This document shows positions 1 to 64,000 of a stretch of 64,000 nucleotides of DNA, piece by piece. Numbering within the stretch: the first letter of the stretch is position 1; every line of letters starts with the position of its first letter. The stretch is from Gracilinema caldarium DSM 7334 (GTDB lineage: Bacteria > Spirochaetota > Spirochaetia > Treponematales > Breznakiellaceae). The DNA is taken from positions 2,418,001 to 2,482,000 of the forward strand of contig NC_015732.1 in the NCBI RefSeq assembly GCF_000219725.1, given 5' to 3'. The notes beneath the pieces were generated by a model, which was not told the origin of the DNA, did not search any database, and saw only the letters and a program-made list of their open reading frames with translations. A program made the position numbers and the translations under genes.

Positions 1-81
1 GACTGGCTTAAAATCGGGCTTCCCTATACTCTTCTCACTACAGGTGTGGCCAGTCTATTTATTTGGTTTGTCTGGAAATAA
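1..81 (+). CDS. C-terminal end of a membrane protein, possibly an anion transporter (partial)
   Basis: An open frame runs from the first base to a TAA at 79-81 and encodes 26 residues: a short amphipathic stretch (DWLKIGLPYTLL) and then a hydrophobic helix ending in FIWFVWK. This resembles the last helix of SLC13/DASS-type sodium:anion symporters, which often end in a similar LKIGLP segment, but 26 residues are too few to be certain. The gene lies 23 bases upstream of the response regulator on the same strand. The coding call is reasonable; the family is a guess. Confidence 0.45.
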   Translation, partial: DWLKIGLPYTLLTTGVASLFIWFVWK

Positions 82-104
82 AAAGTGTCGTACAATAGGA
101 GGCA

Positions 105-1733
105 ATGAACGATTATCTTTATACTTTTGTAATTGTTGATGATGAATCAGAAATCAGAGAGGGTATCAGAGATACCATTCCCTGGGAAAAACTTGGCTTT
201 GCTTTCAAGGGAGCATTCTCAAATGGCAAAGAAGCCCTTGAGTATATTGAACTCAACCCGCCAGATGTCCTCATAACAGATATCAATATGCCCTTTATGG
301 ATGGGCTTGTTTTAAGTGAGCTTGTTCTTCAACGCTCACCTGGAACTAAGGTTCTTATTATTTCTGGGTATGATGATTTTGAATATGCCCGAAAAGCATT
401 ACAACTTCAGGTTCATGATTATATTGTAAAACCAATTACACCTAGTGAATTTAAAGACATCCTCCGCAGACTCAAAGAAATGCTCGATATGGAACGGGCA
501 GAAGAACAGGATATTAAACGATTAAAACTACAACTTGCTGAAAATTTGCCTTTAATTAAAGAACGATTTTTAAACCAATTAATAACAGGAATAATTTCTG
601 ATGACGAATTATTTGAACGATGTAAGTATCTTGGACTCTCAATCGAATCGCATACTGAAGCATTTCATTCGATTGTTCTAGATTTTATACGACATCATGG
701 CGGAGAAGCGTTTGATATTGATGTACTTCGAGTAAAAAATGTAATCAGACATCATCTAGAAAACTGTATAAACCAAAGTATCATTACTGGTTGGGAAATT
801 TTCAGTGATGATAAAAACAGGCTTGTGCTTCTTATTTGGGGAATAGGAAAATTACTTTTATATCAAGAAGATCTAAAGCTGGCGGAACAGATATATAGTC
901 AACTATTGACACTTCAATTACCTCCTTTCGGCATCGCTGTTGGTGAAGTCGTAACAGATCTTCATGTTCTTCCGAAAGCTTTTCAGGATACTGTACAGGC
1001 ATTACAAATTGGACAGCTTCATGGGAAACAGGGGATTATCACTTATAAAGAATTAGGAAGAACTGAAAATGTTTATAAAAACATTAATCCAGATTGGCCT
1101 CATCAAATCGGAAATGCAATAAAAACAGCTAACATGGCTAAGGTATATGAAGCCATAGATGGTATGATTGTATATTTAAAAAATAATAATTTTTCTTTGG
1201 AGCAATATCAAGTTTTAATTGAACGGCTTGCAGCTGTAATGGTTATTACCTTTAATGAATTGGATATAAACGAACAAGAACTGTTTATTAAGGGATCTAA
1301 TCCTTTTCTTGAACTAAGTCGAATAAAGACCTTAGATGAATTACGGTCATGTTGCAGTGCAGTAGCAGAAAGTTGTATTGCTATTATCCGTTCACGACAA
1401 AAAAACTTTGCTGAGCTAAAAGTCATGGAAGCTTTAGCATATATACAACAAAATTATTCAAATGCCGAACTATCCATTCAAAATTTATGTAAAGATCTCT
1501 ATATCAGCACAAGCTATTTTAGCGCAATTATTAAAAATTATACAGGAAAAACCTTCCTTGAATTGCTCACAGAAACTAGAATCAATAAAGCTAAAGAGCT
1601 GTTAAGAACTACATACTTGAAAACATCCGAGATTGCTGAAATGGTTGGCTATCAGGATGCTCATTATTTTAGTATATCCTTTAAGAAAATTACCGGAAAA
1701 AGTCCAAGTGAATTTCGGAGTGAATATGAATAA
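105..1733 (+). CDS. YesN-type response regulator with AraC-family DNA-binding domain
   Basis: This 542-residue protein has an N-terminal receiver domain (about 1-125) with the acidic pocket D12/D13, the phospho-acceptor D59 in LITDINMP and the conserved K109 in DYIVKP. A linker of roughly 300 residues follows, then a C-terminal AraC/XylS double helix-turn-helix (about 435-540, YISTSYFSAIIKNYTG and MVGYQDAHYFSISFKK). It should bind DNA and activate the downstream sugar transporter genes once phosphorylated by the kinase it overlaps. The ATG at 105 has AGGAGG only two bases away, a short spacing. It is the first gene of the operon. Architecture is clear; the target promoter and the signal are not visible. 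Confidence 0.93.
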   Translation: MNDYLYTFVIVDDESEIREGIRDTIPWEKLGFAFKGAFSNGKEALEYIELNPPDVLITDINMPFMDGLVLSELVLQRSPGTKVLIISGYDDFEYARKALQLQVHDYIVKPITPSEFKDILRRLKEMLDMERAEEQDIKRLKLQLAENLPLIKERFLNQLITGIISDDELFERCKYLGLSIESHTEAFHSIVLDFIRHHGGEAFDIDVLRVKNVIRHHLENCINQSIITGWEIFSDDKNRLVLLIWGIGKLLLYQEDLKLAEQIYSQLLTLQLPPFGIAVGEVVTDLHVLPKAFQDTVQALQIGQLHGKQGIITYKELGRTENVYKNINPDWPHQIGNAIKTANMAKVYEAIDGMIVYLKNNNFSLEQYQVLIERLAAVMVITFNELDINEQELFIKGSNPFLELSRIKTLDELRSCCSAVAESCIAIIRSRQKNFAELKVMEALAYIQQNYSNAELSIQNLCKDLYISTSYFSAIIKNYTGKTFLELLTETRINKAKELLRTTYLKTSEIAEMVGYQDAHYFSISFKKITGKSPSEFRSEYE

Positions 1734-3516
1734 ACGTTTTCATAGTATACAGGTAACAATGGCAATTGCTTTTTCCCTCGTTTCTGTTTCTATTATCGTT
1801 GCTGCAATACTAATTTCTTTTTCTGTTACAGAAGAAACAGCCCGCCTTTCTTCCCAACAATATACGAAGCAACTAATCCGACAAATTTCAAATAATATTT
1901 CTGCATACATTGATTATATGATTGGAATTTCTACCTTTGTACAATCAGATAAAGATATCCAAGAATATTTATTAGCTTCACATTTAGAAAATAAAATCAA
2001 GGCAGCACAAAGAGCTCAAGAAGTACTAAAAACATTTATCCGAAGTCGTAAAGACATCTCTCTAGTCGCAATTTTTAATTTCTACGGTGATTCACTTTTC
2101 CATGATCCCACCTTCATTCAAAATCCATTTAGACCACCTTCCATGCAATCATGGTTTACAGCTGCGATACAAGCTCAAGGGAATAGTATTATTTCATCTA
2201 GCCATGTACAAAATATAATCTTAAATCGATACCGCTGGGTTATTTCTCTTTCTCGGCTTATTTATAAAACCAGTACAAACGAAAAAATAGGAGTGCTGCT
2301 TGTTGATTTAAATTATGATGTGATCAATCAAATTTGCAGTTCTATACAGCTTGGCAAACGCGGATATGTATTTATTATCGATAAAAATGGTGAGATTGTA
2401 TATCATCCACAACAGCAATTAATCTATGGAAATTTAAAAAAAGAAAATATCAATCAAATTATTCATAGTTCACAAAATTATATCGCTGCTGATAATGTAG
2501 AAGATGATAAATTTTACAGTATTGAGACCATGCCTGTAATAGGTTGGAAGGTAGTTGGGGTCAATTATCGTAATGAGCTGGTTGAAAACCGTGACAAAAT
2601 TCGTCAAACCTATTTCTTCTGGGGATTAACTTTTTTTTCAATCTCAATTGTACTATCCTTATTCATAGCACAACAGATTTCGAGACCTATACGTCAGTTA
2701 CGAAATTCAATGCGTCAGGTTGAGCTAGGCAATTTTAGCGTACGGGCAGATATTCAAAGCACAAATGAAATCGGCGAGTTGGGACGAGATTTTAATATTA
2801 TGGTAGCTGAAATTTCGAAACTGCTACAGAGTATTACAGAACAACAGGAATTAAAACGTAAAAGTGAACTCAAAGCACTTCAAATGCAAATTAATCCCCA
2901 CTTTCTTTATAATACGCTCGATTCAATTATTTGGATGGCCGAAGGGGGCAAACAACAGGAAGTAATTGCTATGAGTTCTGCTCTAGCTCGGCTCTTCAGA
3001 CTTAGCATCAGTAAGGGTAAAGAAATAATTGATATCGGTTCTGAGGTTGAACACGTTCGTAATTATCTTACCATTCAAAAAATACGTTATAAAGATAAAT
3101 TAGACTATCGAATCGAAATCCCAGAGGATCTTAAACCATACAAAACTGTTAAAATAATTCTACAACCCTTGGTTGAAAATGCGATATATCATGGGATAAA
3201 AAACAAGGAAGGTACTGGTCTTATTATTATTGGAGGAAGAAAAACACAAACAGGGATTGAACTTTATGTTGAAGATGATGGAGTCGGTATGAATGAAGAA
3301 ACAATGCGACTATTGCAGGAACGTATTAAGGGAAATAAAGAGGTTTTACCCTCGGATTCTAGTTTATTACATAGCGGCCTCGGCGTCCATAATGTTGATG
3401 AACGGATCAAACTCTATTTCGGACCTGATTATGGTCTTGTATATGAAAGTATAGAGGATATGGGGACAACAGTCCGAATACATTTGCCAGCAATAGAAGG
3501 AGCATTAGAGGAATGA
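1726..3516 (+). CDS. LytS/YesM-type sensor histidine kinase
   Basis: This 596-residue membrane kinase has a transmembrane helix at about 10-32, a large extracytoplasmic Cache-like sensing region (about 35-290), a second helix at about 296-317, a HAMP linker (SRPIRQLRNSMRQVELGNF), a His_kinase domain with the phospho-acceptor H392 in QINPHFLYNTLD, and a HATPase domain (LVENAIYHG, VEDDGVGM). I chose the ATG at 1726 (GGAG five bases upstream), not an in-frame upstream start that would lie deep inside the regulator. It overlaps the regulator by 8 bases and the next gene by ATGA, so all three are translationally coupled. It probably senses a sugar through the neighbouring anchored binding protein. 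Confidence 0.93.
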   Translation: MNKRFHSIQVTMAIAFSLVSVSIIVAAILISFSVTEETARLSSQQYTKQLIRQISNNISAYIDYMIGISTFVQSDKDIQEYLLASHLENKIKAAQRAQEVLKTFIRSRKDISLVAIFNFYGDSLFHDPTFIQNPFRPPSMQSWFTAAIQAQGNSIISSSHVQNIILNRYRWVISLSRLIYKTSTNEKIGVLLVDLNYDVINQICSSIQLGKRGYVFIIDKNGEIVYHPQQQLIYGNLKKENINQIIHSSQNYIAADNVEDDKFYSIETMPVIGWKVVGVNYRNELVENRDKIRQTYFFWGLTFFSISIVLSLFIAQQISRPIRQLRNSMRQVELGNFSVRADIQSTNEIGELGRDFNIMVAEISKLLQSITEQQELKRKSELKALQMQINPHFLYNTLDSIIWMAEGGKQQEVIAMSSALARLFRLSISKGKEIIDIGSEVEHVRNYLTIQKIRYKDKLDYRIEIPEDLKPYKTVKIILQPLVENAIYHGIKNKEGTGLIIIGGRKTQTGIELYVEDDGVGMNEETMRLLQERIKGNKEVLPSDSSLLHSGLGVHNVDERIKLYFGPDYGLVYESIEDMGTTVRIHLPAIEGALEE

Positions 3517-4499
3517 AACATATAACCACCTATTTAGCTCCAACAATATTACTACTCATTTTATTACTTGGTAGCATGATCATTCTATTCTTTACTGGGA
3601 ATCCTTCTCCACAAAACCAATTAATTATTCCAGTTGTTTTAAAAACCATAGACACCAATATGGAATTTTGGCAGGTTGTTAAAAATGGAATGCAGGTCGC
3701 AGCTGCAGAAAATGGAGTTAGCCTAGAAATTACTGGGCCATGGCTCGAAAGTGATATTGAAGGGCAAATCGAGATAACAAAGAACATTATAAGCGGGCAT
3801 CCTCGAGTACTGATTCTTTCTGCAACAGATTTAAATAAACTTGTACCTCTTGTACAACAAGCTAAAGATCTTGACATACCTGTTGTTACCCTAGACTCAG
3901 GAGTAAATAGCGATATACCAGTGACCTTTGTAGCAACCAATAATATAGAAGCTGCTCAAAAATTGACACAATATGCTATTAGTCAGATCTCACCAGGAAA
4001 ACCTGTTGCAATTATTAATCATGTGCCTGGTGCAACAACAGCAATTGAACGAGAACAGGGTGTTCGTAAAATTTTAGAAGCAGAGGGTAAAAATCCTATT
4101 CTTGGTACATGGTTTACCAATAATTTTCAGGAAAAGGCTTATTCAATTACGATGGATTTAATTAATACCCATCCTGATATCACAGCAATATTGGCTATGA
4201 ATGAAGTATCTGTAATCGGAGCAGCTCAGGCGATTGAAGAAACAGGAATGACAGGGAAAGTTAAGCTATTTGGATTTGATAATTCTTTACAAGAAGTTAA
4301 ATATTTAGAACGTGGTGTTGTGCAGGCTACGGTCATTCAAAAACCCTTTAATATGGGTTATCTTGCAGTAAAAGCAGCAATCGATGCAGTACATAAAAAG
4401 AAGCTGCCTAAATTTATAGATACCGGCTCAGTTCTTATAATACCTGATAATATGTATTTACCAGAAAACCAAAAGTTATTATTCCCTTTTATTGAGTAG
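3513..4499 (+). CDS. Membrane-anchored sugar-binding protein, probable sensor partner of the kinase
   Basis: This 328-residue periplasmic-binding protein (Peripla_BP_4, ribose/galactose type) begins with one long hydrophobic helix (about 7-28) without a lipobox or a clear signal peptidase site, so it probably stays anchored. Its body (about 35-325) is a paralogue of the transport binding protein at 7186: both contain FWQ.VK.G, LDSGVNSDIP or DSGVDSDIP, and a late GFDNS or GYDSG hinge motif. Its start overlaps the kinase stop (ATGA), while a second binding protein closes the operon. I infer that it presents ligand to the kinase, as in three-component sugar sensing systems, and does not feed the permease. 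The family is certain; the sensor role is inference. Confidence 0.85.
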   Translation: MKHITTYLAPTILLLILLLGSMIILFFTGNPSPQNQLIIPVVLKTIDTNMEFWQVVKNGMQVAAAENGVSLEITGPWLESDIEGQIEITKNIISGHPRVLILSATDLNKLVPLVQQAKDLDIPVVTLDSGVNSDIPVTFVATNNIEAAQKLTQYAISQISPGKPVAIINHVPGATTAIEREQGVRKILEAEGKNPILGTWFTNNFQEKAYSITMDLINTHPDITAILAMNEVSVIGAAQAIEETGMTGKVKLFGFDNSLQEVKYLERGVVQATVIQKPFNMGYLAVKAAIDAVHKKKLPKFIDTGSVLIIPDNMYLPENQKLLFPFIE

Positions 4500-4577
4500 A
4501 ATTTTAACCATAGACCATAGAATATTGAATGTACGAATCAGTATCCTCGGTTCATGATGTTATTGAGGTGCATTGTA

Positions 4578-6077
4578 ATGAATACAGTTCTGGTTCGTAT
4601 GGAAGGAATTGAAAAAAGTTTCCCCGGTGTTCATGCTCTTTCAAATTGTCAATTTGAATTACATAGTGGCGAAATCCACGCACTGGTAGGTGAAAACGGT
4701 GCAGGAAAATCGACCCTGATGAAAATACTTTCTGGGGTATATAAAAAAGATAATGGAACTATTTATATACAGGGGCAGCAGGTAGAGTTTCATAATACAA
4801 AACAAGCTCAAACTCATGGTATTAGTATTATTCATCAAGAATTAAATTTAATGAAACATCTCACTGCAGCGCAAAACATCTTTATCGGGCGTGAACATTC
4901 TCAAAAAATTCCTTTTCTTGTCGATGAAAAGACTATTAATGAAAAAACTAAACAACTCTTTGAAATGATTCATTTAGATCTAGATCCTCGGGTTAAAATT
5001 GCAGAGCTTACTGTCGCAAAACAGCAGATGGTCGAAATTGCGAAAGCCCTTTCATACAACATGAATGTTTTAATTATGGATGAACCTACCTCTGCATTAA
5101 GTGATTCCGAAATTGAGGATTTGTTCAAGGTTATCCGTCATTTAAAAGAACAAGGTAAGGGGATCGTCTATATTACTCACCGTATGGAAGAAATTAAACA
5201 AATCTGTGACCGGGTAACGGTGATGAGGGACGGCCATTATATTGCAACAACCCCAATTAAAGATATTACAATTGAACAAATAATATCTCAAATGGTTGGA
5301 CGTGAAGTATACGAAACGGTCCATTCTCATGGAGATACAACTCAAAATGAAGTTGTTCTTGAAGTTAAGAAACTAAACCAGGGCAATAAGGTCCAGGATG
5401 TTTCTTTTAAATTACATAAAGGAGAGATATTAGGCTTTGCGGGTCTGCTTGGAGCAGGCAGAACTGAAACAGCCCGCGCTATATTTGGAGCCGATCCAAA
5501 GGATTCAGGCGAAATTTATATCAAAGGTAAAAAGGTTGATATCCGTCATCCTAAGGATGCGGTAAAACATGGACTTGGTTATTTATCGGAAGACAGAAAA
5601 CAGTATGGACTCGCGCTTAATCTAAGTGTTGAAACTAATACCGTCATGGCTTCTCTAGAAAAGTTTATCACTCCAATTGGTACCGTAGATACAAAAAAAA
5701 CAAAAAACATTGCACAACAGTTTGTGGAACGGCTAAAAACAAAAACCCCAAGCATATACCAAATTACCAAAAATCTGTCAGGTGGAAATCAACAAAAGGT
5801 TGTAATTAGTAAATGGCTTGCACGAGACTGTGACATTCTCATCTTTGATGAACCAACCAGAGGTATCGATGTAGGCGCGAAAAGTGAAATATACAAACTT
5901 CTTAATGAACTTGCTGATGAAGGAAAATCAATCATCATGATTTCATCTGAATTACCAGAAATACTCAGAATGAGCCATCGGGTACTAGTAATGTGTGAGG
6001 GTAAGGTTACAGGAATACTACCTGCAGCAGAATGTACCCAGGAAAAAATTATGTATTACGCAACCATGCGGAACTAA
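4578..6077 (+). CDS. Sugar ABC transporter ATP-binding protein (RbsA/MglA type)
   Basis: Two fused ABC ATPase domains in about 499 residues energise uptake of a monosaccharide across the inner membrane. The first domain has Walker [10 protein letters not shown], a degenerate signature (TVAKQQMVE) and Walker [11 protein letters not shown]. The second has a degenerate Walker A (GLLGAGRTE), the signature LSGGNQQK and Walker [15 protein letters not shown]. This asymmetry is typical of the RbsA/MglA/XylG class. The ATG at 4578 is preferred over one eight codons upstream because GAGGTG lies seven bases before it. The permease follows after 24 bases. The sugar cannot be read from the sequence. Confidence 0.94.
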
Positions 6078-6101
6078 CGGAAACTACGGAGGAACAACAT
6101 C

Positions 6102-7067
6102 ATGTCCACTAAAGAACTAACGAAAAAAAGACTTAATTCTAAAACAACTCAGACACTACTAGCTTTTGCCAGCCTGATATTACTTATGCTCATTTTTAGT
6201 TTTGCTTCACCATATTTTTTTGAATTCAATAATCTTATTGGCATACTCTTAGCAACATCGGTTAATGGCATTCTTGCAGTAGGAATCACGTTCATCATTA
6301 TTACCGGCGGTATTGATCTTTCAATTGGAACAGTGATGACCTTTGGTTCAGTAGTAACTGGCGTTTTTATAACCATGTGGGGATTACCAATACCTCTCGG
6401 GATTTTTGCAGGAATTTTGGCGGGAGCGTTCTGTGGTTTTATTAATGGAGTCTCGATTGCAAAATTAAAAATTCCACCTTTTATTGCTACTTTGGGCATG
6501 ATGATGATTACCAAAGGCTTAAACCTTGTTCTCTCTGGTACCAAACCGATTTATTTTGTTGATAAACCGGTCTTTGGGCTCATTGCAGCAAAACCTATTT
6601 TAGGCATACCCCTTGGGGTCATCATATTTTTTACCATGGCACTCATTGCAGCATTCATCCTTTCAAAAACGATTTTAGGTCGCTTCACCTATGCTATTGG
6701 CAGTAATGAAGAAGCGACCCGTCTTTCAGGTATTAACACTGATGCATGGAAGATTGGGATCTATTCTTTAGGCGGAGCCTTTGCAGGTGTAGCAGGTATT
6801 GTTATGGCAAGCCGCCTTCAGTCAGCCCAGCCAGCTCTTGGAGCAGGCTATGAGCTAGATGCGATCGCTGCAGCAGTTATTGGTGGAACTTCCCTCTCTG
6901 GTGGCGAAGGAGGAATCCTTGGAACAGTCATTGGAGCTTTTATCATCACGGTCCTTACCAATGGACTTCGAATTCTGTCGGTTCCACAGGAATGGCAGAT
7001 GGTTGTAACAGGGCTCATTGTTATAGGCGCGGTCTATCTCGATATTCTTCGACGCAAAGTTAAATAG
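6102..7067 (+). CDS. Sugar ABC transporter permease (RbsC type)
   Basis: This 321-residue integral membrane protein of the BPD_transp_2 family has about eight to ten hydrophobic helices. It carries the family signatures GGIDLSIGTVM near residue 70 and AAAVIGGTSLSGGEGG near 265. It forms the channel for the ATPase encoded just upstream and receives sugar from the binding protein encoded downstream. The start is supported by a GGAGG shortly upstream (ACGGAGGAACAACATC before the ATG). Length and motifs are normal for the family. Confidence 0.94.
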   Translation: MSTKELTKKRLNSKTTQTLLAFASLILLMLIFSFASPYFFEFNNLIGILLATSVNGILAVGITFIIITGGIDLSIGTVMTFGSVVTGVFITMWGLPIPLGIFAGILAGAFCGFINGVSIAKLKIPPFIATLGMMMITKGLNLVLSGTKPIYFVDKPVFGLIAAKPILGIPLGVIIFFTMALIAAFILSKTILGRFTYAIGSNEEATRLSGINTDAWKIGIYSLGGAFAGVAGIVMASRLQSAQPALGAGYELDAIAAAVIGGTSLSGGEGGILGTVIGAFIITVLTNGLRILSVPQEWQMVVTGLIVIGAVYLDILRRKVK

Positions 7068-7114
7068 GTATTTCTAACCACCAAACACTGGCTGGTTATG
7101 GATATACAACGAAA

Positions 7115-7162
7115 TGTCCTAACAGGGAAACTTTGGTCGTCGACCGAGCCCTTTCAAGGACA
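7115..7162 (+). promoter_or_regulatory. Nested stem-loop in the mRNA between permease and binding-protein genes
   Basis: Three nested inverted repeats can be read: TGTCCT (7115-7120) with AGGACA (7157-7162), AGGG (7124-7127) with CCCT (7149-7152), and GGTCG (7135-7139) with CGACC (7141-7145). No T-run follows, so this is not an obvious terminator. Such intercistronic stems often protect the 5' end of a processed downstream message, which would let the binding protein be made in excess over the permease. That role is inference. Confidence 0.5.
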
Positions 7163-7185
7163 AAACCAAAAGGAAGGAGAAACAC

Positions 7186-8148
7186 ATGAAAAAGCTGTTC
7201 TTATTGGCACTTTGTGTCAGCATGGTAGTGACAGGAGCATTTGCTTCAGGTCAGGGGGAAAAAAACACATCCAGCGGAAAAACCTATATCCCCTTAATAT
7301 CTAAGGGCTTCCAGCATCAGTTCTGGCAGGCAGTAAAAAAAGGGGCAGAAAATGCTGCCAAGGACTTGAATGTGGATATTACCTTTGAAGGACCTGAAAC
7401 GGAATCACAGGTAGATAAACAAATTGAAATGCTTCAAGCTGCTTTAGGAAAGAATCCCAAGGCACTTGGGATTGCCGCTCTTGACAGCAAGGCAGCCATT
7501 CCACTGCTTCAACAAGCTCAAGCAAAGAAGATCCCAATCATAGCCTTTGACTCTGGTGTAGATTCTGATATTCCTCTCACTACTGTATCTACCGATAATA
7601 TTGTAGCTGCAGGTGTAGCAGCAGATAAGATGGCAGAAGCGATCGGGTATAAAGGAAAAGTCGCAATTATTGTTCATGACCAAACCAGCCGAACCGGTAT
7701 TGATCGACGGGATGGATTCTTAAAGCGTATGAAAGAAAAATATCCAAATATCCAGGTTTTGGAACCCCAATATGGTGGTGGAGATCATTTAAAATCAACT
7801 GAAATTGCCAAGGCTGTTATTAACGGGAATCCTGACCTTAAAGGCTACTTTGGAGCAAATGAAGGGTCAGCCATCGGTATCATTAATGCAGTAAAAGAAT
7901 TAAAGATGGAAGGAAAACTCGTCGTTATTGGTTATGATTCGGGAAAACTCCAGATCGATGCTATCCGCAGTGGATTAATGCTCGGTGCGGTCCAACAAAA
8001 CCCAGTTCTCATGGGATATAAGACCGTAGAATGGGCAGTACGAGCCCTGAAAGGCGAAACCCCACCAAAACGTGTAGACTCTGGTTATCTCTGGGCTGAT
8101 AAATCAAACCTTGACACACCCGAAGTACAGAGTGTTCTTTATCAGTAA
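7186..8148 (+). CDS. Periplasmic sugar-binding protein of the ABC transporter
   Basis: This 320-residue secreted protein has a signal peptide (MKKLFLLALCVSMVVTGAFA) followed by SGQGEK, a start typical of treponemal binding proteins. The mature part is a Peripla_BP_4 ribose/galactose-type binding fold with the motifs GFQHQFWQAVKKG, DSGVDSDIP and GYDSGK. It delivers substrate to the permease/ATPase pair encoded upstream. The start is supported by AAGGAGAAAC before the ATG. It is the last gene of the operon and is followed by an intrinsic terminator. The protein at 3513 is its anchored paralogue. Confidence 0.93.
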   Translation: MKKLFLLALCVSMVVTGAFASGQGEKNTSSGKTYIPLISKGFQHQFWQAVKKGAENAAKDLNVDITFEGPETESQVDKQIEMLQAALGKNPKALGIAALDSKAAIPLLQQAQAKKIPIIAFDSGVDSDIPLTTVSTDNIVAAGVAADKMAEAIGYKGKVAIIVHDQTSRTGIDRRDGFLKRMKEKYPNIQVLEPQYGGGDHLKSTEIAKAVINGNPDLKGYFGANEGSAIGIINAVKELKMEGKLVVIGYDSGKLQIDAIRSGLMLGAVQQNPVLMGYKTVEWAVRALKGETPPKRVDSGYLWADKSNLDTPEVQSVLYQ

Positions 8149-8180
8149 TAGAGTATACTAAAAAGAACCGTCACCTTTAG

Positions 8181-8230
8181 CCCTTGGAACCGAAGCAAAT
8201 TCTGATCTCCGGTGACAAGGGTTATTTTTT
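8181..8230 (+). terminator. Intrinsic terminator of the sugar transporter operon
   Basis: CCCTTG (8181-8186) pairs with CAAGGG (8216-8221), and ACCG (8189-8192) pairs with CGGT (8210-8213). The two stems are separated by a tandem GA/GA mismatch, and TTATTTTTT follows. It lies 33 bases after the binding-protein stop. An upstream GTCACC could instead pair with GGTGAC across the same loop. The T-run touches the first operator of the following zinc operon. Confidence 0.7.
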
Positions 8231-8296
8231 GCAAACCGCTTGCATTTTTCACCTACGCGCAGTATATTCTACCTGCAATATTGCAAATCATTTGCA
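8230..8296 (+). promoter_or_regulatory. Zinc operon promoter with two Fur/Zur-type 7-1-7 operators
   Basis: The promoter reads TTGCAT (8240-8245), a 17-base spacer and TATATT (8263-8268). Two copies of TGCAA-N5-TTGCA flank it: TGCAAACCGCTTGCA at 8230-8244, covering the -35, and the perfect 7-1-7 palindrome TGCAAATCATTTGCA at 8282-8296, just past the expected start of transcription. A third overlapping palindrome, TGCAATATTGCA, lies at 8274-8285. The 7-1-7 layout is that of Fur-family boxes, and the operon itself ends with a Fur-family gene. I infer zinc-dependent autoregulated repression. Confidence 0.75.
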
Positions 8297-8306
8297 GGAG
8301 GATATT

Positions 8307-9227
8307 ATGAAACACACCTCTCTCGTACTGCTAACGGCCATCATCACGTTAGTAATTATTTTAGGCTGTGCCCCAAAAACAGGACGTAAAACAGAAACCG
8401 TCAAGACAAAACCTATCATCGCCATAAGCATCCTACCCCACAGTTATTTTCTTGAGCGTATTGGCGGAGACAGCATCCAAAGCCTCGTGCTGGTAGGCCC
8501 TGGACAGAGCCCCCATACCTACGAGCCAAGCCCGAAACAGATGGAAGACCTTTCCAAAGCCTCCGCATGGATTTATTCTAATACGGACTTCGAGGTGAAC
8601 CTAAAACCCAAAATTGCATCCCTGTATCCATCGCTACTTTTGATAGATGGTACCGATGGGGTCCAGTTCCGCCAGATAGAAGCACACCATCATGAAGACG
8701 AAGCCGAAACCGATGATCCAACTGAAGAACACCACGAAATGGAACGGGATCTTCATACCTGGCTTGGGAGGGAAAATGCCAAGATTTTTTCCCGCCATGT
8801 CCGGGACACCCTGATTAAAGTCCTGCCAGAACATAGGGATCTCTATGAATCCCGTTACGAAGAGCTTATAAAAGAAATTGATCGTGTTTTTAATGAGCTT
8901 GACCAGGATCTGGCACCGCTTAAGGGCACCAAGGTCTTTGTATTCCATCCTTCATTCGGTTATTTCTTTGATGAGTTTGGTATCCAGCAGGAAGCCATAG
9001 AAACCGGCGGCAAAGAACCAAGCGCAAAAACTTTAGCTCAGATTATCGAAGCAGCGACAGCAGAGCAGGTAAAAGTTATTTTTGTTCAGGCCCAATTTCC
9101 GACCACCGCAGCCAAAACAGTAGCAGACAGTCTAGGGGCCCAGGTAGTTCCTTTGGATCCCCTGGCGAAAGACTGGATGAGTAATATCAAGCTCATGGGA
9201 GAATCCCTGAAAAAAGCTATAAAATAG
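8307..9227 (+). CDS. znuA: Zinc ABC transporter substrate-binding lipoprotein
   Basis: This 306-residue cluster A-I (ZnuA/TroA family) metal-binding lipoprotein has a signal peptide ending in the lipobox LGC (about residue 20). Metal-binding histidines lie near PHTYEPSP and DLHTW, with an acidic residue late in the protein (QAQFP and DPLAKDW region). A His/Asp/Glu-rich loop between them (HHHEDEAETDDPTEEHHE) is characteristic of zinc members. The ATG at 8307 follows GCAGGAGG at a normal distance; upstream in-frame codons run through the operators and are excluded. It heads the zinc operon. Metal choice rests on the His-rich loop and the Fur-family partner; manganese is less likely. Confidence 0.9.
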   Translation: MKHTSLVLLTAIITLVIILGCAPKTGRKTETVKTKPIIAISILPHSYFLERIGGDSIQSLVLVGPGQSPHTYEPSPKQMEDLSKASAWIYSNTDFEVNLKPKIASLYPSLLLIDGTDGVQFRQIEAHHHEDEAETDDPTEEHHEMERDLHTWLGRENAKIFSRHVRDTLIKVLPEHRDLYESRYEELIKEIDRVFNELDQDLAPLKGTKVFVFHPSFGYFFDEFGIQQEAIETGGKEPSAKTLAQIIEAATAEQVKVIFVQAQFPTTAAKTVADSLGAQVVPLDPLAKDWMSNIKLMGESLKKAIK

Positions 9228-9241
9228 TGTACAATTATGGG

Positions 9242-9264
9242 GCATGGCAGACTTCCTGCCATGC
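9242..9264 (+). promoter_or_regulatory. Perfect 9-bp hairpin between znuA and znuC
   Basis: GCATGGCAG (9242-9250) pairs with CTGCCATGC (9256-9264) around a five-base loop, 14 bases after the znuA stop. Only three Ts follow, so termination would be partial at best. It could stabilise the 3' end of znuA mRNA and keep the binding protein more abundant than the ATPase and permease. The structure is certain; the role is inferred. Confidence 0.55.
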
Positions 9265-9293
9265 TTTATCCATGCAAATAGGTAAGATACATA

Positions 9294-10109
9294 GTGAAAA
9301 ATGAAAAACCAATAGTCATACAATTTTCTCAGGTCGCTTTTTCTTACGGTTCAGACCCGGTTCTGGAAAATGTTAATTTCCATATCCACCAGGGTGAGTT
9401 TATTGCCCTGGTTGGGCCTAACGGAGCCGGAAAATCGACCATTTTAAAGTTACTCCTCGCTTTGGAACAGCCCGGCAAAGGCAGTATCCATGTACTTGGG
9501 AAAACTGCAGCAGAAAGCCGTTCCCGGATTGGGTATGTGCCCCAGCATGCGGATTATGATAAAACCTTTCCCATTTCAGTCTATGAAGTCATCCGGATGG
9601 GCCGGATCCAGCCAACAAAACGGAACTGGACTAAGGTTGATGAACTGGCGGTACAAAGGGCCATGGAACAGGTGGAAATTCAAGACCTGGCCCGGCGGCC
9701 CTATGGGGCTCTTTCAGGCGGGCAGCGACGCCGGGTCCTTGTAGCAAGAGCCCTTGCCGCAGAACCGGAGATCCTCGTACTGGATGAACCTACCGCCAAT
9801 ATGGATGTGGAAAGTGAAGAGCGGCTCTTCAGAACCCTGGGACAGCTTAAGGACCACACCACCATTTTGATTGTTACCCATGACACAGAATTTGTTTCAG
9901 CCCTCACCGACCGGGTGCTTTGCATCGGCGAACGGACAGGCACTGAAAAACGAGCCCACCGGTTGGTTCAGCATCGGGCGGCACCGGCAGAACATGCGCC
10001 GCCAGCGCTTTTCGGAGGAGCTGCCCTTCAGGTACTCCACGATGAGGTTGAACCGGAAGACAGCTGTTGTATCGATTCTAAACCTAACAAGACAGGATCC
10101 CAACTATGA
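9294..10109 (+). CDS. znuC: Zinc ABC transporter ATP-binding protein
   Basis: This 271-residue ABC ATPase has Walker A GPNGAGKST, the signature LSGGQRRR, Walker B ILVLDEPTANMD and the H-loop VTHD. It powers zinc import with the ZnuB permease and the ZnuA lipoprotein. The C-terminal tail (about 215-271) has the metal-transporter pattern ending in LFGGAALQVLHD and then Cys-Cys. The start is GTG at 9294 with only a weak ribosome site; no better in-frame ATG exists. Its stop overlaps the znuB start by ATGA. Confidence 0.9.
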   Translation: MKNEKPIVIQFSQVAFSYGSDPVLENVNFHIHQGEFIALVGPNGAGKSTILKLLLALEQPGKGSIHVLGKTAAESRSRIGYVPQHADYDKTFPISVYEVIRMGRIQPTKRNWTKVDELAVQRAMEQVEIQDLARRPYGALSGGQRRRVLVARALAAEPEILVLDEPTANMDVESEERLFRTLGQLKDHTTILIVTHDTEFVSALTDRVLCIGERTGTEKRAHRLVQHRAAPAEHAPPALFGGAALQVLHDEVEPEDSCCIDSKPNKTGSQL

Positions 10110-10975
10110 ACAGTTTTTTTTCAGCTCTTTTCAATCCGGCCTTTCCTTTTTTACAAAACGCTCTGATGGCGAGTCTCTTAGCCTCCATATTGTTTGGCAT
10201 ACTCGGTTCGGTAGTAACCGTAAAACGCATAGCGGGCCTGGCAGGCGCCATTTCCCACGCCGTCCTCGGCGGTATCGGCATGGCATTATTTTTTTCGAGC
10301 TCCGGCATAGTGCCCTTTATCACCCCCATGGCAGGGGCAATTTTGTTTGCGGTCCTTTCAGCCCTCATTATTGGTATGGTCTCGGTTAAGGCGAAACAGC
10401 GGGAGGACACGGTGATAAATGCCATCTGGGCTATCGGCATGAGTTTGGGGGTACTCTTTCTCGCCAAAACCCCGGGCTACCGGGATCCCACAAGTTACCT
10501 CTTCGGTAACATACTTCTCGTCTCCCGGGAAGACCTTATGCTCCTGGCCATCCTGGATACGGTCGTCCTAATCCTGGTGTGGCGGTTCTATCCCCAACTG
10601 GAAGCCTCTGCCTTTGACGAAGAGTTTGCCCGGGTCCGCGGAGTCCCGACCAATATGCTATTTTTCATCATCCTGGGTATCACTGCTATTGCCGTGGTTC
10701 TGCTGCAAACCTTTGTAGGGATTGTCATGGTTATCGCCATGCTGACCCTTCCGGCAGGCACTGCAGGCTACCTGGCCAAAAATCTTGCGGGGATGATGAT
10801 CCTTTCCTGGATATTTTCATCAATCTTTTCGTTTTTTGGCCTGGCCCTGAGCTGGCACTATGATCTACCTTCGGGCGCTGTGGTAGTCGTCCTTTCGGGG
10901 GCAGTATTCCTTATGGGGACCGGACTGAGGCTGATCATCGTCCGCTATGCAAAAAAGCGGGGGCTCTCATCATGA
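10106..10975 (+). CDS. znuB: Zinc ABC transporter permease
   Basis: This 289-residue ABC-3 family permease has about seven to eight transmembrane helices. Family signatures include an early GSVVTVKRIAGLAGAISH segment, the conserved SYLFGN segment near residue 130 and a glycine-rich late segment (GIVMVIAMLTLPAGTAGYLA). It forms the zinc channel with ZnuC. It overlaps znuC and the regulator gene by ATGA at both ends, so the last three genes of the operon are translationally coupled. Confidence 0.92.
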   Translation: MNSFFSALFNPAFPFLQNALMASLLASILFGILGSVVTVKRIAGLAGAISHAVLGGIGMALFFSSSGIVPFITPMAGAILFAVLSALIIGMVSVKAKQREDTVINAIWAIGMSLGVLFLAKTPGYRDPTSYLFGNILLVSREDLMLLAILDTVVLILVWRFYPQLEASAFDEEFARVRGVPTNMLFFIILGITAIAVVLLQTFVGIVMVIAMLTLPAGTAGYLAKNLAGMMILSWIFSSIFSFFGLALSWHYDLPSGAVVVVLSGAVFLMGTGLRLIIVRYAKKRGLSS

Positions 10976-11427
10976 CCCGGTCACGCAGGCAGGTCCTCGC
11001 TGTTTTGCAGCGGGCCCAGCAACCCCTTTCAGCGGCGGCGGTGCATCAGGAACTGGGCCTCTGTTGTGACCAGGCTACGGTGTACCGGACCCTGCACTAC
11101 CTGGAAGAGCAGGGAATGGCAGAATCCTTTGTTTTGCATTGCACCGAACATGGTACCGAACGATACTACACCGCAGTCTTGGACGAGCATGGTACGGCCA
11201 TCCCCCACCGCCACTGGTTTCACTGTACCCGCTGTCATGCATTTATTGAGCTCGGTACCTGTGCAGTCTCCGCCATGGTCCAGGCCTTTGAAAAAAAACA
11301 GCACGTGACCGTCCAGCATCACGTGTTGTACCTAACAGGGTTGTGTGGCAAATGCCGTGACTCTAAAGTCCCAGAGCCCGGCGGTGCCGGAAATAAAACA
11401 GCAACGTCAGAAAATCCCGGTTTTTAA
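10972..11427 (+). CDS. zur: Fur-family metalloregulator, probably Zur
   Basis: This 151-residue protein has an N-terminal winged helix (recognition helix around DQATVYRTLHYLEEQG) and a C-terminal metal-binding domain. The latter carries the HGTAIPHRHWFHCTRC cluster and a second CGKC pair, the four cysteines of a structural zinc site. Its place at the end of the znuACB operon points to a zinc-responsive repressor acting on the two palindromes upstream of znuA. The last 25 residues are unusual for the family. They are encoded in a region that overlaps the convergent SfsA gene tail-to-tail by 65 bases. Confidence 0.85.
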   Translation: MTRSRRQVLAVLQRAQQPLSAAAVHQELGLCCDQATVYRTLHYLEEQGMAESFVLHCTEHGTERYYTAVLDEHGTAIPHRHWFHCTRCHAFIELGTCAVSAMVQAFEKKQHVTVQHHVLYLTGLCGKCRDSKVPEPGGAGNKTATSENPGF

Positions 11428-12679
11428 GAGGCGGAGCAGAAAAATAAAAAAGATGGCTTTCACAGCTACAGTCCGATGAACCAAAACGGGGCACCGGCTC
11501 CCCTCCTATGTTCTTAAGCCCATCAGCGAGCTCACATTCCAGGTTATCATAGGAAGCAATGGGTAGCCCGATCATTTTTCCTGCATGGGCAGTAAGGTAA
11601 TCCAGATGCCAATGGGCTTGTTTACGTACATGCCGCAGGTGACGGGCAATTCGCTGGGAAAGATTTTTCTGGGCCGACCCGGCATAAACATACCAGCCCG
11701 CTTGAAAGCACACAGGCCCCAGGGAACCTACATAAATCTGAACCGCATCAGGCACTTCGAGCAGGATCAGATAGGAACCCCTGTTGGCTTCTGCGAGACT
11801 TCCAAAAGAGAGATCCACCGGAACATTCATATTGATGATACGACCCCGGCCCTGTTCATCCGCTTCCAAGGTTACTGCGTGGACCTCTATGGCCCCGGCA
11901 GCCTTGCTCAGGGCCGATGCAAATTCCGGATCCGTGTGCAGGTTCGGGATAAACCGTTCTGCATGACCGTGAACAATGACAAAAAGGATATGACAGCGGT
12001 ATCCCTGCTTGATAAGATACGCCAGTTCTTCGATATGTTTAACCGCCCGCTCGCTGGGAGCATCGGGAAACATGGCAATTCCTTCTTCAACCAGGGAGCA
12101 AGCCTTTACTTCGATGAGGTGTAAAAGGCCGGCCTCATCCTGGACCATAAAATCAAAACGGGAATCTCCCAGGGTATATTCAGCCTGGATATGCCGGGCC
12201 GCCGGGAACAGGACCGGGAGCACCCCCTGCTCCACCACACCGTTTGCCCGGGCAGAAAAGAGGGGCACCAGCTTATCCCGATACCTGACCGCCACCGCGG
12301 TCCATTGGGTTTTTGGCCCCCCAGTGGCAGCCGGGGCTTTACTCTGGGAGACAGCCCCTGCATCCCGGATCGCCCGGGCACTGGACCGGCGGCGTTCCAG
12401 TAGCAGTTCCGTACCGGGGATGACAAACTCGAGGAGCCGCCCCGGATTCGGGCAGTGACAGGCTACTTCCTGGCCAAGCTCTCCGTCGGCCCCGGGCTCA
12501 TACATGCCAGTGCCCTCTGGGGTGCCCGTTCCCTGCAGGACTTCCACAATCCGGGCAAGGATGAGAAAACGGTTGGGCCGCCGTACAAAGACAGCCCGGG
12601 CATCGGCGGAAAAAAGCCGCAGGTTCAATGTACTGCTTTCCGTATCATTCTTTTTCGTGGGAGCCTCCAAAAATGACAT
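11363..12679 (-). CDS. sfsA: SfsA domain fused to a DUF123 (GIY-YIG-like) domain
   Basis: The first part (about 1-270) is an SfsA protein: CHCPNPGRLLEFV, the RFDFMV and IEVKACSLV catalytic-type strand and MFPDAPSERAVKH are family motifs of this PD-(D/E)XK-like nuclease fold. The second part (about 300-420) is DUF123, a GIY-YIG relative (WYVYAGSAQKNLSQRI, RHLR, HWHLDYL, CSCESHL). The fusion suggests a two-domain nuclease acting on nucleic acid; substrate and role are unknown. The start is uncertain: the ATG at 12679 gives 438 residues, but a TTG near 12625 with GGAAAG upstream is also possible. The gene overlaps the EamA gene upstream and the Fur-family gene downstream. Confidence 0.82.
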   Translation of the reverse strand: MSFLEAPTKKNDTESSTLNLRLFSADARAVFVRRPNRFLILARIVEVLQGTGTPEGTGMYEPGADGELGQEVACHCPNPGRLLEFVIPGTELLLERRRSSARAIRDAGAVSQSKAPAATGGPKTQWTAVAVRYRDKLVPLFSARANGVVEQGVLPVLFPAARHIQAEYTLGDSRFDFMVQDEAGLLHLIEVKACSLVEEGIAMFPDAPSERAVKHIEELAYLIKQGYRCHILFVIVHGHAERFIPNLHTDPEFASALSKAAGAIEVHAVTLEADEQGRGRIINMNVPVDLSFGSLAEANRGSYLILLEVPDAVQIYVGSLGPVCFQAGWYVYAGSAQKNLSQRIARHLRHVRKQAHWHLDYLTAHAGKMIGLPIASYDNLECELADGLKNIGGEPVPRFGSSDCSCESHLFYFSAPPLKNRDFLTLLFYFRHRRALGL

Positions 12680-13637
12680 CCCATTGGGTAGCCAGCATGC
12701 CCAAAAGCATGAGGCCTGAGCCGCCAAGGCTGCGCAGCCCCGCCGGTTCGGCGAGAATCAGTATCCCGCCCAGCGTTGCAAAGACCCCTTCGAGACACAT
12801 AATGATAGACGAATGGGCCGGCGGGGCATCCCGCTGGGCCACCACCTGCAGGGTGTAGGCTACACCGACTGAACCGAGGCCGCCATAGAGGATGGGAACT
12901 GCAGCCCGCAGTATGGAATCCAGGTGGGGCTGTTCCAGAATAAAGGCGGTTACCAGGGAATACAAAGCACACCATGCAAACTGAGCGGCGGAAAGCTGGA
13001 TCGGGTCCAGACGTTTGGAAAGCCTATCAATCAAAAGAACATGAAAGGTCCAAAAAAAGGCGCTGGCGATAACCAGAAGGTCTCCGGGATTCACCTGCCC
13101 CAGGCGGTCCGGAGCACTGAGGATATACATACCAATGACCGCAAGAAACGCCCCCATCCAGGTGGGGATCCCCGTTTTGTGACCTAATACAATTCCCACA
13201 ATCGGAACGAGTACGACATAGAGACCTGTTAGAAAGCCCGCTTTACCAGCAGTGGTGTACTGCATCCCCATCTGCTGGAGGGAAGCCCCAATAAACAGGA
13301 TGGTACCAGCCGCGAGGGACCCGAGAATGAAAACCCAGCGGTCTGCATTGCGCAGGGCCCGGCTCGAGCCGCTTGCATCGGTTCCGGCAGTTATACCAGA
13401 ATGAGTCGGATCAGATGGAGTCCCTTCCGGATGGTACACTGTAAAGGGTATTCTTTTTCTGGCGTTAAAGTACACAATCAGGGGCAGGAGGGACAGGCTT
13501 CCTAATGCAAACCGTATGCCGTTATAGGTAAAGGGGCCGATAAAGTCCATCCCCACCCGTTGAGCGACAAAGGCAAAACCCCAGATGACCGAAGTAATAA
13601 TAAGCAGGAGATCAGCTTTTAATGCGGTTTTATTCAT
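12645..13637 (-). CDS. EamA/DMT-family transporter
   Basis: This 330-residue protein has two EamA repeats and about ten transmembrane helices. The first repeat begins LLLIITSVIWGFAFVAQRVG and the second includes LLVIASAFFWTFHVLLIDRL. A hydrophilic insertion of about 40 residues (YHPEGTPSDPTHSG and beyond) sits between helices two and three, longer than usual. It probably exports a small metabolite across the inner membrane; the substrate is not predictable. The stop overlaps the start region of the SfsA fusion, so the two may be cotranscribed. Confidence 0.88.
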   Translation of the reverse strand: MNKTALKADLLLIITSVIWGFAFVAQRVGMDFIGPFTYNGIRFALGSLSLLPLIVYFNARKRIPFTVYHPEGTPSDPTHSGITAGTDASGSSRALRNADRWVFILGSLAAGTILFIGASLQQMGMQYTTAGKAGFLTGLYVVLVPIVGIVLGHKTGIPTWMGAFLAVIGMYILSAPDRLGQVNPGDLLVIASAFFWTFHVLLIDRLSKRLDPIQLSAAQFAWCALYSLVTAFILEQPHLDSILRAAVPILYGGLGSVGVAYTLQVVAQRDAPPAHSSIIMCLEGVFATLGGILILAEPAGLRSLGGSGLMLLGMLATQWDVIFGGSHEKE

Positions 13638-13707
13638 AGGTGGGCATAGGATAACCGAGGAAGGTAAAAAAGTCTATGAGAAGCGACTATAGATGAGACG
13701 AGCTGGC

Positions 13708-13899
13708 TCAGGCTAAAAGATCTATGTTTTGCCCCAGCGCCGGATCAGAAACAGCCGGCAGAGCGGCGCTGTTCATCAATTTGAGTAACGCCTCCGACTG
13801 GTCCTTAGCCTGTCCCAAAGCCATACTCATCACCCTGGTGCCGACCTGATCCTGCAGGCGGGTCTGAGCCAGATCCATAGACAGTTGTTGGATATCCAT
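13708..13899 (-). CDS. YjfB-family putative motility protein
   Basis: This 63-residue protein matches the YjfB motility family: it begins MDIQQLSMDLAQTRLQDQVG, has a central MSMALGQAKDQSEALLKLM helix and ends in PALGQNIDLLA, the conserved C-terminal GxNIDxxx signature. Such proteins are found in flagellated bacteria including spirochaetes, but their exact job is unknown. It stands alone on the minus strand, with no clear Shine-Dalgarno sequence. The short length is normal. Confidence 0.8.
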   Translation of the reverse strand: MDIQQLSMDLAQTRLQDQVGTRVMSMALGQAKDQSEALLKLMNSAALPAVSDPALGQNIDLLA

Positions 13900-13930
13900 G
13901 GTTAAAACGTACGTCTTATAGCCCGGGGTG

Positions 13931-14254
13931 TCAAGGGGAAAGATTATCTAAAAGACCTGTTTTAATATACTTTTTCATAAGCTCATAAATATCCTTTTTA
14001 TCTCCATCCTTTCGAATACCAACCGCAACAATAATTACAATTATTTCTTCATCCAAAACTCTATAAATTATCCGATATCTCTGTCCCGCGGCTCGCAATG
14101 AACGATACTCTTTTAAGGGGCCTTGTAAAGGTTTCCCCAACAAAAAGGGCTCTTTCTTTAAGGACTCAATTTTATGTAAAATTTGTTTCAATGTATTTGA
14201 GTCAAGTGCTTTAAGCTGTTCTGCGGCAATTTGTGTTAATTTAATGGTGTACAT
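13931..14254 (-). CDS. RelE/ParE-family toxin
   Basis: This 107-residue protein has the RelE/ParE fold pattern: MYTIKLTQIAAEQLKALD, GKPLQGPLKEYRSLRAAGQR and YRIIYRVLDEEIIVIIVAVG. The family cleaves mRNA at the ribosome or poisons gyrase. I chose the ATG at 14254 because it begins the family's first strand and overlaps the antitoxin stop by 14 bases. Together with the upstream Phd-type gene it forms a standard type II toxin-antitoxin pair. The C-terminal tail (KKYIKTGLLDNLSP) extends a little past the usual end. Confidence 0.85.
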   Translation of the reverse strand: MYTIKLTQIAAEQLKALDSNTLKQILHKIESLKKEPFLLGKPLQGPLKEYRSLRAAGQRYRIIYRVLDEEIIVIIVAVGIRKDGDKKDIYELMKKYIKTGLLDNLSP

Positions 14255-14513
14255 GCAGTTCTTTCTTAAAGTCTTCAAAATCGATAAGTTCACCAGCAGA
14301 CAGCTGTTGGATACCTTTTTTTAAGGCAGAATAGGTTGCTTCATCGGAAATAATCTCTAAGGTTTCTGCGATACTTTCATAGGTATCCCAACTCAGCAGT
14401 GCAAAAACCGCTTTGCCATGATTAGTTATTGTTATCGTATCATCAAATGAAAGTTCATGTTCCAGAGTGGTTATTTTTCGCCTTGTCTCAGAAATTGACA
14501 TTTGTTTTATCAT
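14241..14513 (-). CDS. Phd/YefM-family antitoxin
   Basis: This 90-residue antitoxin begins MIKQMSISETRRKITTLEHE, followed by the Phd DNA-binding strand DDTITITNHGKAVFALLSWDTYE. The C-terminal half is charged and should wrap the toxin. GAGGTG lies five bases before the ATG. The family represses its own promoter, which should be in the 14514-14600 region. The toxin gene overlaps its 3' end. Confidence 0.86.
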   Translation of the reverse strand: MIKQMSISETRRKITTLEHELSFDDTITITNHGKAVFALLSWDTYESIAETLEIISDEATYSALKKGIQQLSAGELIDFEDFKKELHVHH

Positions 14514-14631
14514 CTATACACCTCTAGTGAGTAGATTAATCAAATATGTACAAATAATCAATCATATTATGTACAATTTCTATCACAGAATAGTCCTTGG
14601 ATATTGATGAGTTTTTTTGTATAGTATATCC

Positions 14632-15006
14632 ATGATACGCAAAATTACGGAAGCCGAGGCCCGCTATGCCATGGCCCATGGAGAATTTGCTCCGGAACTG
14701 CGGAACAGCGCCCCTGCGGTGGCAATTATCCTCACCCAGAGCTGGTGTCCCCAGTGGCGCTTTATGAAGGCCTATCTTCCCCAGGTCGATGCCTCTCTGA
14801 ATGCGGATGAAAAGGCCGGTCAAACTCATATCTATTACCTCGAATACGACCTGGAAGACTGGTACGAGGAATTTCTGCCCTTTAAGGAAAATACCTTTCA
14901 GAACTGGGATGTACCCTACGTTCGCTACTATCACCAGGGACGACTTACCGGGGAAAGCAACTTTATCGCCGACAAGGGTTTCATTGCTGCTCTGCAACGT
15001 TCATAA
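14632..15006 (+). CDS. Small thioredoxin-fold-like protein
   Basis: This 124-residue cytoplasmic protein has a segment AIILTQSWCPQWRFMKAYL that resembles a thioredoxin active site but keeps only one cysteine (WCPQW instead of CxxC). A later PYVRYYHQG matches the cis-proline region. It may act as a monothiol redox protein or have lost catalysis. There is no Shine-Dalgarno sequence; TATAGT (14620-14625) lies six bases before the ATG, suggesting a leaderless transcript. The DUF434 gene follows after 7 bases. Confidence 0.75.
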   Translation: MIRKITEAEARYAMAHGEFAPELRNSAPAVAIILTQSWCPQWRFMKAYLPQVDASLNADEKAGQTHIYYLEYDLEDWYEEFLPFKENTFQNWDVPYVRYYHQGRLTGESNFIADKGFIAALQRS

Positions 15007-15013
15007 TTGATGT

Positions 15014-15706
15014 ATGAACCAATGTTCCCCAGCGCTTATCGCCGCTATAAGGGACTATAGTCTCTTATTAAACAAGGGCTACCCCGTCACTGCGACAATA
15101 AAACTGGTAGGCGATCGATACCGGCTGGACCGGACCGAGCGGCTCATACTCTTTCGTGGTGTCCTGGATGAAACTACATCCCGCCACATTAAAAGCAAAA
15201 CCTTAGGGGTTCTACCTCCTAAATCGGTATTAGGGGTTGATGGCTATAATGTGCTTTTTACACTCATCAACTATAAACGGGGGCATCCGCTCTTTATTGG
15301 TACCGATGGGCTGCTCCGTGATGCGGGTGGAGCCCATGGCAGATTTGAACGGGAAGAGGATCTTCTGTTCGCGGTCGAACTGCTCAGCCGCTACCTGACT
15401 CGCCTTAAGCCAAAGTACATCAACCTGTTCCTGGATGCGCCGGTCTCCCACAGCGGCGAGCATCGGGAATTACTGGATATAGTCTGCTCCCGTTTCGGGC
15501 TTGCGGCTGCGATAGAAACAGTGCAAAATGCAGACCTGCCGTTGCAGGACTTCGCCGGGACCGCCGTGGCAAGCTCCGATTCTACGGTGGCCCTCAAAAG
15601 CCATTCGCCCGTTTTTGACCTCGCCCGGTATATACTGGAACAGAAGTATCAACAGCAGTTTATTGCACTAGCTCTTTATATACATCCTGATAGAGACTGT
15701 TTTTAA
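15014..15706 (+). CDS. DUF434/DUF5616 protein
   Basis: This 230-residue protein has an N-terminal helical DUF434 region and a C-terminal domain with VLGVDGYNVLFTL, DAGGAHGRF and NLFLDAPVSHSGEH. The acidic residues D75, D136-type positions and the GVDGYN opening recall a PIN-like nuclease fold, as proposed for DUF5616. The function has not been established. It follows the thioredoxin-like gene after only 7 bases and is probably cotranscribed. Its 3' end overlaps the convergent LysR gene by 47 bases. Confidence 0.72.
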   Translation: MNQCSPALIAAIRDYSLLLNKGYPVTATIKLVGDRYRLDRTERLILFRGVLDETTSRHIKSKTLGVLPPKSVLGVDGYNVLFTLINYKRGHPLFIGTDGLLRDAGGAHGRFEREEDLLFAVELLSRYLTRLKPKYINLFLDAPVSHSGEHRELLDIVCSRFGLAAAIETVQNADLPLQDFAGTAVASSDSTVALKSHSPVFDLARYILEQKYQQQFIALALYIHPDRDCF

Positions 15707-16523
15707 GGGTTACAAAACAAAAATCATGGTACATAGTAAAGTCACGGACATTAATCTGAACTAGAGAACCTTCCTGTAATTCTTTCATTACTGATTGTTT
15801 ATATAAAAAAGTGATACCCATATTACGGGAAGTAAGAACTTTTATAGCTTCTATATTGCCTAATTCAATTTTTCGGAAAAAACTCTGTATCGTACAATTA
15901 AGATTTTGTAAAGCTAATTCTAAAACAGCCCGGGAACCGCTTCCGACTTCTCTGACAATGAGGCGCTCTGAAAGAAGGTCAATAAGGGAATATTGCCCCC
16001 TTGCAAGCCTATGATCAGGGGAACAGAGAGGGATAAAGGCGTCTTTCATAACGACCTGAACGTTATAAGCATCCTGATCAAAGATACCCTCCAAAAAAAT
16101 GAAGTCTAACAAACCTCTTTCCAGCTTTTCTAACAGATCCCGGGTATTTTCTACGGATACTGTAAGTTCTGTCGCAGGATGTCGATGCATGTAGGAAACT
16201 AGAAGTTCCGGTAAAAGATAAGCACCAATAGACCTGGTAGCACCGATCCGTACAAGAGGATGGTCCTCCAATCGGCTGATGTTTTCTAGGGTTTTCAGAC
16301 CATCAGACCAGGCAGTAACTGCATATCTGTAAAGTAATTGGCCTGCATCAGTCAGAGTTAACGTTCGAGATTCATAATTAAATAGTTTTTTACCTACCTG
16401 GGATTCTAACATTTTAATATGCTGGCTAACCGCAGATTGGGTAATACATAGCTTCTGGCTTGCCCGAGTAAAACTTTTTTCTTCCCAGACCGTCATAAAT
16501 GTCCTGAGTCTAAAATCGATCAT
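15660..16523 (-). CDS. LysR-family transcriptional regulator
   Basis: This 287-residue protein has an N-terminal winged helix (FRLRTFMTVWEEKSFTRASQ, QSAVSQHIKMLE) and a C-terminal substrate-binding domain of LysR type. It is transcribed divergently from a YeiH-family membrane protein, the common arrangement for a regulator and its target. I chose the ATG at 16523, four codons inside the longest frame, because GAGG lies at a normal distance. The effector is unknown; in better-known relatives it is a sulfur or stress signal. Confidence 0.9.
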   Translation of the reverse strand: MIDFRLRTFMTVWEEKSFTRASQKLCITQSAVSQHIKMLESQVGKKLFNYESRTLTLTDAGQLLYRYAVTAWSDGLKTLENISRLEDHPLVRIGATRSIGAYLLPELLVSYMHRHPATELTVSVENTRDLLEKLERGLLDFIFLEGIFDQDAYNVQVVMKDAFIPLCSPDHRLARGQYSLIDLLSERLIVREVGSGSRAVLELALQNLNCTIQSFFRKIELGNIEAIKVLTSRNMGITFLYKQSVMKELQEGSLVQINVRDFTMYHDFCFVTLKNSLYQDVYKELVQ

Positions 16524-16619
16524 AACCCACCTCATATAATTATTTCTTATAGATGTATTAATATATATAATTTGAAATTATAATGATTTTTTTTTATAGT
16601 GCAAAGTCAGGAGGATTTC
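16524..16619. promoter_or_regulatory. Divergent LysR/YeiH control region
   Basis: The 96-base AT-rich gap between the divergent genes contains the perfect palindrome ATAATTT-G-AAATTAT at 16567-16581, a good size and shape for a LysR-type binding site. CAGGAGG (16608-16614) is the ribosome site of the YeiH gene. I assign no -35/-10 pair with confidence. Confidence 0.5.
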
Positions 16620-17657
16620 ATGATATTTAGCAAAGAACACATAAAATACACCTTGAACGGTATTCTTTTTGTAGCTCTATTTTCATTGGCGGCATTGCAG
16701 ATTGCCGACATAGGTTTAATTAAAAAGGCCGGATTAAGCCCCCTCATTGTAGGTATCCTTATCGGTATGCTTTATGCTAATACACTGCGAAACCATCTTC
16801 CAAAAGAATGGGTTCCGGGGATAATCTTTTCTACCAAAACAGTACTAAGAGTGGCTATTATTTTATATGGCTTTAGAATTACCTTTCAGCAAATACGGGC
16901 GGTGGGATTGCAAGGACTGGCCATGTCGACAATTATGTTGTCATCAACCTTTATACTGGGGGCTTTTATAGGACAAAAACTATTTAAGCTTGATAGGGAT
17001 AGTACCTTATTAATAGCTTCAGGAAGTTCAGTCTGTGGGGCTGCTGCGGTTTTAGCTACAGAACCAGTATTAAAAGCTGAACCTTATAAAAGCGTTGTCG
17101 CAGTTGGCACAGTAGTGGTCTTCGGTACAACCTCTATGTTTTTATATCCTCTCCTCTATCATCTTGGTGTTCTGCATCTTAGCCCCACCGAATATGGTCT
17201 TTATGTGGGTAGTTCTGTCCATGAGGTAGCCCATGTTGTTGGTGCGACAAGTGCGATGGGTGATATTGCAGCAAATACGGCGGTCATCGTAAAAATGACT
17301 CGGGTGATGCTCATTGCACCTTTGCTTATCATTTTAAGCTTAATTATGTCATGGTCTGTAAAAAACAGTGATAAATCGGGCAGCAAGGTAGCGGTTGTAA
17401 TTCCCTGGTTTGCGGTAGGTTTTATTGGCGTGAGTGCTTTTAACTCTTTACATATTTTACCATTTGCTTTAGTTGATACAATAAACCATATAGATACTTT
17501 CCTTTTAACTATAGCAATGACCGCCCTGGGGATGGAAACCCATATAGGGAAATTCAAACAGGCAGGGATCCGTCCCTTGTTATTAGCACTGATATTGTTT
17601 TTATGGCTTGTATTTGGAGGATATTTTCTGACGGTTTTTATTACGAAGTGGTTCTAA
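16620..17657 (+). CDS. YeiH/UPF0324 family membrane protein (putative sulfate exporter family)
   Basis: This 345-residue protein has about ten transmembrane helices and family motifs: GLSPLIVGILIGMLYANT, LRVAIILYGFRITFQQI, SGSSVCGAAAVLATEPV, GSSVHEVAHVVGA and LGMETHIGKFKQAG. The family is annotated as putative sulfate exporters (Cons_hypoth698); direct evidence for the substrate is weak. The ATG at 16620 is chosen because CAGGAGG lies five bases before it. It is probably controlled by the divergent LysR protein. Confidence 0.9.
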   Translation: MIFSKEHIKYTLNGILFVALFSLAALQIADIGLIKKAGLSPLIVGILIGMLYANTLRNHLPKEWVPGIIFSTKTVLRVAIILYGFRITFQQIRAVGLQGLAMSTIMLSSTFILGAFIGQKLFKLDRDSTLLIASGSSVCGAAAVLATEPVLKAEPYKSVVAVGTVVVFGTTSMFLYPLLYHLGVLHLSPTEYGLYVGSSVHEVAHVVGATSAMGDIAANTAVIVKMTRVMLIAPLLIILSLIMSWSVKNSDKSGSKVAVVIPWFAVGFIGVSAFNSLHILPFALVDTINHIDTFLLTIAMTALGMETHIGKFKQAGIRPLLLALILFLWLVFGGYFLTVFITKWF

Positions 17658-17660
17658 AAA

Positions 17661-17690
17661 AGCGGGGCTATGCACTGTGGCATAGCCCGT
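17661..17690 (-). terminator. Intrinsic terminator of the MFS gene
   Basis: GGGCTATGC (17665-17673) pairs perfectly with GCATAGCCC (17680-17688) around a six-base loop. On the minus strand the hairpin is followed by a run of Ts (AAAAAA at 17656-17661 on the plus strand), so it ends the MFS transcript. It may also slow transcription arriving from the YeiH gene. Confidence 0.8.
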
Positions 17691-17698
17691 ATTAATAA

Positions 17699-18991
17699 CT
17701 AATAAGCGCTCTTCTGTTTCATTTCTTCTGCAATTTGGGCCATGGTCACCTTAAGAACCTGACGATCTGGCGGGAAGATACCAGCGGTCAACCAAAGGAT
17801 AATGCCGCAGAAGATCCAGAAAGAGGCTGAAACGCTAAGGCTTGCCATAAGGCCAAATACATCCGATAAAACACCCGACACAAAACGACCAAAACCAGTC
17901 CCTAGGCTGTCGGTTAGATTGAAAATGGAAAAGATGGGCCCTCGGTTTTCGGGAACATTGACATCGAGAAGCATGGTCCGCATGTTGGGCCCGGTCATAG
18001 CAGCAAAGAAGGCAGCAAAGAAACCTGTTGGTATCAGGAGCGCAAGCGGCAGGGTTAACAGCACCACCCACAGAGTGAGAGTCGTGCCTACAAAGGTGGT
18101 AAAAGCACAAAAAATGGGAAGCTGGGTATCACTCTTCTTAAATATGGCACCACCCCAGATTCCTCCGACAATAGTCCCAATGACCATGCCGATGCCAAAC
18201 ACTAGATACACTGTGGTAGCTTCAGCGATGGAAAAGCCCTTATATTGATTCAAGAATTTTTGTAAAAAGAAAAAAGAGCCCCAAGGGATCGTGCCTGCGA
18301 TGCCTTGAATGAGCAGATACACATTAGTCCTAATCTTAAAGAGACCTGTATAATCCGACAGTTTGATGCGGCGGGGATACACAAGGCCGGCTTCCACAAG
18401 AGCTTTGGTTGCTTCTTCGCTGGCAGCGGCCTTGGGTTCCGGTACCAGGAACCAGAAAAAGAGTATGAGGGGAATATTAGGGAGCGCCGCAAGCAGGAAG
18501 GGTAAGCGCCAGTTACCGCTGGCACCCACAAAACCGCCCAAGACACCGCCAACAATGTTTCCCATGCCAAAGGACACAGTCAGAATCGCCGACGCCCATG
18601 GCCGTTCTTTTTCATCATAAATGTCACCTAAAATGGAAAACACTAGCGGAAATGCCGCACCCATACCGATCCCGGTGAGGATACGAAGAAAAAAGAACAC
18701 AGTCCAGTTCGAAGCAAAGGCGGTAAATGCGCATGGAAGTTCTCCAATCAGGACTGAAAACACAAAGAGGAACTTCCGGCTCGCTTTATCGGCAAAATAA
18801 CCCCAAAGGAGGGAGACTACCGCTCCCAACACTGTAAAAAGGCCCATCATAACACCGACCGACGCATCGGAAACATGAAATTCCTTTTCGATAATCGCTA
18901 GCGTCGGGGCCATAACCTGCCCATCCGAGTTAAGTACTACGAGCATGAGGGCCATCAACACTAAGAGTATGAGCTTTTTTGAGTGTTCCAT
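17699..18991 (-). CDS. Major facilitator superfamily transporter
   Basis: This roughly 430-residue protein has twelve predicted transmembrane helices, with the MFS motif A loop GYFADKASRKFLF between helices two and three and a substrate-type pore region (ILTGIGMGAAFPLVFSILGD). The aspartate in VVLNSDGQVMAP in helix one may help bind substrate or protons. The substrate is unknown. Two ATGs are close together; the second (18991) lies seven bases after TATACT (18999-19004 on this strand), so transcription probably starts at that codon. The first ATG would fall within the promoter. Confidence 0.87.
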   Translation of the reverse strand: MEHSKKLILLVLMALMLVVLNSDGQVMAPTLAIIEKEFHVSDASVGVMMGLFTVLGAVVSLLWGYFADKASRKFLFVFSVLIGELPCAFTAFASNWTVFFFLRILTGIGMGAAFPLVFSILGDIYDEKERPWASAILTVSFGMGNIVGGVLGGFVGASGNWRLPFLLAALPNIPLILFFWFLVPEPKAAASEEATKALVEAGLVYPRRIKLSDYTGLFKIRTNVYLLIQGIAGTIPWGSFFFLQKFLNQYKGFSIAEATTVYLVFGIGMVIGTIVGGIWGGAIFKKSDTQLPIFCAFTTFVGTTLTLWVVLLTLPLALLIPTGFFAAFFAAMTGPNMRTMLLDVNVPENRGPIFSIFNLTDSLGTGFGRFVSGVLSDVFGLMASLSVSASFWIFCGIILWLTAGIFPPDRQVLKVTMAQIAEEMKQKSAY

Positions 18992-19032
18992 GCCCATAAG
19001 TATAACATGAGCATGGATTGTGTCAAATGAAG

Positions 19033-19956
19033 TTATAAAGGAATGAACAGAATGGGGGTAAACACCCGGGATGCAAGCCTGAATGCAATACTATCGGCCC
19101 AGAAAGCTTCCATACCGATTTTACCATGAGTTCCAAGCACCATGAGACAGTGGTCCAGGGTCTTGGCAGTTTTCTGAATTTCCTTGACCACTGCTCCGCG
19201 AGCCACCCTGATATGCACCTTTACGGAAGGATCCAACTGGCCCTCTATTTCTTTGAAATGCTCGTTAAGATGCTTGGTTACTTCATCGGTTTCTATTTCC
19301 AAGGAAAGGCGGGAACTTATGGGCAGCTGAAGACTAGAAATGCCATTAAAGGGTTTCTGGGTACCTACTGTGGGGATCACCGTCATCAAGGTTAATTCAG
19401 ACTGTAAGGCCTTCGCTAACTGAACTGCGGCCTTTAAAGAGCCATCGTGGTGGGAACCGCTATCGAGGGGCAGAAGAATGTTATGCACAGGATGATCAGG
19501 CTGATTTTCTGTTACATATTCATCACTCTGAATTAACAAAATCGGTATATTTCCTTTTTTTAGAATCTGTAATGGAATAGATCCTACAACAGCCTTCTTT
19601 ATCCCCCTTTTCCCATGGGAACTCATAACAATGAGATCGGGCTGTAACTCTTCTATATGTTCCACAATTCCCTGGCGGATATCCTGAATTGCTTCCTCAT
19701 GGATATGGTAGCTTATAGGAATGGTGGGTTTTTTAACGTGCATCTTCAGGTGAGAAAGCACCTCCTGCAGATATTGCTCAGCCTCATCACGGGTTTGGAT
19801 GTGCCGCTCTCCATGAATAAGTGCCGGGGGGCGGAATTCAATTCCATGAAACAAAATCAGACTGGATACACAACACTGGGCCAATTGTACCGCAATGGGA
19901 AGAGCTGACTCGGCCAGTTTGGATCCATCCAGGGGCACAAGAATAGTTTTAAACAT
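19033..19956 (-). CDS. Tandem universal stress protein
   Basis: This 307-residue protein consists of two UspA domains (about 1-145 and 155-307). The first begins MFKTILVPLDGSKLAESAL and has the ATP-binding loop MSSHGKRGIKKAVVGS. The second begins NILLPLDSGS and has VLGTHGKIGMEAFWADS, a less standard loop. Tandem Usp proteins bind ATP and respond to stress or ion imbalance. I chose the ATG at 19956 with GGAGG eight bases upstream over a GTG seven codons earlier. It is the last gene of the mgtA-IIA-mntH-usp unit, which suggests a role in metal stress. Confidence 0.88.
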   Translation of the reverse strand: MFKTILVPLDGSKLAESALPIAVQLAQCCVSSLILFHGIEFRPPALIHGERHIQTRDEAEQYLQEVLSHLKMHVKKPTIPISYHIHEEAIQDIRQGIVEHIEELQPDLIVMSSHGKRGIKKAVVGSIPLQILKKGNIPILLIQSDEYVTENQPDHPVHNILLPLDSGSHHDGSLKAAVQLAKALQSELTLMTVIPTVGTQKPFNGISSLQLPISSRLSLEIETDEVTKHLNEHFKEIEGQLDPSVKVHIRVARGAVVKEIQKTAKTLDHCLMVLGTHGKIGMEAFWADSIAFRLASRVFTPILFIPL

Positions 19957-19986
19957 CAGCGGTTCCTCCAGTGACACAGGGGGTGC

Positions 19987-21276
19987 TTATGCACCTGTAA
20001 AAATCATACTGTACAACAAGTAGATATTCAAAATGATTATTATAGCGGTCACCAATGCTCCTAAAAGCCGGGTTGGTTTTGCATTAACAAGTTCACCCAT
20101 AATGGTGGCATCACCGGTAAAATTCATCAGGGGAATAATGGCAAAGGGTAATCCGAAGCTGAGCATAACCTGACTTATCACCAAGGCTTTTGTGGGGTCT
20201 ACCCCCACCATGATAATAACAATAGAAGGTACCATGGTGATGATTCTGCGGAGCCACAGGGGTATTTCAAAATCCATAAAACCTTGCATAATCACCTGGC
20301 CAGCCATGGTCCCCACAGAGGCGGAAGAAAGACCTGAAAATAGAAGAGACAAGGCAAAGACCCAACTAGACGCCTTGCCAAGCAGGGGTTCCAGGGTAAT
20401 ATAGGCCTGTTCAAGGGTGCCCACATTGAGCAAACCCCGACTATGAAAGGTTGCGGCCGACATAATAAGCATGGCGCCATTTACCATACTGGCAATTCCC
20501 ATGGCAACCACCACATCGACTATTTCATAATGGAAAAGTCGCTTTAATAGTTTCGTGTCCCGAACAACAATCCGATCCTGCATTAAAGCGGAATGCAGAT
20601 AAATTGCGTGGGGCATAACAGTTGCACCTAAAATACCCACCGCAAGCAAAATACTTTTGGAGCCCTTAAACTGTGGTATCACCGTATGGAACCAGACCTG
20701 AGACCAATCGGGCTTACCGATCCATAATTCGATTATATAGCTAATCGCAATAACCGACACAAAGCCCGTAATGACCGCTTCCAGAGAGCGGAATCCATAT
20801 CGTTCCAGAGCGAGGATGAGAAAGGTGGTAATCGCAGTGAGCAGTGCCGCCACACCGAGGGGGACGCCTAAAAGGAGATTAAAACCAACGGCGGCCCCCA
20901 AAAATTCTGCCAGGTCCGTAGCCATGGCTACCAATTCCATTAATATCCAGAGGGCCATAACAAACCATCTGGGATATCGGAGCCGGCAGTGCTCAGCCAG
21001 ATTTTTACCAGTTACAATACCCAATTTTGCAGAGAGGGTCTGAATAAGCATGGCCATTAAGTTGCTGGCCAGGATAACCCAGAGCAAGGTATATCCAAAT
21101 TGGGCACCACTTTCTATATTGGTGGCGAAATTACCAGGATCTACATAGGCAACACTGGCTATAAATGCCGGCCCCATAAAAGGAAGCAAGCGAGCAAAAA
21201 AGCCCTTTTTGCTCTTTCCTTCTAGAACATCCTGAGCATCGGCCTGTAATTTTTTATTACTTTCTGTGGATGACAT
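19987..21276 (-). CDS. mntH: NRAMP-family divalent metal transporter
   Basis: This 429-residue proton-coupled Mn/Fe (or Mg) transporter has about eleven helices. The metal-site motifs are present: DPGNFATN in helix 1 and MPHAIYLHSALMQDR in helix 6. The methionine of the MPH motif is kept, which favours transition metals over magnesium. It lies between a PTS IIA-like gene and a Usp gene downstream of mgtA, so import of Mg and Mn may be linked. No good ribosome site precedes its ATG; translation may depend on the gene upstream 15 bases away. Confidence 0.9.
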   Translation of the reverse strand: MSSTESNKKLQADAQDVLEGKSKKGFFARLLPFMGPAFIASVAYVDPGNFATNIESGAQFGYTLLWVILASNLMAMLIQTLSAKLGIVTGKNLAEHCRLRYPRWFVMALWILMELVAMATDLAEFLGAAVGFNLLLGVPLGVAALLTAITTFLILALERYGFRSLEAVITGFVSVIAISYIIELWIGKPDWSQVWFHTVIPQFKGSKSILLAVGILGATVMPHAIYLHSALMQDRIVVRDTKLLKRLFHYEIVDVVVAMGIASMVNGAMLIMSAATFHSRGLLNVGTLEQAYITLEPLLGKASSWVFALSLLFSGLSSASVGTMAGQVIMQGFMDFEIPLWLRRIITMVPSIVIIMVGVDPTKALVISQVMLSFGLPFAIIPLMNFTGDATIMGELVNAKPTRLLGALVTAIIIILNIYLLYSMIFTGA

Positions 21277-21291
21277 AGCTATAGTATTGTA

Positions 21292-22071
21292 TTATTTTGA
21301 TGAGATTGCCAGACAATCATAGACTATCCGGTTCCCCTGATACACCGCCGTATTTCGGCGTATAATCCGCCACCGGCCATTCTGGTAAAAACCATCACTT
21401 TCGAGCTTCTCTGCTAAGGAAGAAATAGCTTCTACATAGCTTAACAGTTCCTGATTTTGGGTTAAGACCAGCGGTTTCTGTCCGGGACTTGTTATAATTT
21501 CTAGAGCTTCCACTACAAGATTAGACAAGTCCTGTACCGGCTGAGACACCGTTGCTGACTTTGCCTGCAGACGGATCATCCGGGCCCGGGCATCGGGACC
21601 AGCAGTTTCCTTACTGGCCGCAATAAGATCCAACAGGTAGTTTCGTACATCATTCAGTTCTTTTAAAGACGCCAGTTTCGAAATCTCGGGGGATGTACTG
21701 ATAACCTTTGCAAGCAAGGAGACTTCCCGAAGATAGTGGTTCCGCTGATTCGACGGAACCAGATACATGGTTATAAGGGATATAGGCTTCCCATCCGGAG
21801 AACCATAGTCTATCCCCGTAGGACTCCAGCCAATAACACACATGAGGTCTTCTTCAAATTCAAGCCGTGCATGGGGACAAGCCCACCCTTTTCCCAGGGC
21901 GGTATTCATCGAGGCTTCCCGGGCCATCACATTACCTACAATATCGGTACCCGTGGGAATCTGCGGGAAAGCTTCTATAATATGGGCTAAAAATTGCAAT
22001 GCATGGGTCTTATCATTTTCTGGTAATTCAAATAGGCGCCCTTCCTGGAGAGCATCGAGTAGGGTATCCAT
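21292..22071 (-). CDS. PTS EIIA-type (PtsN-like) regulatory protein
   Basis: Residues 1-150 form a PTS fructose/nitrogen IIA domain. The phosphorylatable histidine is H67 in GKGWACPHARLEFEE. A roughly 100-residue helical C-terminal extension (about 155-259) is not part of the standard domain. No permease of the PTS lies nearby; the gene sits two bases after mgtA and 15 before mntH. This suggests that the IIA domain senses phosphorylation state and regulates ion transport, as PtsN does with potassium uptake elsewhere. Its role here is inference. GGAG precedes the ATG at a normal distance. Confidence 0.83.
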   Translation of the reverse strand: MDTLLDALQEGRLFELPENDKTHALQFLAHIIEAFPQIPTGTDIVGNVMAREASMNTALGKGWACPHARLEFEEDLMCVIGWSPTGIDYGSPDGKPISLITMYLVPSNQRNHYLREVSLLAKVISTSPEISKLASLKELNDVRNYLLDLIAASKETAGPDARARMIRLQAKSATVSQPVQDLSNLVVEALEIITSPGQKPLVLTQNQELLSYVEAISSLAEKLESDGFYQNGRWRIIRRNTAVYQGNRIVYDCLAISSK

Positions 22072-22073
22072 AA

Positions 22074-24674
22074 TTAAACTCCTTCAAATCTGCGAATAAA
22101 CCAGGTTTTCACCTTGTGAGTAATAACACTGTAGGTAACAAGGTATCCTGCAATCCAAATAAAGTAGGTAGCAGGAAGAGGAACAAAACCAAGAAGTGGT
22201 GCCAACGGAGAATAGGGCAGCCAGACTCCAATCACCATAACAAGGAGGGTCGTAAAAATCATCGGAGGTGATGCCCGACTTTGAATAAAGGGAATCTTGC
22301 GAGTCCTTATGATGTGCACGATGAGTGTCTGCGTTAAAAGGGATTCTACAAACCAGCCGGTCTGGAACAGTCTGGCCAGTTGATCCTGCTGGCCTGATGA
22401 AAGACCTGGATTTAAAAAATCCCTGGTTTTAAAAAAGAACCACATTAATGCAAAGGTAGCATAATCGAATATTGACGATATGGGCCCGATAAATATCATA
22501 AACCGTTTGATATTTTCAATATTCCAATGTACCGGCTTTGCCACTTGTTCCGGATCAACCCGATCTAGGGGAATACCGGTCTGAGAAAAATCGTACAGGA
22601 GATTATTGGTTAATATTTGAATCGGCTGCATGGGAAGGAACGGCAACAGATAACTGGCACCCAACACACTGAACATATTGCCAAAGTTGGAACTTGCCCC
22701 CATCCGGATATATTTAATGATATTGGCAAAGATTTTTCTTCCTTCTATGATGCCTTCTTCCAGCACAAGGAGGCTCTTCTCTAACAGCACAATATCTGCC
22801 GACTCCTTGGCCACATCCACTGCTGAATCCACAGAAATTCCCACATCCGCCGCTTTTAAGGCAGTTGCATCGTTTATCCCATCTCCCATGAAGCCTACCA
22901 CATTACCCTGCCGGCGAAGTTCCTTAACAATTTGCTCCTTTTGGGCTGGGGTAAGTTTTACAAACACGGTTTGTTCCGCCACAGTCTGTGTAAATTGCGC
23001 TTCATCCATCCGGGACAGTTCGGTTCCGCTGATAACCTGGTCAAATTCTATACCAACTTCGCTACAGACCTTTCGAGTAACAAGGCCATTATCGCCAGTC
23101 AGAACCTTTACATGAACCCCCGCTTTGTTCAGTAAATGAATCGCCTCTGTGGCAGATTCTTTGGGGGGATCCATAAAGGCAATATACCCGAGCAAAATGA
23201 GCTTGCTTTCGTCTTCGATAGTAAAAACCTTTTTATCAGTGGGGAATTCTCGATATGCCAGGCCCAGGACCCTAAAACCTTCTCGGTTTAATTTTTCCAC
23301 CTCTTCAAAAAGGTCAGCCCTGATCATATCGATAAGCGGATAAATTTCTTCATCAATTTGATAATGGGTACAGGAACTGTAGATTTCTTCTACCGCACCT
23401 TTGCAGATAAGTACGTTGTCCCCCTCATATTCAACAATGACCGACATACGACGCCGCTGAAAATCGAAGGGAAGCTCATCCACCAGGCGACATTCATCAA
23501 CATTAAGATCGACATGCTCTATGACGGCACGATCGAGAAGATTTTTTAAACCCGTTTGAAAATAACTATTTAGATACGCATAGTTCAAAACCTCTTCACT
23601 CTGATTGCCAATAATGTCCACATGGTGTTCCAAAAAGACCCGGTCCTGAGTGAGGGTCCCGGTCTTATCAGTACAGAGGATATTGATTGAACCAAGGTTC
23701 TGTATGGCGGGTAATTTTTTTACAATAACCTTTTTCTTTGCCATCGCCAGGGCGCCCTTAGCAAGATTCACCGTAACCATCATAGGAAGCATTTCGGGGG
23801 TTAGCCCAACGGCCACAGAGAGGGAAAACAGAAGTGCTTCGAGCCAATTGCCCTTTGTAATACCAACGATACAAAAGACGACACTTACCAGGATCAGCAT
23901 GAACCGAATCATGAGCCAGGTAAAGGAACGGATGCCCCTATCAAAGCTGGTTTCTTCCCGCTTTTCACTCAGTTTTTGGGAAAGGCTCCCAAAGATTGTC
24001 TTTGTTCCTGTGTGAATAACCAGAGCCTTCGCAGTACCGCTGGTAACACTGGACCCCATAAAACAGGCATTGGGTAGTTCCAGGGCAGAAAGATTTTTAT
24101 CCCCAGAGACCTGGGCTGTCTTTTCTACCGGCATGGATTCACCGGTGAGGGCCGATTCACTTACAAAGAAATCTTTGCAGGAAATAATTCTTACATCGGC
24201 AGGAACTATTGCTCCAGCTTGCAAAAGGACAATATCACCGGGGACAACTTCGGACATTTTTATTTCGGTTTCGACCCCATCGCGCAGTACATAGGTCCTG
24301 GATTGTACCCGTTTGCCCAGGGCTTCTACTTCCAGGTTAGATCGTTGATCTAGTATATAAGAAAGTCCGACACTGAGCAGGATCATACATCCGACAATAA
24401 TTGATGAAAGGCTTTCTCCAATGATTGCCGAAACCAGGGCGATCATCAGTAGTTGAACAACCAGAGGGCTGGAGAATCGTTCAAACATGTCGGCGAAAAA
24501 ATTCTTTTTTTTGGCGGTATTTATTTCATTCTTGCCGAATTCGGCGAGCCGTTTTTCTGCGTCCTTTTCGGATAGCCCCGTGGGAAGAGCATCGAGCTCC
24601 GCCAGGGATTCTCCAATGGAACAAGTACAGAATTTAATAAAGCGTGTATTTTCTGCAGTTGATACTTTAGCCAT
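22074..24674 (-). CDS. mgtA: Magnesium-translocating P-type ATPase
   Basis: This 866-residue P-type ATPase of the P3B class has the actuator TGES motif (SALTGESMPVEKT), the phosphorylation site DKTGTLT, the nucleotide-binding KGAVEE and the hinge MGDGINDATALKAADVGISV. About ten transmembrane helices are present, with the Mg-class signature NLLYDFSQTGIPLDRVD. It imports Mg across the inner membrane. The message has a long leader carrying a small peptide gene, a terminator and a hairpin over this gene's ribosome site (see 24675-24935). It heads an operon with IIA-like, mntH and usp genes. Confidence 0.94.
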   Translation of the reverse strand: MAKVSTAENTRFIKFCTCSIGESLAELDALPTGLSEKDAEKRLAEFGKNEINTAKKKNFFADMFERFSSPLVVQLLMIALVSAIIGESLSSIIVGCMILLSVGLSYILDQRSNLEVEALGKRVQSRTYVLRDGVETEIKMSEVVPGDIVLLQAGAIVPADVRIISCKDFFVSESALTGESMPVEKTAQVSGDKNLSALELPNACFMGSSVTSGTAKALVIHTGTKTIFGSLSQKLSEKREETSFDRGIRSFTWLMIRFMLILVSVVFCIVGITKGNWLEALLFSLSVAVGLTPEMLPMMVTVNLAKGALAMAKKKVIVKKLPAIQNLGSINILCTDKTGTLTQDRVFLEHHVDIIGNQSEEVLNYAYLNSYFQTGLKNLLDRAVIEHVDLNVDECRLVDELPFDFQRRRMSVIVEYEGDNVLICKGAVEEIYSSCTHYQIDEEIYPLIDMIRADLFEEVEKLNREGFRVLGLAYREFPTDKKVFTIEDESKLILLGYIAFMDPPKESATEAIHLLNKAGVHVKVLTGDNGLVTRKVCSEVGIEFDQVISGTELSRMDEAQFTQTVAEQTVFVKLTPAQKEQIVKELRRQGNVVGFMGDGINDATALKAADVGISVDSAVDVAKESADIVLLEKSLLVLEEGIIEGRKIFANIIKYIRMGASSNFGNMFSVLGASYLLPFLPMQPIQILTNNLLYDFSQTGIPLDRVDPEQVAKPVHWNIENIKRFMIFIGPISSIFDYATFALMWFFFKTRDFLNPGLSSGQQDQLARLFQTGWFVESLLTQTLIVHIIRTRKIPFIQSRASPPMIFTTLLVMVIGVWLPYSPLAPLLGFVPLPATYFIWIAGYLVTYSVITHKVKTWFIRRFEGV

Positions 24675-24718
24675 GTTTCACCTCTTATGCGGCGGACCGA
24701 TGAGCCGGAGGTGAAAAC
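24675..24718 (-). promoter_or_regulatory. Hairpin sequestering the mgtA ribosome-binding site
   Basis: On the minus strand TTTCACCTC (24708-24716) pairs with GAGGTGAAA (24676-24684), nine base pairs ending one base before the mgtA ATG. An inner CGGC/GCCG stem caps it. The Shine-Dalgarno sequence GAGGTG is wholly inside the stem, so translation should be off unless the stem opens. Confidence 0.65.
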
Positions 24719-24743
24719 GAAACAATACATAACCAACGTATTT

Positions 24744-24786
24744 AAAAAGCGTCCTGATTGGTCCCGTTACGGGAACCCGTATCAGG
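24744..24786 (-). terminator. Attenuator-type intrinsic terminator in the mgtA leader
   Basis: Minus-strand CCTGAT (24786-24781) pairs with ATCAGG (24758-24753), and inside it CCCG (24773-24770) and flanking bases pair with CGGG (24766-24763) around a TAA loop. Five Ts (24748-24744) follow after four bases. The stem begins five bases after the stop codon of the leader peptide gene, so a ribosome at that stop would cover its first arm. Confidence 0.65.
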
Positions 24787-24791
24787 GGGCT

Positions 24792-24935
24792 TTAAAACAC
24801 CCTGTCTATCGGTTGTCTCTCTGTTTCATAACCAGCCATCGGAGTGAACCGTCGCGGTAATGGATCTTCGGAATTGTCTGTATTCACATCATGTACGAGA
24901 TGCACACAACGATGACTGCCATCCGAGTCATTCAT
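24792..24935 (-). CDS. Putative leader peptide of the mgtA operon
   Basis: A 47-codon frame begins at an ATG with AAGGAGG seven bases upstream, the best ribosome site in the region, and ends just before the terminator. It encodes no known domain. Its middle is EDPLPRRFTP, which recalls the acidic-proline-arginine run (PTPLPRRR) of the Salmonella MgtL leader peptide that senses magnesium and proline supply. The likeness is short and may be convergent. Position, ribosome site, terminator and downstream gene together make a regulatory role likely. Confidence 0.62.
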   Translation of the reverse strand: MNDSDGSHRCVHLVHDVNTDNSEDPLPRRFTPMAGYETERQPIDRVF

Positions 24936-24972
24936 AACCGTTCCTCCTTATGCTGATGAATTGTATAGCTTA

Positions 24973-25001
24973 GGTATAGGTTATAAACCTTATCGTGTCA
25001 A
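24973..25001 (-). promoter_or_regulatory. Promoter of the mgtA operon
   Basis: On the minus strand a perfect TTGACA (25001-24996) is followed by a 17-base spacer and TATACC (24978-24973). The spacer contains AGGTT-TAT-AACCT, an inverted repeat that could be an operator. Transcription should start near 24966 and give a leader of about 290 bases before mgtA. The -35 lies two to three bases past the ridA stop. Confidence 0.65.
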
Positions 25002-25003
25002 CC

Positions 25004-25390
25004 TTATACTACCGCCACCGCTTCGATCTCTATGCGCGCTCCCTTAGGCAGGGCGGCCACCGCTATGGTAGACCGGGCCGGGGGCTCATTGGGAAAATAT
25101 TCCCCATAGACCTGGTTCATTTCGGCAAAGTCTTCCATAGTGGTCAGAAAGACCGTGGTTTTCACCACATTGGCAAGGCTGGCCCCGGAGGCTTCCAGTA
25201 TAGCCTTAATGTTTTCGAGACAGCGGCGGGTCATGGCACCTATATTGCCCGGGGCGAAGGTCCCCGTTTCCGGGTCTACCGGCAGTTGACCCGACACAAA
25301 GAGCAGAGCCCCCGGCCCGGCCAGTACCGCCTGGGAGTAGGGACCAATGGCCGCCGGGGCGCATTTTGTCGAAATAACTCGTTTCTGCAT
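25004..25390 (-). CDS. ridA: RidA/YjgF-family enamine/imine deaminase
   Basis: This 128-residue trimeric-type RidA protein has APAAIGPYSQAVLAG, VSGQLPVDPETG and the catalytic arginine R106 in PPARSTIAVAALPKGA. The family hydrolyses reactive enamine/imine intermediates released by PLP enzymes such as threonine dehydratase. All active-site landmarks and the usual length are present. AAGGAGG lies shortly before the ATG. It is probably monocistronic. Confidence 0.92.
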   Translation of the reverse strand: MQKRVISTKCAPAAIGPYSQAVLAGPGALLFVSGQLPVDPETGTFAPGNIGAMTRRCLENIKAILEASGASLANVVKTTVFLTTMEDFAEMNQVYGEYFPNEPPARSTIAVAALPKGARIEIEAVAVV

Positions 25391-25444
25391 GAAAGCCTCC
25401 TTTTTGCAAAGTGTGCGAATATCGAGGGTTTACAACATTATTAC

Positions 25445-26392
25445 TTACAGCTTTTCTATTTCTTCGATACTCAGGCCGGTTACTTCAGCAATTTCCGCAA
25501 GCGGCATCCCCTTATTTTTGAGGTTTCGAGCTGTCACTCGTATACCTTCATATCGGCCTTCGGTTCTTCCTTCATTTCTTCCCTGCTGTAATCCTTGTTG
25601 TAATCCTTGCTGTACACCCTGCTGTAAACCTTCCTGTAATCCTTGCTGTAAGAGCTCTTCTTTCCATTTTTTAACGGTTGTGGCCAGCATGGTCGGTACC
25701 TCCGTAAGCAGGGATACATCCGCCACCCAGTCGGGGACGGGATCGGCAAAGAAACTATGGAGCCATGATACAAAGGCTTTCACCACCTCAGGCTGTTCCT
25801 GCCTGAGGATGTCTACAATCTGGGTTACCAGCGGCACCAGTGCTTCCTGGTCCGTGGTCTCTACCAGAAACAAGGCTCCAATAAGGTTCTTGAGCGACAA
25901 AAGCCTTTCTCTACTAAACTCGTTCTCTGCTATTTTAAAATAGCGAAACCTGGGGATAAAGTCCAGACTGATCCGCTGGTCGATCAGGTCCGCAAGATTC
26001 TCCGGCGCAGTCCATCGATCATCCCCGTTGTAAAGGAGGATGGGGAACACCGACGGGAGCTTTTTCATGACAGGTCTATCTTTCAAGAGACTACTGTATA
26101 ATTCCAAGGTATAGCGGAGAATTCGCAGGGCCATAAAATGGTCCACCGTGGACTGAAACTCGATGAGGATATAGAGGTATATTTCCTGCCCAGACAGAAA
26201 GGGTACATGCCAGATGAGGTCCGACTCGAGCCTTTTCTGTGAAGCGGTAATGAAGGACTTGTCGATTTTACAGGCACGATTAAAGTCCAGGTCTCTTACC
26301 CAAGGCTCGGGAACACAGGAAAGCAGGAGTTCCCTGAGGAGCTCTGGATGAGAGAAAAGGTCCTTATAACCATGATCATGGGGATGGTGCAT
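25445..26392 (-). CDS. Rpn-family recombination-promoting nuclease / putative transposase (copy 1)
   Basis: This 315-residue member of the Rpn/PDDEXK (Transposase_31) family begins MHHPHDHGYKDLFSHPELL and has the nuclease core LDFNRACKIDKSFI...LIWHVPFLSG and IYLYILIEFQS (D-x-n-E-x-K-like IEFQ). It ends in GLSIEEIEKL. A run of glutamine-rich LQQG/LQEG repeats (about 243-275) links the core to the C-terminal helix. Its paralogue is at 30865. Both ATGs lie six bases after TGTACT. Family members promote RecA-independent recombination in E. coli; the role in spirochaetes is unknown. Confidence 0.85.
   Translation of the reverse strand: MHHPHDHGYKDLFSHPELLRELLLSCVPEPWVRDLDFNRACKIDKSFITASQKRLESDLIWHVPFLSGQEIYLYILIEFQSTVDHFMALRILRYTLELYSSLLKDRPVMKKLPSVFPILLYNGDDRWTAPENLADLIDQRISLDFIPRFRYFKIAENEFSRERLLSLKNLIGALFLVETTDQEALVPLVTQIVDILRQEQPEVVKAFVSWLHSFFADPVPDWVADVSLLTEVPTMLATTVKKWKEELLQQGLQEGLQQGVQQGLQQGLQQGRNEGRTEGRYEGIRVTARNLKNKGMPLAEIAEVTGLSIEEIEKL
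25575..25665 (-). repeat. Short tandem repeat inside Rpn-family copy 1
   Basis: An imperfect repeat with a 12-base period (unit close to TGTAATCCTTGC on the plus strand) runs about seven times and encodes LQQG/LQEG units. The equivalent part of copy 2 (30960-31020) carries a different REG-type repeat, so this segment varies quickly. Confidence 0.75.
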
Positions 26393-26460
26393 AGCTGGAG
26401 TACAGTGAAATACTCGCAAATTGCTTTACTGCACCCGACCGTGAAGTACCATCCTCTCTA

Positions 26461-27054
26461 TTAGGAAACAACCTTTACTTCCACACTGCCGAAGATGGCG
26501 ACACCCTCTATTTCGACCCAAGGAGCATCGCTGTCGCCGATAATGTCCCCACTGCCTGTAGCGGAACCGAAGATGGAAACGCCGCTGACACGAACATTTA
26601 GGCCTGGGGGAACAAGGATTTGAACGGACCCGAAAAGCCCTACAGCTTCTATTCGGCCACCCACGGGGGGGATGTCGGCCTGGCGCAGGTCGATGAGGCA
26701 GGAGCCAAATATGGCCACCGAATCGAGCTGTTTCGTGAGGGTCCAGCGGCCAACGCGACGGCTTGAGGAAAAAATTGCCACCTGGTCTGCCTTGCGGTCA
26801 GCGTGGCGGTAGCGATCCTTGTATTCCTGGGCATATTGTTTCCAATCACGGCTAGCAACACTGCCAGTGGTGGTAAAACCGACAGGGGCCTGCTGAAACT
26901 CCCGCGGCAGGTCAGCCAGGAGTCGGCGAAGCTGGACAGAATCATCGCTTCTATTGGCTATCGCCACTCGAGCTTCAAATTCTTCCATAGAGAGATCACC
27001 GGCAGCAAAAGCTGCGGTGAGTGCATCGATCGTCCTATCCCGTTCTGCAGGCAT
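26461..27054 (-). CDS. DUF1707 and LiaF-like cell-wall stress domain protein
   Basis: This 197-residue protein starts with a DUF1707 SHOCT-like helical domain (DRTIDALTAAFAAGDLSMEE, FEARV, DLP). A C-terminal beta-helix follows, of the type found in LiaF/DUF2154, with repeated VAIFGS motifs (DSVAIFGS, VGLFGSV, VSIFGSA, VAIFGSV). No membrane helix is visible, unlike many relatives. The ATG at 27054 is chosen for AGGAGG five bases upstream. The family is linked to envelope stress sensing; the partner here is unknown. An AraC remnant lies directly upstream. Confidence 0.8.
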   Translation of the reverse strand: MPAERDRTIDALTAAFAAGDLSMEEFEARVAIANRSDDSVQLRRLLADLPREFQQAPVGFTTTGSVASRDWKQYAQEYKDRYRHADRKADQVAIFSSSRRVGRWTLTKQLDSVAIFGSCLIDLRQADIPPVGGRIEAVGLFGSVQILVPPGLNVRVSGVSIFGSATGSGDIIGDSDAPWVEIEGVAIFGSVEVKVVS

Positions 27055-27067
27055 AGGTGCCTCCTCT

Positions 27068-27223
27068 TCATGAAATGAAGCGCTTCTGGTACTCACCGGG
27101 GCTGAGTCCAGTAGCCTCCTTAAAGGTTTTTATGAAGTATTTTACATCACCGAAGCCAGAACGGCTAGCCACCTCATAGACCTTGTAACAGCCCTGCTTA
27201 AGGAGCCGCTTGGCTTGTAACAT
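27068..27223 (-). pseudogene. Remnant of an AraC-family regulator (C-terminal half of the DNA-binding domain)
   Basis: A 51-codon minus-strand frame encodes KRLLKQGCYKVYEVASRSGF, GDVKYFIKTFKEATG and LSPGEYQKRF, the second helix-turn-helix of an AraC/XylS domain. Upstream the frame soon meets a stop in an A-rich tract, and no first helix-turn-helix or sensor domain remains. It ends 13 bases before the DUF1707 gene. It looks like the stump of a regulator lost by deletion. Confidence 0.7.
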
Positions 27224-27274
27224 AGGCCCTGAAATTTCGCTATGGTGTCTTTTTTTTCGTTTTTTCTAGTTTAA

Positions 27275-27318
27275 CGCAATCGATTTCGTTGACACAATTC
27301 GGCTCTAACTTTTATACT
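27275..27318 (+). promoter_or_regulatory. Promoter and palindromic operator of the phosphorylase gene
   Basis: CGCAATCGATTTCG (27275-27288) abuts a perfect TTGACA (27289-27294), followed by an 18-base spacer and TATACT (27313-27318). The operator differs by one base from the perfect palindrome at the GH30 promoter (33350-33363). The CG-centred 14-base palindrome resembles LacI-family operators. Joint control of the two sugar genes is inferred. Confidence 0.7.
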
Positions 27319-27384
27319 TAAGAAAGTTATATCATGGGAGCATTATGTTTTTTGCGTCCCCTATCGGATAACAAGGAGCCGACT

Positions 27385-30300
27385 ATGCAAGGAATGACCC
27401 TTTCATCCCTTATCGAAACTCAGCCGGAAGCGGTACAGAGTGCATTCGTCTCATTTTTAGGAGACACCTTTTATAAAATTGCCAATGTAGATGCCATGCC
27501 GCCCTTTTTTATGACCATCGTGAGTTCTTCTGATGTATGGAACTTTATCTGGTCCAATGGGGGGCTTACGGCAGGTAGAAAAAATGCTGACTTTGCTATT
27601 TTTCCCTATTATACGGCGGACAAGGTAGCCGATGCCCACAGTTACACCGGGCCCTTTACGGCCCTGAAGGTTTCCGAAGGGGACCGGGTCTGGTATTGGG
27701 AACCCTTCTCATCTTCCAGTGCAGGTATCTGGAAGGTCCAGCGGAACCTGTATAAAAACACCAGCGGTTCATCAATCTATTTTGAAGAAATTAACCGGGA
27801 TCTGGGACTTACCTTTCAATATGGATGGACCAGCAGTGACCGTTTTGGCCTGGTGCGGCACAGCCGAATCCTGAACTGGGGCAAGGTTAACCGCAGTATA
27901 GAAATCCTCGATGGGTGTCAGAACATCATGCCTGCCTGTACCACCGCAGATTTCCAGAATACCAACAGCGTGCTTCTGGATGCCTACAAAAAAACCGATC
28001 TGGATACGGAAACCGGCCTGGCCCTCTTTGCGGTGAGTTCCATCGTCACCGATAAGGCTGAGCCCAGCGAAGGGCTCTTTGCCAATGTGGGGTGGTTCAG
28101 CCGGCCAGGTTCAATCTATCTGGATCCTGAAACCAGGATAGCCTTTACCTACGGCAGGCCCCTTCCCTACACTTCAGTTCTCAAGGGCCAGCGGCCAAGC
28201 CAGTACCTGCATCAGCATCTGACGCTGGCTGCCGGAGCTGAAGATGAGTGGTACCAGGTGTTTGATACCAATATGGATGCCAGGGCCGCCATTACCCTCC
28301 GGGAAATACTCCGGGATAAGGCAAAAGCGGAAACCTTCTTAAAGGAAGATATTGCCAAGACCCATAACCAGCTCGAAAGTTATCTGGCAAGTGCTGACGG
28401 GATTCAGCACACGGCCGAAGAAATTACCTGTATTCACCACAAGGCCAATGTGCTCTTTAATATCATGCGGGGCGGCTTCTTCGCCGACACCTATGCAATT
28501 TATACTGAGGACCTCCTTAACTTTGTTCAGGTGCGGAATAAAGGACTTCTCCCGGTTATGAAGAAAGCTATTGCAAGCTTTGGTGACACCCTGAACTATA
28601 TCAACCTTCTGGATCATGTTCGCGCCCAAAACAATGCCCAGCTCGAGCGGCTTGCTCTGGAATACCTGCCCCTGACCTTCTCCCGCCGGCATGGGGATCC
28701 CAGCCGGCCCTGGAACCGCTTCTCCATAGAACTTAAGGATGAAAAGGGAAACCGTAAACTGAACTACCAGGGGAACTGGCGGGATATTTTTCAGAACTGG
28801 GAGGCCCTGGCGTATTCTTACCCTCTTTATATAGAAGGAATGGTTACTAAATTCCTCAATGCCCTGACCCCCGACGGCTTTAACCCCTACCGAATTACCC
28901 GGGATGGTATAGACTGGGAAGTGGTAGAACCGGATAATCCCTGGTCCAATATCGGGTACTGGGGGGATCACCAGGTGATTTATCTCCTCAAACTCCTGGG
29001 ATTCCAGGCTAACCTGGACCGGAAGAGCCTCCTCGCAAGTCTGGACAAGCCCCGCTATTCCAGTGCTAATGTGCCCTACCACTTAAAACCCTACAAGGAT
29101 ATCTTCGCCAATCCTCGGTCTACCATCGACTTTGACCATGAACGACACGATCATATAGAAAAACTGGTACAGGAACTTGGCACCGATGCAAAGCTTGTTC
29201 TGAACAGTGACAAATCGGTAGCCCTCGTTTCCATGACGGCAAAATTGCTGGCCATTCTGGCTGCCAAGCTGGCGAACCTGGTCCCCGGCGGCGGCATCTG
29301 GCTCAATACCCAGCGGCCCGAGTGGAACGATGCCAACAACGCCCTGGCAGGCTACGGGCTTTCCATGGTTACCCTGTACTATCTGCACCGCTATGTTGAA
29401 TTCTTCATCCAGCTCTACGCTGAATCAGAAGCGGCGGCCTTTATCCTGCCGGAAGAAACCGAAAAGTGCCTCCGGGACCTGGCCAAGCTCTTTAGTCAAA
29501 CCAAGCCCGAAGCGGCGGACACCCCCCAGGGCAGAAGGGCCTTTATGGATGCCGCGGGCCGGATCTATGAAACCTTCCGGGAAAGCCTTTATACCCATGG
29601 ATACAGCGGCAAGACCAGGGCTATATCCCGGGCAGAACTCCTTGAGTACCTTAAGGTCTTTAAAACCCATATCCAATATACCATCCGGAAAAACCACCGG
29701 AGCGACGGCCTCTATCACGCATACAACACCTTCAGCGTTGAGCAGGATGGCAGTATCACCCTTCACTATCTTGATGAAATGCTGGAGGGCCAGGTGGCGG
29801 TCCTTTCTTCCAGGGCGCTTACCGGCACCGAAAGCCTTGAACTCTTTAAGGCCCTCCGTCACGGCCGCCTCTTCCGTGAGGATCAGTACTCCTACATTCT
29901 GTATCCGGACAAGGAACTGCCCCACTTCCTGGAGAAGAACCGGATTGCTAAGGAAAAAATCCAGGCTATTCCACTCCTGCAAAAAATGGCAGAACAAAAG
30001 GATCCCCGGATCATCAAGGTTGATATACATGGGATCGGCCACTTTAATGCCCAGTTCCGTAACGCCAAGGACCTGGAAAAGGTCCTGGCGGAGCTGGAGA
30101 CAAAGGATGCCCCCCTTGCAGAACTGGTCCGGCGGGATAAACAGGCCGTATTGGACCTGTATGAAGTTACTTTTAACCACCGCAGTTTCACCGGCCGATC
30201 CGGAACCTTTTACGCCTACGAAGGTCTGGGCAGTATCTACTGGCACATGGTGTCTAAACTGCTTTTGGCCATCCAGGAAACACTGCTTCTGGAAACCAAT

Positions 30301-30789
30301 GCAGAAGTACGACGGGGCTTAGTAGAAGCCTACTATGATGTCCGCAAGGGCTTAGGCTTTAACAAAAAGCCGGAAGTGTATGGGGCCTTCCCCACCGACC
30401 CCTACTCCCACACCCCTGCTGGTCAGGGTGCAAAACAGCCGGGCATGACCGGCCAGGTAAAAGAAGAGGTCTTAACCCGCTGGGGCGAGCTGGGCATCAG
30501 CATCCAGAGCGGACAGCTTGTGTTGAACCCCACCTTCTTAAAGGGAACTGAGTTCTATGCCGACGGCCACCTGGAATTTACCTATTGCGGCGTGCCGGTG
30601 ATCTATCGGCTTACGGATGATGACGATACAGAGATCCTTGTCCACAGGCCAACTGCGGTACAGGGTAGTACAGACACCCATCGGATAAGCGGTCATACCT
30701 TGGACCGGGACAGTTCCCAGCGTCTCTTTAACCGGGACGGCAGTATTGCAAAAATAGAAGTCTCTATTCCAAAAACAGTACTGCTATAA
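27385..30789 (+). CDS. Large inverting glycoside phosphorylase (GH94/GH149/GH161-like)
   Basis: This 1134-residue cytoplasmic protein has an N-terminal beta-sandwich (SNGGLTAGRKNADFAIFPYY, WYWEPF), an (alpha/alpha)6 barrel and the catalytic-type segment RPEWNDANNAL with D649. This matches phosphorylases that split beta-glucosidic bonds with phosphate. It is about 300 residues longer than cellobiose phosphorylase, nearer the length of GH149 and GH161 beta-1,3-glucan phosphorylases, so those are my preferred candidates. The ATG at 27385 has AAGGAG seven bases upstream. The promoter carries an operator shared with the GH30 gene, so both may serve beta-glucan use. The exact substrate cannot be read. 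Confidence 0.8.
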   Translation: MQGMTLSSLIETQPEAVQSAFVSFLGDTFYKIANVDAMPPFFMTIVSSSDVWNFIWSNGGLTAGRKNADFAIFPYYTADKVADAHSYTGPFTALKVSEGDRVWYWEPFSSSSAGIWKVQRNLYKNTSGSSIYFEEINRDLGLTFQYGWTSSDRFGLVRHSRILNWGKVNRSIEILDGCQNIMPACTTADFQNTNSVLLDAYKKTDLDTETGLALFAVSSIVTDKAEPSEGLFANVGWFSRPGSIYLDPETRIAFTYGRPLPYTSVLKGQRPSQYLHQHLTLAAGAEDEWYQVFDTNMDARAAITLREILRDKAKAETFLKEDIAKTHNQLESYLASADGIQHTAEEITCIHHKANVLFNIMRGGFFADTYAIYTEDLLNFVQVRNKGLLPVMKKAIASFGDTLNYINLLDHVRAQNNAQLERLALEYLPLTFSRRHGDPSRPWNRFSIELKDEKGNRKLNYQGNWRDIFQNWEALAYSYPLYIEGMVTKFLNALTPDGFNPYRITRDGIDWEVVEPDNPWSNIGYWGDHQVIYLLKLLGFQANLDRKSLLASLDKPRYSSANVPYHLKPYKDIFANPRSTIDFDHERHDHIEKLVQELGTDAKLVLNSDKSVALVSMTAKLLAILAAKLANLVPGGGIWLNTQRPEWNDANNALAGYGLSMVTLYYLHRYVEFFIQLYAESEAAAFILPEETEKCLRDLAKLFSQTKPEAADTPQGRRAFMDAAGRIYETFRESLYTHGYSGKTRAISRAELLEYLKVFKTHIQYTIRKNHRSDGLYHAYNTFSVEQDGSITLHYLDEMLEGQVAVLSSRALTGTESLELFKALRHGRLFREDQYSYILYPDKELPHFLEKNRIAKEKIQAIPLLQKMAEQKDPRIIKVDIHGIGHFNAQFRNAKDLEKVLAELETKDAPLAELVRRDKQAVLDLYEVTFNHRSFTGRSGTFYAYEGLGSIYWHMVSKLLLAIQETLLLETNAEVRRGLVEAYYDVRKGLGFNKKPEVYGAFPTDPYSHTPAGQGAKQPGMTGQVKEEVLTRWGELGISIQSGQLVLNPTFLKGTEFYADGHLEFTYCGVPVIYRLTDDDDTEILVHRPTAVQGSTDTHRISGHTLDRDSSQRLFNRDGSIAKIEVSIPKTVLL

Positions 30790-30790
30790 A

Positions 30791-30858
30791 GTAGGTTTTT
30801 ACAAGAGCCGACCTACTGAAACAGCAGAAAGCCCCCGGCGGAATCCGGGGGCTTTTTT
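30791..30858 (+). terminator. Intrinsic terminator after the phosphorylase gene
   Basis: GCCCCCGG (30831-30838) pairs with CCGGGGGC (30845-30852) around a six-base loop, and six Ts follow (30853-30858). A weaker stem, GTAGGT/ACCTAC (30791-30796 and 30811-30816), lies just before it. It also faces the end of the convergent Rpn gene. Confidence 0.9.
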
Positions 30859-30864
30859 CACCAT

Positions 30865-31764
30865 TTAAAGATTTTTTATTTCTTCGATACTAAGACCAGT
30901 AACTTCTGCAATTTCTGTGAAAGACATCCCTTTCTTTTTAAGCTTTCGGGCTGTCTCTCGCATGCCTTCTCGTATGCCTTCTCGCAAACCTTCTCGGATT
31001 CCTTCACTTTTACCCTGCTCTAAGAGCTCTTCTTTCCATTTTTGTACGGTTGTGGCCAGCATGGTCGGTACCTCCGTTAGCTGAGATACATCCGTCACCC
31101 AGTCGGGGACGGGATCGGCAAAGAAACTCTGGAGCCATGACACAAAGGCTTTTGCTATTTCTGGCTGTTCCTGCTTAAGTATATCAACAATTTGTTTAAC
31201 CAGCGGTACGAGAGCTTCCCGCTCCGTGGTCTCAACCAGAAACAAGGCTCCTATCAAGTTCCTGAGTGCAAGGAGCTTATCCCTCTCAAACTCGTTCTCT
31301 GCTATTTTAAAATAGCGAAACCGTGGGATAAAGTCCAGACTTATTCGCTCATCAATGAGATCAGAAAGATTCTCCGGCGCAGTCCATCGTTCATCCCCAT
31401 TGTAAAGGAGGATGGGAAAAACTGCCGGAAGCTTTTTCATGGCAGGCTTATCTTTAAGGAGGCTGCTGTATAATTCCAAGGTATAGCGAAGAATACGCAG
31501 AGCCATAAAGTGATCCACCGTTGATTGAAACTCGATGAGAATGTAAAGATAGATTTCCTGCCCAGACAGAAAGGGTATCTGCCATATAAGGTCCGACTCG
31601 AGTTTTTTCTGTGAAGATGTGATGAACGACTTATCGATTCTGCAAGCCCGGGTAAAATCAAGATCCGTTACCCAAGGCTCGGGCACACAGGAGATAAGGA
31701 GTTCTTTGAGAAGCTGTGGATGTGAGAAGAGGTTCTTGTAGTTATGATCATGGAGGTGGTGCAT
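30865..31764 (-). CDS. Rpn-family recombination-promoting nuclease / putative transposase (copy 2)
   Basis: This 299-residue paralogue of the protein at 25445 begins MHHLHDHNYKNLFSHPQLL and shares nearly the whole nuclease core (LDFTRACRIDKSFITSSQKK, YLYILIEFQSTVDHFMALRI). The repeat linker differs: EGIREGLREGIREGMRE in place of the LQQG repeats. The C-terminal GLSIEEIKNL is kept. Two copies bracket the phosphorylase gene in the same orientation. As in copy 1, the ATG lies six bases after TGTACT. Confidence 0.85.
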   Translation of the reverse strand: MHHLHDHNYKNLFSHPQLLKELLISCVPEPWVTDLDFTRACRIDKSFITSSQKKLESDLIWQIPFLSGQEIYLYILIEFQSTVDHFMALRILRYTLELYSSLLKDKPAMKKLPAVFPILLYNGDERWTAPENLSDLIDERISLDFIPRFRYFKIAENEFERDKLLALRNLIGALFLVETTEREALVPLVKQIVDILKQEQPEIAKAFVSWLQSFFADPVPDWVTDVSQLTEVPTMLATTVQKWKEELLEQGKSEGIREGLREGIREGMRETARKLKKKGMSFTEIAEVTGLSIEEIKNL

Positions 31765-31899
31765 ACCTAGAGTACAATAAGATACCAGTATAGTACTTTA
31801 ATGAGGGACCGTTAGAGTCTAAGATTTGATTTTAGTATTGTGGGATATAGTTTATAGCCAAGTACAGAACTCTGCTCTCATACCTGGCTATGTGCTCTA

Positions 31900-33282
31900 T
31901 TAGCCTAACACCAGGGTCTGAATACCCCGGGGCGGACACACCAGGGTGCGTTCTTCCTGGTCTCCTGAAAGGGAGAGCCGGTACACCATGTCAGCTTCGG
32001 TTCGGTTGCTCACTACCAGGCTGATGGTACCATCGGTGTTCCTGGCGGCACAGGCTTCCATGGTATTGCCCATCCGGCCGTCGACCGCAGCGGGGACCAT
32101 CCAGGAATCCATGCGAAGGCCAAGCCGACGGGCACCGGGTCTGATATAGCGGCTGAAGTGTCCTATATAATAGAAAGAACTTTGATAGTAAGCCCTGCCC
32201 TGCTCCGTATCCACCAATATCGGTGCATCACAGAGGTTCCCCACATGGTTGGGGCCCCCCGTAAAATCCAAGGCAATATTCCAGTCGATCCAGGCCTGAC
32301 AGCCGTTGTTCAAATCGTTAATGATATTATGGGCATACCGTTCGCCGGTGAACCAGGCCCCAGGCCGGGGGCCCCCTTCTACACAGCCTTCGGAAAAGAC
32401 AAGTAATTTGTCGGGGTACGCCTCTGCCACCCGGCGAACCGCATCATACTGATCCCCGGAATACCAGTGGTAGGCCGCACCGGCAATGTACTTTTCTGCA
32501 CCGCCGTAGGCATAGCTTTCGCTGGCTCGTTCCCAGAGCCGGTCCCGGTTATGGTCCCACACGAGAATTTTGATGTGCCCATAGCCCGCCTTTTCCAGGG
32601 CCGGCCCCAGATGTTCTACGGCAAATTCAGCCTCTTCCCGGGCGGTCCAAATGCAGGAATCCCATATTTGTGTTGCCTCAGGCTCATTTTGTATCGAAAC
32701 TGCCCAGACCGGTATATCCCGCTTTGCCAATTCATCAATATAACGGACAAAATAAGAAGCCCAGAGGGGGTAGTACTGCCGCAACAGCTTTCCGCCATGG
32801 TTCATGTCGTTGTTATCCTTCATCCAGGCGGGGGGACTCCAGGGCGAAAGAAGAAGGGACAGGTGGCCGCCGGCGGCCCGGAAGGCGTCTTTTAAAAGGG
32901 GGATTTGGTAGCGCTCAGGCATGGCCATAGAGAAGGATGCGAGGCTTTCATCCCTGCTTTCCAAACAGGCCCAGTTGCCCAGGGAAAAATCGCAGCTATT
33001 CAGGTGTGTCCGGGCAAAGGTATAGCCCAGACCTTCACTGGCAGAAAAATAGGCCTTCAGCACCGCTTCCCGGTCTGCCGCTGAAAGGCTTGCAAGCACA
33101 TAGCCAGAGGATTCGGTCAGTGCGCCGCCAAAACCCATAATCGTCTGATAGGTCTTTTCTGTATCCACATTGATGATACATGAAAGGTGCTTTGGGGTTT
33201 TTACCTGCCGCTCCGCCGCCTCTAGGGGGGAAAGCAGCCGGTCCGTATCCTTTGCTGTTTCTATAAGCTCACGTATCTGCAT
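31900..33282 (-). CDS. GH30-family glycoside hydrolase
   Basis: This 460-residue glucosylceramidase-type hydrolase has acid/base E200 in VSIQNEPEA and nucleophile E298 in LLVFSEGC, within a TIM barrel and beta side domain (GFGGALTESSGYVL, LLLSPWSPPAWMKDN). There is no signal peptide, so it acts in the cytoplasm on imported oligosaccharides, probably beta-glucosides. I chose the ATG at 33282 with AGGAG five bases upstream; an upstream in-frame start would lie inside the promoter. The promoter shares a palindrome with the phosphorylase gene, suggesting one sugar pathway. Confidence 0.9.
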   Translation of the reverse strand: MQIRELIETAKDTDRLLSPLEAAERQVKTPKHLSCIINVDTEKTYQTIMGFGGALTESSGYVLASLSAADREAVLKAYFSASEGLGYTFARTHLNSCDFSLGNWACLESRDESLASFSMAMPERYQIPLLKDAFRAAGGHLSLLLSPWSPPAWMKDNNDMNHGGKLLRQYYPLWASYFVRYIDELAKRDIPVWAVSIQNEPEATQIWDSCIWTAREEAEFAVEHLGPALEKAGYGHIKILVWDHNRDRLWERASESYAYGGAEKYIAGAAYHWYSGDQYDAVRRVAEAYPDKLLVFSEGCVEGGPRPGAWFTGERYAHNIINDLNNGCQAWIDWNIALDFTGGPNHVGNLCDAPILVDTEQGRAYYQSSFYYIGHFSRYIRPGARRLGLRMDSWMVPAAVDGRMGNTMEACAARNTDGTISLVVSNRTEADMVYRLSLSGDQEERTLVCPPRGIQTLVLG

Positions 33283-33325
33283 ATCTGCTCCTGGTTTATT
33301 CGCCCGACTCGTTTCAGGTTGATTC

Positions 33326-33363
33326 AGTATACCAGAATATGCCGCACCTCGCAATCGATTGCG
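33326..33363 (-). promoter_or_regulatory. GH30 promoter with perfect palindromic operator
   Basis: On the minus strand TTGCGA (33354-33349), a 17-base spacer and TATACT (33331-33326) form the promoter. The perfect 14-base palindrome CGCAATCGATTGCG (33350-33363) covers the -35. It is nearly identical to the site at 27275-27288. A repressor of LacI type is the likely reader, but none is encoded in this window. Confidence 0.72.
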
Positions 33364-33527
33364 ATAGATATAGTTTTGAATATGCAGAGTAATTCCAGAG
33401 ACAGTTGGGGGTATGATGCGATAATGGGGAACCCAGAGGTATTAACAATAGCATTTTGTACCTATCACAGGTACATTTTTACAATTTTCTTCTTTTCATA
33501 GGTACAATAATACAATATACTAACTAT

Positions 33528-34470
33528 ATGGACATGGATGCTCTTCTTAATGAATTACAGACAGGTATGCAAAGGCGGATTTTAGCCTTACCAGAACGGA
33601 TTAGACCGTTTACAACGAGTTTTACAAGTCTTCCGCGAGCTATTAGTCTCACCGGTCCGCGGGGTGTGGGAAAAACAGTTTTTTTATTACACCATGCAAA
33701 GGGTAAAAAAATCTTATATATATCCGCGGATTCACCATTGCTTGCGGGGCTAAAGCTTTATGCGGTCATAAAACAAGCCTTTTTAGCAGGATATGAAGGA
33801 GTCATTGTTGATGAAGTTCATTTTGCAAAGGATTGGAGTATCAGCCTTAAAGCCATTTATGACGAGTATCCGGATCGTATACTTTGGATAAGTGATTCCT
33901 CTTCTCTGATACTACGCAGTGGAACCGCAGACCTTTCCCGAAGATTTTTACAAATTAGTATGCCCCTCCTGTCATTCCGTGAATTTCTTTTTTTGGAATA
34001 TGGCACCCTATATAACCCAATTTCCCCTTTTTCATATACATCTACTCATATAAGCTCTCTTGAAATCCAGCCTGAACCCAAATTACTGGAAGCATGGCAA
34101 AAATATAAACAGCAGGGAACTCGCCCTTTCTATTCAGAGGGTAATTTTTCTGAAAGATTAATCGCTATAATGGAAAAATCCTTATACTATGATATACCCT
34201 TCCTGGTACCGAGTATCACAGACAATAACCTACGTCTTATGAGTTCGGTTATTTCCACGTTAGCCCAATCGGTTATTCCAAGATTGCATGTTTCTTCCCT
34301 CTGTACGGATTGGGGTATTGGATCTGACAAACTCTATCAGCTTATTGGTGCGATGGAAGCAGTAGGACTGCTCAGAGTAATTCGATATGAACAGGATAAA
34401 AAGGCTAAAACTGCAGGAGCCAAACTGTTCCTTGCAGACCCAGCACTTTATATGGCATTAGGTTCAAATA
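33528..34470 (+). pseudogene. AAA ATPase (DUF4143 type), N-terminal part, split by IS
   Basis: The intact part encodes an AAA_14 ATPase with Walker A GPRGVGKT and Walker B GVIVDEVH, followed by a winged-helix-like segment. At 34470 the frame runs into an insertion sequence and ends after three foreign codons (RAY). Removing the element and one CAAATA copy restores a single 397-residue frame that continues at 36125 (GSN joined to IGT). Such ATPases are common in spirochaetes and have no settled role. TATACT lies six bases before the ATG, so the transcript is probably leaderless. Confidence 0.88.
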
Positions 34471-36118
34471 GGGCCTACTGAAAATGTCTAAAAATGATAT
34501 TTCAAAACTTTTTTACGTTAAAATGGGTTTAATTTAGTATACTAAAACTTTCAAATATGATTTATGAGGTTTAAAACCAAGTAAAAATAAAAAGCGCATA
34601 AAAAGATCCCTCAGGATCTTTTCACAGTTGGTCAGCAATACACATACCATGATTGCTGTTTCACTAGTTTCGCGTAATTTTTCATAGATTGTACCAAGAC
34701 CAAACTTTCGTTTCATATATCCAAAGCCACCTTCAATCGCTTGTCGAATGGCTTCGTCAAGTCTTTGAATCTTTCGTAGCTGTCGTACTATCTTTTTATT
34801 CTCTAATGTTTCTTTAATCGGTCTGCCTAAGGGTGGTCCAGACAATCGTATTCCTCGAGCTTCACAATAGGCTCGGTTTGCTCGTGTCCGATATATTTTA
34901 TCGGCATGCACCGATTCCGGATATCGACCACATCGCCTCTTATATTTTTCTATTTGTGTTGGCAAATCTTCTTGTTCGTTATAGGGTTCCCATTGTAATC
35001 GATCTATAAAAATCATCCCGTGTTCGGTCATCGATGCTGATAGTTTTGCTCCGAATTCAAAGGCCGCTTTTGCTTTACCTCGGGCTATTGGTCGTACATG
35101 GGGTTGACTGATACTGACGATTTTTCCCGATATCGAATGGGTCTTTCCCTTATACATCTGTACCTGTTGCCGGTAAACCTCATGTATCACGATAAGATCA
35201 CGTCGCTGTTTTGCACTCAACGTTGTACTGGGAACCTTGTTTTGTAATTCATTGATAGTCCGTAAATTACGTCGTATGTATTGGAGTTGGGTCCGAATCG
35301 CTCTGCGTATTTCTTTTTTGTTCTTCGTCGCCCTCGTATAAAATTGAGATATTTGATACGGGCCTGTTTTCTATAGGTTCGTGGTTTTATGGTGAGCTCA
35401 CTCGCTTCATATAACGTATCAATTATCTTTTCTGTTTTCCTTCGCGCTTCATCCAATAAAGTGACATCATGGGGATGCCGGATATCCTGGGGGACGCACG
35501 TGGCATCTATAATGAGTTGCCCTCGATTTCCATGATCATGGTCATCCTTTTGGTTTTTTTTGTTCTGTTTTTTTTCAGATTCTGCTTCTACCTGTTCTTG
35601 ATACCGTTTCGCTATCAACTCATTTATCTTTGCTATTGCATCAGGTCCAAGCCGTTTTCGAAAATGAACCATCATGCTTGGATCAAAGGGTTTTTCATCT
35701 TTGTAAGATTCATATCCTAAAAAATATTGCAGGTAATGGTTCTCTCGTATTGTTTCTACCGTTTCTTCATCTGTTAATTGTAATTTCTCTTTTATCAATA
35801 ATGATCCCAAGGCGAGCCGTACGGTCTTGGCTGTTCTTCCAATTCGTTTTGAAAAACATTTTTTATATTCAGCTTCTATCTCTTCCCATGGAATAATTGC
35901 GGCTAATCGTACCCATCGATTATCTTCTCGTAAATGTCCTCCGAAGGGTACATAAAAGTCTTCAAACTCAGGTACCTGTTCCTTTTCCTTATACATCGTT
36001 ACCCCATAGTAAAGTGCACGCTTTTTAAGGCCTTACCCCTTTCTTCCGTGCACTTCTTATTGAGATTATCTCTGTATTTGCTTCTTTTGTAAAGAGTTGT
36101 TTGTTTTTCAGGAAGCCC
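34471..36118 (-). mobile_element. IS5-superfamily-like insertion sequence, copy 1 (1648 bp)
   Basis: The ends are imperfect inverted repeats: GGGCCTACTGAAAA on the left and, reversed, GGGCTTCCTGAAAA on the right. A six-base target duplication CAAATA flanks it (34465-34470 and 36119-36124). It carries one transposase gene, broken by a one-base loss. It is nearly identical to the copy at 42502-44150, so both insertions are recent. Confidence 0.93.
34534..35996 (-). pseudogene. Frameshifted IS transposase (copy 1)
   Basis: The gene matches the intact 487-residue transposase at 42565 but is split into two frames that meet near 35220-35320. The cause is a T-run of six at 35314-35319 where the intact copy has seven. 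The first part has the DUF772-like FDPSMMVHFRKRLG and the first catalytic aspartate (LIIDATCVP). The second part has the VHADKIYR aspartate and the C-terminal glutamate region (IEGGFGYMKRKFG). This copy should not make functional transposase, though the intact copy could mobilise it. Confidence 0.9.
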
Positions 36119-36375
36119 CAAATATAGGAACAGCTTGTGAAGCAATGGTTGCAATGTTTTGTACCAACTCAGGCTGGAATGTCTATGCCAGCAAGGATGA
36201 AACTAAGGGAGATTTTATAATATCTCAGTTCCATAATGGAAAAGTAATAAGATTCCTACTTGAAGTAGGTGGATCAAAAAAAGTAAAAAAATCTGCAGAC
36301 TTTGTCATCCGAGATGATATTGACCTGCCTGGCCTTACGGCATTACCCCTTTGGCTTCTGGGGATGGGATGGTAA
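36119..36375 (+). pseudogene. AAA ATPase (DUF4143 type), C-terminal part
   Basis: After the IS the frame resumes as NIGTACEAMVAMFC, then FLLEVGG, and ends DDIDLPGLTALPLWLLGMGW, the standard C-terminus of DUF4143 ATPases. It is the direct continuation of the frame broken at 34470 and has no start signals of its own. The end overlaps the convergent surE gene by 41 bases. Confidence 0.88.
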
Positions 36376-37096
36376 AACGCAGGTCCTGAACAACGACGGG
36401 ATGGATATAGATTTTACTGATGGATACCAGACCTGATTCGACCACATGCCAGTCCGAGCCTTCATCTTCTTTGGTCTCGATTGCGCCGCCTTCTAAAAAG
36501 CAGTAGTGGTGGCCATCGGGGGCGTTAAAACGGACCACCTGGTCATTATAGCGGCGCCGGGATGGATGGGAGATGCGGTATTCGATCATTTCATCTTTCG
36601 TGTTAGGCACGTTGATATTTAAAAAGGTTTCCGGTTGCCAGAGGTCGAGGAGTTCATCAATATGATTGATGATATAACGAGCGGCGGTGTCATAATAAAA
36701 GGGTTTTGTATGGGAACCCATGCTGACCGCGATAGAGGGGATCCCATGAAGGGCTCCCTGCCGGGCGGCACTGGCGGTTCCCGAGTAGATGATATCGGTC
36801 CCCAGATTGGGGCCCTCGTTAATTCCAGAGATGATCACATCGGGCCGAATCGCCAGGTCACCCAGGAGGCTTACAATAATACAGTCTGCGGGGGTTCCCG
36901 AACAGGCCCAGACATGCTTTTCCTTTTGTCTGAGCCGGATCGGGCCTTGCATGGTAATACCGTGAGAAATGCCCGATCGGTTTTCTTCAGGAACTACCAT
37001 ATACACCTCATGGGCCCCAAGGGTTTCCAGTTCTTTCTTTAAAGCCCAGATACCATCACAGGCGATACCGTCATCGTTGGTTAAGAGAATTTTCAT
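36335..37096 (-). CDS. surE: 5'/3'-nucleotidase SurE
   Basis: This 253-residue SurE phosphatase begins MKILLTNDDGIACDGI, where N7, D8 and D9 help hold the metal. NRSGISHGITM, SGTPADC and SGINEGPNLGTDIIYSGT complete the active site. The family dephosphorylates nucleoside monophosphates in the cytoplasm. The ATG at 37096 is chosen because it begins the family's first strand and because TATAGT lies six bases before it (a leaderless pattern). The GC-rich gene marks the left border of the AT-rich island. Confidence 0.92.
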   Translation of the reverse strand: MKILLTNDDGIACDGIWALKKELETLGAHEVYMVVPEENRSGISHGITMQGPIRLRQKEKHVWACSGTPADCIIVSLLGDLAIRPDVIISGINEGPNLGTDIIYSGTASAARQGALHGIPSIAVSMGSHTKPFYYDTAARYIINHIDELLDLWQPETFLNINVPNTKDEMIEYRISHPSRRRYNDQVVRFNAPDGHHYCFLEGGAIETKEDEGSDWHVVESGLVSISKIYIHPVVVQDLRFTIPSPEAKGVMP

Positions 37097-37144
37097 GGTC
37101 ACACTATAGCAGAAATGAAGCATAGCGTAAACATGTGAAATCAC

Positions 37145-37648
37145 TTATAACCATTCAGAACTTATGGCAGATAATAAATAATTTAATCTATTTTGTAAAA
37201 GGGCAATTCTTGCATCCTCTAAAACACACTCTTGTAATTTAAAATCTAGAACACTAAGCCGCCCTGATACTAGATAATCTTGTGCTAATTTAGTTCTAGA
37301 TTGTTCTAGTTGATATATCTTCTCAGCAATAGTAATTTTTTCTTTCAAATTTGCATATACACTTTCTCTGCGTAATTTTAACTCATATGCATTTTTTTCC
37401 AATTCAATCTGCTTATATTCGTATACCTTTTGTTTACTATTAAAAGTCTCTCTTGCTTTAAATATTGGTAATGAAGGATCAATTGTTATTGATAAACTTG
37501 CACTAACACTCCATGAAAATTTCAGATTTCTTTCCCAATAATTTTTAATTGTAATCCAGGGAGAGATATCACCATAATTTTCAGACTGAGGATTCAATGT
37601 AGCAGTTATAATGAGATTTGGATCAGATGATAAAATAGCGATATATAA
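37145..37648 (-). pseudogene. TolC-like outer-membrane channel, C-terminal part, split by IS3 element
   Basis: The minus-strand frame enters from the IS edge as LYIAILSSDPNLIITATLNP and continues through a long coiled-coil-like region (QKVYEYKQIELEKNAYELKL, AEKIYQLEQSRTKLAQDYL) to the usual helical end of an outer-membrane efflux protein. It continues the gene whose N-terminal part is at 38937-39873; together they would give a protein of about 480 residues. It belongs to the export system of the double-glycine proteins. Confidence 0.8.
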
Positions 37649-37736
37649 TGAGCCCTGGAAACTGGGCCAAAAAAAATGTAAAAATAAGGTGGTAGGAGTA
37701 CAGAAATAACCTGCCTAACAGGAGGAAACTACCAAC

Positions 37737-38039
37737 ATGAGGAAACGATACGATAAGGCATTTAAAGCGAAGGTGGCTCTCGAAGCCCTTCGCGGTGATA
37801 AAACGGTCCAGGAACTAGCAGCTCTTTATGAGGTTCATCCAAACATGGTGACCCTCTGGAAGAAACAGCTTCTTGAAGGAGCTGAAGTGCTCTTTGAAAA
37901 GCCAGGGAAGGATACGGAACGGCACGAGCTGGAGCAGAAACAGGATGAACTGTATAAACAAATCGGTAAGCTCCAGATAGAGAACGAATTCTTAAAAAAA
38001 AAGTACAAACAATTATACGGGACCGAACCGCCGCTATAG
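37737..38039 (+). CDS. IS3-family transposase OrfA
   Basis: This 100-residue protein has an HTH_Tnp_1 domain (MRKRYDKAFKAKVALEALRG, VQELAALYEVHPNMVTLWKK) and a leucine-zipper-like C-terminal coil (QIGKLQIENEFLKKKYKQLY). It binds the IS ends and, fused by frameshifting to OrfB, makes the active transposase. A-run 37993-38001 followed by G is a typical -1 slippery site. AGGAGG precedes the start. Confidence 0.92.
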   Translation: MRKRYDKAFKAKVALEALRGDKTVQELAALYEVHPNMVTLWKKQLLEGAEVLFEKPGKDTERHELEQKQDELYKQIGKLQIENEFLKKKYKQLYGTEPPL

Positions 38040-38878
38040 AACCGGACTATCCAGACTTATCGATACGAGAGCAATGCCGAATACTGGGAATAACTCGAGC
38101 AAGTTATTACTACAAGGCCGTAGAAAAGGACGAAGATAGAGACCTTGCCATTTTGAATGCCATCCTGGAAGAGCTCAAAGTTCACCCGTTTTATGGGTAT
38201 CGCAAAATAGCTCGTGCCTTAGCAGATATGGGGGTAACACGGAAACAGGTGCGTCGTATCATGCATAAAGCTGGTTTACGGGCCATATATCCCAAAAAAC
38301 GGACCAGTATTCGCTCTAAAGGGCATAAAAAGTACCCCTATCTGCTTAAAAACATGGTGCTTTGGATTCCTAACCAGGTCTGGGCGACGGATATCACCTA
38401 CATTAAGCTCGGTAAAGGCTTTGTGTACCTGGTGGTCATACTCGACCTGTATTCTCGTAAGATATTGTCCTGGAAGGTCTCAAATACCATGGATACGGAC
38501 TTTTGTGTAGCTTCCCTTGAAGAATCAATCAAACAGTGGGGAATCCCGGCTATCTTCAATACGGATCAGGGGAGTCAGTTTACTAGCGAAGCGTTTATTT
38601 CAGTCCTTGAATCGTATGGCATTCGTATCAGTATGGATAGCAAAAATCGAGCTCTTGATAATATTTACATGGAACGGGTCTGGCGTACCATCAAGTATGA
38701 AGATATTTATATCAAAGACTATCAAACCATGACTGAACTCAAGGAGGGACTAAAAACCTATGTAACTTTTTACAACAGTAAACGGTACCATCAATCGTTG
38801 GACTATGCTACACCAGATGAAATCTATGCTCAGGCATTTAGATCTACCCTACCATTAGAGGAGGCTCTCACTGCTTGA
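38003..38878 (+). CDS. IS3-family transposase OrfB (expressed by -1 frameshift)
   Basis: The frame lies at -1 relative to OrfA and is open through the overlap to 38878, about 290 residues. It holds an HTH_21 region (HPFYGYRKIARALADMGV) and an rve integrase core with the DDE triad: D in WATDITYIK, D in NTDQGSQFTS and E in DNIYMERVWRTIK. No strong start codon lies near its beginning, as expected if it is made only as an OrfAB fusion. It appears intact. Confidence 0.9.
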   Translation, partial: VQTIIRDRTAAIEPDYPDLSIREQCRILGITRASYYYKAVEKDEDRDLAILNAILEELKVHPFYGYRKIARALADMGVTRKQVRRIMHKAGLRAIYPKKRTSIRSKGHKKYPYLLKNMVLWIPNQVWATDITYIKLGKGFVYLVVILDLYSRKILSWKVSNTMDTDFCVASLEESIKQWGIPAIFNTDQGSQFTSEAFISVLESYGIRISMDSKNRALDNIYMERVWRTIKYEDIYIKDYQTMTELKEGLKTYVTFYNSKRYHQSLDYATPDEIYAQAFRSTLPLEEALTA

Positions 38879-38936
38879 GCCCCCATACTCTATCCACCTT
38901 ATTTTTTCTTTATAATGGTCTTGACAGGTGGGCTCA

Positions 38937-39873
38937 CCGTAATACAATCCTGGCTTAATTGATTCATATTTTTCATTGAATCAATCTTTTTTGAAATACT
39001 TTTTATATATATTTCATCCATACTAATCTTCTCCCAATAATCAAAAAATTTTTCAATATCAACATCATCTATCACATTTTTTATATGTAAATCATCAATA
39101 TAATTCTCATATTCTTTTAATACTGCCCGATACATTTCTAGATCTGTCGTATTTTGAAATCGATCACGATCCCTTTTCGAAATATCAATAAATGAAAGCT
39201 TACCAAGTTTAAGCATTTTTTCATCATCTTCGGCCTGCAGCTTCAGTAATTGCTCACGATTTTCATAATTTTTTACTGTCATCTTTGTTAAAAGAAACTT
39301 ACCGACTTTTTCTATGCCATTATGTTGAGCATAAATATAGGCTTGTAATAAATTCCAATAGGCAACATCCTGTTCAAATCTTCGTAGTCTTCGATTTAAT
39401 GAATAATTGTAAATTGCTAAATCTTGATTAAATAAATATGGTATATTTACATTAGTGCTAAAATTGGGACTATATAAATAATTTGTAGAATCCTTATTCG
39501 GAAAATACATATTTTGATTTGTTTGCAATTGCATATATCCGCCAAATGGAAGCTCTTCCAATAATGATATTTGCAGATCTATTGCAGATTGTTCACCAAA
39601 AAAATCGTTTTTAGAAATAGTATAATTTGGATTGATTGAAATCTTAGGTAAGAACTCTAAATCTTTTTGCATTTGAATTATACTAGCGGCCCTATATTCA
39701 GCCATCGCTTTTTGGTATAGTACATTATAATTAATAATTAAAGCTGCTATATCATTATATATATTTTTATTTTGTAAATCAGAGATTACCGAACAAACAT
39801 CCTGGGAAAAACCATTATTTGATTGAAGAATAAATAAATAAATAATAATTAATACTATTATGTTCCTTATCAT
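38937..39873 (-). pseudogene. TolC-like outer-membrane channel, N-terminal part
   Basis: The protein begins with a signal peptide (IIVLIIIYLFILQSNNGFSQ) and continues with outer-membrane efflux features: INPNYTISKN strand, GGYMQLQTNQNMYF and a long helical stretch. After about 312 residues it reads into the IS3 end (SPPVKTIIKKK is foreign). Its start lies two bases after the HlyD-like gene. It would have formed the outer-membrane duct of the type I secretion system for the double-glycine proteins. Confidence 0.82.
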
Positions 39874-39875
39874 AG

Positions 39876-41027
39876 TTATAAGTACAACCCTATATTATTC
39901 AAAATAGTAATATATATAGGCTTCGCCTCCAAAATTATTTTTGCTGATACCTCAAGTCCTACACGCAATGGATACTCCCTGCCTTTTGTATCGGTAATAC
40001 AGGACTTATCCATATCGGTAATAACCTTAAAAACAAGATTTCCTTTTGAATCACTAACGACATCTGGGTAAATTATTATTATTTTACCAGTAGCCCCTTT
40101 ATATTCATTATATGGGAAAGCAGGAAACTGGAGTTTACAAGTTAAACCATTACTTAATTTACCTATATCTCGAGCAGGAACCATTAATTCCACATGGGGA
40201 AGTTCATTATTATCTGGGACAATTTTCATTACTTCCTGACCTGATGCAAGAAAATCTCCGATATTAAATAAGGATGCTTCTTGAATTGTTCCATCAATGG
40301 GTGCAATTAAAGTAGAATATTCAATATTTAATAAAACATTCTTTAATTGGCTCTGGACATTATTGCTTTCTAATAAAGCCCTTTCCAATTCATCGAGTAT
40401 GGTGCTTTTAAACTGACTTCTAAAAGATTCGAGAGTAAACATAGAATAAATATAATTATCTTTAAGATTTTTTATTTTATCATTAGTTGTTGCAGAAGGA
40501 GGTAATTCTAATTCTTCTTCCCATAAACGTTTATCTGAATTCATTTTCGATGCAAGACGATTTTCCTCCGTTATAAAAGCATCATATCGTGCCTGGAATA
40601 CTGGCGAACCTGTTGATATACTTTTTTTATTAAGATATAAGGCATTAGATATTGCATTTAATCCTTCTATCCGAAGTTTTATATCCTTTAACTGAGAAAC
40701 TAAGGATTCTTTTTGAGCTTCCAGGTTTTCTGTATCTATTTTTAGCAAAATATCACCTTTCTTTACTTTTTGACTTCTTTTATAATTCAATAATACAATT
40801 TTTCCTGCAAACACATTTTTAATTATAGATACATCCATTTCGGGTCGTATAATGCCGCTTGCTTTTACAGTAGTTTCATACTTTCCTAAAAAGATAAAAC
40901 CAATAATGCAGAGCACCAATAAAAAACATAACCAAATAAAATAACGAGCTATAGCTGGAATACGATATGAAAGATATTCTTTCGTTGTTCCTAACATTTC
41001 TATAGGCAAAAATTGTACTTTATTCAT
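39876..41027 (-). CDS. HlyD-family membrane fusion (adaptor) protein
   Basis: This 383-residue protein has one N-terminal membrane helix (about 28-50), a lipoyl-like/barrel-sandwich domain (KASGIIRPEMDVSIIKNVFA), a coiled-coil hairpin (about 95-210) and the return strand STLIAPIDGTIQEASLFNIG. It spans the periplasm between the PCAT exporter and the outer-membrane channel. It is intact, though both partners are split by insertion elements. The motifs are those of bacteriocin-type adaptors. Confidence 0.9.
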   Translation of the reverse strand: MNKVQFLPIEMLGTTKEYLSYRIPAIARYFIWLCFLLVLCIIGFIFLGKYETTVKASGIIRPEMDVSIIKNVFAGKIVLLNYKRSQKVKKGDILLKIDTENLEAQKESLVSQLKDIKLRIEGLNAISNALYLNKKSISTGSPVFQARYDAFITEENRLASKMNSDKRLWEEELELPPSATTNDKIKNLKDNYIYSMFTLESFRSQFKSTILDELERALLESNNVQSQLKNVLLNIEYSTLIAPIDGTIQEASLFNIGDFLASGQEVMKIVPDNNELPHVELMVPARDIGKLSNGLTCKLQFPAFPYNEYKGATGKIIIIYPDVVSDSKGNLVFKVITDMDKSCITDTKGREYPLRVGLEVSAKIILEAKPIYITILNNIGLYL

Positions 41028-41053
41028 AAAGATTTCTCCCCTTCTTGTGCAAT

Positions 41054-42501
41054 CTATAACTTCTTATACATGCTATTTTGCCTTATCAATTCTTCATGAC
41101 ATCCGTTCTCTATCACTTGACCATTATTCATAACAAATATTTTATCGCAGTGCTTTATAGTAGAAAGTCGATGAGCAACGATAATTGTAGTTATTCCTTC
41201 AGCTAATCTATCTACAGCAGACATAATGATCTTTTCTGAAATACTATCAAGACTTGAAGTAGCTTCGTCTAATATAAGCAATTTTGGCTTTCGTAATAAA
41301 ACTCTTGCTAACGCAATTCGTTGTCGCTCTCCCCCTGAAAGCGTGGCACCTCGTTCGCCTACTTTTGTAAAGTATCTATCTGGAAGATTGTTTATAAATT
41401 CATGAGCATTTGCTGCTATAGCAGCTGAGATTACATCTTTTAAAGTAGGATTCTCAGCACCCCAGGCAATATTTTCTGCAATAGTCCCACTGAATAGAAG
41501 AATTTCTTGTGGTACATATCCGATTAAAGAGCGTAAACTATAAGTATCAACATCATTAATATTATAACCATCTATTGTTATTGATCCATCTTCTATTTTA
41601 TAAAATTTCATTATTAATTTGGTAAGTGTAGATTTCCCTGAACCAGATGGTCCAACAACAGCGATTTTCTCACCTGCATTTATTGACAGATTAATATTCT
41701 GAAGATTATATCCTCTTGTTCCATATGTAAAATTAAGATTTTTAATTTCTATAGCACCTTGTATAGTATTTAATTGAATATCACCTTTCGATAGCTCTTC
41801 TGTTGGTAACTCAAGTATTTCACTATAACGTTCAGCTGATACAATAGCTTCTTGTAGGTTTGGCTGCAATGAAAGAAGTCTTGCTAAAGGTCCCATAAAA
41901 TATGAAAGTATCATATTAAATGATATAAGCTGACCTAATGATAACTTTCCCTCTAGAATAGCCAAACTACCTATCCAATATATAGTAAGAGTTCCAACCT
42001 GAGAAATTAATACTTGTAATTGATTTTGAATATTACTCATGGTTCCAAGCATTATACCCTTATTAATTGATTCAACTATCAGCCTTTCTACTCTTGCAAA
42101 AGCAACATCTTCTGTTGCAAGCGCTTTAATTGTTGTTATGCCATTAATACTTTCAACAATACTAGATTGTTTTTCAGCATCAATTTTTGCTTTTTCTTTT
42201 ATCTTTCTCTTATATTGTTTTGCAAATATCCATGATATAATAGTAGATAGTATAACTGAAATAATTGCAATGATTATTAAAGATGAACCAAAGGCAAAAA
42301 GAACAAATGTACCGAGTATTATCATAATACTATCAATAACAACTGACATTGTTGTCATTGATATAGCATTTCTTATAATCTCAATATCATTAAGGCGTGA
42401 AATTATTTCACCGACCTTACGTTTACCGAAGAAATCCATTGGAAGATGAAATACATGAAATAAATATTTAAATATTAAAACTGCATCTATTTTATTACTT
42501 A
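41054..42501 (-). pseudogene. Peptidase-containing ABC exporter (PCAT), C-terminal part
   Basis: This part has the rest of the membrane domain (LPMDFFGKRKVGEIISRLND) and the full ATPase: Walker A GPSGSGKST, signature LSGGERQR, Walker B LLILDEATSSLD. It is joined in frame to the C39 part at 44151-44832 once the IS and one TACTTA copy are removed, giving a 707-residue protein. An internal ATG at 42439 could allow a truncated product that lacks the peptidase and two helices, which should not export. Confidence 0.9.
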
Positions 42502-44150
42502 GGGCCTACTGAAAATGTCTAAAAATGATATTTCAAAACTTTTTTACGTTAAAATGGGTTTAATTTAGTATACTAAAACTTTCAAATATGATTTATGAGG
42601 TTTAAAACCAAGTAAAAATAAAAAGCGCATAAAAAGATCCCTCAGGATTTTTTCACAGTTGGTCAGCAATACACATACCATAATTGCTGTTTCACTAGTT
42701 TCGCGTAATTTTTCATAGATTGTACCAAGACCAAACTTTCGTTTCATATATCCAAAGCCACCTTCAATCGCTTGTCGAATGGCTTCGTCAAGTCTTTGAA
42801 TCTTTCGTAGCTGTCGTACTATCTTTTTATTCTCTAATGTTTCTTTAATCGGTCTGCCTAAGGGTGGTCCAGACAATCGTATTCCTCGAGCTTCACAATA
42901 GGCTCGGTTTGCTCGTGTCCGATATATTTTATCGGCATGCACCGATTCCGGATATCGACCACATCGCCTCTTATATTTTTCTATTTGTGTTGGCAAATCT
43001 TCTTGTTCGTTATAGGGTTCCCATTGTAATCGATCTATAAAAATCATCCCGTGTTCGGTCATCGATGCTGATAGTTTTGCTCCGAATTCAAAGGCCGCTT
43101 TTGCTTTACCTCGGGCTATTGGTCGTACATGGGGTTGACTGATACTGACGATTTTTCCCGATATCGAATGGGTCTTTCCCTTATACATCTGTACCTGTTG
43201 CCGGTAAACCTCATGTATCACGATAAGATCACGTCGCTGTTTTGCACTCAACGTTGTACTGGGAACCTTGTTTTGTAATTCATTGATAGTCCGTAAATTA
43301 CGTCGTATGTATTGGAGTTGGGTCCGAATCGCTCTGCGTATTTCTTTTTTTGTTCTTCGTCGCCCTCGTATAAAATTGAGATATTTGATACGGGCCTGTT
43401 TTCTATAGGTTCGTGGTTTTATGGTGAGCTCACTCGCTTCATATAACGTATCAATTATCTTTTCTGTTTTCCTTCGCGCTTCATCCAATAAAGTGACATC
43501 ATGGGGATGCCGGATATCCTGGGGGACGCACGTGGCATCTATAATGAGTTGCCCTCGATTTCCATGATCATGGTCATCCTTTTGGTTTTCTTTGTTCTGT
43601 TTTTTTTCAGATTCTGCTTCTACCTGTTCTTGATACCGTTTCGCTATCAACTCATTTATCTGTGCTATTGCATCAGGTCCAAGCCGTTTTCGAAAATGAA
43701 CCATCATGCTTGGATCAAAGGGTTTTTCATCTTTGTAAGATTCATATCCTAAAAAATATTGCAGGTAATGGTTCTCTCGTATTGTTTCTACCGTTTCTTC
43801 ATCTGTTAATTGTAATTTCTCTTTTATCAATAATGATCCCAAGGCGAGCCGTACGGTCTTGGCTGTTCTTCCAATTCGTTTTGAAAAACATTTTTTATAT
43901 TCAGCTTCTATCTCTTCCCATGGAATAATTGCGGCTAATCGTACCCATCGATTATCTTCTCGTAAATGTCCTCCGAAGGGTACATAAAAGTCTTCAAACT
44001 CAGGTACCTGTTCCTTTTCCTTATACATCGTTACCCCATAGTAAAGTGCACGCTTTTTAAGGCCTTACCCCTTTCTTCCGTGCACTTCTTATTGAGATTA
44101 TCTCTGTATTTGCTTCTTTTGTAAAGAGTTGTTTGTTTTTCAGGAAGCCC
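42502..44150 (-). mobile_element. IS5-superfamily-like insertion sequence, copy 2 (1649 bp)
   Basis: It is the same element as at 34471, with the same ends and a six-base target duplication TACTTA (42496-42501 and 44151-44156). It differs from copy 1 by about four substitutions and one T. Its transposase frame is intact, so this copy is probably active. It interrupts the PCAT exporter. Confidence 0.94.
42565..44028 (-). CDS. Intact IS transposase (DUF772/DDE type)
   Basis: This 487-residue transposase begins MYKEKEQVPEFEDFYVPFGG, followed by the DUF772-like domain (FDPSMMVHFRKRLGPDAIAQ). The DDE core has D in LIIDATCVPQDIRHPHD, D in SVHADKIYRTRANRAY and E in AIRQAIEGGFGYMKRKFG. It would move this element and could act on the broken copy 1. 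I place it in the IS5/IS1182 group by domain layout only. Confidence 0.92.
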   Translation of the reverse strand: MYKEKEQVPEFEDFYVPFGGHLREDNRWVRLAAIIPWEEIEAEYKKCFSKRIGRTAKTVRLALGSLLIKEKLQLTDEETVETIRENHYLQYFLGYESYKDEKPFDPSMMVHFRKRLGPDAIAQINELIAKRYQEQVEAESEKKQNKENQKDDHDHGNRGQLIIDATCVPQDIRHPHDVTLLDEARRKTEKIIDTLYEASELTIKPRTYRKQARIKYLNFIRGRRRTKKEIRRAIRTQLQYIRRNLRTINELQNKVPSTTLSAKQRRDLIVIHEVYRQQVQMYKGKTHSISGKIVSISQPHVRPIARGKAKAAFEFGAKLSASMTEHGMIFIDRLQWEPYNEQEDLPTQIEKYKRRCGRYPESVHADKIYRTRANRAYCEARGIRLSGPPLGRPIKETLENKKIVRQLRKIQRLDEAIRQAIEGGFGYMKRKFGLGTIYEKLRETSETAIMVCVLLTNCEKILRDLFMRFLFLLGFKPHKSYLKVLVY

Positions 44151-44832
44151 TACTTATATGCATAATTATTTGGTTTCTTGAAATACTAATAAATGTTTGA
44201 AACATAATCAAACCAAGATATCCAATAGACATAGTAGCAAGCGTAATTTTTAATCCAGATGAAAGCACTTCATCTATTAAAAATCTGAAATAAAATGAAC
44301 TGGTAATTCCTATCAAACTTAATAAAACACTCGCAATTATAACTTCTATAATGTATATTTTATACAGTTTTAGAATCTCTAATATATTATTAAAAAAGCT
44401 TTTTGATTCATGTGTGCTATAAAAATTTGCTTCTGGTTCTATAAGAAACAGTACTCCACTCCATGTTTCTATAAATGTATCGATTTTAATTCTTTTTATT
44501 CCAGTAGCTGGATCTGCAATTACTATATTATTCTTTTTTGCCTTGTAAACAACTACATAATGATCAATATAATCTTGTATAATATGTGCAATACAAGGAA
44601 CTGGCAATTCATTTGGCAATTTCTTTCCTTTGGAAACCAAACCTTTACACATAAATCCTAAAGCTTTAGCTGAACGAACAATTCCTAAGCCTGATGTTCC
44701 CATTAGATCAGTACCAGCTAATGTTCTTATTTTTGCAAAACTTATAGTTTTCCCATAATATTTTGCAATTGATGCAATACAAGCAACTCCACAATCAGTT
44801 TCGTCATGTTGAAGAACCACCGTATATTTCAT
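44151..44832 (-). pseudogene. Peptidase-containing ABC exporter (PCAT), N-terminal C39 peptidase part
   Basis: The first 130 residues are a C39 peptidase that cuts after the double glycine of leader peptides: Q8 and C14 in LQHDETDCGVACIASIAKYY, a histidine in DYIDHYVVVYK and an aspartate in IADPATG. The first membrane helices follow. At 44151 the frame runs into the IS after RNQIIMHIS. The gene directly follows the double-glycine cassettes on the same strand, so it should have processed and exported them. Confidence 0.92.
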
Positions 44833-44924
44833 AATTGATTAATTATCCTTACTTTCATAAAATATTAATGAATTAAATTACTTTCCGAGCCATATATTTA
44901 TTATGACTCGGAAAAAGAAAAATA

Positions 44925-45578
44925 TTAATTATCCTTTTTAAAATTTATATATTTTAACCATTTAGTCTTATTTATATAATCAAAAGTAATTGGGCTGAAA
45001 GTAATATTAATAACGCTAAATTGTTCTAAAATAGAAACTTCATTTTCTGCAATAAAACTTATCATGCTATTAGATAAATCTAGCTCGGGTTTATTTTTAA
45101 CATTTATCAGCTTTGGAATAGATGTTAATTGTGGTACTGTATATATTTGTATTTTTTTTAATTTTGTTAATTTTGATAAATCAAGAGGTTTATTTTGTTC
45201 TTCTTTTAAGAGATAAACATTCAAACTGATATTTTCTAATTGTGTCATATCAGATAAGAATTGCAAATTTGGTACTGTTACAGATGCCATATAAAGACTT
45301 TTTAATTTTTTTAAAGAACATAAAAAAGTCCAGTCTTTAATATTACTTACATTATATACTTCTAATTCTTCTAAATCTAAAAGTTTCTCAAGATTTTTAA
45401 CCTCTATTATTTGACCTTCTTCACTATCATAGAATGTAAATTTCTTGCTTTCAGCTTTAAGCTTCTGTATTTGTTGTCTGCCATCCTTATAAAGAAGCTT
45501 GATTTCTACATCCTGTGCAAATAATGAGATATTGAAAGTAATAATTAAAAATAATAACAAATTATTTTTCTTTTTCAT
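44925..45578 (-). CDS. Leucine-rich-repeat-like periplasmic protein, partner of the type I effector at 45591
   Basis: This 217-residue protein has a signal peptide (LLLFLIITFNISLFAQ) and a series of LxxLxxLxL units (LEKLLDLEELEVYNV, LKKLKSLYMASV, LTKLKKIQIYTV). It is related in layout to the proteins at 48601 and 52831, which also follow type I double-glycine proteins. I infer a periplasmic immunity protein that binds its neighbour. It starts 12 bases after the effector stop and is the last cassette gene before the exporter. Confidence 0.75.
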   Translation of the reverse strand: MKKKNNLLLFLIITFNISLFAQDVEIKLLYKDGRQQIQKLKAESKKFTFYDSEEGQIIEVKNLEKLLDLEELEVYNVSNIKDWTFLCSLKKLKSLYMASVTVPNLQFLSDMTQLENISLNVYLLKEEQNKPLDLSKLTKLKKIQIYTVPQLTSIPKLINVKNKPELDLSNSMISFIAENEVSILEQFSVINITFSPITFDYINKTKWLKYINFKKDN

Positions 45579-45590
45579 CTTAATTTTCTC

Positions 45591-46181
45591 CTAATTATTT
45601 AATTGAACAAAAACTGCTGTGGAACCTGTTCCGCCTTTTCCATTATTATCTATTGCGAATGTATATGTTTTAGGGACAGGAGTATCTAAACCATTAGTCT
45701 CCCAAACAGTGTATGTTTTACCATCTGCTGAACATTCATAATACTCCATATGGTCTTTAGCATTACCAGAGGTTGAAGCCCAATCATAAAATATATATCC
45801 CTTACTTCCAGCTATAGGTTTATTTCCAGCCTTTGTTGCAAATTGATTTTCATAAATCGTATTTACTGTTACTTTATTCCAATCTCCCGTTCCAGGATTG
45901 GTTATTCCATGTTCCACTGCCGTATTATAAGCAATTATGTCACAATGATAATCACTAGGATTTGTACACACTTGTTCTGCGGGTACTGCGCTTGCAATAT
46001 TCCAATATGAATTCAAAGAACCGGCAGTAGTATATCCAGTACTGGATCCAACATTTGGATAGCCTGTGTTGTAACTTCCTACACTTGAATAGCTGCTATT
46101 TGGTGCTGTAGCATATCCTCCATTTACTTTGATGAGTTCTCCATGGTCTAGTTCCTGGAATCCTTCTAGAAACATTTTCAT
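45591..46181 (-). CDS. Double-glycine leader secreted protein, type I variant
   Basis: This 196-residue protein has the leader MKMFLEGFQELDHGELIKVN ending in GG (21-22), a Ser/Thr/Gly/Asn/Tyr-rich spacer with GYxNxGS-like units (about 23-72) and a C-terminal domain. The domain shares DYHCDIIAYN and DHMEYYE with the proteins at 49313 and 53543. A conserved cysteine and a histidine about 60 residues later suggest a papain-like or amidase fold; this is inference. The spacer is more diverged here than in its relatives. The ribosome site AAGGAAGG comes from a glycosyltransferase-gene fragment just upstream. Confidence 0.8.
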   Translation of the reverse strand: MKMFLEGFQELDHGELIKVNGGYATAPNSSYSSVGSYNTGYPNVGSSTGYTTAGSLNSYWNIASAVPAEQVCTNPSDYHCDIIAYNTAVEHGITNPGTGDWNKVTVNTIYENQFATKAGNKPIAGSKGYIFYDWASTSGNAKDHMEYYECSADGKTYTVWETNGLDTPVPKTYTFAIDNNGKGGTGSTAVFVQLNN

Positions 46182-46182
46182 T

Positions 46183-46355
46183 TCAGCCTTCCTTGTTCCA
46201 GATTACATAATTGTAGCAGTCTGGAAAACCTTTAATATCTAATCCTTCATACGAAGGACTTTGCCAGGGATAATGTATTGCATTTTGCAATATATTCCAG
46301 TCTTCCGCATGTTCCATCTGTATTGTCTGCCATGCAAATTGTTTTGATGGTTTTA
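46183..46355 (-). repeat. Copy of the glycosyltransferase 3' end (173 bp) upstream of a cassette
   Basis: This segment is nearly identical to the end of the glycosyltransferase gene at 55503-55675, including its stop codon and the ribosome site of the next gene. It has no start and is not a gene. Similar pieces precede other cassettes (48459, 49926, 52691, 54156), so the duplicating unit carried this tail along. Confidence 0.85.
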
Positions 46356-46374
46356 TTTCCATTGCAGCACATAA

Positions 46375-46863
46375 TTAATTAGCATTACCAGATACGACGA
46401 CTGCACATATTCCTGTTGAATTTGATTGAGAAATAAGTATAAACCAACCAGAAAAATCGAAGATCTCAAAAACACCCTTTTTATTAAAATCTATAGAAGA
46501 AAGTTTATATCCTCCATTTATACTATTGATTGGAACACGCCATTTAGTATCCTTGAAAAGGATAAGATAATAATTAAATTCTTTCATTCGTGATTCAGAA
46601 TACGTTCCAGGAAAACCAGATTTTTCATTTATAGCTGTTAACTTAATAAAATAAGGATCCATGTTACCAGTTGAAGAAAAGACTTCTGATAGTATTAGAA
46701 AAATCTCTTTACGGAACGAATTATTTATAGGCTCAGATATAATTGAAGATAATAATTCGCCTGCTTCTTTCTTGTCAATAAAATAGCCCTTTGTTGGCGC
46801 AGAATTTTGTGCATAGATTTTGCTACTGATTATTATCAGTGCCATTATTAGTAGTTTCTTCAT
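46375..46863 (-). CDS. 162-aa periplasmic partner protein of the type II effector
   Basis: The protein has a signal peptide (KLLIMALIIISSKIYAQ) and a compact mature domain with no family I recognise (SAPTKGYFIDKKEAGELLSS, DTKWRVPINSINGGYKLSSI). An almost identical copy at 54348 differs by one residue (N20 versus Y20). Both overlap the stop of a type II double-glycine gene by one base, so they are translationally coupled to it. I infer a cognate immunity protein. Confidence 0.78.
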   Translation of the reverse strand: MKKLLIMALIIISSKIYAQNSAPTKGYFIDKKEAGELLSSIISEPINNSFRKEIFLILSEVFSSTGNMDPYFIKLTAINEKSGFPGTYSESRMKEFNYYLILFKDTKWRVPINSINGGYKLSSIDFNKKGVFEIFDFSGWFILISQSNSTGICAVVVSGNAN

Positions 46864-47528
46864 TATTGTATCCTCGCATATAATGCGTTTAGAGAATTCC
46901 CATAATTTGAATTAAATTGATCAGCAGACATGCCATAGGCAAATGTCGATACACTACCCGGTTTAGTTTGTTGAGCAACATTAAATGTACCATCACTATT
47001 CCTTTGCACGAGAAATGCATGTCCTTGATTTATTCCAAGATAATACTGACCCGTTTGCAACTGTGCTGAATTATAAAGCTCATCAGAATTGGCAGCTGCA
47101 ACATTGTTGTAATGATTTGCACAATTAGTACCCCAAGGATTTGAAAACCCTTTAACATAATGGCCAGATTGGTTCATAACTTCATAAGCCCAGACATCAC
47201 AGTCATTAGTACCAATAATATATTGTTGGACTAGATTACTATTAATGGCTTGCTCCAATGTGGGGGTAGGAGAACTTACTGTTGGAGAAGTTGTCTGGGT
47301 ATATATACTCGCAATATTCCAATATGAATTCACAGAACCAATAGTAGTATAACCATAAACAGAACCAACATTTAAATATCCTGTGCTCGAACTTCCTGCA
47401 TTTGAATAACCATTATTCTGAACCGCTGTAGTATTTGTAGTGTCAGCCCAGATAGTAGCATACCCACCATTTACATTGATGAGCGCCGCATGGTCCAGTT
47501 CCTGGAATCCTTCTAGAAACATTTTCAT
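46863..47528 (-). CDS. Double-glycine leader secreted protein, type II (NlpC/P60-like)
   Basis: This 221-residue protein has the conserved leader ending in LINVNGG, the GYxNxGS spacer and a C-terminal domain. The domain has C110 in GTNDCDVWAYEVMNQSG and H170 in INQGHAFLVQRNSDG, spacing typical of NlpC/P60 or CHAP cysteine peptidases that cut peptidoglycan. The assignment is by pattern only. The copy at 54836 is almost identical but has a stop at codon 78. The 162-aa partner follows with a one-base overlap. Confidence 0.82.
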   Translation of the reverse strand: MKMFLEGFQELDHAALINVNGGYATIWADTTNTTAVQNNGYSNAGSSSTGYLNVGSVYGYTTIGSVNSYWNIASIYTQTTSPTVSSPTPTLEQAINSNLVQQYIIGTNDCDVWAYEVMNQSGHYVKGFSNPWGTNCANHYNNVAAANSDELYNSAQLQTGQYYLGINQGHAFLVQRNSDGTFNVAQQTKPGSVSTFAYGMSADQFNSNYGNSLNALYARIQ

Positions 47529-47560
47529 TTCAGCCTTCCTTTAAGCGATTACTATATTCT

Positions 47561-47673
47561 GGGAACTTCTAAAAACTTCAGTTTTTAGAAGTCTACTTTA
47601 GCTTATATGCAAATCCTGTAAGGATTTGCTCAGGCGCCCTAAAAATCTAACCGATTTTTAGAGGCGCTCTTCT
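47561..47673. mobile_element. 113-bp triple-hairpin insertion (MITE-like)
   Basis: The matching interval before the duplicated cassette at about 51900 lacks exactly these 113 bases, so this is an insertion. TTCT is repeated at its edges. It contains three hairpins: ACTTCTAAAAACT/AGTTTTTAGAAGT (47565-47592, 13 bp perfect), GCAAATCCT/AGGATTTGC (47609-47629) and CTAAAAATC/GATTTTTAG with an outer GCGCC/GGCGC (47634-47667). It has no coding capacity. Confidence 0.7.
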
Positions 47674-47717
47674 GCTTTAAAAATAAATATATTTTAAAGC
47701 GGAATTATTTATTATTT

Positions 47718-47936
47718 TTATTTTGCAATTATTAATAAGTATACAAAAAATATAAACCCAAGAGAGGTAAAAGGTATACTTATATAACCCATTTTTAATA
47801 AATATTTCTTTTTATCTTCATTATCATACATAGGGTGCTTTAAAATACCTTTTCCTATCAAAATGCTACGCAAAGAATTTAAAAAAAGATAACCAAAAGA
47901 AAATACAAGTAAAATTAATCCTATATTAGTTTTCAT
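47718..47936 (-). CDS. 72-aa two-helix membrane protein, partner of the type III effector (copy 1)
   Basis: The protein has two hydrophobic helices (LILLVFSFGYLFLNSL and ISIPFTSLGFIFFVYLLII) around a charged loop (KHPMYDNEDKKKYLLK). It follows the type III double-glycine gene by 41 bases and is identical to the copy at 51950. Small two-helix proteins next to pore-forming bacteriocins are usually immunity proteins; that is my inference here. Confidence 0.75.
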   Translation of the reverse strand: MKTNIGLILLVFSFGYLFLNSLRSILIGKGILKHPMYDNEDKKKYLLKMGYISIPFTSLGFIFFVYLLIIAK

Positions 47937-47977
47937 AACAAATCCTTAATATATTAATGTCTACAATTACCCTATAA

Positions 47978-48457
47978 TTATGGTAAAGGAGAAACAATTG
48001 GAATCCCATTTTCTTCACCAGTTATTGGCGAAGCTAAATTTACATACATATCTCCTGGGTTTGCTTTAGTGTGTTGTATACCAGCACTTACTAAATTTGC
48101 GCCATCAGCCATTACATTAATTCCTACAAACACACTACTACCTCCAGATACTTCAGCGGCAGCAACACCACCAACAAAACCAGCAATCATTTCGGCAGAA
48201 CCAATTATAATTTGTAGAATTGTTTCATTATTTGTTAATTTTTCTCCACTATTTTTATCAAACCAACTAGATGCAACATTTAAGTAGCCGTTTTTTGAGA
48301 TGAGTGAGCCTGTGCTCGAACTTCCTGCATTTGAATAGCCATTATTCTGAACCGCTGTAGTATTTGTAGTGTCAGCCCAGATAGTAGCATATCCACCATT
48401 TACATTGATGAGTTCCGCATGGTCCAGTTCTTGGAACCCTTCTAGAAACATTTTCAT
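47978..48457 (-). CDS. Double-glycine leader secreted protein, type III (hydrophobic, pore-former-like) copy 1
   Basis: This 159-residue protein has the standard leader and a shortened spacer, then a Gly/Ala/Val-rich hydrophobic stretch (ILQIIIGSAEMIAGFVGG, VAAAEVSGGSSVFVGINV) like that of pore-forming bacteriocins, and a short polar tail. There is no cysteine/histidine pair. It is paired with a small membrane protein, as expected for membrane-active toxins. The copy at 52210 is identical in protein sequence. Confidence 0.8.
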   Translation of the reverse strand: MKMFLEGFQELDHAELINVNGGYATIWADTTNTTAVQNNGYSNAGSSSTGSLISKNGYLNVASSWFDKNSGEKLTNNETILQIIIGSAEMIAGFVGGVAAAEVSGGSSVFVGINVMADGANLVSAGIQHTKANPGDMYVNLASPITGEENGIPIVSPLP

Positions 48458-48458
48458 T

Positions 48459-48520
48459 TCAGCCTTCCTTACTCCAGATTACATAATTGTAGCAGTCTGG
48501 AAAACCTTTAATATTGAATC
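48459..48520 (-). repeat. Short copy of the glycosyltransferase 3' end
   Basis: About 60 bases match the end of the glycosyltransferase gene (stop codon, ribosome site, the CYNYVIW-coding part). Homology ends at a T-rich stretch. The rest of the gap to 48600 holds the inverted repeat AATAGCCTTTG/CAAAGGCTATT and no gene. Confidence 0.75.
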
Positions 48521-48600
48521 CTTTTTTTTCCGCTTCTTTCATTCTTTAATAGCCTTTGCTAATATTGTATAAATATTAACAAAGGCTATTATTTTATATA

Positions 48601-49296
48601 CTAATAATATTTTTTTATTTCTTCTGGTAATCTTTCACCTTCTCTTAATATGGGGAGATTTGCAAGCTTTTCATATTCTTCTTTGATATTCATTACAGGA
48701 TTCGCATCTATATTTATTAAAGAATACTGCTTTAATAACTGAATATCTTCATCACTAATATGTGAAATATTACAGTTATCTATTGCGAGATAAGGCTTAG
48801 TATTCACATGTACAAATAGCGGAACCCTCTCTAAGTTGTATACAGAAAACCGAAGAAATTTTAATTTTTTAAGCGCTGATAAATCTATTGGTTCTGAACG
48901 TATTTTTTCTATATCTTTTTTATCTAACGCTAACATATCAATATCTATAACCTCTAAGTTACTCATTTTTTCAAGAAAATGTAAATCATGTATTTCACAA
49001 ACAACAAACCCTATATTCTTTAAATTTATACATTTAGTCAGAAAGCTATAATCTTTTATTGATGTAACACGATATATATCTATTTGCTCTAATTTCTTTA
49101 AAGCATCAAGATTTTTTATATCGGTTATTTCGTACGGAAATTGATCGCTTTCACTTATAGTAATTTTACTAATATCAGAATCTACTTTTCTAATAACATT
49201 TCCTGTTGTTGTAACAAATAGTATATCTATTGTCTCTGAAAACAGAGCCGCAGTAAATAATAAACATATCATGCAAATAAAATATATTTTCTTCAT
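48601..49296 (-). CDS. Leucine-rich-repeat-like periplasmic protein, partner of the type I effector at 49313
   Basis: This 231-residue protein has a signal peptide (IYFICMICLLFTAALFS) and LRR-like units (LDALKKLEQIDIYRV, FLEKMSNLEVIDIDML, LSALKKLKFLRFSVY). Its paralogue at 52831 is similar throughout, with scattered substitutions in the repeat faces. It follows the type I effector by 16 bases. I infer a periplasmic immunity role; LRR surfaces suit protein binding. Confidence 0.76.
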   Translation of the reverse strand: MKKIYFICMICLLFTAALFSETIDILFVTTTGNVIRKVDSDISKITISESDQFPYEITDIKNLDALKKLEQIDIYRVTSIKDYSFLTKCINLKNIGFVVCEIHDLHFLEKMSNLEVIDIDMLALDKKDIEKIRSEPIDLSALKKLKFLRFSVYNLERVPLFVHVNTKPYLAIDNCNISHISDEDIQLLKQYSLINIDANPVMNIKEEYEKLANLPILREGERLPEEIKKYY

Positions 49297-49312
49297 TTCT
49301 ATTTACCTCTTT

Positions 49313-49924
49313 TTATTGCAAAGCAACAAATTTCGCTATAGTTCCATCACGGCAGGAACCATTTATATCAGAATAATAGTCATAAACCTTAGGGGTGGGA
49401 TCTTCTATTCCTTTTGTAACCCATACAGTATAGTGGTGTCCATCCGCAGATGCTTCAAAGTATTCCATATGGTCCATAGTGCCATCATTTCCATCATCAT
49501 AAAAAATGTAACCTTTCTGGTTTGCTGAAAAAGAAGCACCAGCCTTTGTTGCAAATTGATTTTCATAAATCGTATTTACTGTTACTTTATTCCAATCACC
49601 TGTCCCTGGGTTCGATACTCCATGTTCCACTGCTTCATTATAGGCTATAATGTCACAATGATAATCATCAGGATTTGTACAAACCTGCTCTGCGGGTACT
49701 GCGCTTGCAACATTACCATAGGGATTTACCGAACCAATCGCAATGTAACCATAAATTGAACTATTAGTAGAATAACCCGAGCCAAGACTTCCTGCATTTG
49801 AATAGTCATTATTCTGAACCGCTGTAGTATTTGTAGTGTCAGCCCAGATAGTAGCATACCCACCATTTACATTGATGAGCGCCGCATGGTCCAGTTCCTG
49901 GAATCCTTCTAGAAACATTTTCAT
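49313..49924 (-). CDS. Double-glycine leader secreted protein, type I (copy 2)
   Basis: This 203-residue protein has the leader ending LINVNGG, a spacer and the type I domain with C82, C90 (DYHCDIIAYNEAVEHG) and H152 (MDHMEYFE). It is nearly identical to the protein at 53543 up to about residue 165 but differs in the last 35 residues (VTKGIEDPTPKVYDYYSD versus TTDGKNNPTPTVYDYNSD). That is where partner recognition might vary. Its LRR-like partner follows. Confidence 0.82.
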   Translation of the reverse strand: MKMFLEGFQELDHAALINVNGGYATIWADTTNTTAVQNNDYSNAGSLGSGYSTNSSIYGYIAIGSVNPYGNVASAVPAEQVCTNPDDYHCDIIAYNEAVEHGVSNPGTGDWNKVTVNTIYENQFATKAGASFSANQKGYIFYDDGNDGTMDHMEYFEASADGHHYTVWVTKGIEDPTPKVYDYYSDINGSCRDGTIAKFVALQ

Positions 49925-49925
49925 T

Positions 49926-50080
49926 TCAGCCTTCCTTGTTCCAGATTACATAATTGTAGCAGTCTGGAAAACCTTTTATATCTAATCCTTCATACGAAGG
50001 ACTTTGCCAAGGATAATGTATTGCATTTTGCAATATATTCCAGTCTTCCGCATATTCCATCTGTATTGTCTGCCATGCAT
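49926..50080 (-). repeat. Copy of the glycosyltransferase 3' end (155 bp), within a 261-base gap
   Basis: The segment matches the glycosyltransferase end, with several substitutions. Beyond it (50080-50185) the sequence changes to unrelated DNA that holds no gene I can support. The fragment again supplies the ribosome site for the type I gene. Confidence 0.8.
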
Positions 50081-50185
50081 AGCTATCGCTGATGTTGATG
50101 AGATCAGGTTGATATAGTTCACGCCTCCTTTAATTTAACATACAGCTTAATTTTCCTTCCTTAAAAAATATTTCCGCTAACCTAT

Positions 50186-51214
50186 TTAAGGATAAAATAT
50201 TTCTCCTTTTATATTTACATAGCATTCCTTATTTTTGTACTCCATTCTAAAAATACCATTTATATCATCTAAATATTTATTATATTTAATTGGACTTATC
50301 AAATTTCCAAAATAATCTTCAATATGTACATACCAATTCCCTTGTGAATCCTTTTTAGAGACTGCAAGAAATTCTGTACATACATTACCATTATCTAAAA
50401 TCCAATTCTCAATAATTTGATTTACTATATCTTTTTTTATATCATATCTTCTATAATTCTCTTTAGGTTCAGAGATAAGATTTATATATGCAATATTGTG
50501 TTTTATATTAGAACATTGTCTAAACAGAACAGTTCCTACTTTTTCGCCATTAGCATCTACAAGATAAGAGACATATTTATTTTGTACATCTGTTACAGCC
50601 CAATAACCTTCTCCTTTATAATCTATAAACTCATAAATACAAGGAATTCTTATTTTACCATTTCTATCTATTACACCATATTTATCATTACTTTTTATAA
50701 TAGCATATCCGTCTTTAAAAGAATAACACCAATCAGCTTTAAAATCTGGAAATTCATTTTCATTATTAATATTTATATATATAGATTTTTCATCTTTATT
50801 TATTTTTATCGGTGCAACACCTTCTTTAAAATCTAATGCCCAGTAAAGATTACTTATTAACAATTTTCCTTTTTCATTTATATATCCATATTTACCGTTT
50901 TTATCTTTAAACCTTGACCAACCATTATACATAGGATACAACTCTTCTATATTATTTATAGTGTATACAATTTCATTATTTTTGTTTACTAACCCCCATG
51001 TTTTACTATCTAACTTTACATTAGAATATTCTCCTGTAAAGAATCCTGCATATTCATACATAGATGGTATAATAATATTTAGATTATTATCAATTACACC
51101 CCATTTACCATCATTTCCTATATATGGACGATTTAAATAATCATCGCACAAACCATTTAATACTGGAAAAAATAAAAATATTATAAACAATAAGTAAAAA
51201 TTATTTTTTTTCAT
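50186..51214 (-). CDS. WG-repeat periplasmic protein, partner of the type IV effector
   Basis: This 342-residue protein has a signal peptide (FYLLFIIFLFFPVLNGLC) and several WG/YG-type repeats: GNDGKWGVIDNNLNIIIPSM, SKTWGLVNKNNEIV, NGKYGYINEKGKLL, NDKYGVIDRNGKIRIPC. The WG repeat family forms beta-propeller-like binding surfaces and is often found with toxins. It follows the type IV gene by two bases. This is the only cassette of its kind in the array. I infer an immunity role. Confidence 0.78.
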   Translation of the reverse strand: MKKNNFYLLFIIFLFFPVLNGLCDDYLNRPYIGNDGKWGVIDNNLNIIIPSMYEYAGFFTGEYSNVKLDSKTWGLVNKNNEIVYTINNIEELYPMYNGWSRFKDKNGKYGYINEKGKLLISNLYWALDFKEGVAPIKINKDEKSIYININNENEFPDFKADWCYSFKDGYAIIKSNDKYGVIDRNGKIRIPCIYEFIDYKGEGYWAVTDVQNKYVSYLVDANGEKVGTVLFRQCSNIKHNIAYINLISEPKENYRRYDIKKDIVNQIIENWILDNGNVCTEFLAVSKKDSQGNWYVHIEDYFGNLISPIKYNKYLDDINGIFRMEYKNKECYVNIKGEIFYP

Positions 51215-51216
51215 AA

Positions 51217-51873
51217 TTATTTCCCTAAATAATAATAATCAAAATCGTTATATCCATAGGTGTTTTGGAATTGTTGTATAGACGGATAATCTTCTTTTAA
51301 TTCAGATGATCTGGAATGTTGATATAAAGTACAACTACCATCTGAATGAAGTTCAAGTATTCCAGTATGTGAAATAAAATTATTAGTTGGTTTATGATCT
51401 GTCATTAAAACTACACTAAAACCTGTTTGTGGTACATTTGCAGTTTTACCTTCCAACATTTTTTCATGTTGATCAACATCATTAGATATCGCAGAACCCC
51501 ATATATAAGAAATATCTATTCCAGCATCTTTCAAAACTTTTTCCACCCAAATATCACAATCATTTTTTCCATAAATATATTGTTCATTTGAATGAGAATT
51601 TATGCTATCATTAATGGCAGTTGTAATATTATTTCCTTCATTTAGCACTGCGCTTGCAACATTACCATAGGGATTTACCGAACCAATCGCAATGTAACCA
51701 TAAACAGAACCAACATTTAAATATCCTGTGCTCGAACTCCCTGCATTTGAATAGCCATTATTCTGAACCGCTGTATTATTTGTAGTGTCAGCCCAGATAG
51801 TAGCATATCCACCATTTACGTTGATGAGTTCCGCATGGTCCAGTTTCTGGAATCCTTCTAGAAACATTTTCAT
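51217..51873 (-). CDS. Double-glycine leader secreted protein, type IV (NlpC/P60-like)
   Basis: This 218-residue protein has the standard leader and spacer and a C-terminal domain with C106 in YGKNDCDIWVEKVLKDAGID and H169 in FISHTGILELHSDGS, the strand pattern of NlpC/P60 peptidases. It shares the QYIxGxNDCDxW opening with type II but diverges after it and has a different partner protein. It probably cuts peptidoglycan or a peptide; this is inference. Confidence 0.82.
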   Translation of the reverse strand: MKMFLEGFQKLDHAELINVNGGYATIWADTTNNTAVQNNGYSNAGSSSTGYLNVGSVYGYIAIGSVNPYGNVASAVLNEGNNITTAINDSINSHSNEQYIYGKNDCDIWVEKVLKDAGIDISYIWGSAISNDVDQHEKMLEGKTANVPQTGFSVVLMTDHKPTNNFISHTGILELHSDGSCTLYQHSRSSELKEDYPSIQQFQNTYGYNDFDYYYLGK

Positions 51874-51949
51874 TTCAGCCTTCCTTTAAGCGATTACAAT
51901 ATTCTGCTTTAAAAACAAATATATTTTAAAGCGGAATTATTTATTATTT

Positions 51950-52168
51950 TTATTTTGCAATTATTAATAAGTATACAAAAAATATAAACCCAAGAGAGGT
52001 AAAAGGTATACTTATATAACCCATTTTTAATAAATATTTCTTTTTATCTTCATTATCATACATAGGGTGCTTTAAAATACCTTTTCCTATCAAAATGCTA
52101 CGCAAAGAATTTAAAAAAAGATAACCAAAAGAAAATACAAGTAAAATTAATCCTATATTAGTTTTCAT
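51950..52168 (-). CDS. 72-aa two-helix membrane protein, partner of the type III effector (copy 2)
   Basis: The protein is identical to the one at 47718, and the surrounding DNA is nearly identical over roughly 800 bases, so this cassette was recently duplicated. It follows the second type III gene by 41 bases. Confidence 0.75.
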   Translation of the reverse strand: MKTNIGLILLVFSFGYLFLNSLRSILIGKGILKHPMYDNEDKKKYLLKMGYISIPFTSLGFIFFVYLLIIAK

Positions 52169-52209
52169 AACAAATCCTTAATATATTAATGTCTACAATT
52201 ACCCTATAA

Positions 52210-52689
52210 TTATGGTAAAGGAGAAACAATTGGAATCCCATTTTCTTCACCAGTTATTGGCGAAGCTAAATTTACATACATATCTCCTGGGTTTGCTTTA
52301 GTGTGTTGTATACCAGCACTTACTAAATTTGCGCCATCAGCCATTACATTAATTCCTACAAACACACTACTACCTCCAGATACTTCAGCGGCAGCAACAC
52401 CACCAACAAAACCAGCAATCATTTCGGCAGAACCAATTATAATTTGTAGAATTGTTTCATTATTTGTTAATTTTTCTCCACTATTTTTATCAAACCAACT
52501 AGATGCAACATTTAAGTAGCCGTTTTTTGAGATGAGTGAGCCTGTGCTCGAACTTCCTGCATTTGAATAGCCATTATTCTGAACCGCTGTAGTATTTGTA
52601 GTGTCAGCCCAGATAGTAGCATATCCACCATTTACATTGATGAGTTCCGCATGGTCCAGTTCTTGGAACCCTTCTAGAAACATTTTCAT
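52210..52689 (-). CDS. Double-glycine leader secreted protein, type III, copy 2
   Basis: The protein is identical to the one at 47978: leader, short spacer and Gly/Ala-rich hydrophobic core. It is part of the recent duplication that also carries the 72-aa partner. Two identical copies may raise dosage or may simply reflect recombination between repeats. Confidence 0.8.
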   Translation of the reverse strand: MKMFLEGFQELDHAELINVNGGYATIWADTTNTTAVQNNGYSNAGSSSTGSLISKNGYLNVASSWFDKNSGEKLTNNETILQIIIGSAEMIAGFVGGVAAAEVSGGSSVFVGINVMADGANLVSAGIQHTKANPGDMYVNLASPITGEENGIPIVSPLP

Positions 52690-52690
52690 T

Positions 52691-52750
52691 TCAGCCTTCC
52701 TTGTTCCAGATTACATAATTGTAGCAGTCTGGAAAACCTTTAATATTGAA
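52691..52750 (-). repeat. Short copy of the glycosyltransferase 3' end
   Basis: This segment matches that at 48459-48520 and gives the ribosome site of the type III gene. The remainder of the gap to 52830 has the same AATAGCCTTTG/CAAAGGCTATT stem as the first copy and no gene. Confidence 0.72.
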
Positions 52751-52830
52751 TCCTTTTTTCCGCTTCTTTCATTCTTTAATAGCCTTTGCTAATATTGTAT
52801 AAATATTAACAAAGGCTATTATTTTATATA

Positions 52831-53526
52831 CTAATAATATTTCTTTATTTCTTCAGGTAGTTTATCCCCCTCTCTTAATATTGGAAGTTTTGCAAGTTTT
52901 TCATATTCTTTTTTATTATTCACCACTGGATTTGCATCTATATTTATTAATGAATATTGTCCTAATAACTGTATATCTTCATCGGTAATTTTAGAAATAT
53001 TATTATTATCTATAGCTAGATAGGGCTTAGTATTCACATGTATAAATAGCGGGACTCTCTCAAGATCATGTGCAACAAATCGAAGAAATTTTAAATATTT
53101 AAGCCCTGATAGATCAATCGGTTCTGAACGTATTTTTTCTAAATCATTTTTATTTAATTTTAATAATTCAATATCAATCATCTCTAAGTTACTCATTCTT
53201 TCAAGAAAATGTAGATCATATACTTTACAATTTGCAAACCCTAAATATTTTATATTCTTGCATTTTGTTAGAAAACTATAGTCTTTAATGGTTGTAACAT
53301 TATATATATCTATTCGTTCTAATTTTTTTAGAGCATCAAGATTTTTAATATTGGTTATATCATAAGGAAATTGATCACTTGCACTAATAGTAATCATTTT
53401 AACATCTGAATCTACTTTTCTAATAACATTGCCTTTTGTAGTAATAAATAGTATATCTACTGTATCTGAGAACAGAGCCGCAGTAAATAATAAACATATC
53501 ATGCAAATAAAATATATTTTCTTCAT
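52831..53526 (-). CDS. Leucine-rich-repeat-like periplasmic protein, partner of the type I effector at 53543
   Basis: This 231-residue paralogue of the protein at 48601 has the same signal peptide and a matching LRR layout. Substitutions are spread through the repeats (for example IYNVTTIKDYSFL versus IYRVTSIKDYSFL) and are consistent with each partner being tuned to its own effector variant. It follows the effector by 16 bases. Confidence 0.76.
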   Translation of the reverse strand: MKKIYFICMICLLFTAALFSDTVDILFITTKGNVIRKVDSDVKMITISASDQFPYDITNIKNLDALKKLERIDIYNVTTIKDYSFLTKCKNIKYLGFANCKVYDLHFLERMSNLEMIDIELLKLNKNDLEKIRSEPIDLSGLKYLKFLRFVAHDLERVPLFIHVNTKPYLAIDNNNISKITDEDIQLLGQYSLINIDANPVVNNKKEYEKLAKLPILREGDKLPEEIKKYY

Positions 53527-53542
53527 TTCTATTTACCTCCTT

Positions 53543-54154
53543 TTATTGCAAAACAACAAATTTTGCAATCGTTCCAGTTTTGGCATGACCATTAATATCA
53601 GAATTATAATCATAAACCGTTGGTGTTGGATTATTTTTTCCATCCGTAGTCCATACAGTATAGTGGTGTCCATCCGCAGATGCTTCAAAGTATTCCATAT
53701 GGTCCATAGTGCCATCATTTCCATCATCATAAAAAATGTAACCTTTCTGGTTTGCTGAAAAAGAAGCACCAGCCTTTGTTGCAAATTGATTTTCATAAAT
53801 CGTATTTACTGTTACTTTATTCCAATCACCTGTCCCTGGGTTCGATACTCCATGTTCCACTGCTTCATTATAGGCTATAATGTCACAATGATAATCATCA
53901 GGATTTGTACAAACCTGCTCTGCGGGTACTGCGCTTGCAACATTACCATAGGGATTTACCGAACCAATCGCAATGTAACCATAAATTGAACTATTAGTAG
54001 AATAACCCGAGCCAAGACTTCCTGCATTTGAATAGCCATTATTCTGAACCGCTGTATTATTTGTAGTGTCAGCCCAGATAGTAGCATATCCTCCATTTAC
54101 TTTGATGAGTTCCCCATGGTCCAGTTCCTGGAATCCTTCTAGAAACATTTTCAT
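53543..54154 (-). CDS. Double-glycine leader secreted protein, type I (copy 3)
   Basis: This 203-residue protein resembles the one at 49313 over the spacer and domain core, with the same C90 and H152 positions. It has a leader more like the one at 45591 (LDHGELIKVNGG) and a distinct C-terminal 35 residues. The mixture of leader and tail suggests that recombination between cassettes has produced mosaics. Confidence 0.82.
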   Translation of the reverse strand: MKMFLEGFQELDHGELIKVNGGYATIWADTTNNTAVQNNGYSNAGSLGSGYSTNSSIYGYIAIGSVNPYGNVASAVPAEQVCTNPDDYHCDIIAYNEAVEHGVSNPGTGDWNKVTVNTIYENQFATKAGASFSANQKGYIFYDDGNDGTMDHMEYFEASADGHHYTVWTTDGKNNPTPTVYDYNSDINGHAKTGTIAKFVVLQ

Positions 54155-54155
54155 T

Positions 54156-54328
54156 TCAGCCTTCCTTGTTCCAGATTACATAATTGTAGCAGTCTGGAAA
54201 ACCTTTAATATCTAATCCTTCATACGAAGGACTTTGCCAGGGATAATGTATTGCATTTTGCAATATATTCCAGTCTTCCGCATGTTCCATCTGTATTGTC
54301 TGCCATGCAAATTGTTTTGATGGTTTTA
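54156..54328 (-). repeat. Copy of the glycosyltransferase 3' end (173 bp)
   Basis: The segment is nearly identical to that at 46183-46355 and to the true gene end at 55503. It lies between the 162-aa partner gene and the type I gene in both places, so the cassette order 162-aa partner, tail, type I was copied as a block. Confidence 0.82.
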
Positions 54329-54347
54329 TTTCCATTGCAGCACATAA

Positions 54348-54836
54348 TTAATTAGCATTACCAGATACGACGACTGCACATATTCCTGTTGAATTTGATT
54401 GAGAAATAAGTATAAACCAACCAGAAAAATCGAAGATCTCAAAAACACCCTTTTTATTAAAATCTATAGAAGAAAGTTTATATCCTCCATTTATACTATT
54501 GATTGGAACACGCCATTTAGTATCCTTGAAAAGGATAAGATAATAATTAAATTCTTTCATTCGTGATTCAGAATACGTTCCAGGAAAACCAGATTTTTCA
54601 TTTATAGCTGTTAACTTAATAAAATAAGGATCCATGTTACCAGTTGAAGAAAAGACTTCTGATAGTATTAGAAAAATCTCTTTACGGAACGAATTATTTA
54701 TAGGCTCAGATATAATTGAAGATAATAATTCGCCTGCTTCTTTCTTGTCAATAAAATAGCCCTTTGTTGGCGCAGAATATTGTGCATAGATTTTGCTACT
54801 GATTATTATCAGTGCCATTATTAGTAGTTTCTTCAT
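54348..54836 (-). CDS. 162-aa periplasmic partner protein (copy 2)
   Basis: The protein differs from that at 46375 by one residue and has the same signal peptide. It overlaps the stop of the broken type II gene by one base. With that effector cut short, the partner may still be made only poorly, because its translation is coupled to the frame upstream. Confidence 0.76.
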   Translation of the reverse strand: MKKLLIMALIIISSKIYAQYSAPTKGYFIDKKEAGELLSSIISEPINNSFRKEIFLILSEVFSSTGNMDPYFIKLTAINEKSGFPGTYSESRMKEFNYYLILFKDTKWRVPINSINGGYKLSSIDFNKKGVFEIFDFSGWFILISQSNSTGICAVVVSGNAN

Positions 54837-55501
54837 TATTGTATCCTCGCATATAATGCGTTTAGAGAATTCCCATAATTTGAATTAAATTGATCAGCAG
54901 ACATGCCATAGGCAAATGTCGATACACTACCCGGTTTAGTTTGTTGAGCAACATTAAATGTACCATCACTATTCCTTTGCACGAGAAATGCATGTCCTTG
55001 ATTTATTCCAAGATAATACTGACCCGTTTGCAACTGTGCTGAATTATAAAGCTCATCAGAATTGGCAGCTGCAACATTGTTGTAATGATTTGCACAATTA
55101 GTACCCCAAGGATTTGAAAACCCTTTAACATAATGGCCAGATTGGTTCATAACTTCATAAGCCCAGACATCACAGTCATTAGTACCAATAATATATTGTT
55201 GGTCTAGATTACTATTAATGGCTTGCTCCAATGTGGGGGTAGGAGAACTTACTGTTGGAGAAGTTGTCTAGGTATATATACTCGCAATATTCCAATATGA
55301 ATTCACAGAACCAATAGTAGTATAACCATAAACAGAACCAACATTTAAATATCCTGTGCTCGAACTCCCTGCATTTGAATAGCCATTATTCTGAACCGCT
55401 GTAGTATTTGTAGTGTCAGCCCAGATAGTAGCATACCCACCATTTACATTGATGAGCGCCGCATGGTCCAGTTCCTGGAATCCTTCTAGAAACATTTTCA
55501 T
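54836..55501 (-). pseudogene. Type II double-glycine protein with an amber stop at codon 78
   Basis: The gene is almost identical to the intact one at 46863, but codon 78 is TAG where the other copy has CAG (SIYTQTT in the intact protein). Translation would release leader and spacer only. The rest of the frame, including C110 and H170, is undamaged, so the change is recent. It directly follows the glycosyltransferase, whose stop overlaps its ribosome site. Confidence 0.9.
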
Positions 55502-55502
55502 T

Positions 55503-57170
55503 TCAGCCTTCCTTGTTCCAGATTACATAATTGTAGCAGTCTGGAAAACCTTTAATATCTAATCCTTCATACGAAGGACCTTGCCAGGGATAATGTATTG
55601 CATTTTGCAATACATTCCAGTCTTCCGAATGTTCCATCTGTATTGTCTGCCATGCAAATTGTTTTGATGGTTTTAAATAAAAGATATACAAGTTATTGAT
55701 TACAATTCTGTATAATTCTTTAAGAGCAATTTCTGGGTTTATAACCCATTCCCATGCACCAACGACAAAAACATATGCAAAAGTATTATCTTCATACACT
55801 AACGATTCAAGCCGTGAATATAGTCCATCCTTATTTTTAGTAGTAACAGAACAGAGTTCCCAATTTTCAGGGATTCCTTCGGAACTATTTTCTAGTTCGC
55901 CAACTGTTAATAACAAAACTTTTTTATCTTTATATAGTGGAATATTATATGAAAGAACTGAATAAAGTAGTTCTTTTACTTTATCCGCATCTGAATTATT
56001 AAAAGTAGTTTTAAATTGCTGTAACGATTTATAAAATGAAGCGTTGTATGCCATTTGCAAATTTGGTAAACGATTCTTATGTATCTGCTTAAAAAGTGTA
56101 TAGTGTGCCCATGCAGACCTTTGCCATGTCCATTTTAAGGATTCTTGATAACCATTTTCAATAATATCTTGATAGGCATTATAATTCCTTACGACCTCTT
56201 TTATAGTTTTAGCTAACGAATGAGGATCGCTTTTTATAGTTACACAGGTTTTACCTGGTACGGCATATTCATCCATTCCTAGGTGTTCAGTACAAAGCAA
56301 TAAACAATGGGATGCCATTGCTTCAAGGCCAACAAGGCCAAAAGGTTCATAATTACTTGGCATTACTACAATATCTGTTTTTGCGTACGCACTGTACAGT
56401 GCTTCTCCTTCCAGATGGTCACAGGTTTCAAATAAATCCAAATACACTGATGGAATTTCAGATCCCTTACCATAGAGAGAAAAAATCACCTTATACTGTT
56501 GTAAGAATTCTTTTTCTAGCAAAGCAGCTGCCTGGATAAAGTTTAAAAATCCTTTCTGCACATTTTCAAAACGACCGAAATAGGCGATATGAATATTTTC
56601 AGGGTCTTTCTTTGCATAATAGTTTTTATTATTTATTCCAAGGGGGACCACAACAGGAGATACCTTAGGGTTATATTGAGATAATATTCGTTTTGCTACA
56701 AAAGACGAATACACAATTACAATCGCTTATCGTGAAATAGCACATCGTTCAGTTTTAAACTCCTGGAAATAAATATCATTCATTCCCTGAAGAGAAAGGA
56801 GATCTGCAAACAGCAAATGAGATGAATAAACTACATTGTGTTCAAACCTGAAAGGAAGAAATGTAAGCCGATCGTTGCAGTGTATAATGTCTGGTTTATA
56901 GGTCTGTAGAATCGAATTAATCTGACTTCTGAGACTGGCAGCATTTTCAAGTAGCCGAGCTTCTATATTAAATGCATCAAAGGAAAAAGCTGGCTTAAAA
57001 ACGTAATCAATGTATTCATCCCTGGGCGGCATGGGTTCCTGATTATAATGGAAATAAACGGTAACAACTGTGCAGTATTGTTTTAATGCCCTGGTAAATT
57101 CTCTAGTAAAGGTCCCAAGTCCACCATAAAGCTGTTAAGGATGTTCCGATGTAATAAACAGTACTTTCAT
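55503..57170 (-). pseudogene. GT4-type glycosyltransferase with two in-frame stops
   Basis: The 555-codon frame starts MKVLFITSEHP and continues QLYGGLGTFTREFTRALKQ, IIHCNDRLTFLPFRFEH, IAYFGRFENVQKGFLNFI, MPSNYEPFGLVGLEAMASH and a C-terminal extension of about 170 residues. This is the glycogen-synthase-like GT4 layout. TAA at codon 12 (57135-57137) and at 56727-56729 (after CAISR) interrupt it without a frame change. It lies one base upstream of the first effector and is the source of the tail fragments in the array. It might have glycosylated the Ser/Thr-rich spacers; this is a guess. The 57171-57385 gap holds a distant AGGAGG and no gene. Confidence 0.85.
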
Positions 57171-57385
57171 AATTTTTTATAACATTCCTCCTAAATTCCC
57201 ATATAGTCAATTATGGGCGCCTCATAACACTCAAATCGTATATATCCATCATTTAAATTGCAGCTGCACTTTAAGAGAAGCTCTCTTGAATTCTAAAATA
57301 ATACAGATCATTTTAGATCCTTTGCATTAATTGATGCGGATTACAAGGAAATTTTCTTTTGGATTTTCAAAAAAATCATGCACCT

Positions 57386-58375
57386 TCACTCCCGGGCAGA
57401 GCCGGCACCTTTGCCGCTATCGCTGATGTCGATGAGGCTTGGCGGATAGGGTTGGAAAAAACTCTGATTCCGCAGATATTCCTGATCGAACCGGGCAATC
57501 CAGGATTGGAGGACGGTCTGACAAGCGCTTAAGGGAAGGCGCCCCTGTTGATAGGCCTCCAGGAGCTCAAGAAAATGGGACCGCTCTCCGGATTCAAGTT
57601 GCTGGGAGCAGTAGCCAAAGGCATGGAGCAGCACATTTACCACTGCCCCTCGTCGGGGTATTTTCTGAAATATACGGGGAAGCAGGGCCTGATAGGCGGC
57701 AAAAACCTCCGGAGTAGGAAGCTGTTCATGGTTAGCCACCAAACGGCCCAGGTCTCTCATGACGGACTGGTTACAGGCCATAAACAGCAGTTTGTTCCGG
57801 GTATGAAAGGCAACTAAATCTTTCATGGTGCCCTTGGCTTTTGCTTCCCGAAAGGCTGCGCGGGTAAAGATGGCGGTATAAAAATGTTCCCGGATGGTAA
57901 AGTTATTAAGCCGGCCCTCATTTTCTTCCGGAATGTCAGGATAGGTTGATAAGAGAGCTTCGGCCCATAAACCGCGGCCTTTGCCGTTCTGTGCCGCCTT
58001 GGGGTCAGCACTGGCATAGATTTTTACATCCCGGTTACCGCAGGAGGGAGATTTTTCTTTAAGGATTGCCCCATCCAATTCACCAAGCCGGGCAACTTCG
58101 GCGGAACAATAGGAGCGCATTTCATCGGTATAAAATCGGCCCGTTGCCACCTGATACAGGGCAAGGGAACCTTCCTGACGGACGAGCCGGACCGGATCCC
58201 GGGGAACACCGAGGCCGATATCCGCCTCTGGGCACCGGGTTACCGGTTCAATATAGGGCTTCAGGGCCCGAACAAAGTCACAGCCAATCATCGCACCGTT
58301 CCAGCGGCATGCATCAAATTCTATACAGCGGCTTATGAAAATACGAGGTTTTGGGAAAACCTGCACCAGAGCCAT
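57386..58375 (-). CDS. DUF523-DUF1722 protein
   Basis: This 329-residue protein has an N-terminal DUF523 domain (RIFISRCIEFDACRWNG, RCPEADIGLGVPRDPVRLV, LKEKSPSCGNRDVKIY) with conserved cysteines, a domain linked to thiouracil desulfuration and Fe-S chemistry. The C-terminal DUF1722 (YbgA) domain contains FHTRNKLLFMACNQ, the GRLVAN segment and HAFGYCSQQL. Fusions of these two domains are common. GGAGG precedes the ATG. It is GC-rich and marks the right border of the island. Confidence 0.87.
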   Translation of the reverse strand: MALVQVFPKPRIFISRCIEFDACRWNGAMIGCDFVRALKPYIEPVTRCPEADIGLGVPRDPVRLVRQEGSLALYQVATGRFYTDEMRSYCSAEVARLGELDGAILKEKSPSCGNRDVKIYASADPKAAQNGKGRGLWAEALLSTYPDIPEENEGRLNNFTIREHFYTAIFTRAAFREAKAKGTMKDLVAFHTRNKLLFMACNQSVMRDLGRLVANHEQLPTPEVFAAYQALLPRIFQKIPRRGAVVNVLLHAFGYCSQQLESGERSHFLELLEAYQQGRLPLSACQTVLQSWIARFDQEYLRNQSFFQPYPPSLIDISDSGKGAGSARE

Positions 58376-58388
58376 GGGGACCTCCTAG

Positions 58389-58563
58389 AATTGAGGCTGT
58401 CCCGTAACTTAGAAAGTTGCGGGACAGCTTCTTTAATGTCGTATTTTCGTAGGATTTTAGCGGTTTTACCTGGTTTTAATACCTCAAAAGGGTTAAAACG
58501 CTAAAATTCGAGAAAACACAAGGGCTGTCTGATAACTAACAGAGTTATCAGACAGCCTCAATT
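58389..58563. mobile_element. 175-bp foldback element (MITE-like)
   Basis: The element has perfect 13-base terminal inverted repeats AATTGAGGCTGTC (58389-58401) and GACAGCCTCAATT (58551-58563). Next to each end lies a further hairpin: GCTGTCCCG...CGGGACAGC (about 58396-58428) and GGCTGTCTGATAACT/AGTTATCAGACAGCC (about 58523-58557). A central ATTTTAGCG/CGCTAAAAT pair allows the whole to fold back. No coding sequence. The ends resemble those of IS elements with GGCTGTC termini. Confidence 0.7.
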
Positions 58564-58597
58564 ACCATCTATAGCTATTTTGATGTATACTCTTCCT

Positions 58598-59743
58598 ATG
58601 GTAAATACCAAAACCGCAAATATCGAAGACTATCTTGCGTGGCGGGGAGACCTTTCCTTTAGGGAAGGGCCCTTTAATCCGGTGGATAACCTTATTTTCA
58701 GTGTCTTTGCCTACCTGCCCCTGGATGGCTTCGTACCCCCGGAGCCTGGCAGACAGGGGCCTACGGCGGCCGATGTGGCAAGGGAATTTGCAAAACTCGA
58801 TGCAAGGGCCATGAAAGTCCGGGGCTTTTCCGAACGGATGGCCCGGCATATCAGCTTTTTCAGGCAGGCCGCGGAAACAAGGCGGTTTGCGGGGGTGCGG
58901 CTCTCGGGCTTTCAGAACCGGTTCGACAAGGACGAAGAGACCCAATTCGCCGCGGTCAGCTTTAGCCTGGAAGACGGGAGCCACTATATTGCCTTTCGGG
59001 GAACCGACTCTACCGTGGTGGGCTGGAAAGAAGACTTTAACATGAGTTTTATGACCCCCGTTCCAGCCCAGCGTCTCGCCGCAGCATACCTGGAAAGGGC
59101 CGCTCAGAAACTGCATGGGAAACTCCGTATCGGGGGCCACTCCAAGGGGGGTAACCTGGCGGTTTATGGGGCTGTCTGTTCTTCCTGGTGGACCCGGCGG
59201 CGGATTTTGGGGGTATACAACAACGACGGCCCCGGGTTTGATAAGGCAACCATCGCCAAGGATGGCTTTAGGGCTTTGCAGGGGAGGCTCTATGCTTACG
59301 TGCCCCAGTCATCAATCATAGGGATGCTTTTGGAACATTCTGAAACCTACACGATTGTACAAAGCACCCAGAAGGGTATTGCCCAGCATGACCCCTATTC
59401 GTGGACCCTGCGGGGGCCCGCCTTTGTATGCGTAGACACCGTAACCGACACGAGCCGTTTCATCGATACAACGATTAAGGAATGGCTGGGTTCGCTTCCA
59501 CCAGAAGAACGGCGCAAGTTCATCGATGCCCTCTTTGACATTCTTGAGGCTACGGATATTACCAGTTTTTCTGAGCTGTCTACCAATTGGTTCCAGCGGG
59601 CCCGGGCTATGGCTGATGCTATTTCCAATCTGGACGAGGAAAGCCGCACCATGTTGATGAAAACCCTGGGCCTTCTGTTTGACACCATTAAAACAAACCT
59701 TAAGCTGCTGGTACCCTTTGGGGAAAATACTGGTAACCGTTGA
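58598..59743 (+). CDS. Mbeg1-like (DUF2974) lipase-fold protein
   Basis: This roughly 381-residue alpha/beta-hydrolase-like protein has the nucleophile elbow GGHSKGGNLAVYGA, a preceding YIAFRGTDSTVVGWKEDFNM (oxyanion region) and YNNDGPGFDK. These match the DUF2974/Mbeg1-like family seen in Firmicutes and treponemes. It may hydrolyse lipids or esters; no substrate is known. The ATG at 58598 has no ribosome site but lies six bases after TATACT (58586-58591). A second ATG 15 bases earlier is possible but sits on the -10. The Wadjet genes follow after 32 bases. Confidence 0.8.
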   Translation: MVNTKTANIEDYLAWRGDLSFREGPFNPVDNLIFSVFAYLPLDGFVPPEPGRQGPTAADVAREFAKLDARAMKVRGFSERMARHISFFRQAAETRRFAGVRLSGFQNRFDKDEETQFAAVSFSLEDGSHYIAFRGTDSTVVGWKEDFNMSFMTPVPAQRLAAAYLERAAQKLHGKLRIGGHSKGGNLAVYGAVCSSWWTRRRILGVYNNDGPGFDKATIAKDGFRALQGRLYAYVPQSSIIGMLLEHSETYTIVQSTQKGIAQHDPYSWTLRGPAFVCVDTVTDTSRFIDTTIKEWLGSLPPEERRKFIDALFDILEATDITSFSELSTNWFQRARAMADAISNLDEESRTMLMKTLGLLFDTIKTNLKLLVPFGENTGNR

Positions 59744-59775
59744 AAAAATCAGCGAATTAACCCATACTCATCCTC

Positions 59776-61214
59776 ATGCGGTCCCTTTTCTCCGTTCTGC
59801 CAGAAAACTTCTTCGTACCTCTGGCGAGCCCCAACCGAATCCATTATGGCGCCAGCCTCCTCATTTTTTATCGCCTTTTCCAGGAACAGACCGGCGGGGT
59901 GGAACGGGGTCAGCTGGTCAGTAAAATTGCCGAGTACCTGGCCCAGCAGGATGAGCCCCTTAAGGAGGAAGCCTTTACGGATGTGCTCGATGAGGCGGCG
60001 GAGGAAGCTGGGGAGAATCCGGAAGAGGAAGAAGCAAACCAAGTTGATGAGGGGGGCCGAGATCCGTTGCGGGCCGCCGCTTCGCGTATCTACATCGGCT
60101 CATAGCCTATGGCTGGCTTGGGGAGGAATTGCTCCCGGACTATACCCGGATGATCACCATAGCGGCCCCTGCGAAGCCCTTTTTCGAGGCCCTCCTGACC
60201 ACCGAAGAGGGGAGCCGCATAGAATATGAAAGCCATATTGTAGCGATTTATGCATCAATCTGTTCCGATGTGGCAAAGGAAAACGGCCACTATGCGGTCC
60301 TTAATGCCCATGAACATCTAAGCCGCCTTATCGATTCTCTTAAGGTGCTTTCCCAAAATATTCGCTCCCATTATGAGGTACTGATCCAACAGCAAAGTGG
60401 CGGCGATATTCCGGAAATCTTACGGCTCCACTACGACCACTATCTGGAAGAAGTAATTGACCGGGCCTATATGAGGCTTAAAACTCAGGATAACCTTTCC
60501 CGCTATCGGCCCCGGATCATCCAGACCATCAACTCCCTGCTCGAAGACGAAGCCTGGCTTGGCAAAACTGCCAATGCGCTAGGCCTGCTCCGGGGAGAAC
60601 CCGCCCCGGAGGCCCGCAGACGGCTCATCTGGATGCTGGAGGATATCCGGGACCAGCTCCGCCTCCTGGATCCCTTAGTAGAGGATATAGACCGGCGAAA
60701 CATGCTCTATGCCCGATCCAGCATGGAAAGCATAAAAAGCAGAATCCGGTCCGACGTGACCGTAGCGGGGCGTATTACGGTCCTGTGCCAGGCCCTGGCA
60801 AACAAGGAGCTTCTGGCAGAGCAGGTGGAACAGCACCTGCATCGGCTCCGCTGGTTGGGCCCTGAGTCCTTTTATGTACGAAGCCAGCGGGCAGAAACAG
60901 CCGGAGCCTTTCAGTATCGGCCCCTGTATGATACCAAAATACTGGAAAAAGAAGAGGCGGAACTGCGGCTCCGGCTTCAGAAACAGCTTGGACCTGCTAA
61001 AATTGCCCGCTGGCTCAATGAACAGTTGGGGAGCCGGGACTTTGCCTGGGCCCATGAGCTTGCGTTGGATCAGACCTCCTTTGTAAGGACCCTCTATGCA
61101 ACCCTATATGGGGAAAATCGGGCAGCTCATTTTCCCTTTTCTGTGGTTTGGGAGGATGAATTGGTACACGCGGCGGGCTGGGAATTCAGAAAACATGGAT
61201 ACAGGAGACACTAA
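59776..61214 (+). pseudogene. jetA: Wadjet subunit JetA with an apparent one-base frameshift
   Basis: The first frame (from 59776) begins MRSLFSVLPENFFVPLASPN, the typical JetA start, and ends at a TAG near 60105. The second frame continues RLIAYGWLGEELLPDYTRM and runs to 61214. The two overlap around 60070-60110 and are offset by -1, as if one base had been lost near GCCGCCGCTTCGCG. Together they give about 479 residues, the normal JetA length. JetA is the kleisin-like (MukF/MksF-related) subunit of the plasmid-cutting Wadjet complex. No slippery site is visible; mutation or a sequencing error are the likely causes. Confidence 0.82.
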
Positions 61215-61216
61215 GT

Positions 61217-61807
61217 ATGGGAAACCTGGAAGACCTGGCAGACATAGACCGGCTGGACCGGGAGGATGCAAGCCTTTTTTCCCGGCTATTGCGGGAATTG
61301 GTGAGTCGCTGCTTTATTCTGCGGAGTGAAGAGGAGCGACTGTACAATTTTGGCATCCGGAACTTTCATCTCCTAGAAGTCTATTTTGCCTGTATGGATG
61401 CCCAGGTACGGAAGGATGAAGGGTTAGGGGTCATCGCCTGGCGGGGCACCACGGAAAATCGGGTCCGGCTGAACCAGGAAGAGAGTATCGCCGTTTTTAT
61501 ACTCAGGCTTTTTTATGAGGAAAAGCGGAATAGTCTGCGGCTTTCTGAATATCCTATCATCACTGTCCTGGACCTGACCCAGCGTTTTAAGGCGATGACC
61601 GGCGCGGAACTAAAAAAGACCCATCTGAAGGACCTTCTGAAGCGGTTTTCCCGGTTTCGCCTGATCCGGGCCCAGGATGGCATTAATCCCGATGGGACCA
61701 TTATCCTGTACCCTACCCTGGCTTTTGCTATTGACCAGGAAACCATAGAAAAACTGCGAGAAAACCTGAAGTCCGACCTATCCCGGGAAGAGGAGATGCT
61801 GCCATGA
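61217..61807 (+). CDS. jetB: Wadjet subunit JetB (DUF4194)
   Basis: This 196-residue DUF4194 protein (MukE/MksE-like, KITE subunit) has VSRCFILRSEEERLYNFG, LEVYFACMDAQVR, VRLNQEESIAVFILRLFYEE and RFRLIRAQDG. It bridges the SMC-like ATPase and JetA in the Wadjet complex. It starts two bases after jetA and overlaps jetC by ATGA, the usual order. Confidence 0.88.
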   Translation: MGNLEDLADIDRLDREDASLFSRLLRELVSRCFILRSEEERLYNFGIRNFHLLEVYFACMDAQVRKDEGLGVIAWRGTTENRVRLNQEESIAVFILRLFYEEKRNSLRLSEYPIITVLDLTQRFKAMTGAELKKTHLKDLLKRFSRFRLIRAQDGINPDGTIILYPTLAFAIDQETIEKLRENLKSDLSREEEMLP

Positions 61808-64000
61808 TTACCCTGAAAAAGGTGCGGCTTATCCAGTGGCACAGTTTCCGGGATGTTACCATCCCTATCGGAGAACGGACCCTCTTTGTGGGTGAAAATG
61901 GCTCCGGCAAATCGACCATTATCGATGCAATCCAGTATGCCCTGGTGGCCCAGCTTCACAAGATCCGCTTTAATGCAGCGGCCAATGAAAAACGATCGGG
62001 CCGCAGTCTCGATGGGTATGTACTGGCTAAAACCGGTTATGAAGGGGAGGAATATCAGCGCACAGAAGGGATAAGCCATGTAATGCTGGAATTCGAGAAG
62101 GGTGAAGCATCATTTTCTGCGGGGATCTGCGCGGAAATTACCAAAGATACAACCCAGGTCAGGGAACTCCCCTGGATTGCCCAGGGGGTTCAGGTAAAGG
62201 ATATTCCCCTCTTTCTCGATAGCACCCACCTTTTGGGATCCCAGCAGTTTAAACAGCGGATGCGAGACCTGGGCGCCCTGGTCTTTGATTCCAAAAAAGA
62301 ATACCAGAAGGAACTTACCCACCTTTTGGGGGTATTCCGGCGTAATGTGGAATTCAATCCCTCTCTGGATGCCCTGGTCCGCTCGATTGGCTTTGTACCC
62401 ATGGATTCGGTAAACCGTTTTGTCTGCGATTATATCCTGGAAGAGCGGATGGTAGACATCTCTGTGATGAAGAGCAACCTCCAGAGCTATAAGGATGCGG
62501 AGGCCGAAGCTGAGCTTGCCATAAAAAATATTGCAGCTTTGGAGGATATCCTCGCCATAGCCAGGGTTTGGCAGCAGCATAATAGAACCATCCTGAACCA
62601 GGAATATCTGCAAAAGCGACTCCAGATGGAACTGGAACAGGAACGGCTAGAGGAAAACCACAAAGAAAGCCAGCGGCTCGAAGCGGAAGAACAGCGAAAA
62701 GCCGAAGAAATCCGACGCCTCCAGGAAGAGCTCGAAGCCCTGCGGGACCAGGTGAACCAGCTGAGCCTATCCATACAGACCCACCAGGTGTATCAGCTTA
62801 TCCAGGATCTGGAGCGCCGCAAGAATCAGCTCTTAAAGGAGCTGGAACAGGCCCGCTCAAACCGGGAACGGTACCAAACCCTGCTAAGCCAGCTTGAAGC
62901 CCTATTAAATCGGGAGCTCGAACGGGACAGGGAAGGCAATGTGGATATGGACCGCTCTGCAGAAAGCCTGGAAACGGAAAAAGAAACCCTCTACCGGAGT
63001 CTGAGCAAGAGCCAGGAAGAACGGGAAAACCTGCGCAAAGACCTGGGCGACCTGGCACGAGAACTGGAGGAACTGGAACGGGGCCTGGTCCGCTATCCTG
63101 AGGGGCCTGCAGAACTGGTATCGGCCTTAAGAGAAGAGGGTATTCAGGCATGGATATTTGCAGACCTGGTAGAAGTAGCCGATCCGGCCTGGCAGAACGC
63201 CCTGGAGGGCTGGCTTAATACCCAGCGTTTTGCGGTGCTGGTGGAACAGGAACAGTTTCAGCGGGCCATCGCCATCTATGATCGGCTTCCCCGGCAGATC
63301 GGAGGGGTTCCTCTGCCAAACCTGGAGCGGATGGCCCAAAGCGAGGTACGCCCCCACTCACTGGCAGAGCTTGTAGTGACCGATTCACCCTTTGCCCGGC
63401 GCTATGCGGACTACATCCTGGGCCGGGTTATCCGAACCGACCAGGAACACTTAAAGGACTTTGACCAGAGTGTTACCCAAACCTGTCTCACCTACTCTGC
63501 CCATACGGTAAACCGGATCCGGGAGGCGGTGTACAGCCGCTGGTATCTGGGCAAAGGGGCCCGGGAGCGCCGTAAGGCAGAACTCCTTGCCCGGCGAAAG
63601 GAACTGCAGGAAGCGCTCAGCCGGCTCGAACTATCCATCAAACTGATGGAACAACAAACGGAACTTTTAAAGCGGGCCCTGCCGGCCCTCACCGAAATGC
63701 GGTACCTTTCATCGTCCATCGCTACCATTCCCGAACTGGAGCGCAGTATTACCGAAATCTCTGAACAGATTCGCCGGGTAGACACCTCTGACCTGGAAGT
63801 ACTTCGGAATGAGCTTGATGAACGGAAGCGGACATTAGGGAGCCGGGAGGCGGCTCTTTCCCAAGCCCAGATTGCCCTGGGAAGCATTCAGGGAAGGGCA
63901 AAGACCCTGGCAGAAGCAAGGCCTCCGCTGGAGGCGTCCGCCGAAACCCGAAGAGCCCAGTTTCAAGCCTTTGTGGCGAACCGAGAGCAGTTCCTTGAGG
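61804..64000 (+). CDS. jetC: Wadjet SMC-like ATPase JetC (partial, runs off the window)
   Basis: The frame is open from the ATG at 61804 to the window end, 732 codons. It begins MITLKKVRLIQWHSFRDVTI, with Walker A GENGSGKSTIIDAIQYAL and a following RSLDGYV and RTEGISHVMLEFE segment. Long coiled coils (about 235-350 and 395-420, 590-680) surround a hinge-like region (RYPEGPAELVSALREEG, WIFADLVEVADPAWQNALEG). This is the SMC/MukB-like motor that extrudes DNA loops in Wadjet. Signature and Walker B would lie beyond the window, as would jetD, the nuclease. Confidence 0.88.
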   Translation, partial: MITLKKVRLIQWHSFRDVTIPIGERTLFVGENGSGKSTIIDAIQYALVAQLHKIRFNAAANEKRSGRSLDGYVLAKTGYEGEEYQRTEGISHVMLEFEKGEASFSAGICAEITKDTTQVRELPWIAQGVQVKDIPLFLDSTHLLGSQQFKQRMRDLGALVFDSKKEYQKELTHLLGVFRRNVEFNPSLDALVRSIGFVPMDSVNRFVCDYILEERMVDISVMKSNLQSYKDAEAEAELAIKNIAALEDILAIARVWQQHNRTILNQEYLQKRLQMELEQERLEENHKESQRLEAEEQRKAEEIRRLQEELEALRDQVNQLSLSIQTHQVYQLIQDLERRKNQLLKELEQARSNRERYQTLLSQLEALLNRELERDREGNVDMDRSAESLETEKETLYRSLSKSQEERENLRKDLGDLARELEELERGLVRYPEGPAELVSALREEGIQAWIFADLVEVADPAWQNALEGWLNTQRFAVLVEQEQFQRAIAIYDRLPRQIGGVPLPNLERMAQSEVRPHSLAELVVTDSPFARRYADYILGRVIRTDQEHLKDFDQSVTQTCLTYSAHTVNRIREAVYSRWYLGKGARERRKAELLARRKELQEALSRLELSIKLMEQQTELLKRALPALTEMRYLSSSIATIPELERSITEISEQIRRVDTSDLEVLRNELDERKRTLGSREAALSQAQIALGSIQGRAKTLAEARPPLEASAETRRAQFQAFVANREQFLE

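Follow-up and report, generated by a model that had tools for sequence, protein, structure and literature searches.

A conserved leader peptide and a covarying hairpin before mgtA in Gracilinema caldarium: a candidate translational attenuator with relatives in several phyla

Early acidic residues in the enterobacterial leader peptides MgtL (PMC11282234) and MgtQ (PMC8092293) destabilise the ribosome that translates them, so that mgtA or mgtB is switched on when Mg2+ is low. MgtQ is an eight-residue ORF that precedes mgtB in the Salmonella mgtCBRU operon, with acidic codons at D2 and E5, and its RNA forms either stems 1:2 and 3:4 or stem 2:3, such that stem 3:4 hides the ribosome site of the transporter gene and faltering translation opens it (PMC8092293). 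MgtL, the leader peptide of enterobacterial mgtA, contains an EPDP motif and acts via a Rho-dependent terminator (PMC11282234), and the leader ORF of Salmonella mgtCBR senses charged tRNA-Pro (PMC8092293). Magnesium control through destabilisation of the ribosome by a nascent peptide has so far been known from a few enterobacterial leaders. The stretch of Gracilinema caldarium DSM 7334 analysed here, a window of 64,000 nucleotides, points to a separate and much wider family with a translational output, occupying the position that the M-box holds in related bacteria. The leader upstream of mgtA in this window is conserved as a peptide, is linked to mgtA, is accompanied by a covarying hairpin, and exhibits an excess of complementarity between its ORF and that hairpin. 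We consider it roughly two-thirds probable that these elements constitute a leader-peptide translational attenuator of mgtA, active at low Mg2+.

The gene downstream of the leader encodes a magnesium-translocating ATPase, as originally predicted, with its product scoring 1095.9 bits against TIGR01524 (cut-off 610.75). It is followed, across very short gaps, by an EIIA-2 domain gene and an Nramp/MntH gene, both of which are probable members of the mgtA operon, making 19987-24674 a possible divalent-cation operon under one leader (Table 1). The promoter that had been proposed is there, just beyond the RidA-family gene, and each of the 13 spirochaete leaders compared has a -35/-10 pair like it, spaced by exactly 17 bp, 34-57 nt upstream of its ATG; a generic promoter scan did not call it in the window, because its -10 is not T-ended. 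The 47-codon frame and its strong ribosome site are likewise as described, and all 13 of these leaders have AAGGAG or AAGGAGG at this site. The whole mgtA leader RNA folds more strongly than its dinucleotide shuffles (z = -3.2). Upstream of the RidA gene, on the minus strand at 25445-26419, is a TTG-start ORF with a QGLQQG repeat run near its C-terminus, which we take to recall proteins of the transposase/nuclease families.

Table 1. Coordinates of the mgtA leader, its elements and its neighbours within the window
Feature	Position	Strand	Remark
RidA-family gene	25390-25004	minus	directly upstream of mgtA leader promoter
Promoter TTGACA-17-TATACC	25001-24973	minus	just beyond RidA-family stop codon
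Leader Shine-Dalgarno AAGGAGG	24949-24943	minus	read from sequence
Leader peptide ORF, 47 codons, MNDSDGSHRCVHLVHDVNTDNSEDPLPRRFTPMAGYETERQPIDRVF	24935-24792	minus	conserved peptide; pN/pS 0.33 in frame
D-S-D-G codons (residues 3-6)	24929-24918	minus	best-conserved peptide part; proposed first ribosome-destabilising acidic site
E-D-P-L-P-R-R codons, second acidic/proline motif	24869-24849	minus	(E/D)(D/E/N)P in 24 leaders
Antisequester arm in ORF, CCGATGGCTGG	24842-24832	minus	complementary to 24708-24697
Terminator-like hairpin then TTTTT	24792-24744	minus	rank 1 of 306 candidates
SD-sequestering hairpin TTCACCTC-CGGC...GCCG-CATAA-GAGGTGAA	24716-24676	minus	conserved, covarying
Switch segment CCGGCTCATCGG: anti-SD end + inner 5' arm + loop	24708-24697	minus	alternative partners: SD hairpin or ORF
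mgtA, magnesium-translocating P-type ATPase	22074-24674	minus	TIGR01524
PTS EIIA type 2 domain protein	21292-22071	minus	PF00359; 2 nt after mgtA
Nramp/MntH-family divalent metal transporter	19987-21276	minus	NF001923, PF01566

The leader frame is conserved between species at the level of its codons, as the original prediction needed it to be. Across codons 2-9, pN/pS is 0.33 in the leader frame versus 0.99 and 1.20 when the frame is shifted, signifying purifying selection on this frame and on no other; judged by this conservation, the frame is a real gene, and together with its ribosome site the conserved codons suggest that it is translated. A profile of the peptide finds a single match in each of 16 of the 394 genomes of the order (E 1e-10 to 1e-22), with no second copy at E 1e-4 in any of the 394, none away from mgtA, and none within the genome of the window itself. 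In 15 of the 16, mgtA lies downstream on the same contig, and the contig of the 16th ends just downstream of the leader. Separately, mgtA of a sister species (L034; genome G134, contig C19) has a frame with two stop codons or a frameshift, and is either a pseudogene or the victim of misassembly, the genome being fragmented. The original prediction had likened the peptide to MgtL through a proline/arginine run: an acidic/proline motif is indeed present, at residues 23-29 of the window's peptide, but it is the N-terminal DSDG that is best conserved, with D5 invariant in all 15 aligned leader peptides, which come from several phyla. The second motif recurs in 24 leaders, followed by x-P-R in most spirochaetes.

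Nor is the leader a spirochaete peculiarity. Scanning public genomes for the MgtA protein, such that loci outside the spirochaetes were found through mgtA itself, retrieved from Desulfobacterota, Myxococcota, Acidobacteriota, Aminicenantes and Latescibacterota peptides that start M-x-(D/S)-(S/P)-D-G, with variations, and lie 200-580 nt ahead of mgtA. In Bacteroidota and Ignavibacteria, M-x-D-S-D-E-P-G-A peptides of 17-23 residues precede mgtA, and the pN/pS of the DSDEPGA type is 0.07. A leader family that starts M-x-D-S-D-G and usually has a later E/D-D-P-x-P-R motif thus spans several phyla rather than spirochaetes alone. The peptide has no family in NCBIfam or Pfam at E 0.1; a BorA match to one of 15 leader peptides was taken as chance. 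A search of the open-access literature found the MgtL, MgtQ and mgtCBR leaders and not the DSDG/DSDEPG family. We regard it as an even bet that this is an undescribed family, present in at least five phyla, in which ribosome stability serves as the Mg2+ sensor for the MgtA pump, far wider than enterobacterial MgtL and MgtQ and evolutionarily interchangeable with the M-box.

The hairpin that had been proposed to bury the mgtA Shine-Dalgarno (SD) comprises an outer stem, TTCACCTC with GAGGTGAA, an inner stem of 4 bp and a 3' bulge, CATAA, and this anatomy of anti-SD/SD outer stem, inner stem and 3'-side bulge of about 4-6 nt is common to most leaders. In an alignment of 21 sequences, 92.5% of cells are paired, a percentage favoured by the selection of sequences with clear hairpins, which affects the covariation less: 11 of the 16 pairs changed on both sides, with 23 double-sided changes. 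None of 500 shuffles reached any of these measures, shifting the partner by one base lowered the pairing to about 41%, and shifted consensus structures were far worse. The aligned sequences therefore indicate a conserved mgtA-SD hairpin with strong covariation. In spirochaetes the hairpin hides mgtA's own ribosome site, and at many loci of the Desulfobacterota type it instead hides the start of a short second ORF. At the ten loci tested, mostly of the Desulfobacterota/Myxococcota type, the stop of the second ORF overlaps the mgtA start by 4 nt, and hence opening of the hairpin would open mgtA by translational coupling. This second ORF (L088, L089, L091, L094, L118 and L160) is located downstream of the SD hairpin, some 170-350 nt ahead of the mgtA match; it often starts MKNKxPLFxP, extends to up to 90 codons, and is possibly a coupling device or a small protein.

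The part of the leader ORF after the E-D-P motif is complementary to the 5' arm of the hairpin. In the leaders labelled f4, the counterpart pair is CCTGACAGCTGG and CCTGCTGTCAGG, preserving the pairing with different letters. Compared with dinucleotide shuffles of the frame, this complementarity is in excess in 12 of the 13 spirochaete leaders (p <= 0.04, z from -2.0 to -4.7), with p = 0.066 in the thirteenth; across 44 leaders of all groups the mean z is -1.7, although relatives are non-independent and pooled statistics overstate the evidence. When ribosome positions were mimicked in folding by blocking bases, using a measure specific to SD/anti-SD pairing, the pairing in the window's RNA was 0.96 when naked, 0.04 with a ribosome on the first codons and 0.98 when fully translated. 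The pairing falls by at least 0.3 with a ribosome on the first codons in nine of the 13 spirochaete leaders, as against 2-27% of shuffles; for L003, L024, L030 and L032 the equilibrium model, at its main bounds, shows no switch, and outcomes depend on the RNA ends chosen. An earlier masking scheme, with the ribosome at EDP and SD accessibility measured over all partners, failed to give a clear switch, and for the window it gave none; the pairing-specific, first-codon measure was chosen after that result, and both are reported here. In several leaders of Desulfobacterota and Acidobacteriota the hairpin stays closed in all modelled states, and there the antisequester may be weaker or the mechanism different. 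For the window, the models predict that the 3' part of the ORF can pair with the hairpin's 5' arm, freeing the mgtA ribosome site.

The mechanism we propose would operate as follows. Transcription would begin a short way ahead of the leader frame. When Mg2+ is high, the whole frame would be translated, with ribosome traffic blocking its 3' part from pairing, such that the anti-SD arm and SD would close into the hairpin and mgtA would remain untranslated. At low Mg2+, ribosomes would falter or drop off early at the acidic and proline codons, D-S-D-G at 3-6 and then E-D-P-x-P-R, and the freed 3' part of the ORF would pair with the hairpin's 5' arm, leaving the mgtA Shine-Dalgarno exposed. That destabilisation at acidic codons is the sensing step is suggested by analogy: D3-x-D5 is likened to MgtL and MgtQ because it is located where their acidic residues act. 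DSDG is only mildly acidic when compared with known ribosome-destabilising runs. If true, the fragility of ribosomes at low Mg2+ would be a general sensing principle, and these leaders would offer a covarying, mutable switch for finding which codons make the ribosome drop.

Low Mg2+ is the signal we infer, since MgtA is a member of a Mg2+ transporter family and orthologous mgtA genes of Geobacterales carry a Mg2+ riboswitch in the leader. In line with the original remark that no M-box core is seen, the M-box covariance model (RF00380) has no match in the window at gathering score, and the same was found for the whole genome; 12 M-boxes were found among the collected loci, all before mgtA orthologues and nearly all in Geobacterales, and no DSDG leader was found at these M-box-bearing orthologues. 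The three leader types form few blocks on the MgtA tree, requiring three changes versus 20.7 with shuffled labels. A 17-codon ORF (MDSHSSEYPLPIPFPRR and relatives; L106, L110, L119, L122 and L124) recurs downstream of the Geobacterales M-box and recalls MgtL by its length and PRR end. The window's own family also contains a different, more distant mgtA lineage (L043, L044, L048, L049 and L050), with short frames preceding or overlapping mgtA that contain the acid-proline motifs LEDPYGSKR, DDPYGSK, ADPYSRR and MDDDGGSL, and these may constitute a similar, independent leader.

The original prediction located the output of this leader in an intrinsic terminator, and a terminator-like hairpin does follow the frame. 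It spans 24792-24747, is followed by TTTTT and, at -19.7 kcal/mol, outranks all others among the 306 hairpin and T-run candidates on the window's minus strand; a simple terminator scan did not call it, owing to its internal loops. Such strength could favour transcription attenuation, with translation of the leader setting whether the terminator forms and control exerted mainly by read-through into mgtA, as could the start of the hairpin directly at the stop codon of the leader, since a ribosome terminating there would sit over its 5' arm. However, a 5' arm covered at the stop means that full translation would favour mgtA, contrary to the low-Mg2+ logic, and it is the SD hairpin that is conserved and covarying. 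The terminator moreover occupies a 117-nt spacer between the leader stop and mgtA, whereas in the f4 leaders the SD hairpin occupies the 53-85 nt available and leaves the terminator no space, excluding it as a conserved element, and the nearest sister species (L003) has a different sequence at this position. Hence we consider control by read-through unlikely. As its spacer is absent from the other spirochaete leaders, the terminator-like hairpin is probably a local addition in this species, where it may add a second layer of control. The original interpretation is therefore partly supported: the elements it described are present, but the conserved output appears translational rather than transcriptional, with the 3' part of the ORF pairing with the anti-SD arm.

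The same translational switch might answer to something other than Mg2+, such as the charging of proline tRNA, EF-P or ABC-F capacity, or general elongation stress, and the one to three proline codons that most leaders have in the second motif would suit this, as would the precedent of the Salmonella mgtCBR leader. Yet the best-conserved part of the peptide contains no proline in the DG type, and it is a Mg2+ riboswitch that Geobacterales mgtA orthologues bear instead, making such signals improbable. We think it very improbable that the ORF specifies a small trans-acting protein that targets the transporter in the manner of MgtR and MgtS, with the hairpin independent of it. The peptide is conserved, with 33-52 residues in spirochaetes, but it has no evident hydrophobic segment, no copy away from mgtA in the 394 genomes, and counterparts of just 17-23 residues in Bacteroidota; its C-terminal half varies in length and sequence while retaining complementarity to the SD hairpin. 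Least probable of all is a riboswitch binding a metabolite or metal, with the ORF incidental. The leader is structured and its nucleotides are strongly conserved around the DSDG codons, but substitutions are biased towards synonymous changes in one frame only, and the leader has no Rfam match at gathering score, with sub-threshold matches to Scr2736 and psbNH judged to be chance.

A leader-peptide translational attenuator remains our preferred reading, and it has parallels in several known systems. No conserved terminator follows the leader ORF, as an intrinsic-terminator attenuator would have; instead, the locus has a conserved ORF, apparently translated, a hairpin hiding the SD, and a competing pairing with the ORF, as in translational attenuators. 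In erm-type attenuators the translation state of a leader ORF similarly selects either a hairpin that hides the SD or another pairing, but there the signal is a ribosome-bound antibiotic, and the genes and sequences are others. The M-box holds the same leader position at orthologous Geobacterales mgtA, but its RNA binds Mg2+ directly. Like MgtL, the window's ORF lies directly before mgtA, has acidic and proline residues (EPDP in MgtL; D-S-D and E-D-P here), and is expected to be on at low Mg2+. However, it lacks the N-terminal sequence of MgtL, which we take to be of the EPDPTPLPRR type, and begins with DSDG, leaving by eye only a short acid/Pro/Arg similarity; nor is its conserved output, the SD hairpin, the Rho-dependent terminator of MgtL. 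With MgtQ it shares early acidic codons, here D3 and D5, translational control, and an ORF that, here as predicted by folding, alternates between the SD hairpin and anti-SD pairing. Yet MgtQ is intergenic, enterobacterial and eight residues long, whereas the window's ORF is in a 5' leader before mgtA rather than between mgtC and mgtB, and encodes an unrelated DSDG...EDPxPR peptide, of 33-52 residues in spirochaetes, with another hairpin and a multi-phylum range. Hence the translational output resembles that of MgtQ more than that of MgtL, and while the logic of the attenuator is ordinary, the extent of its leader-peptide family is unusual.
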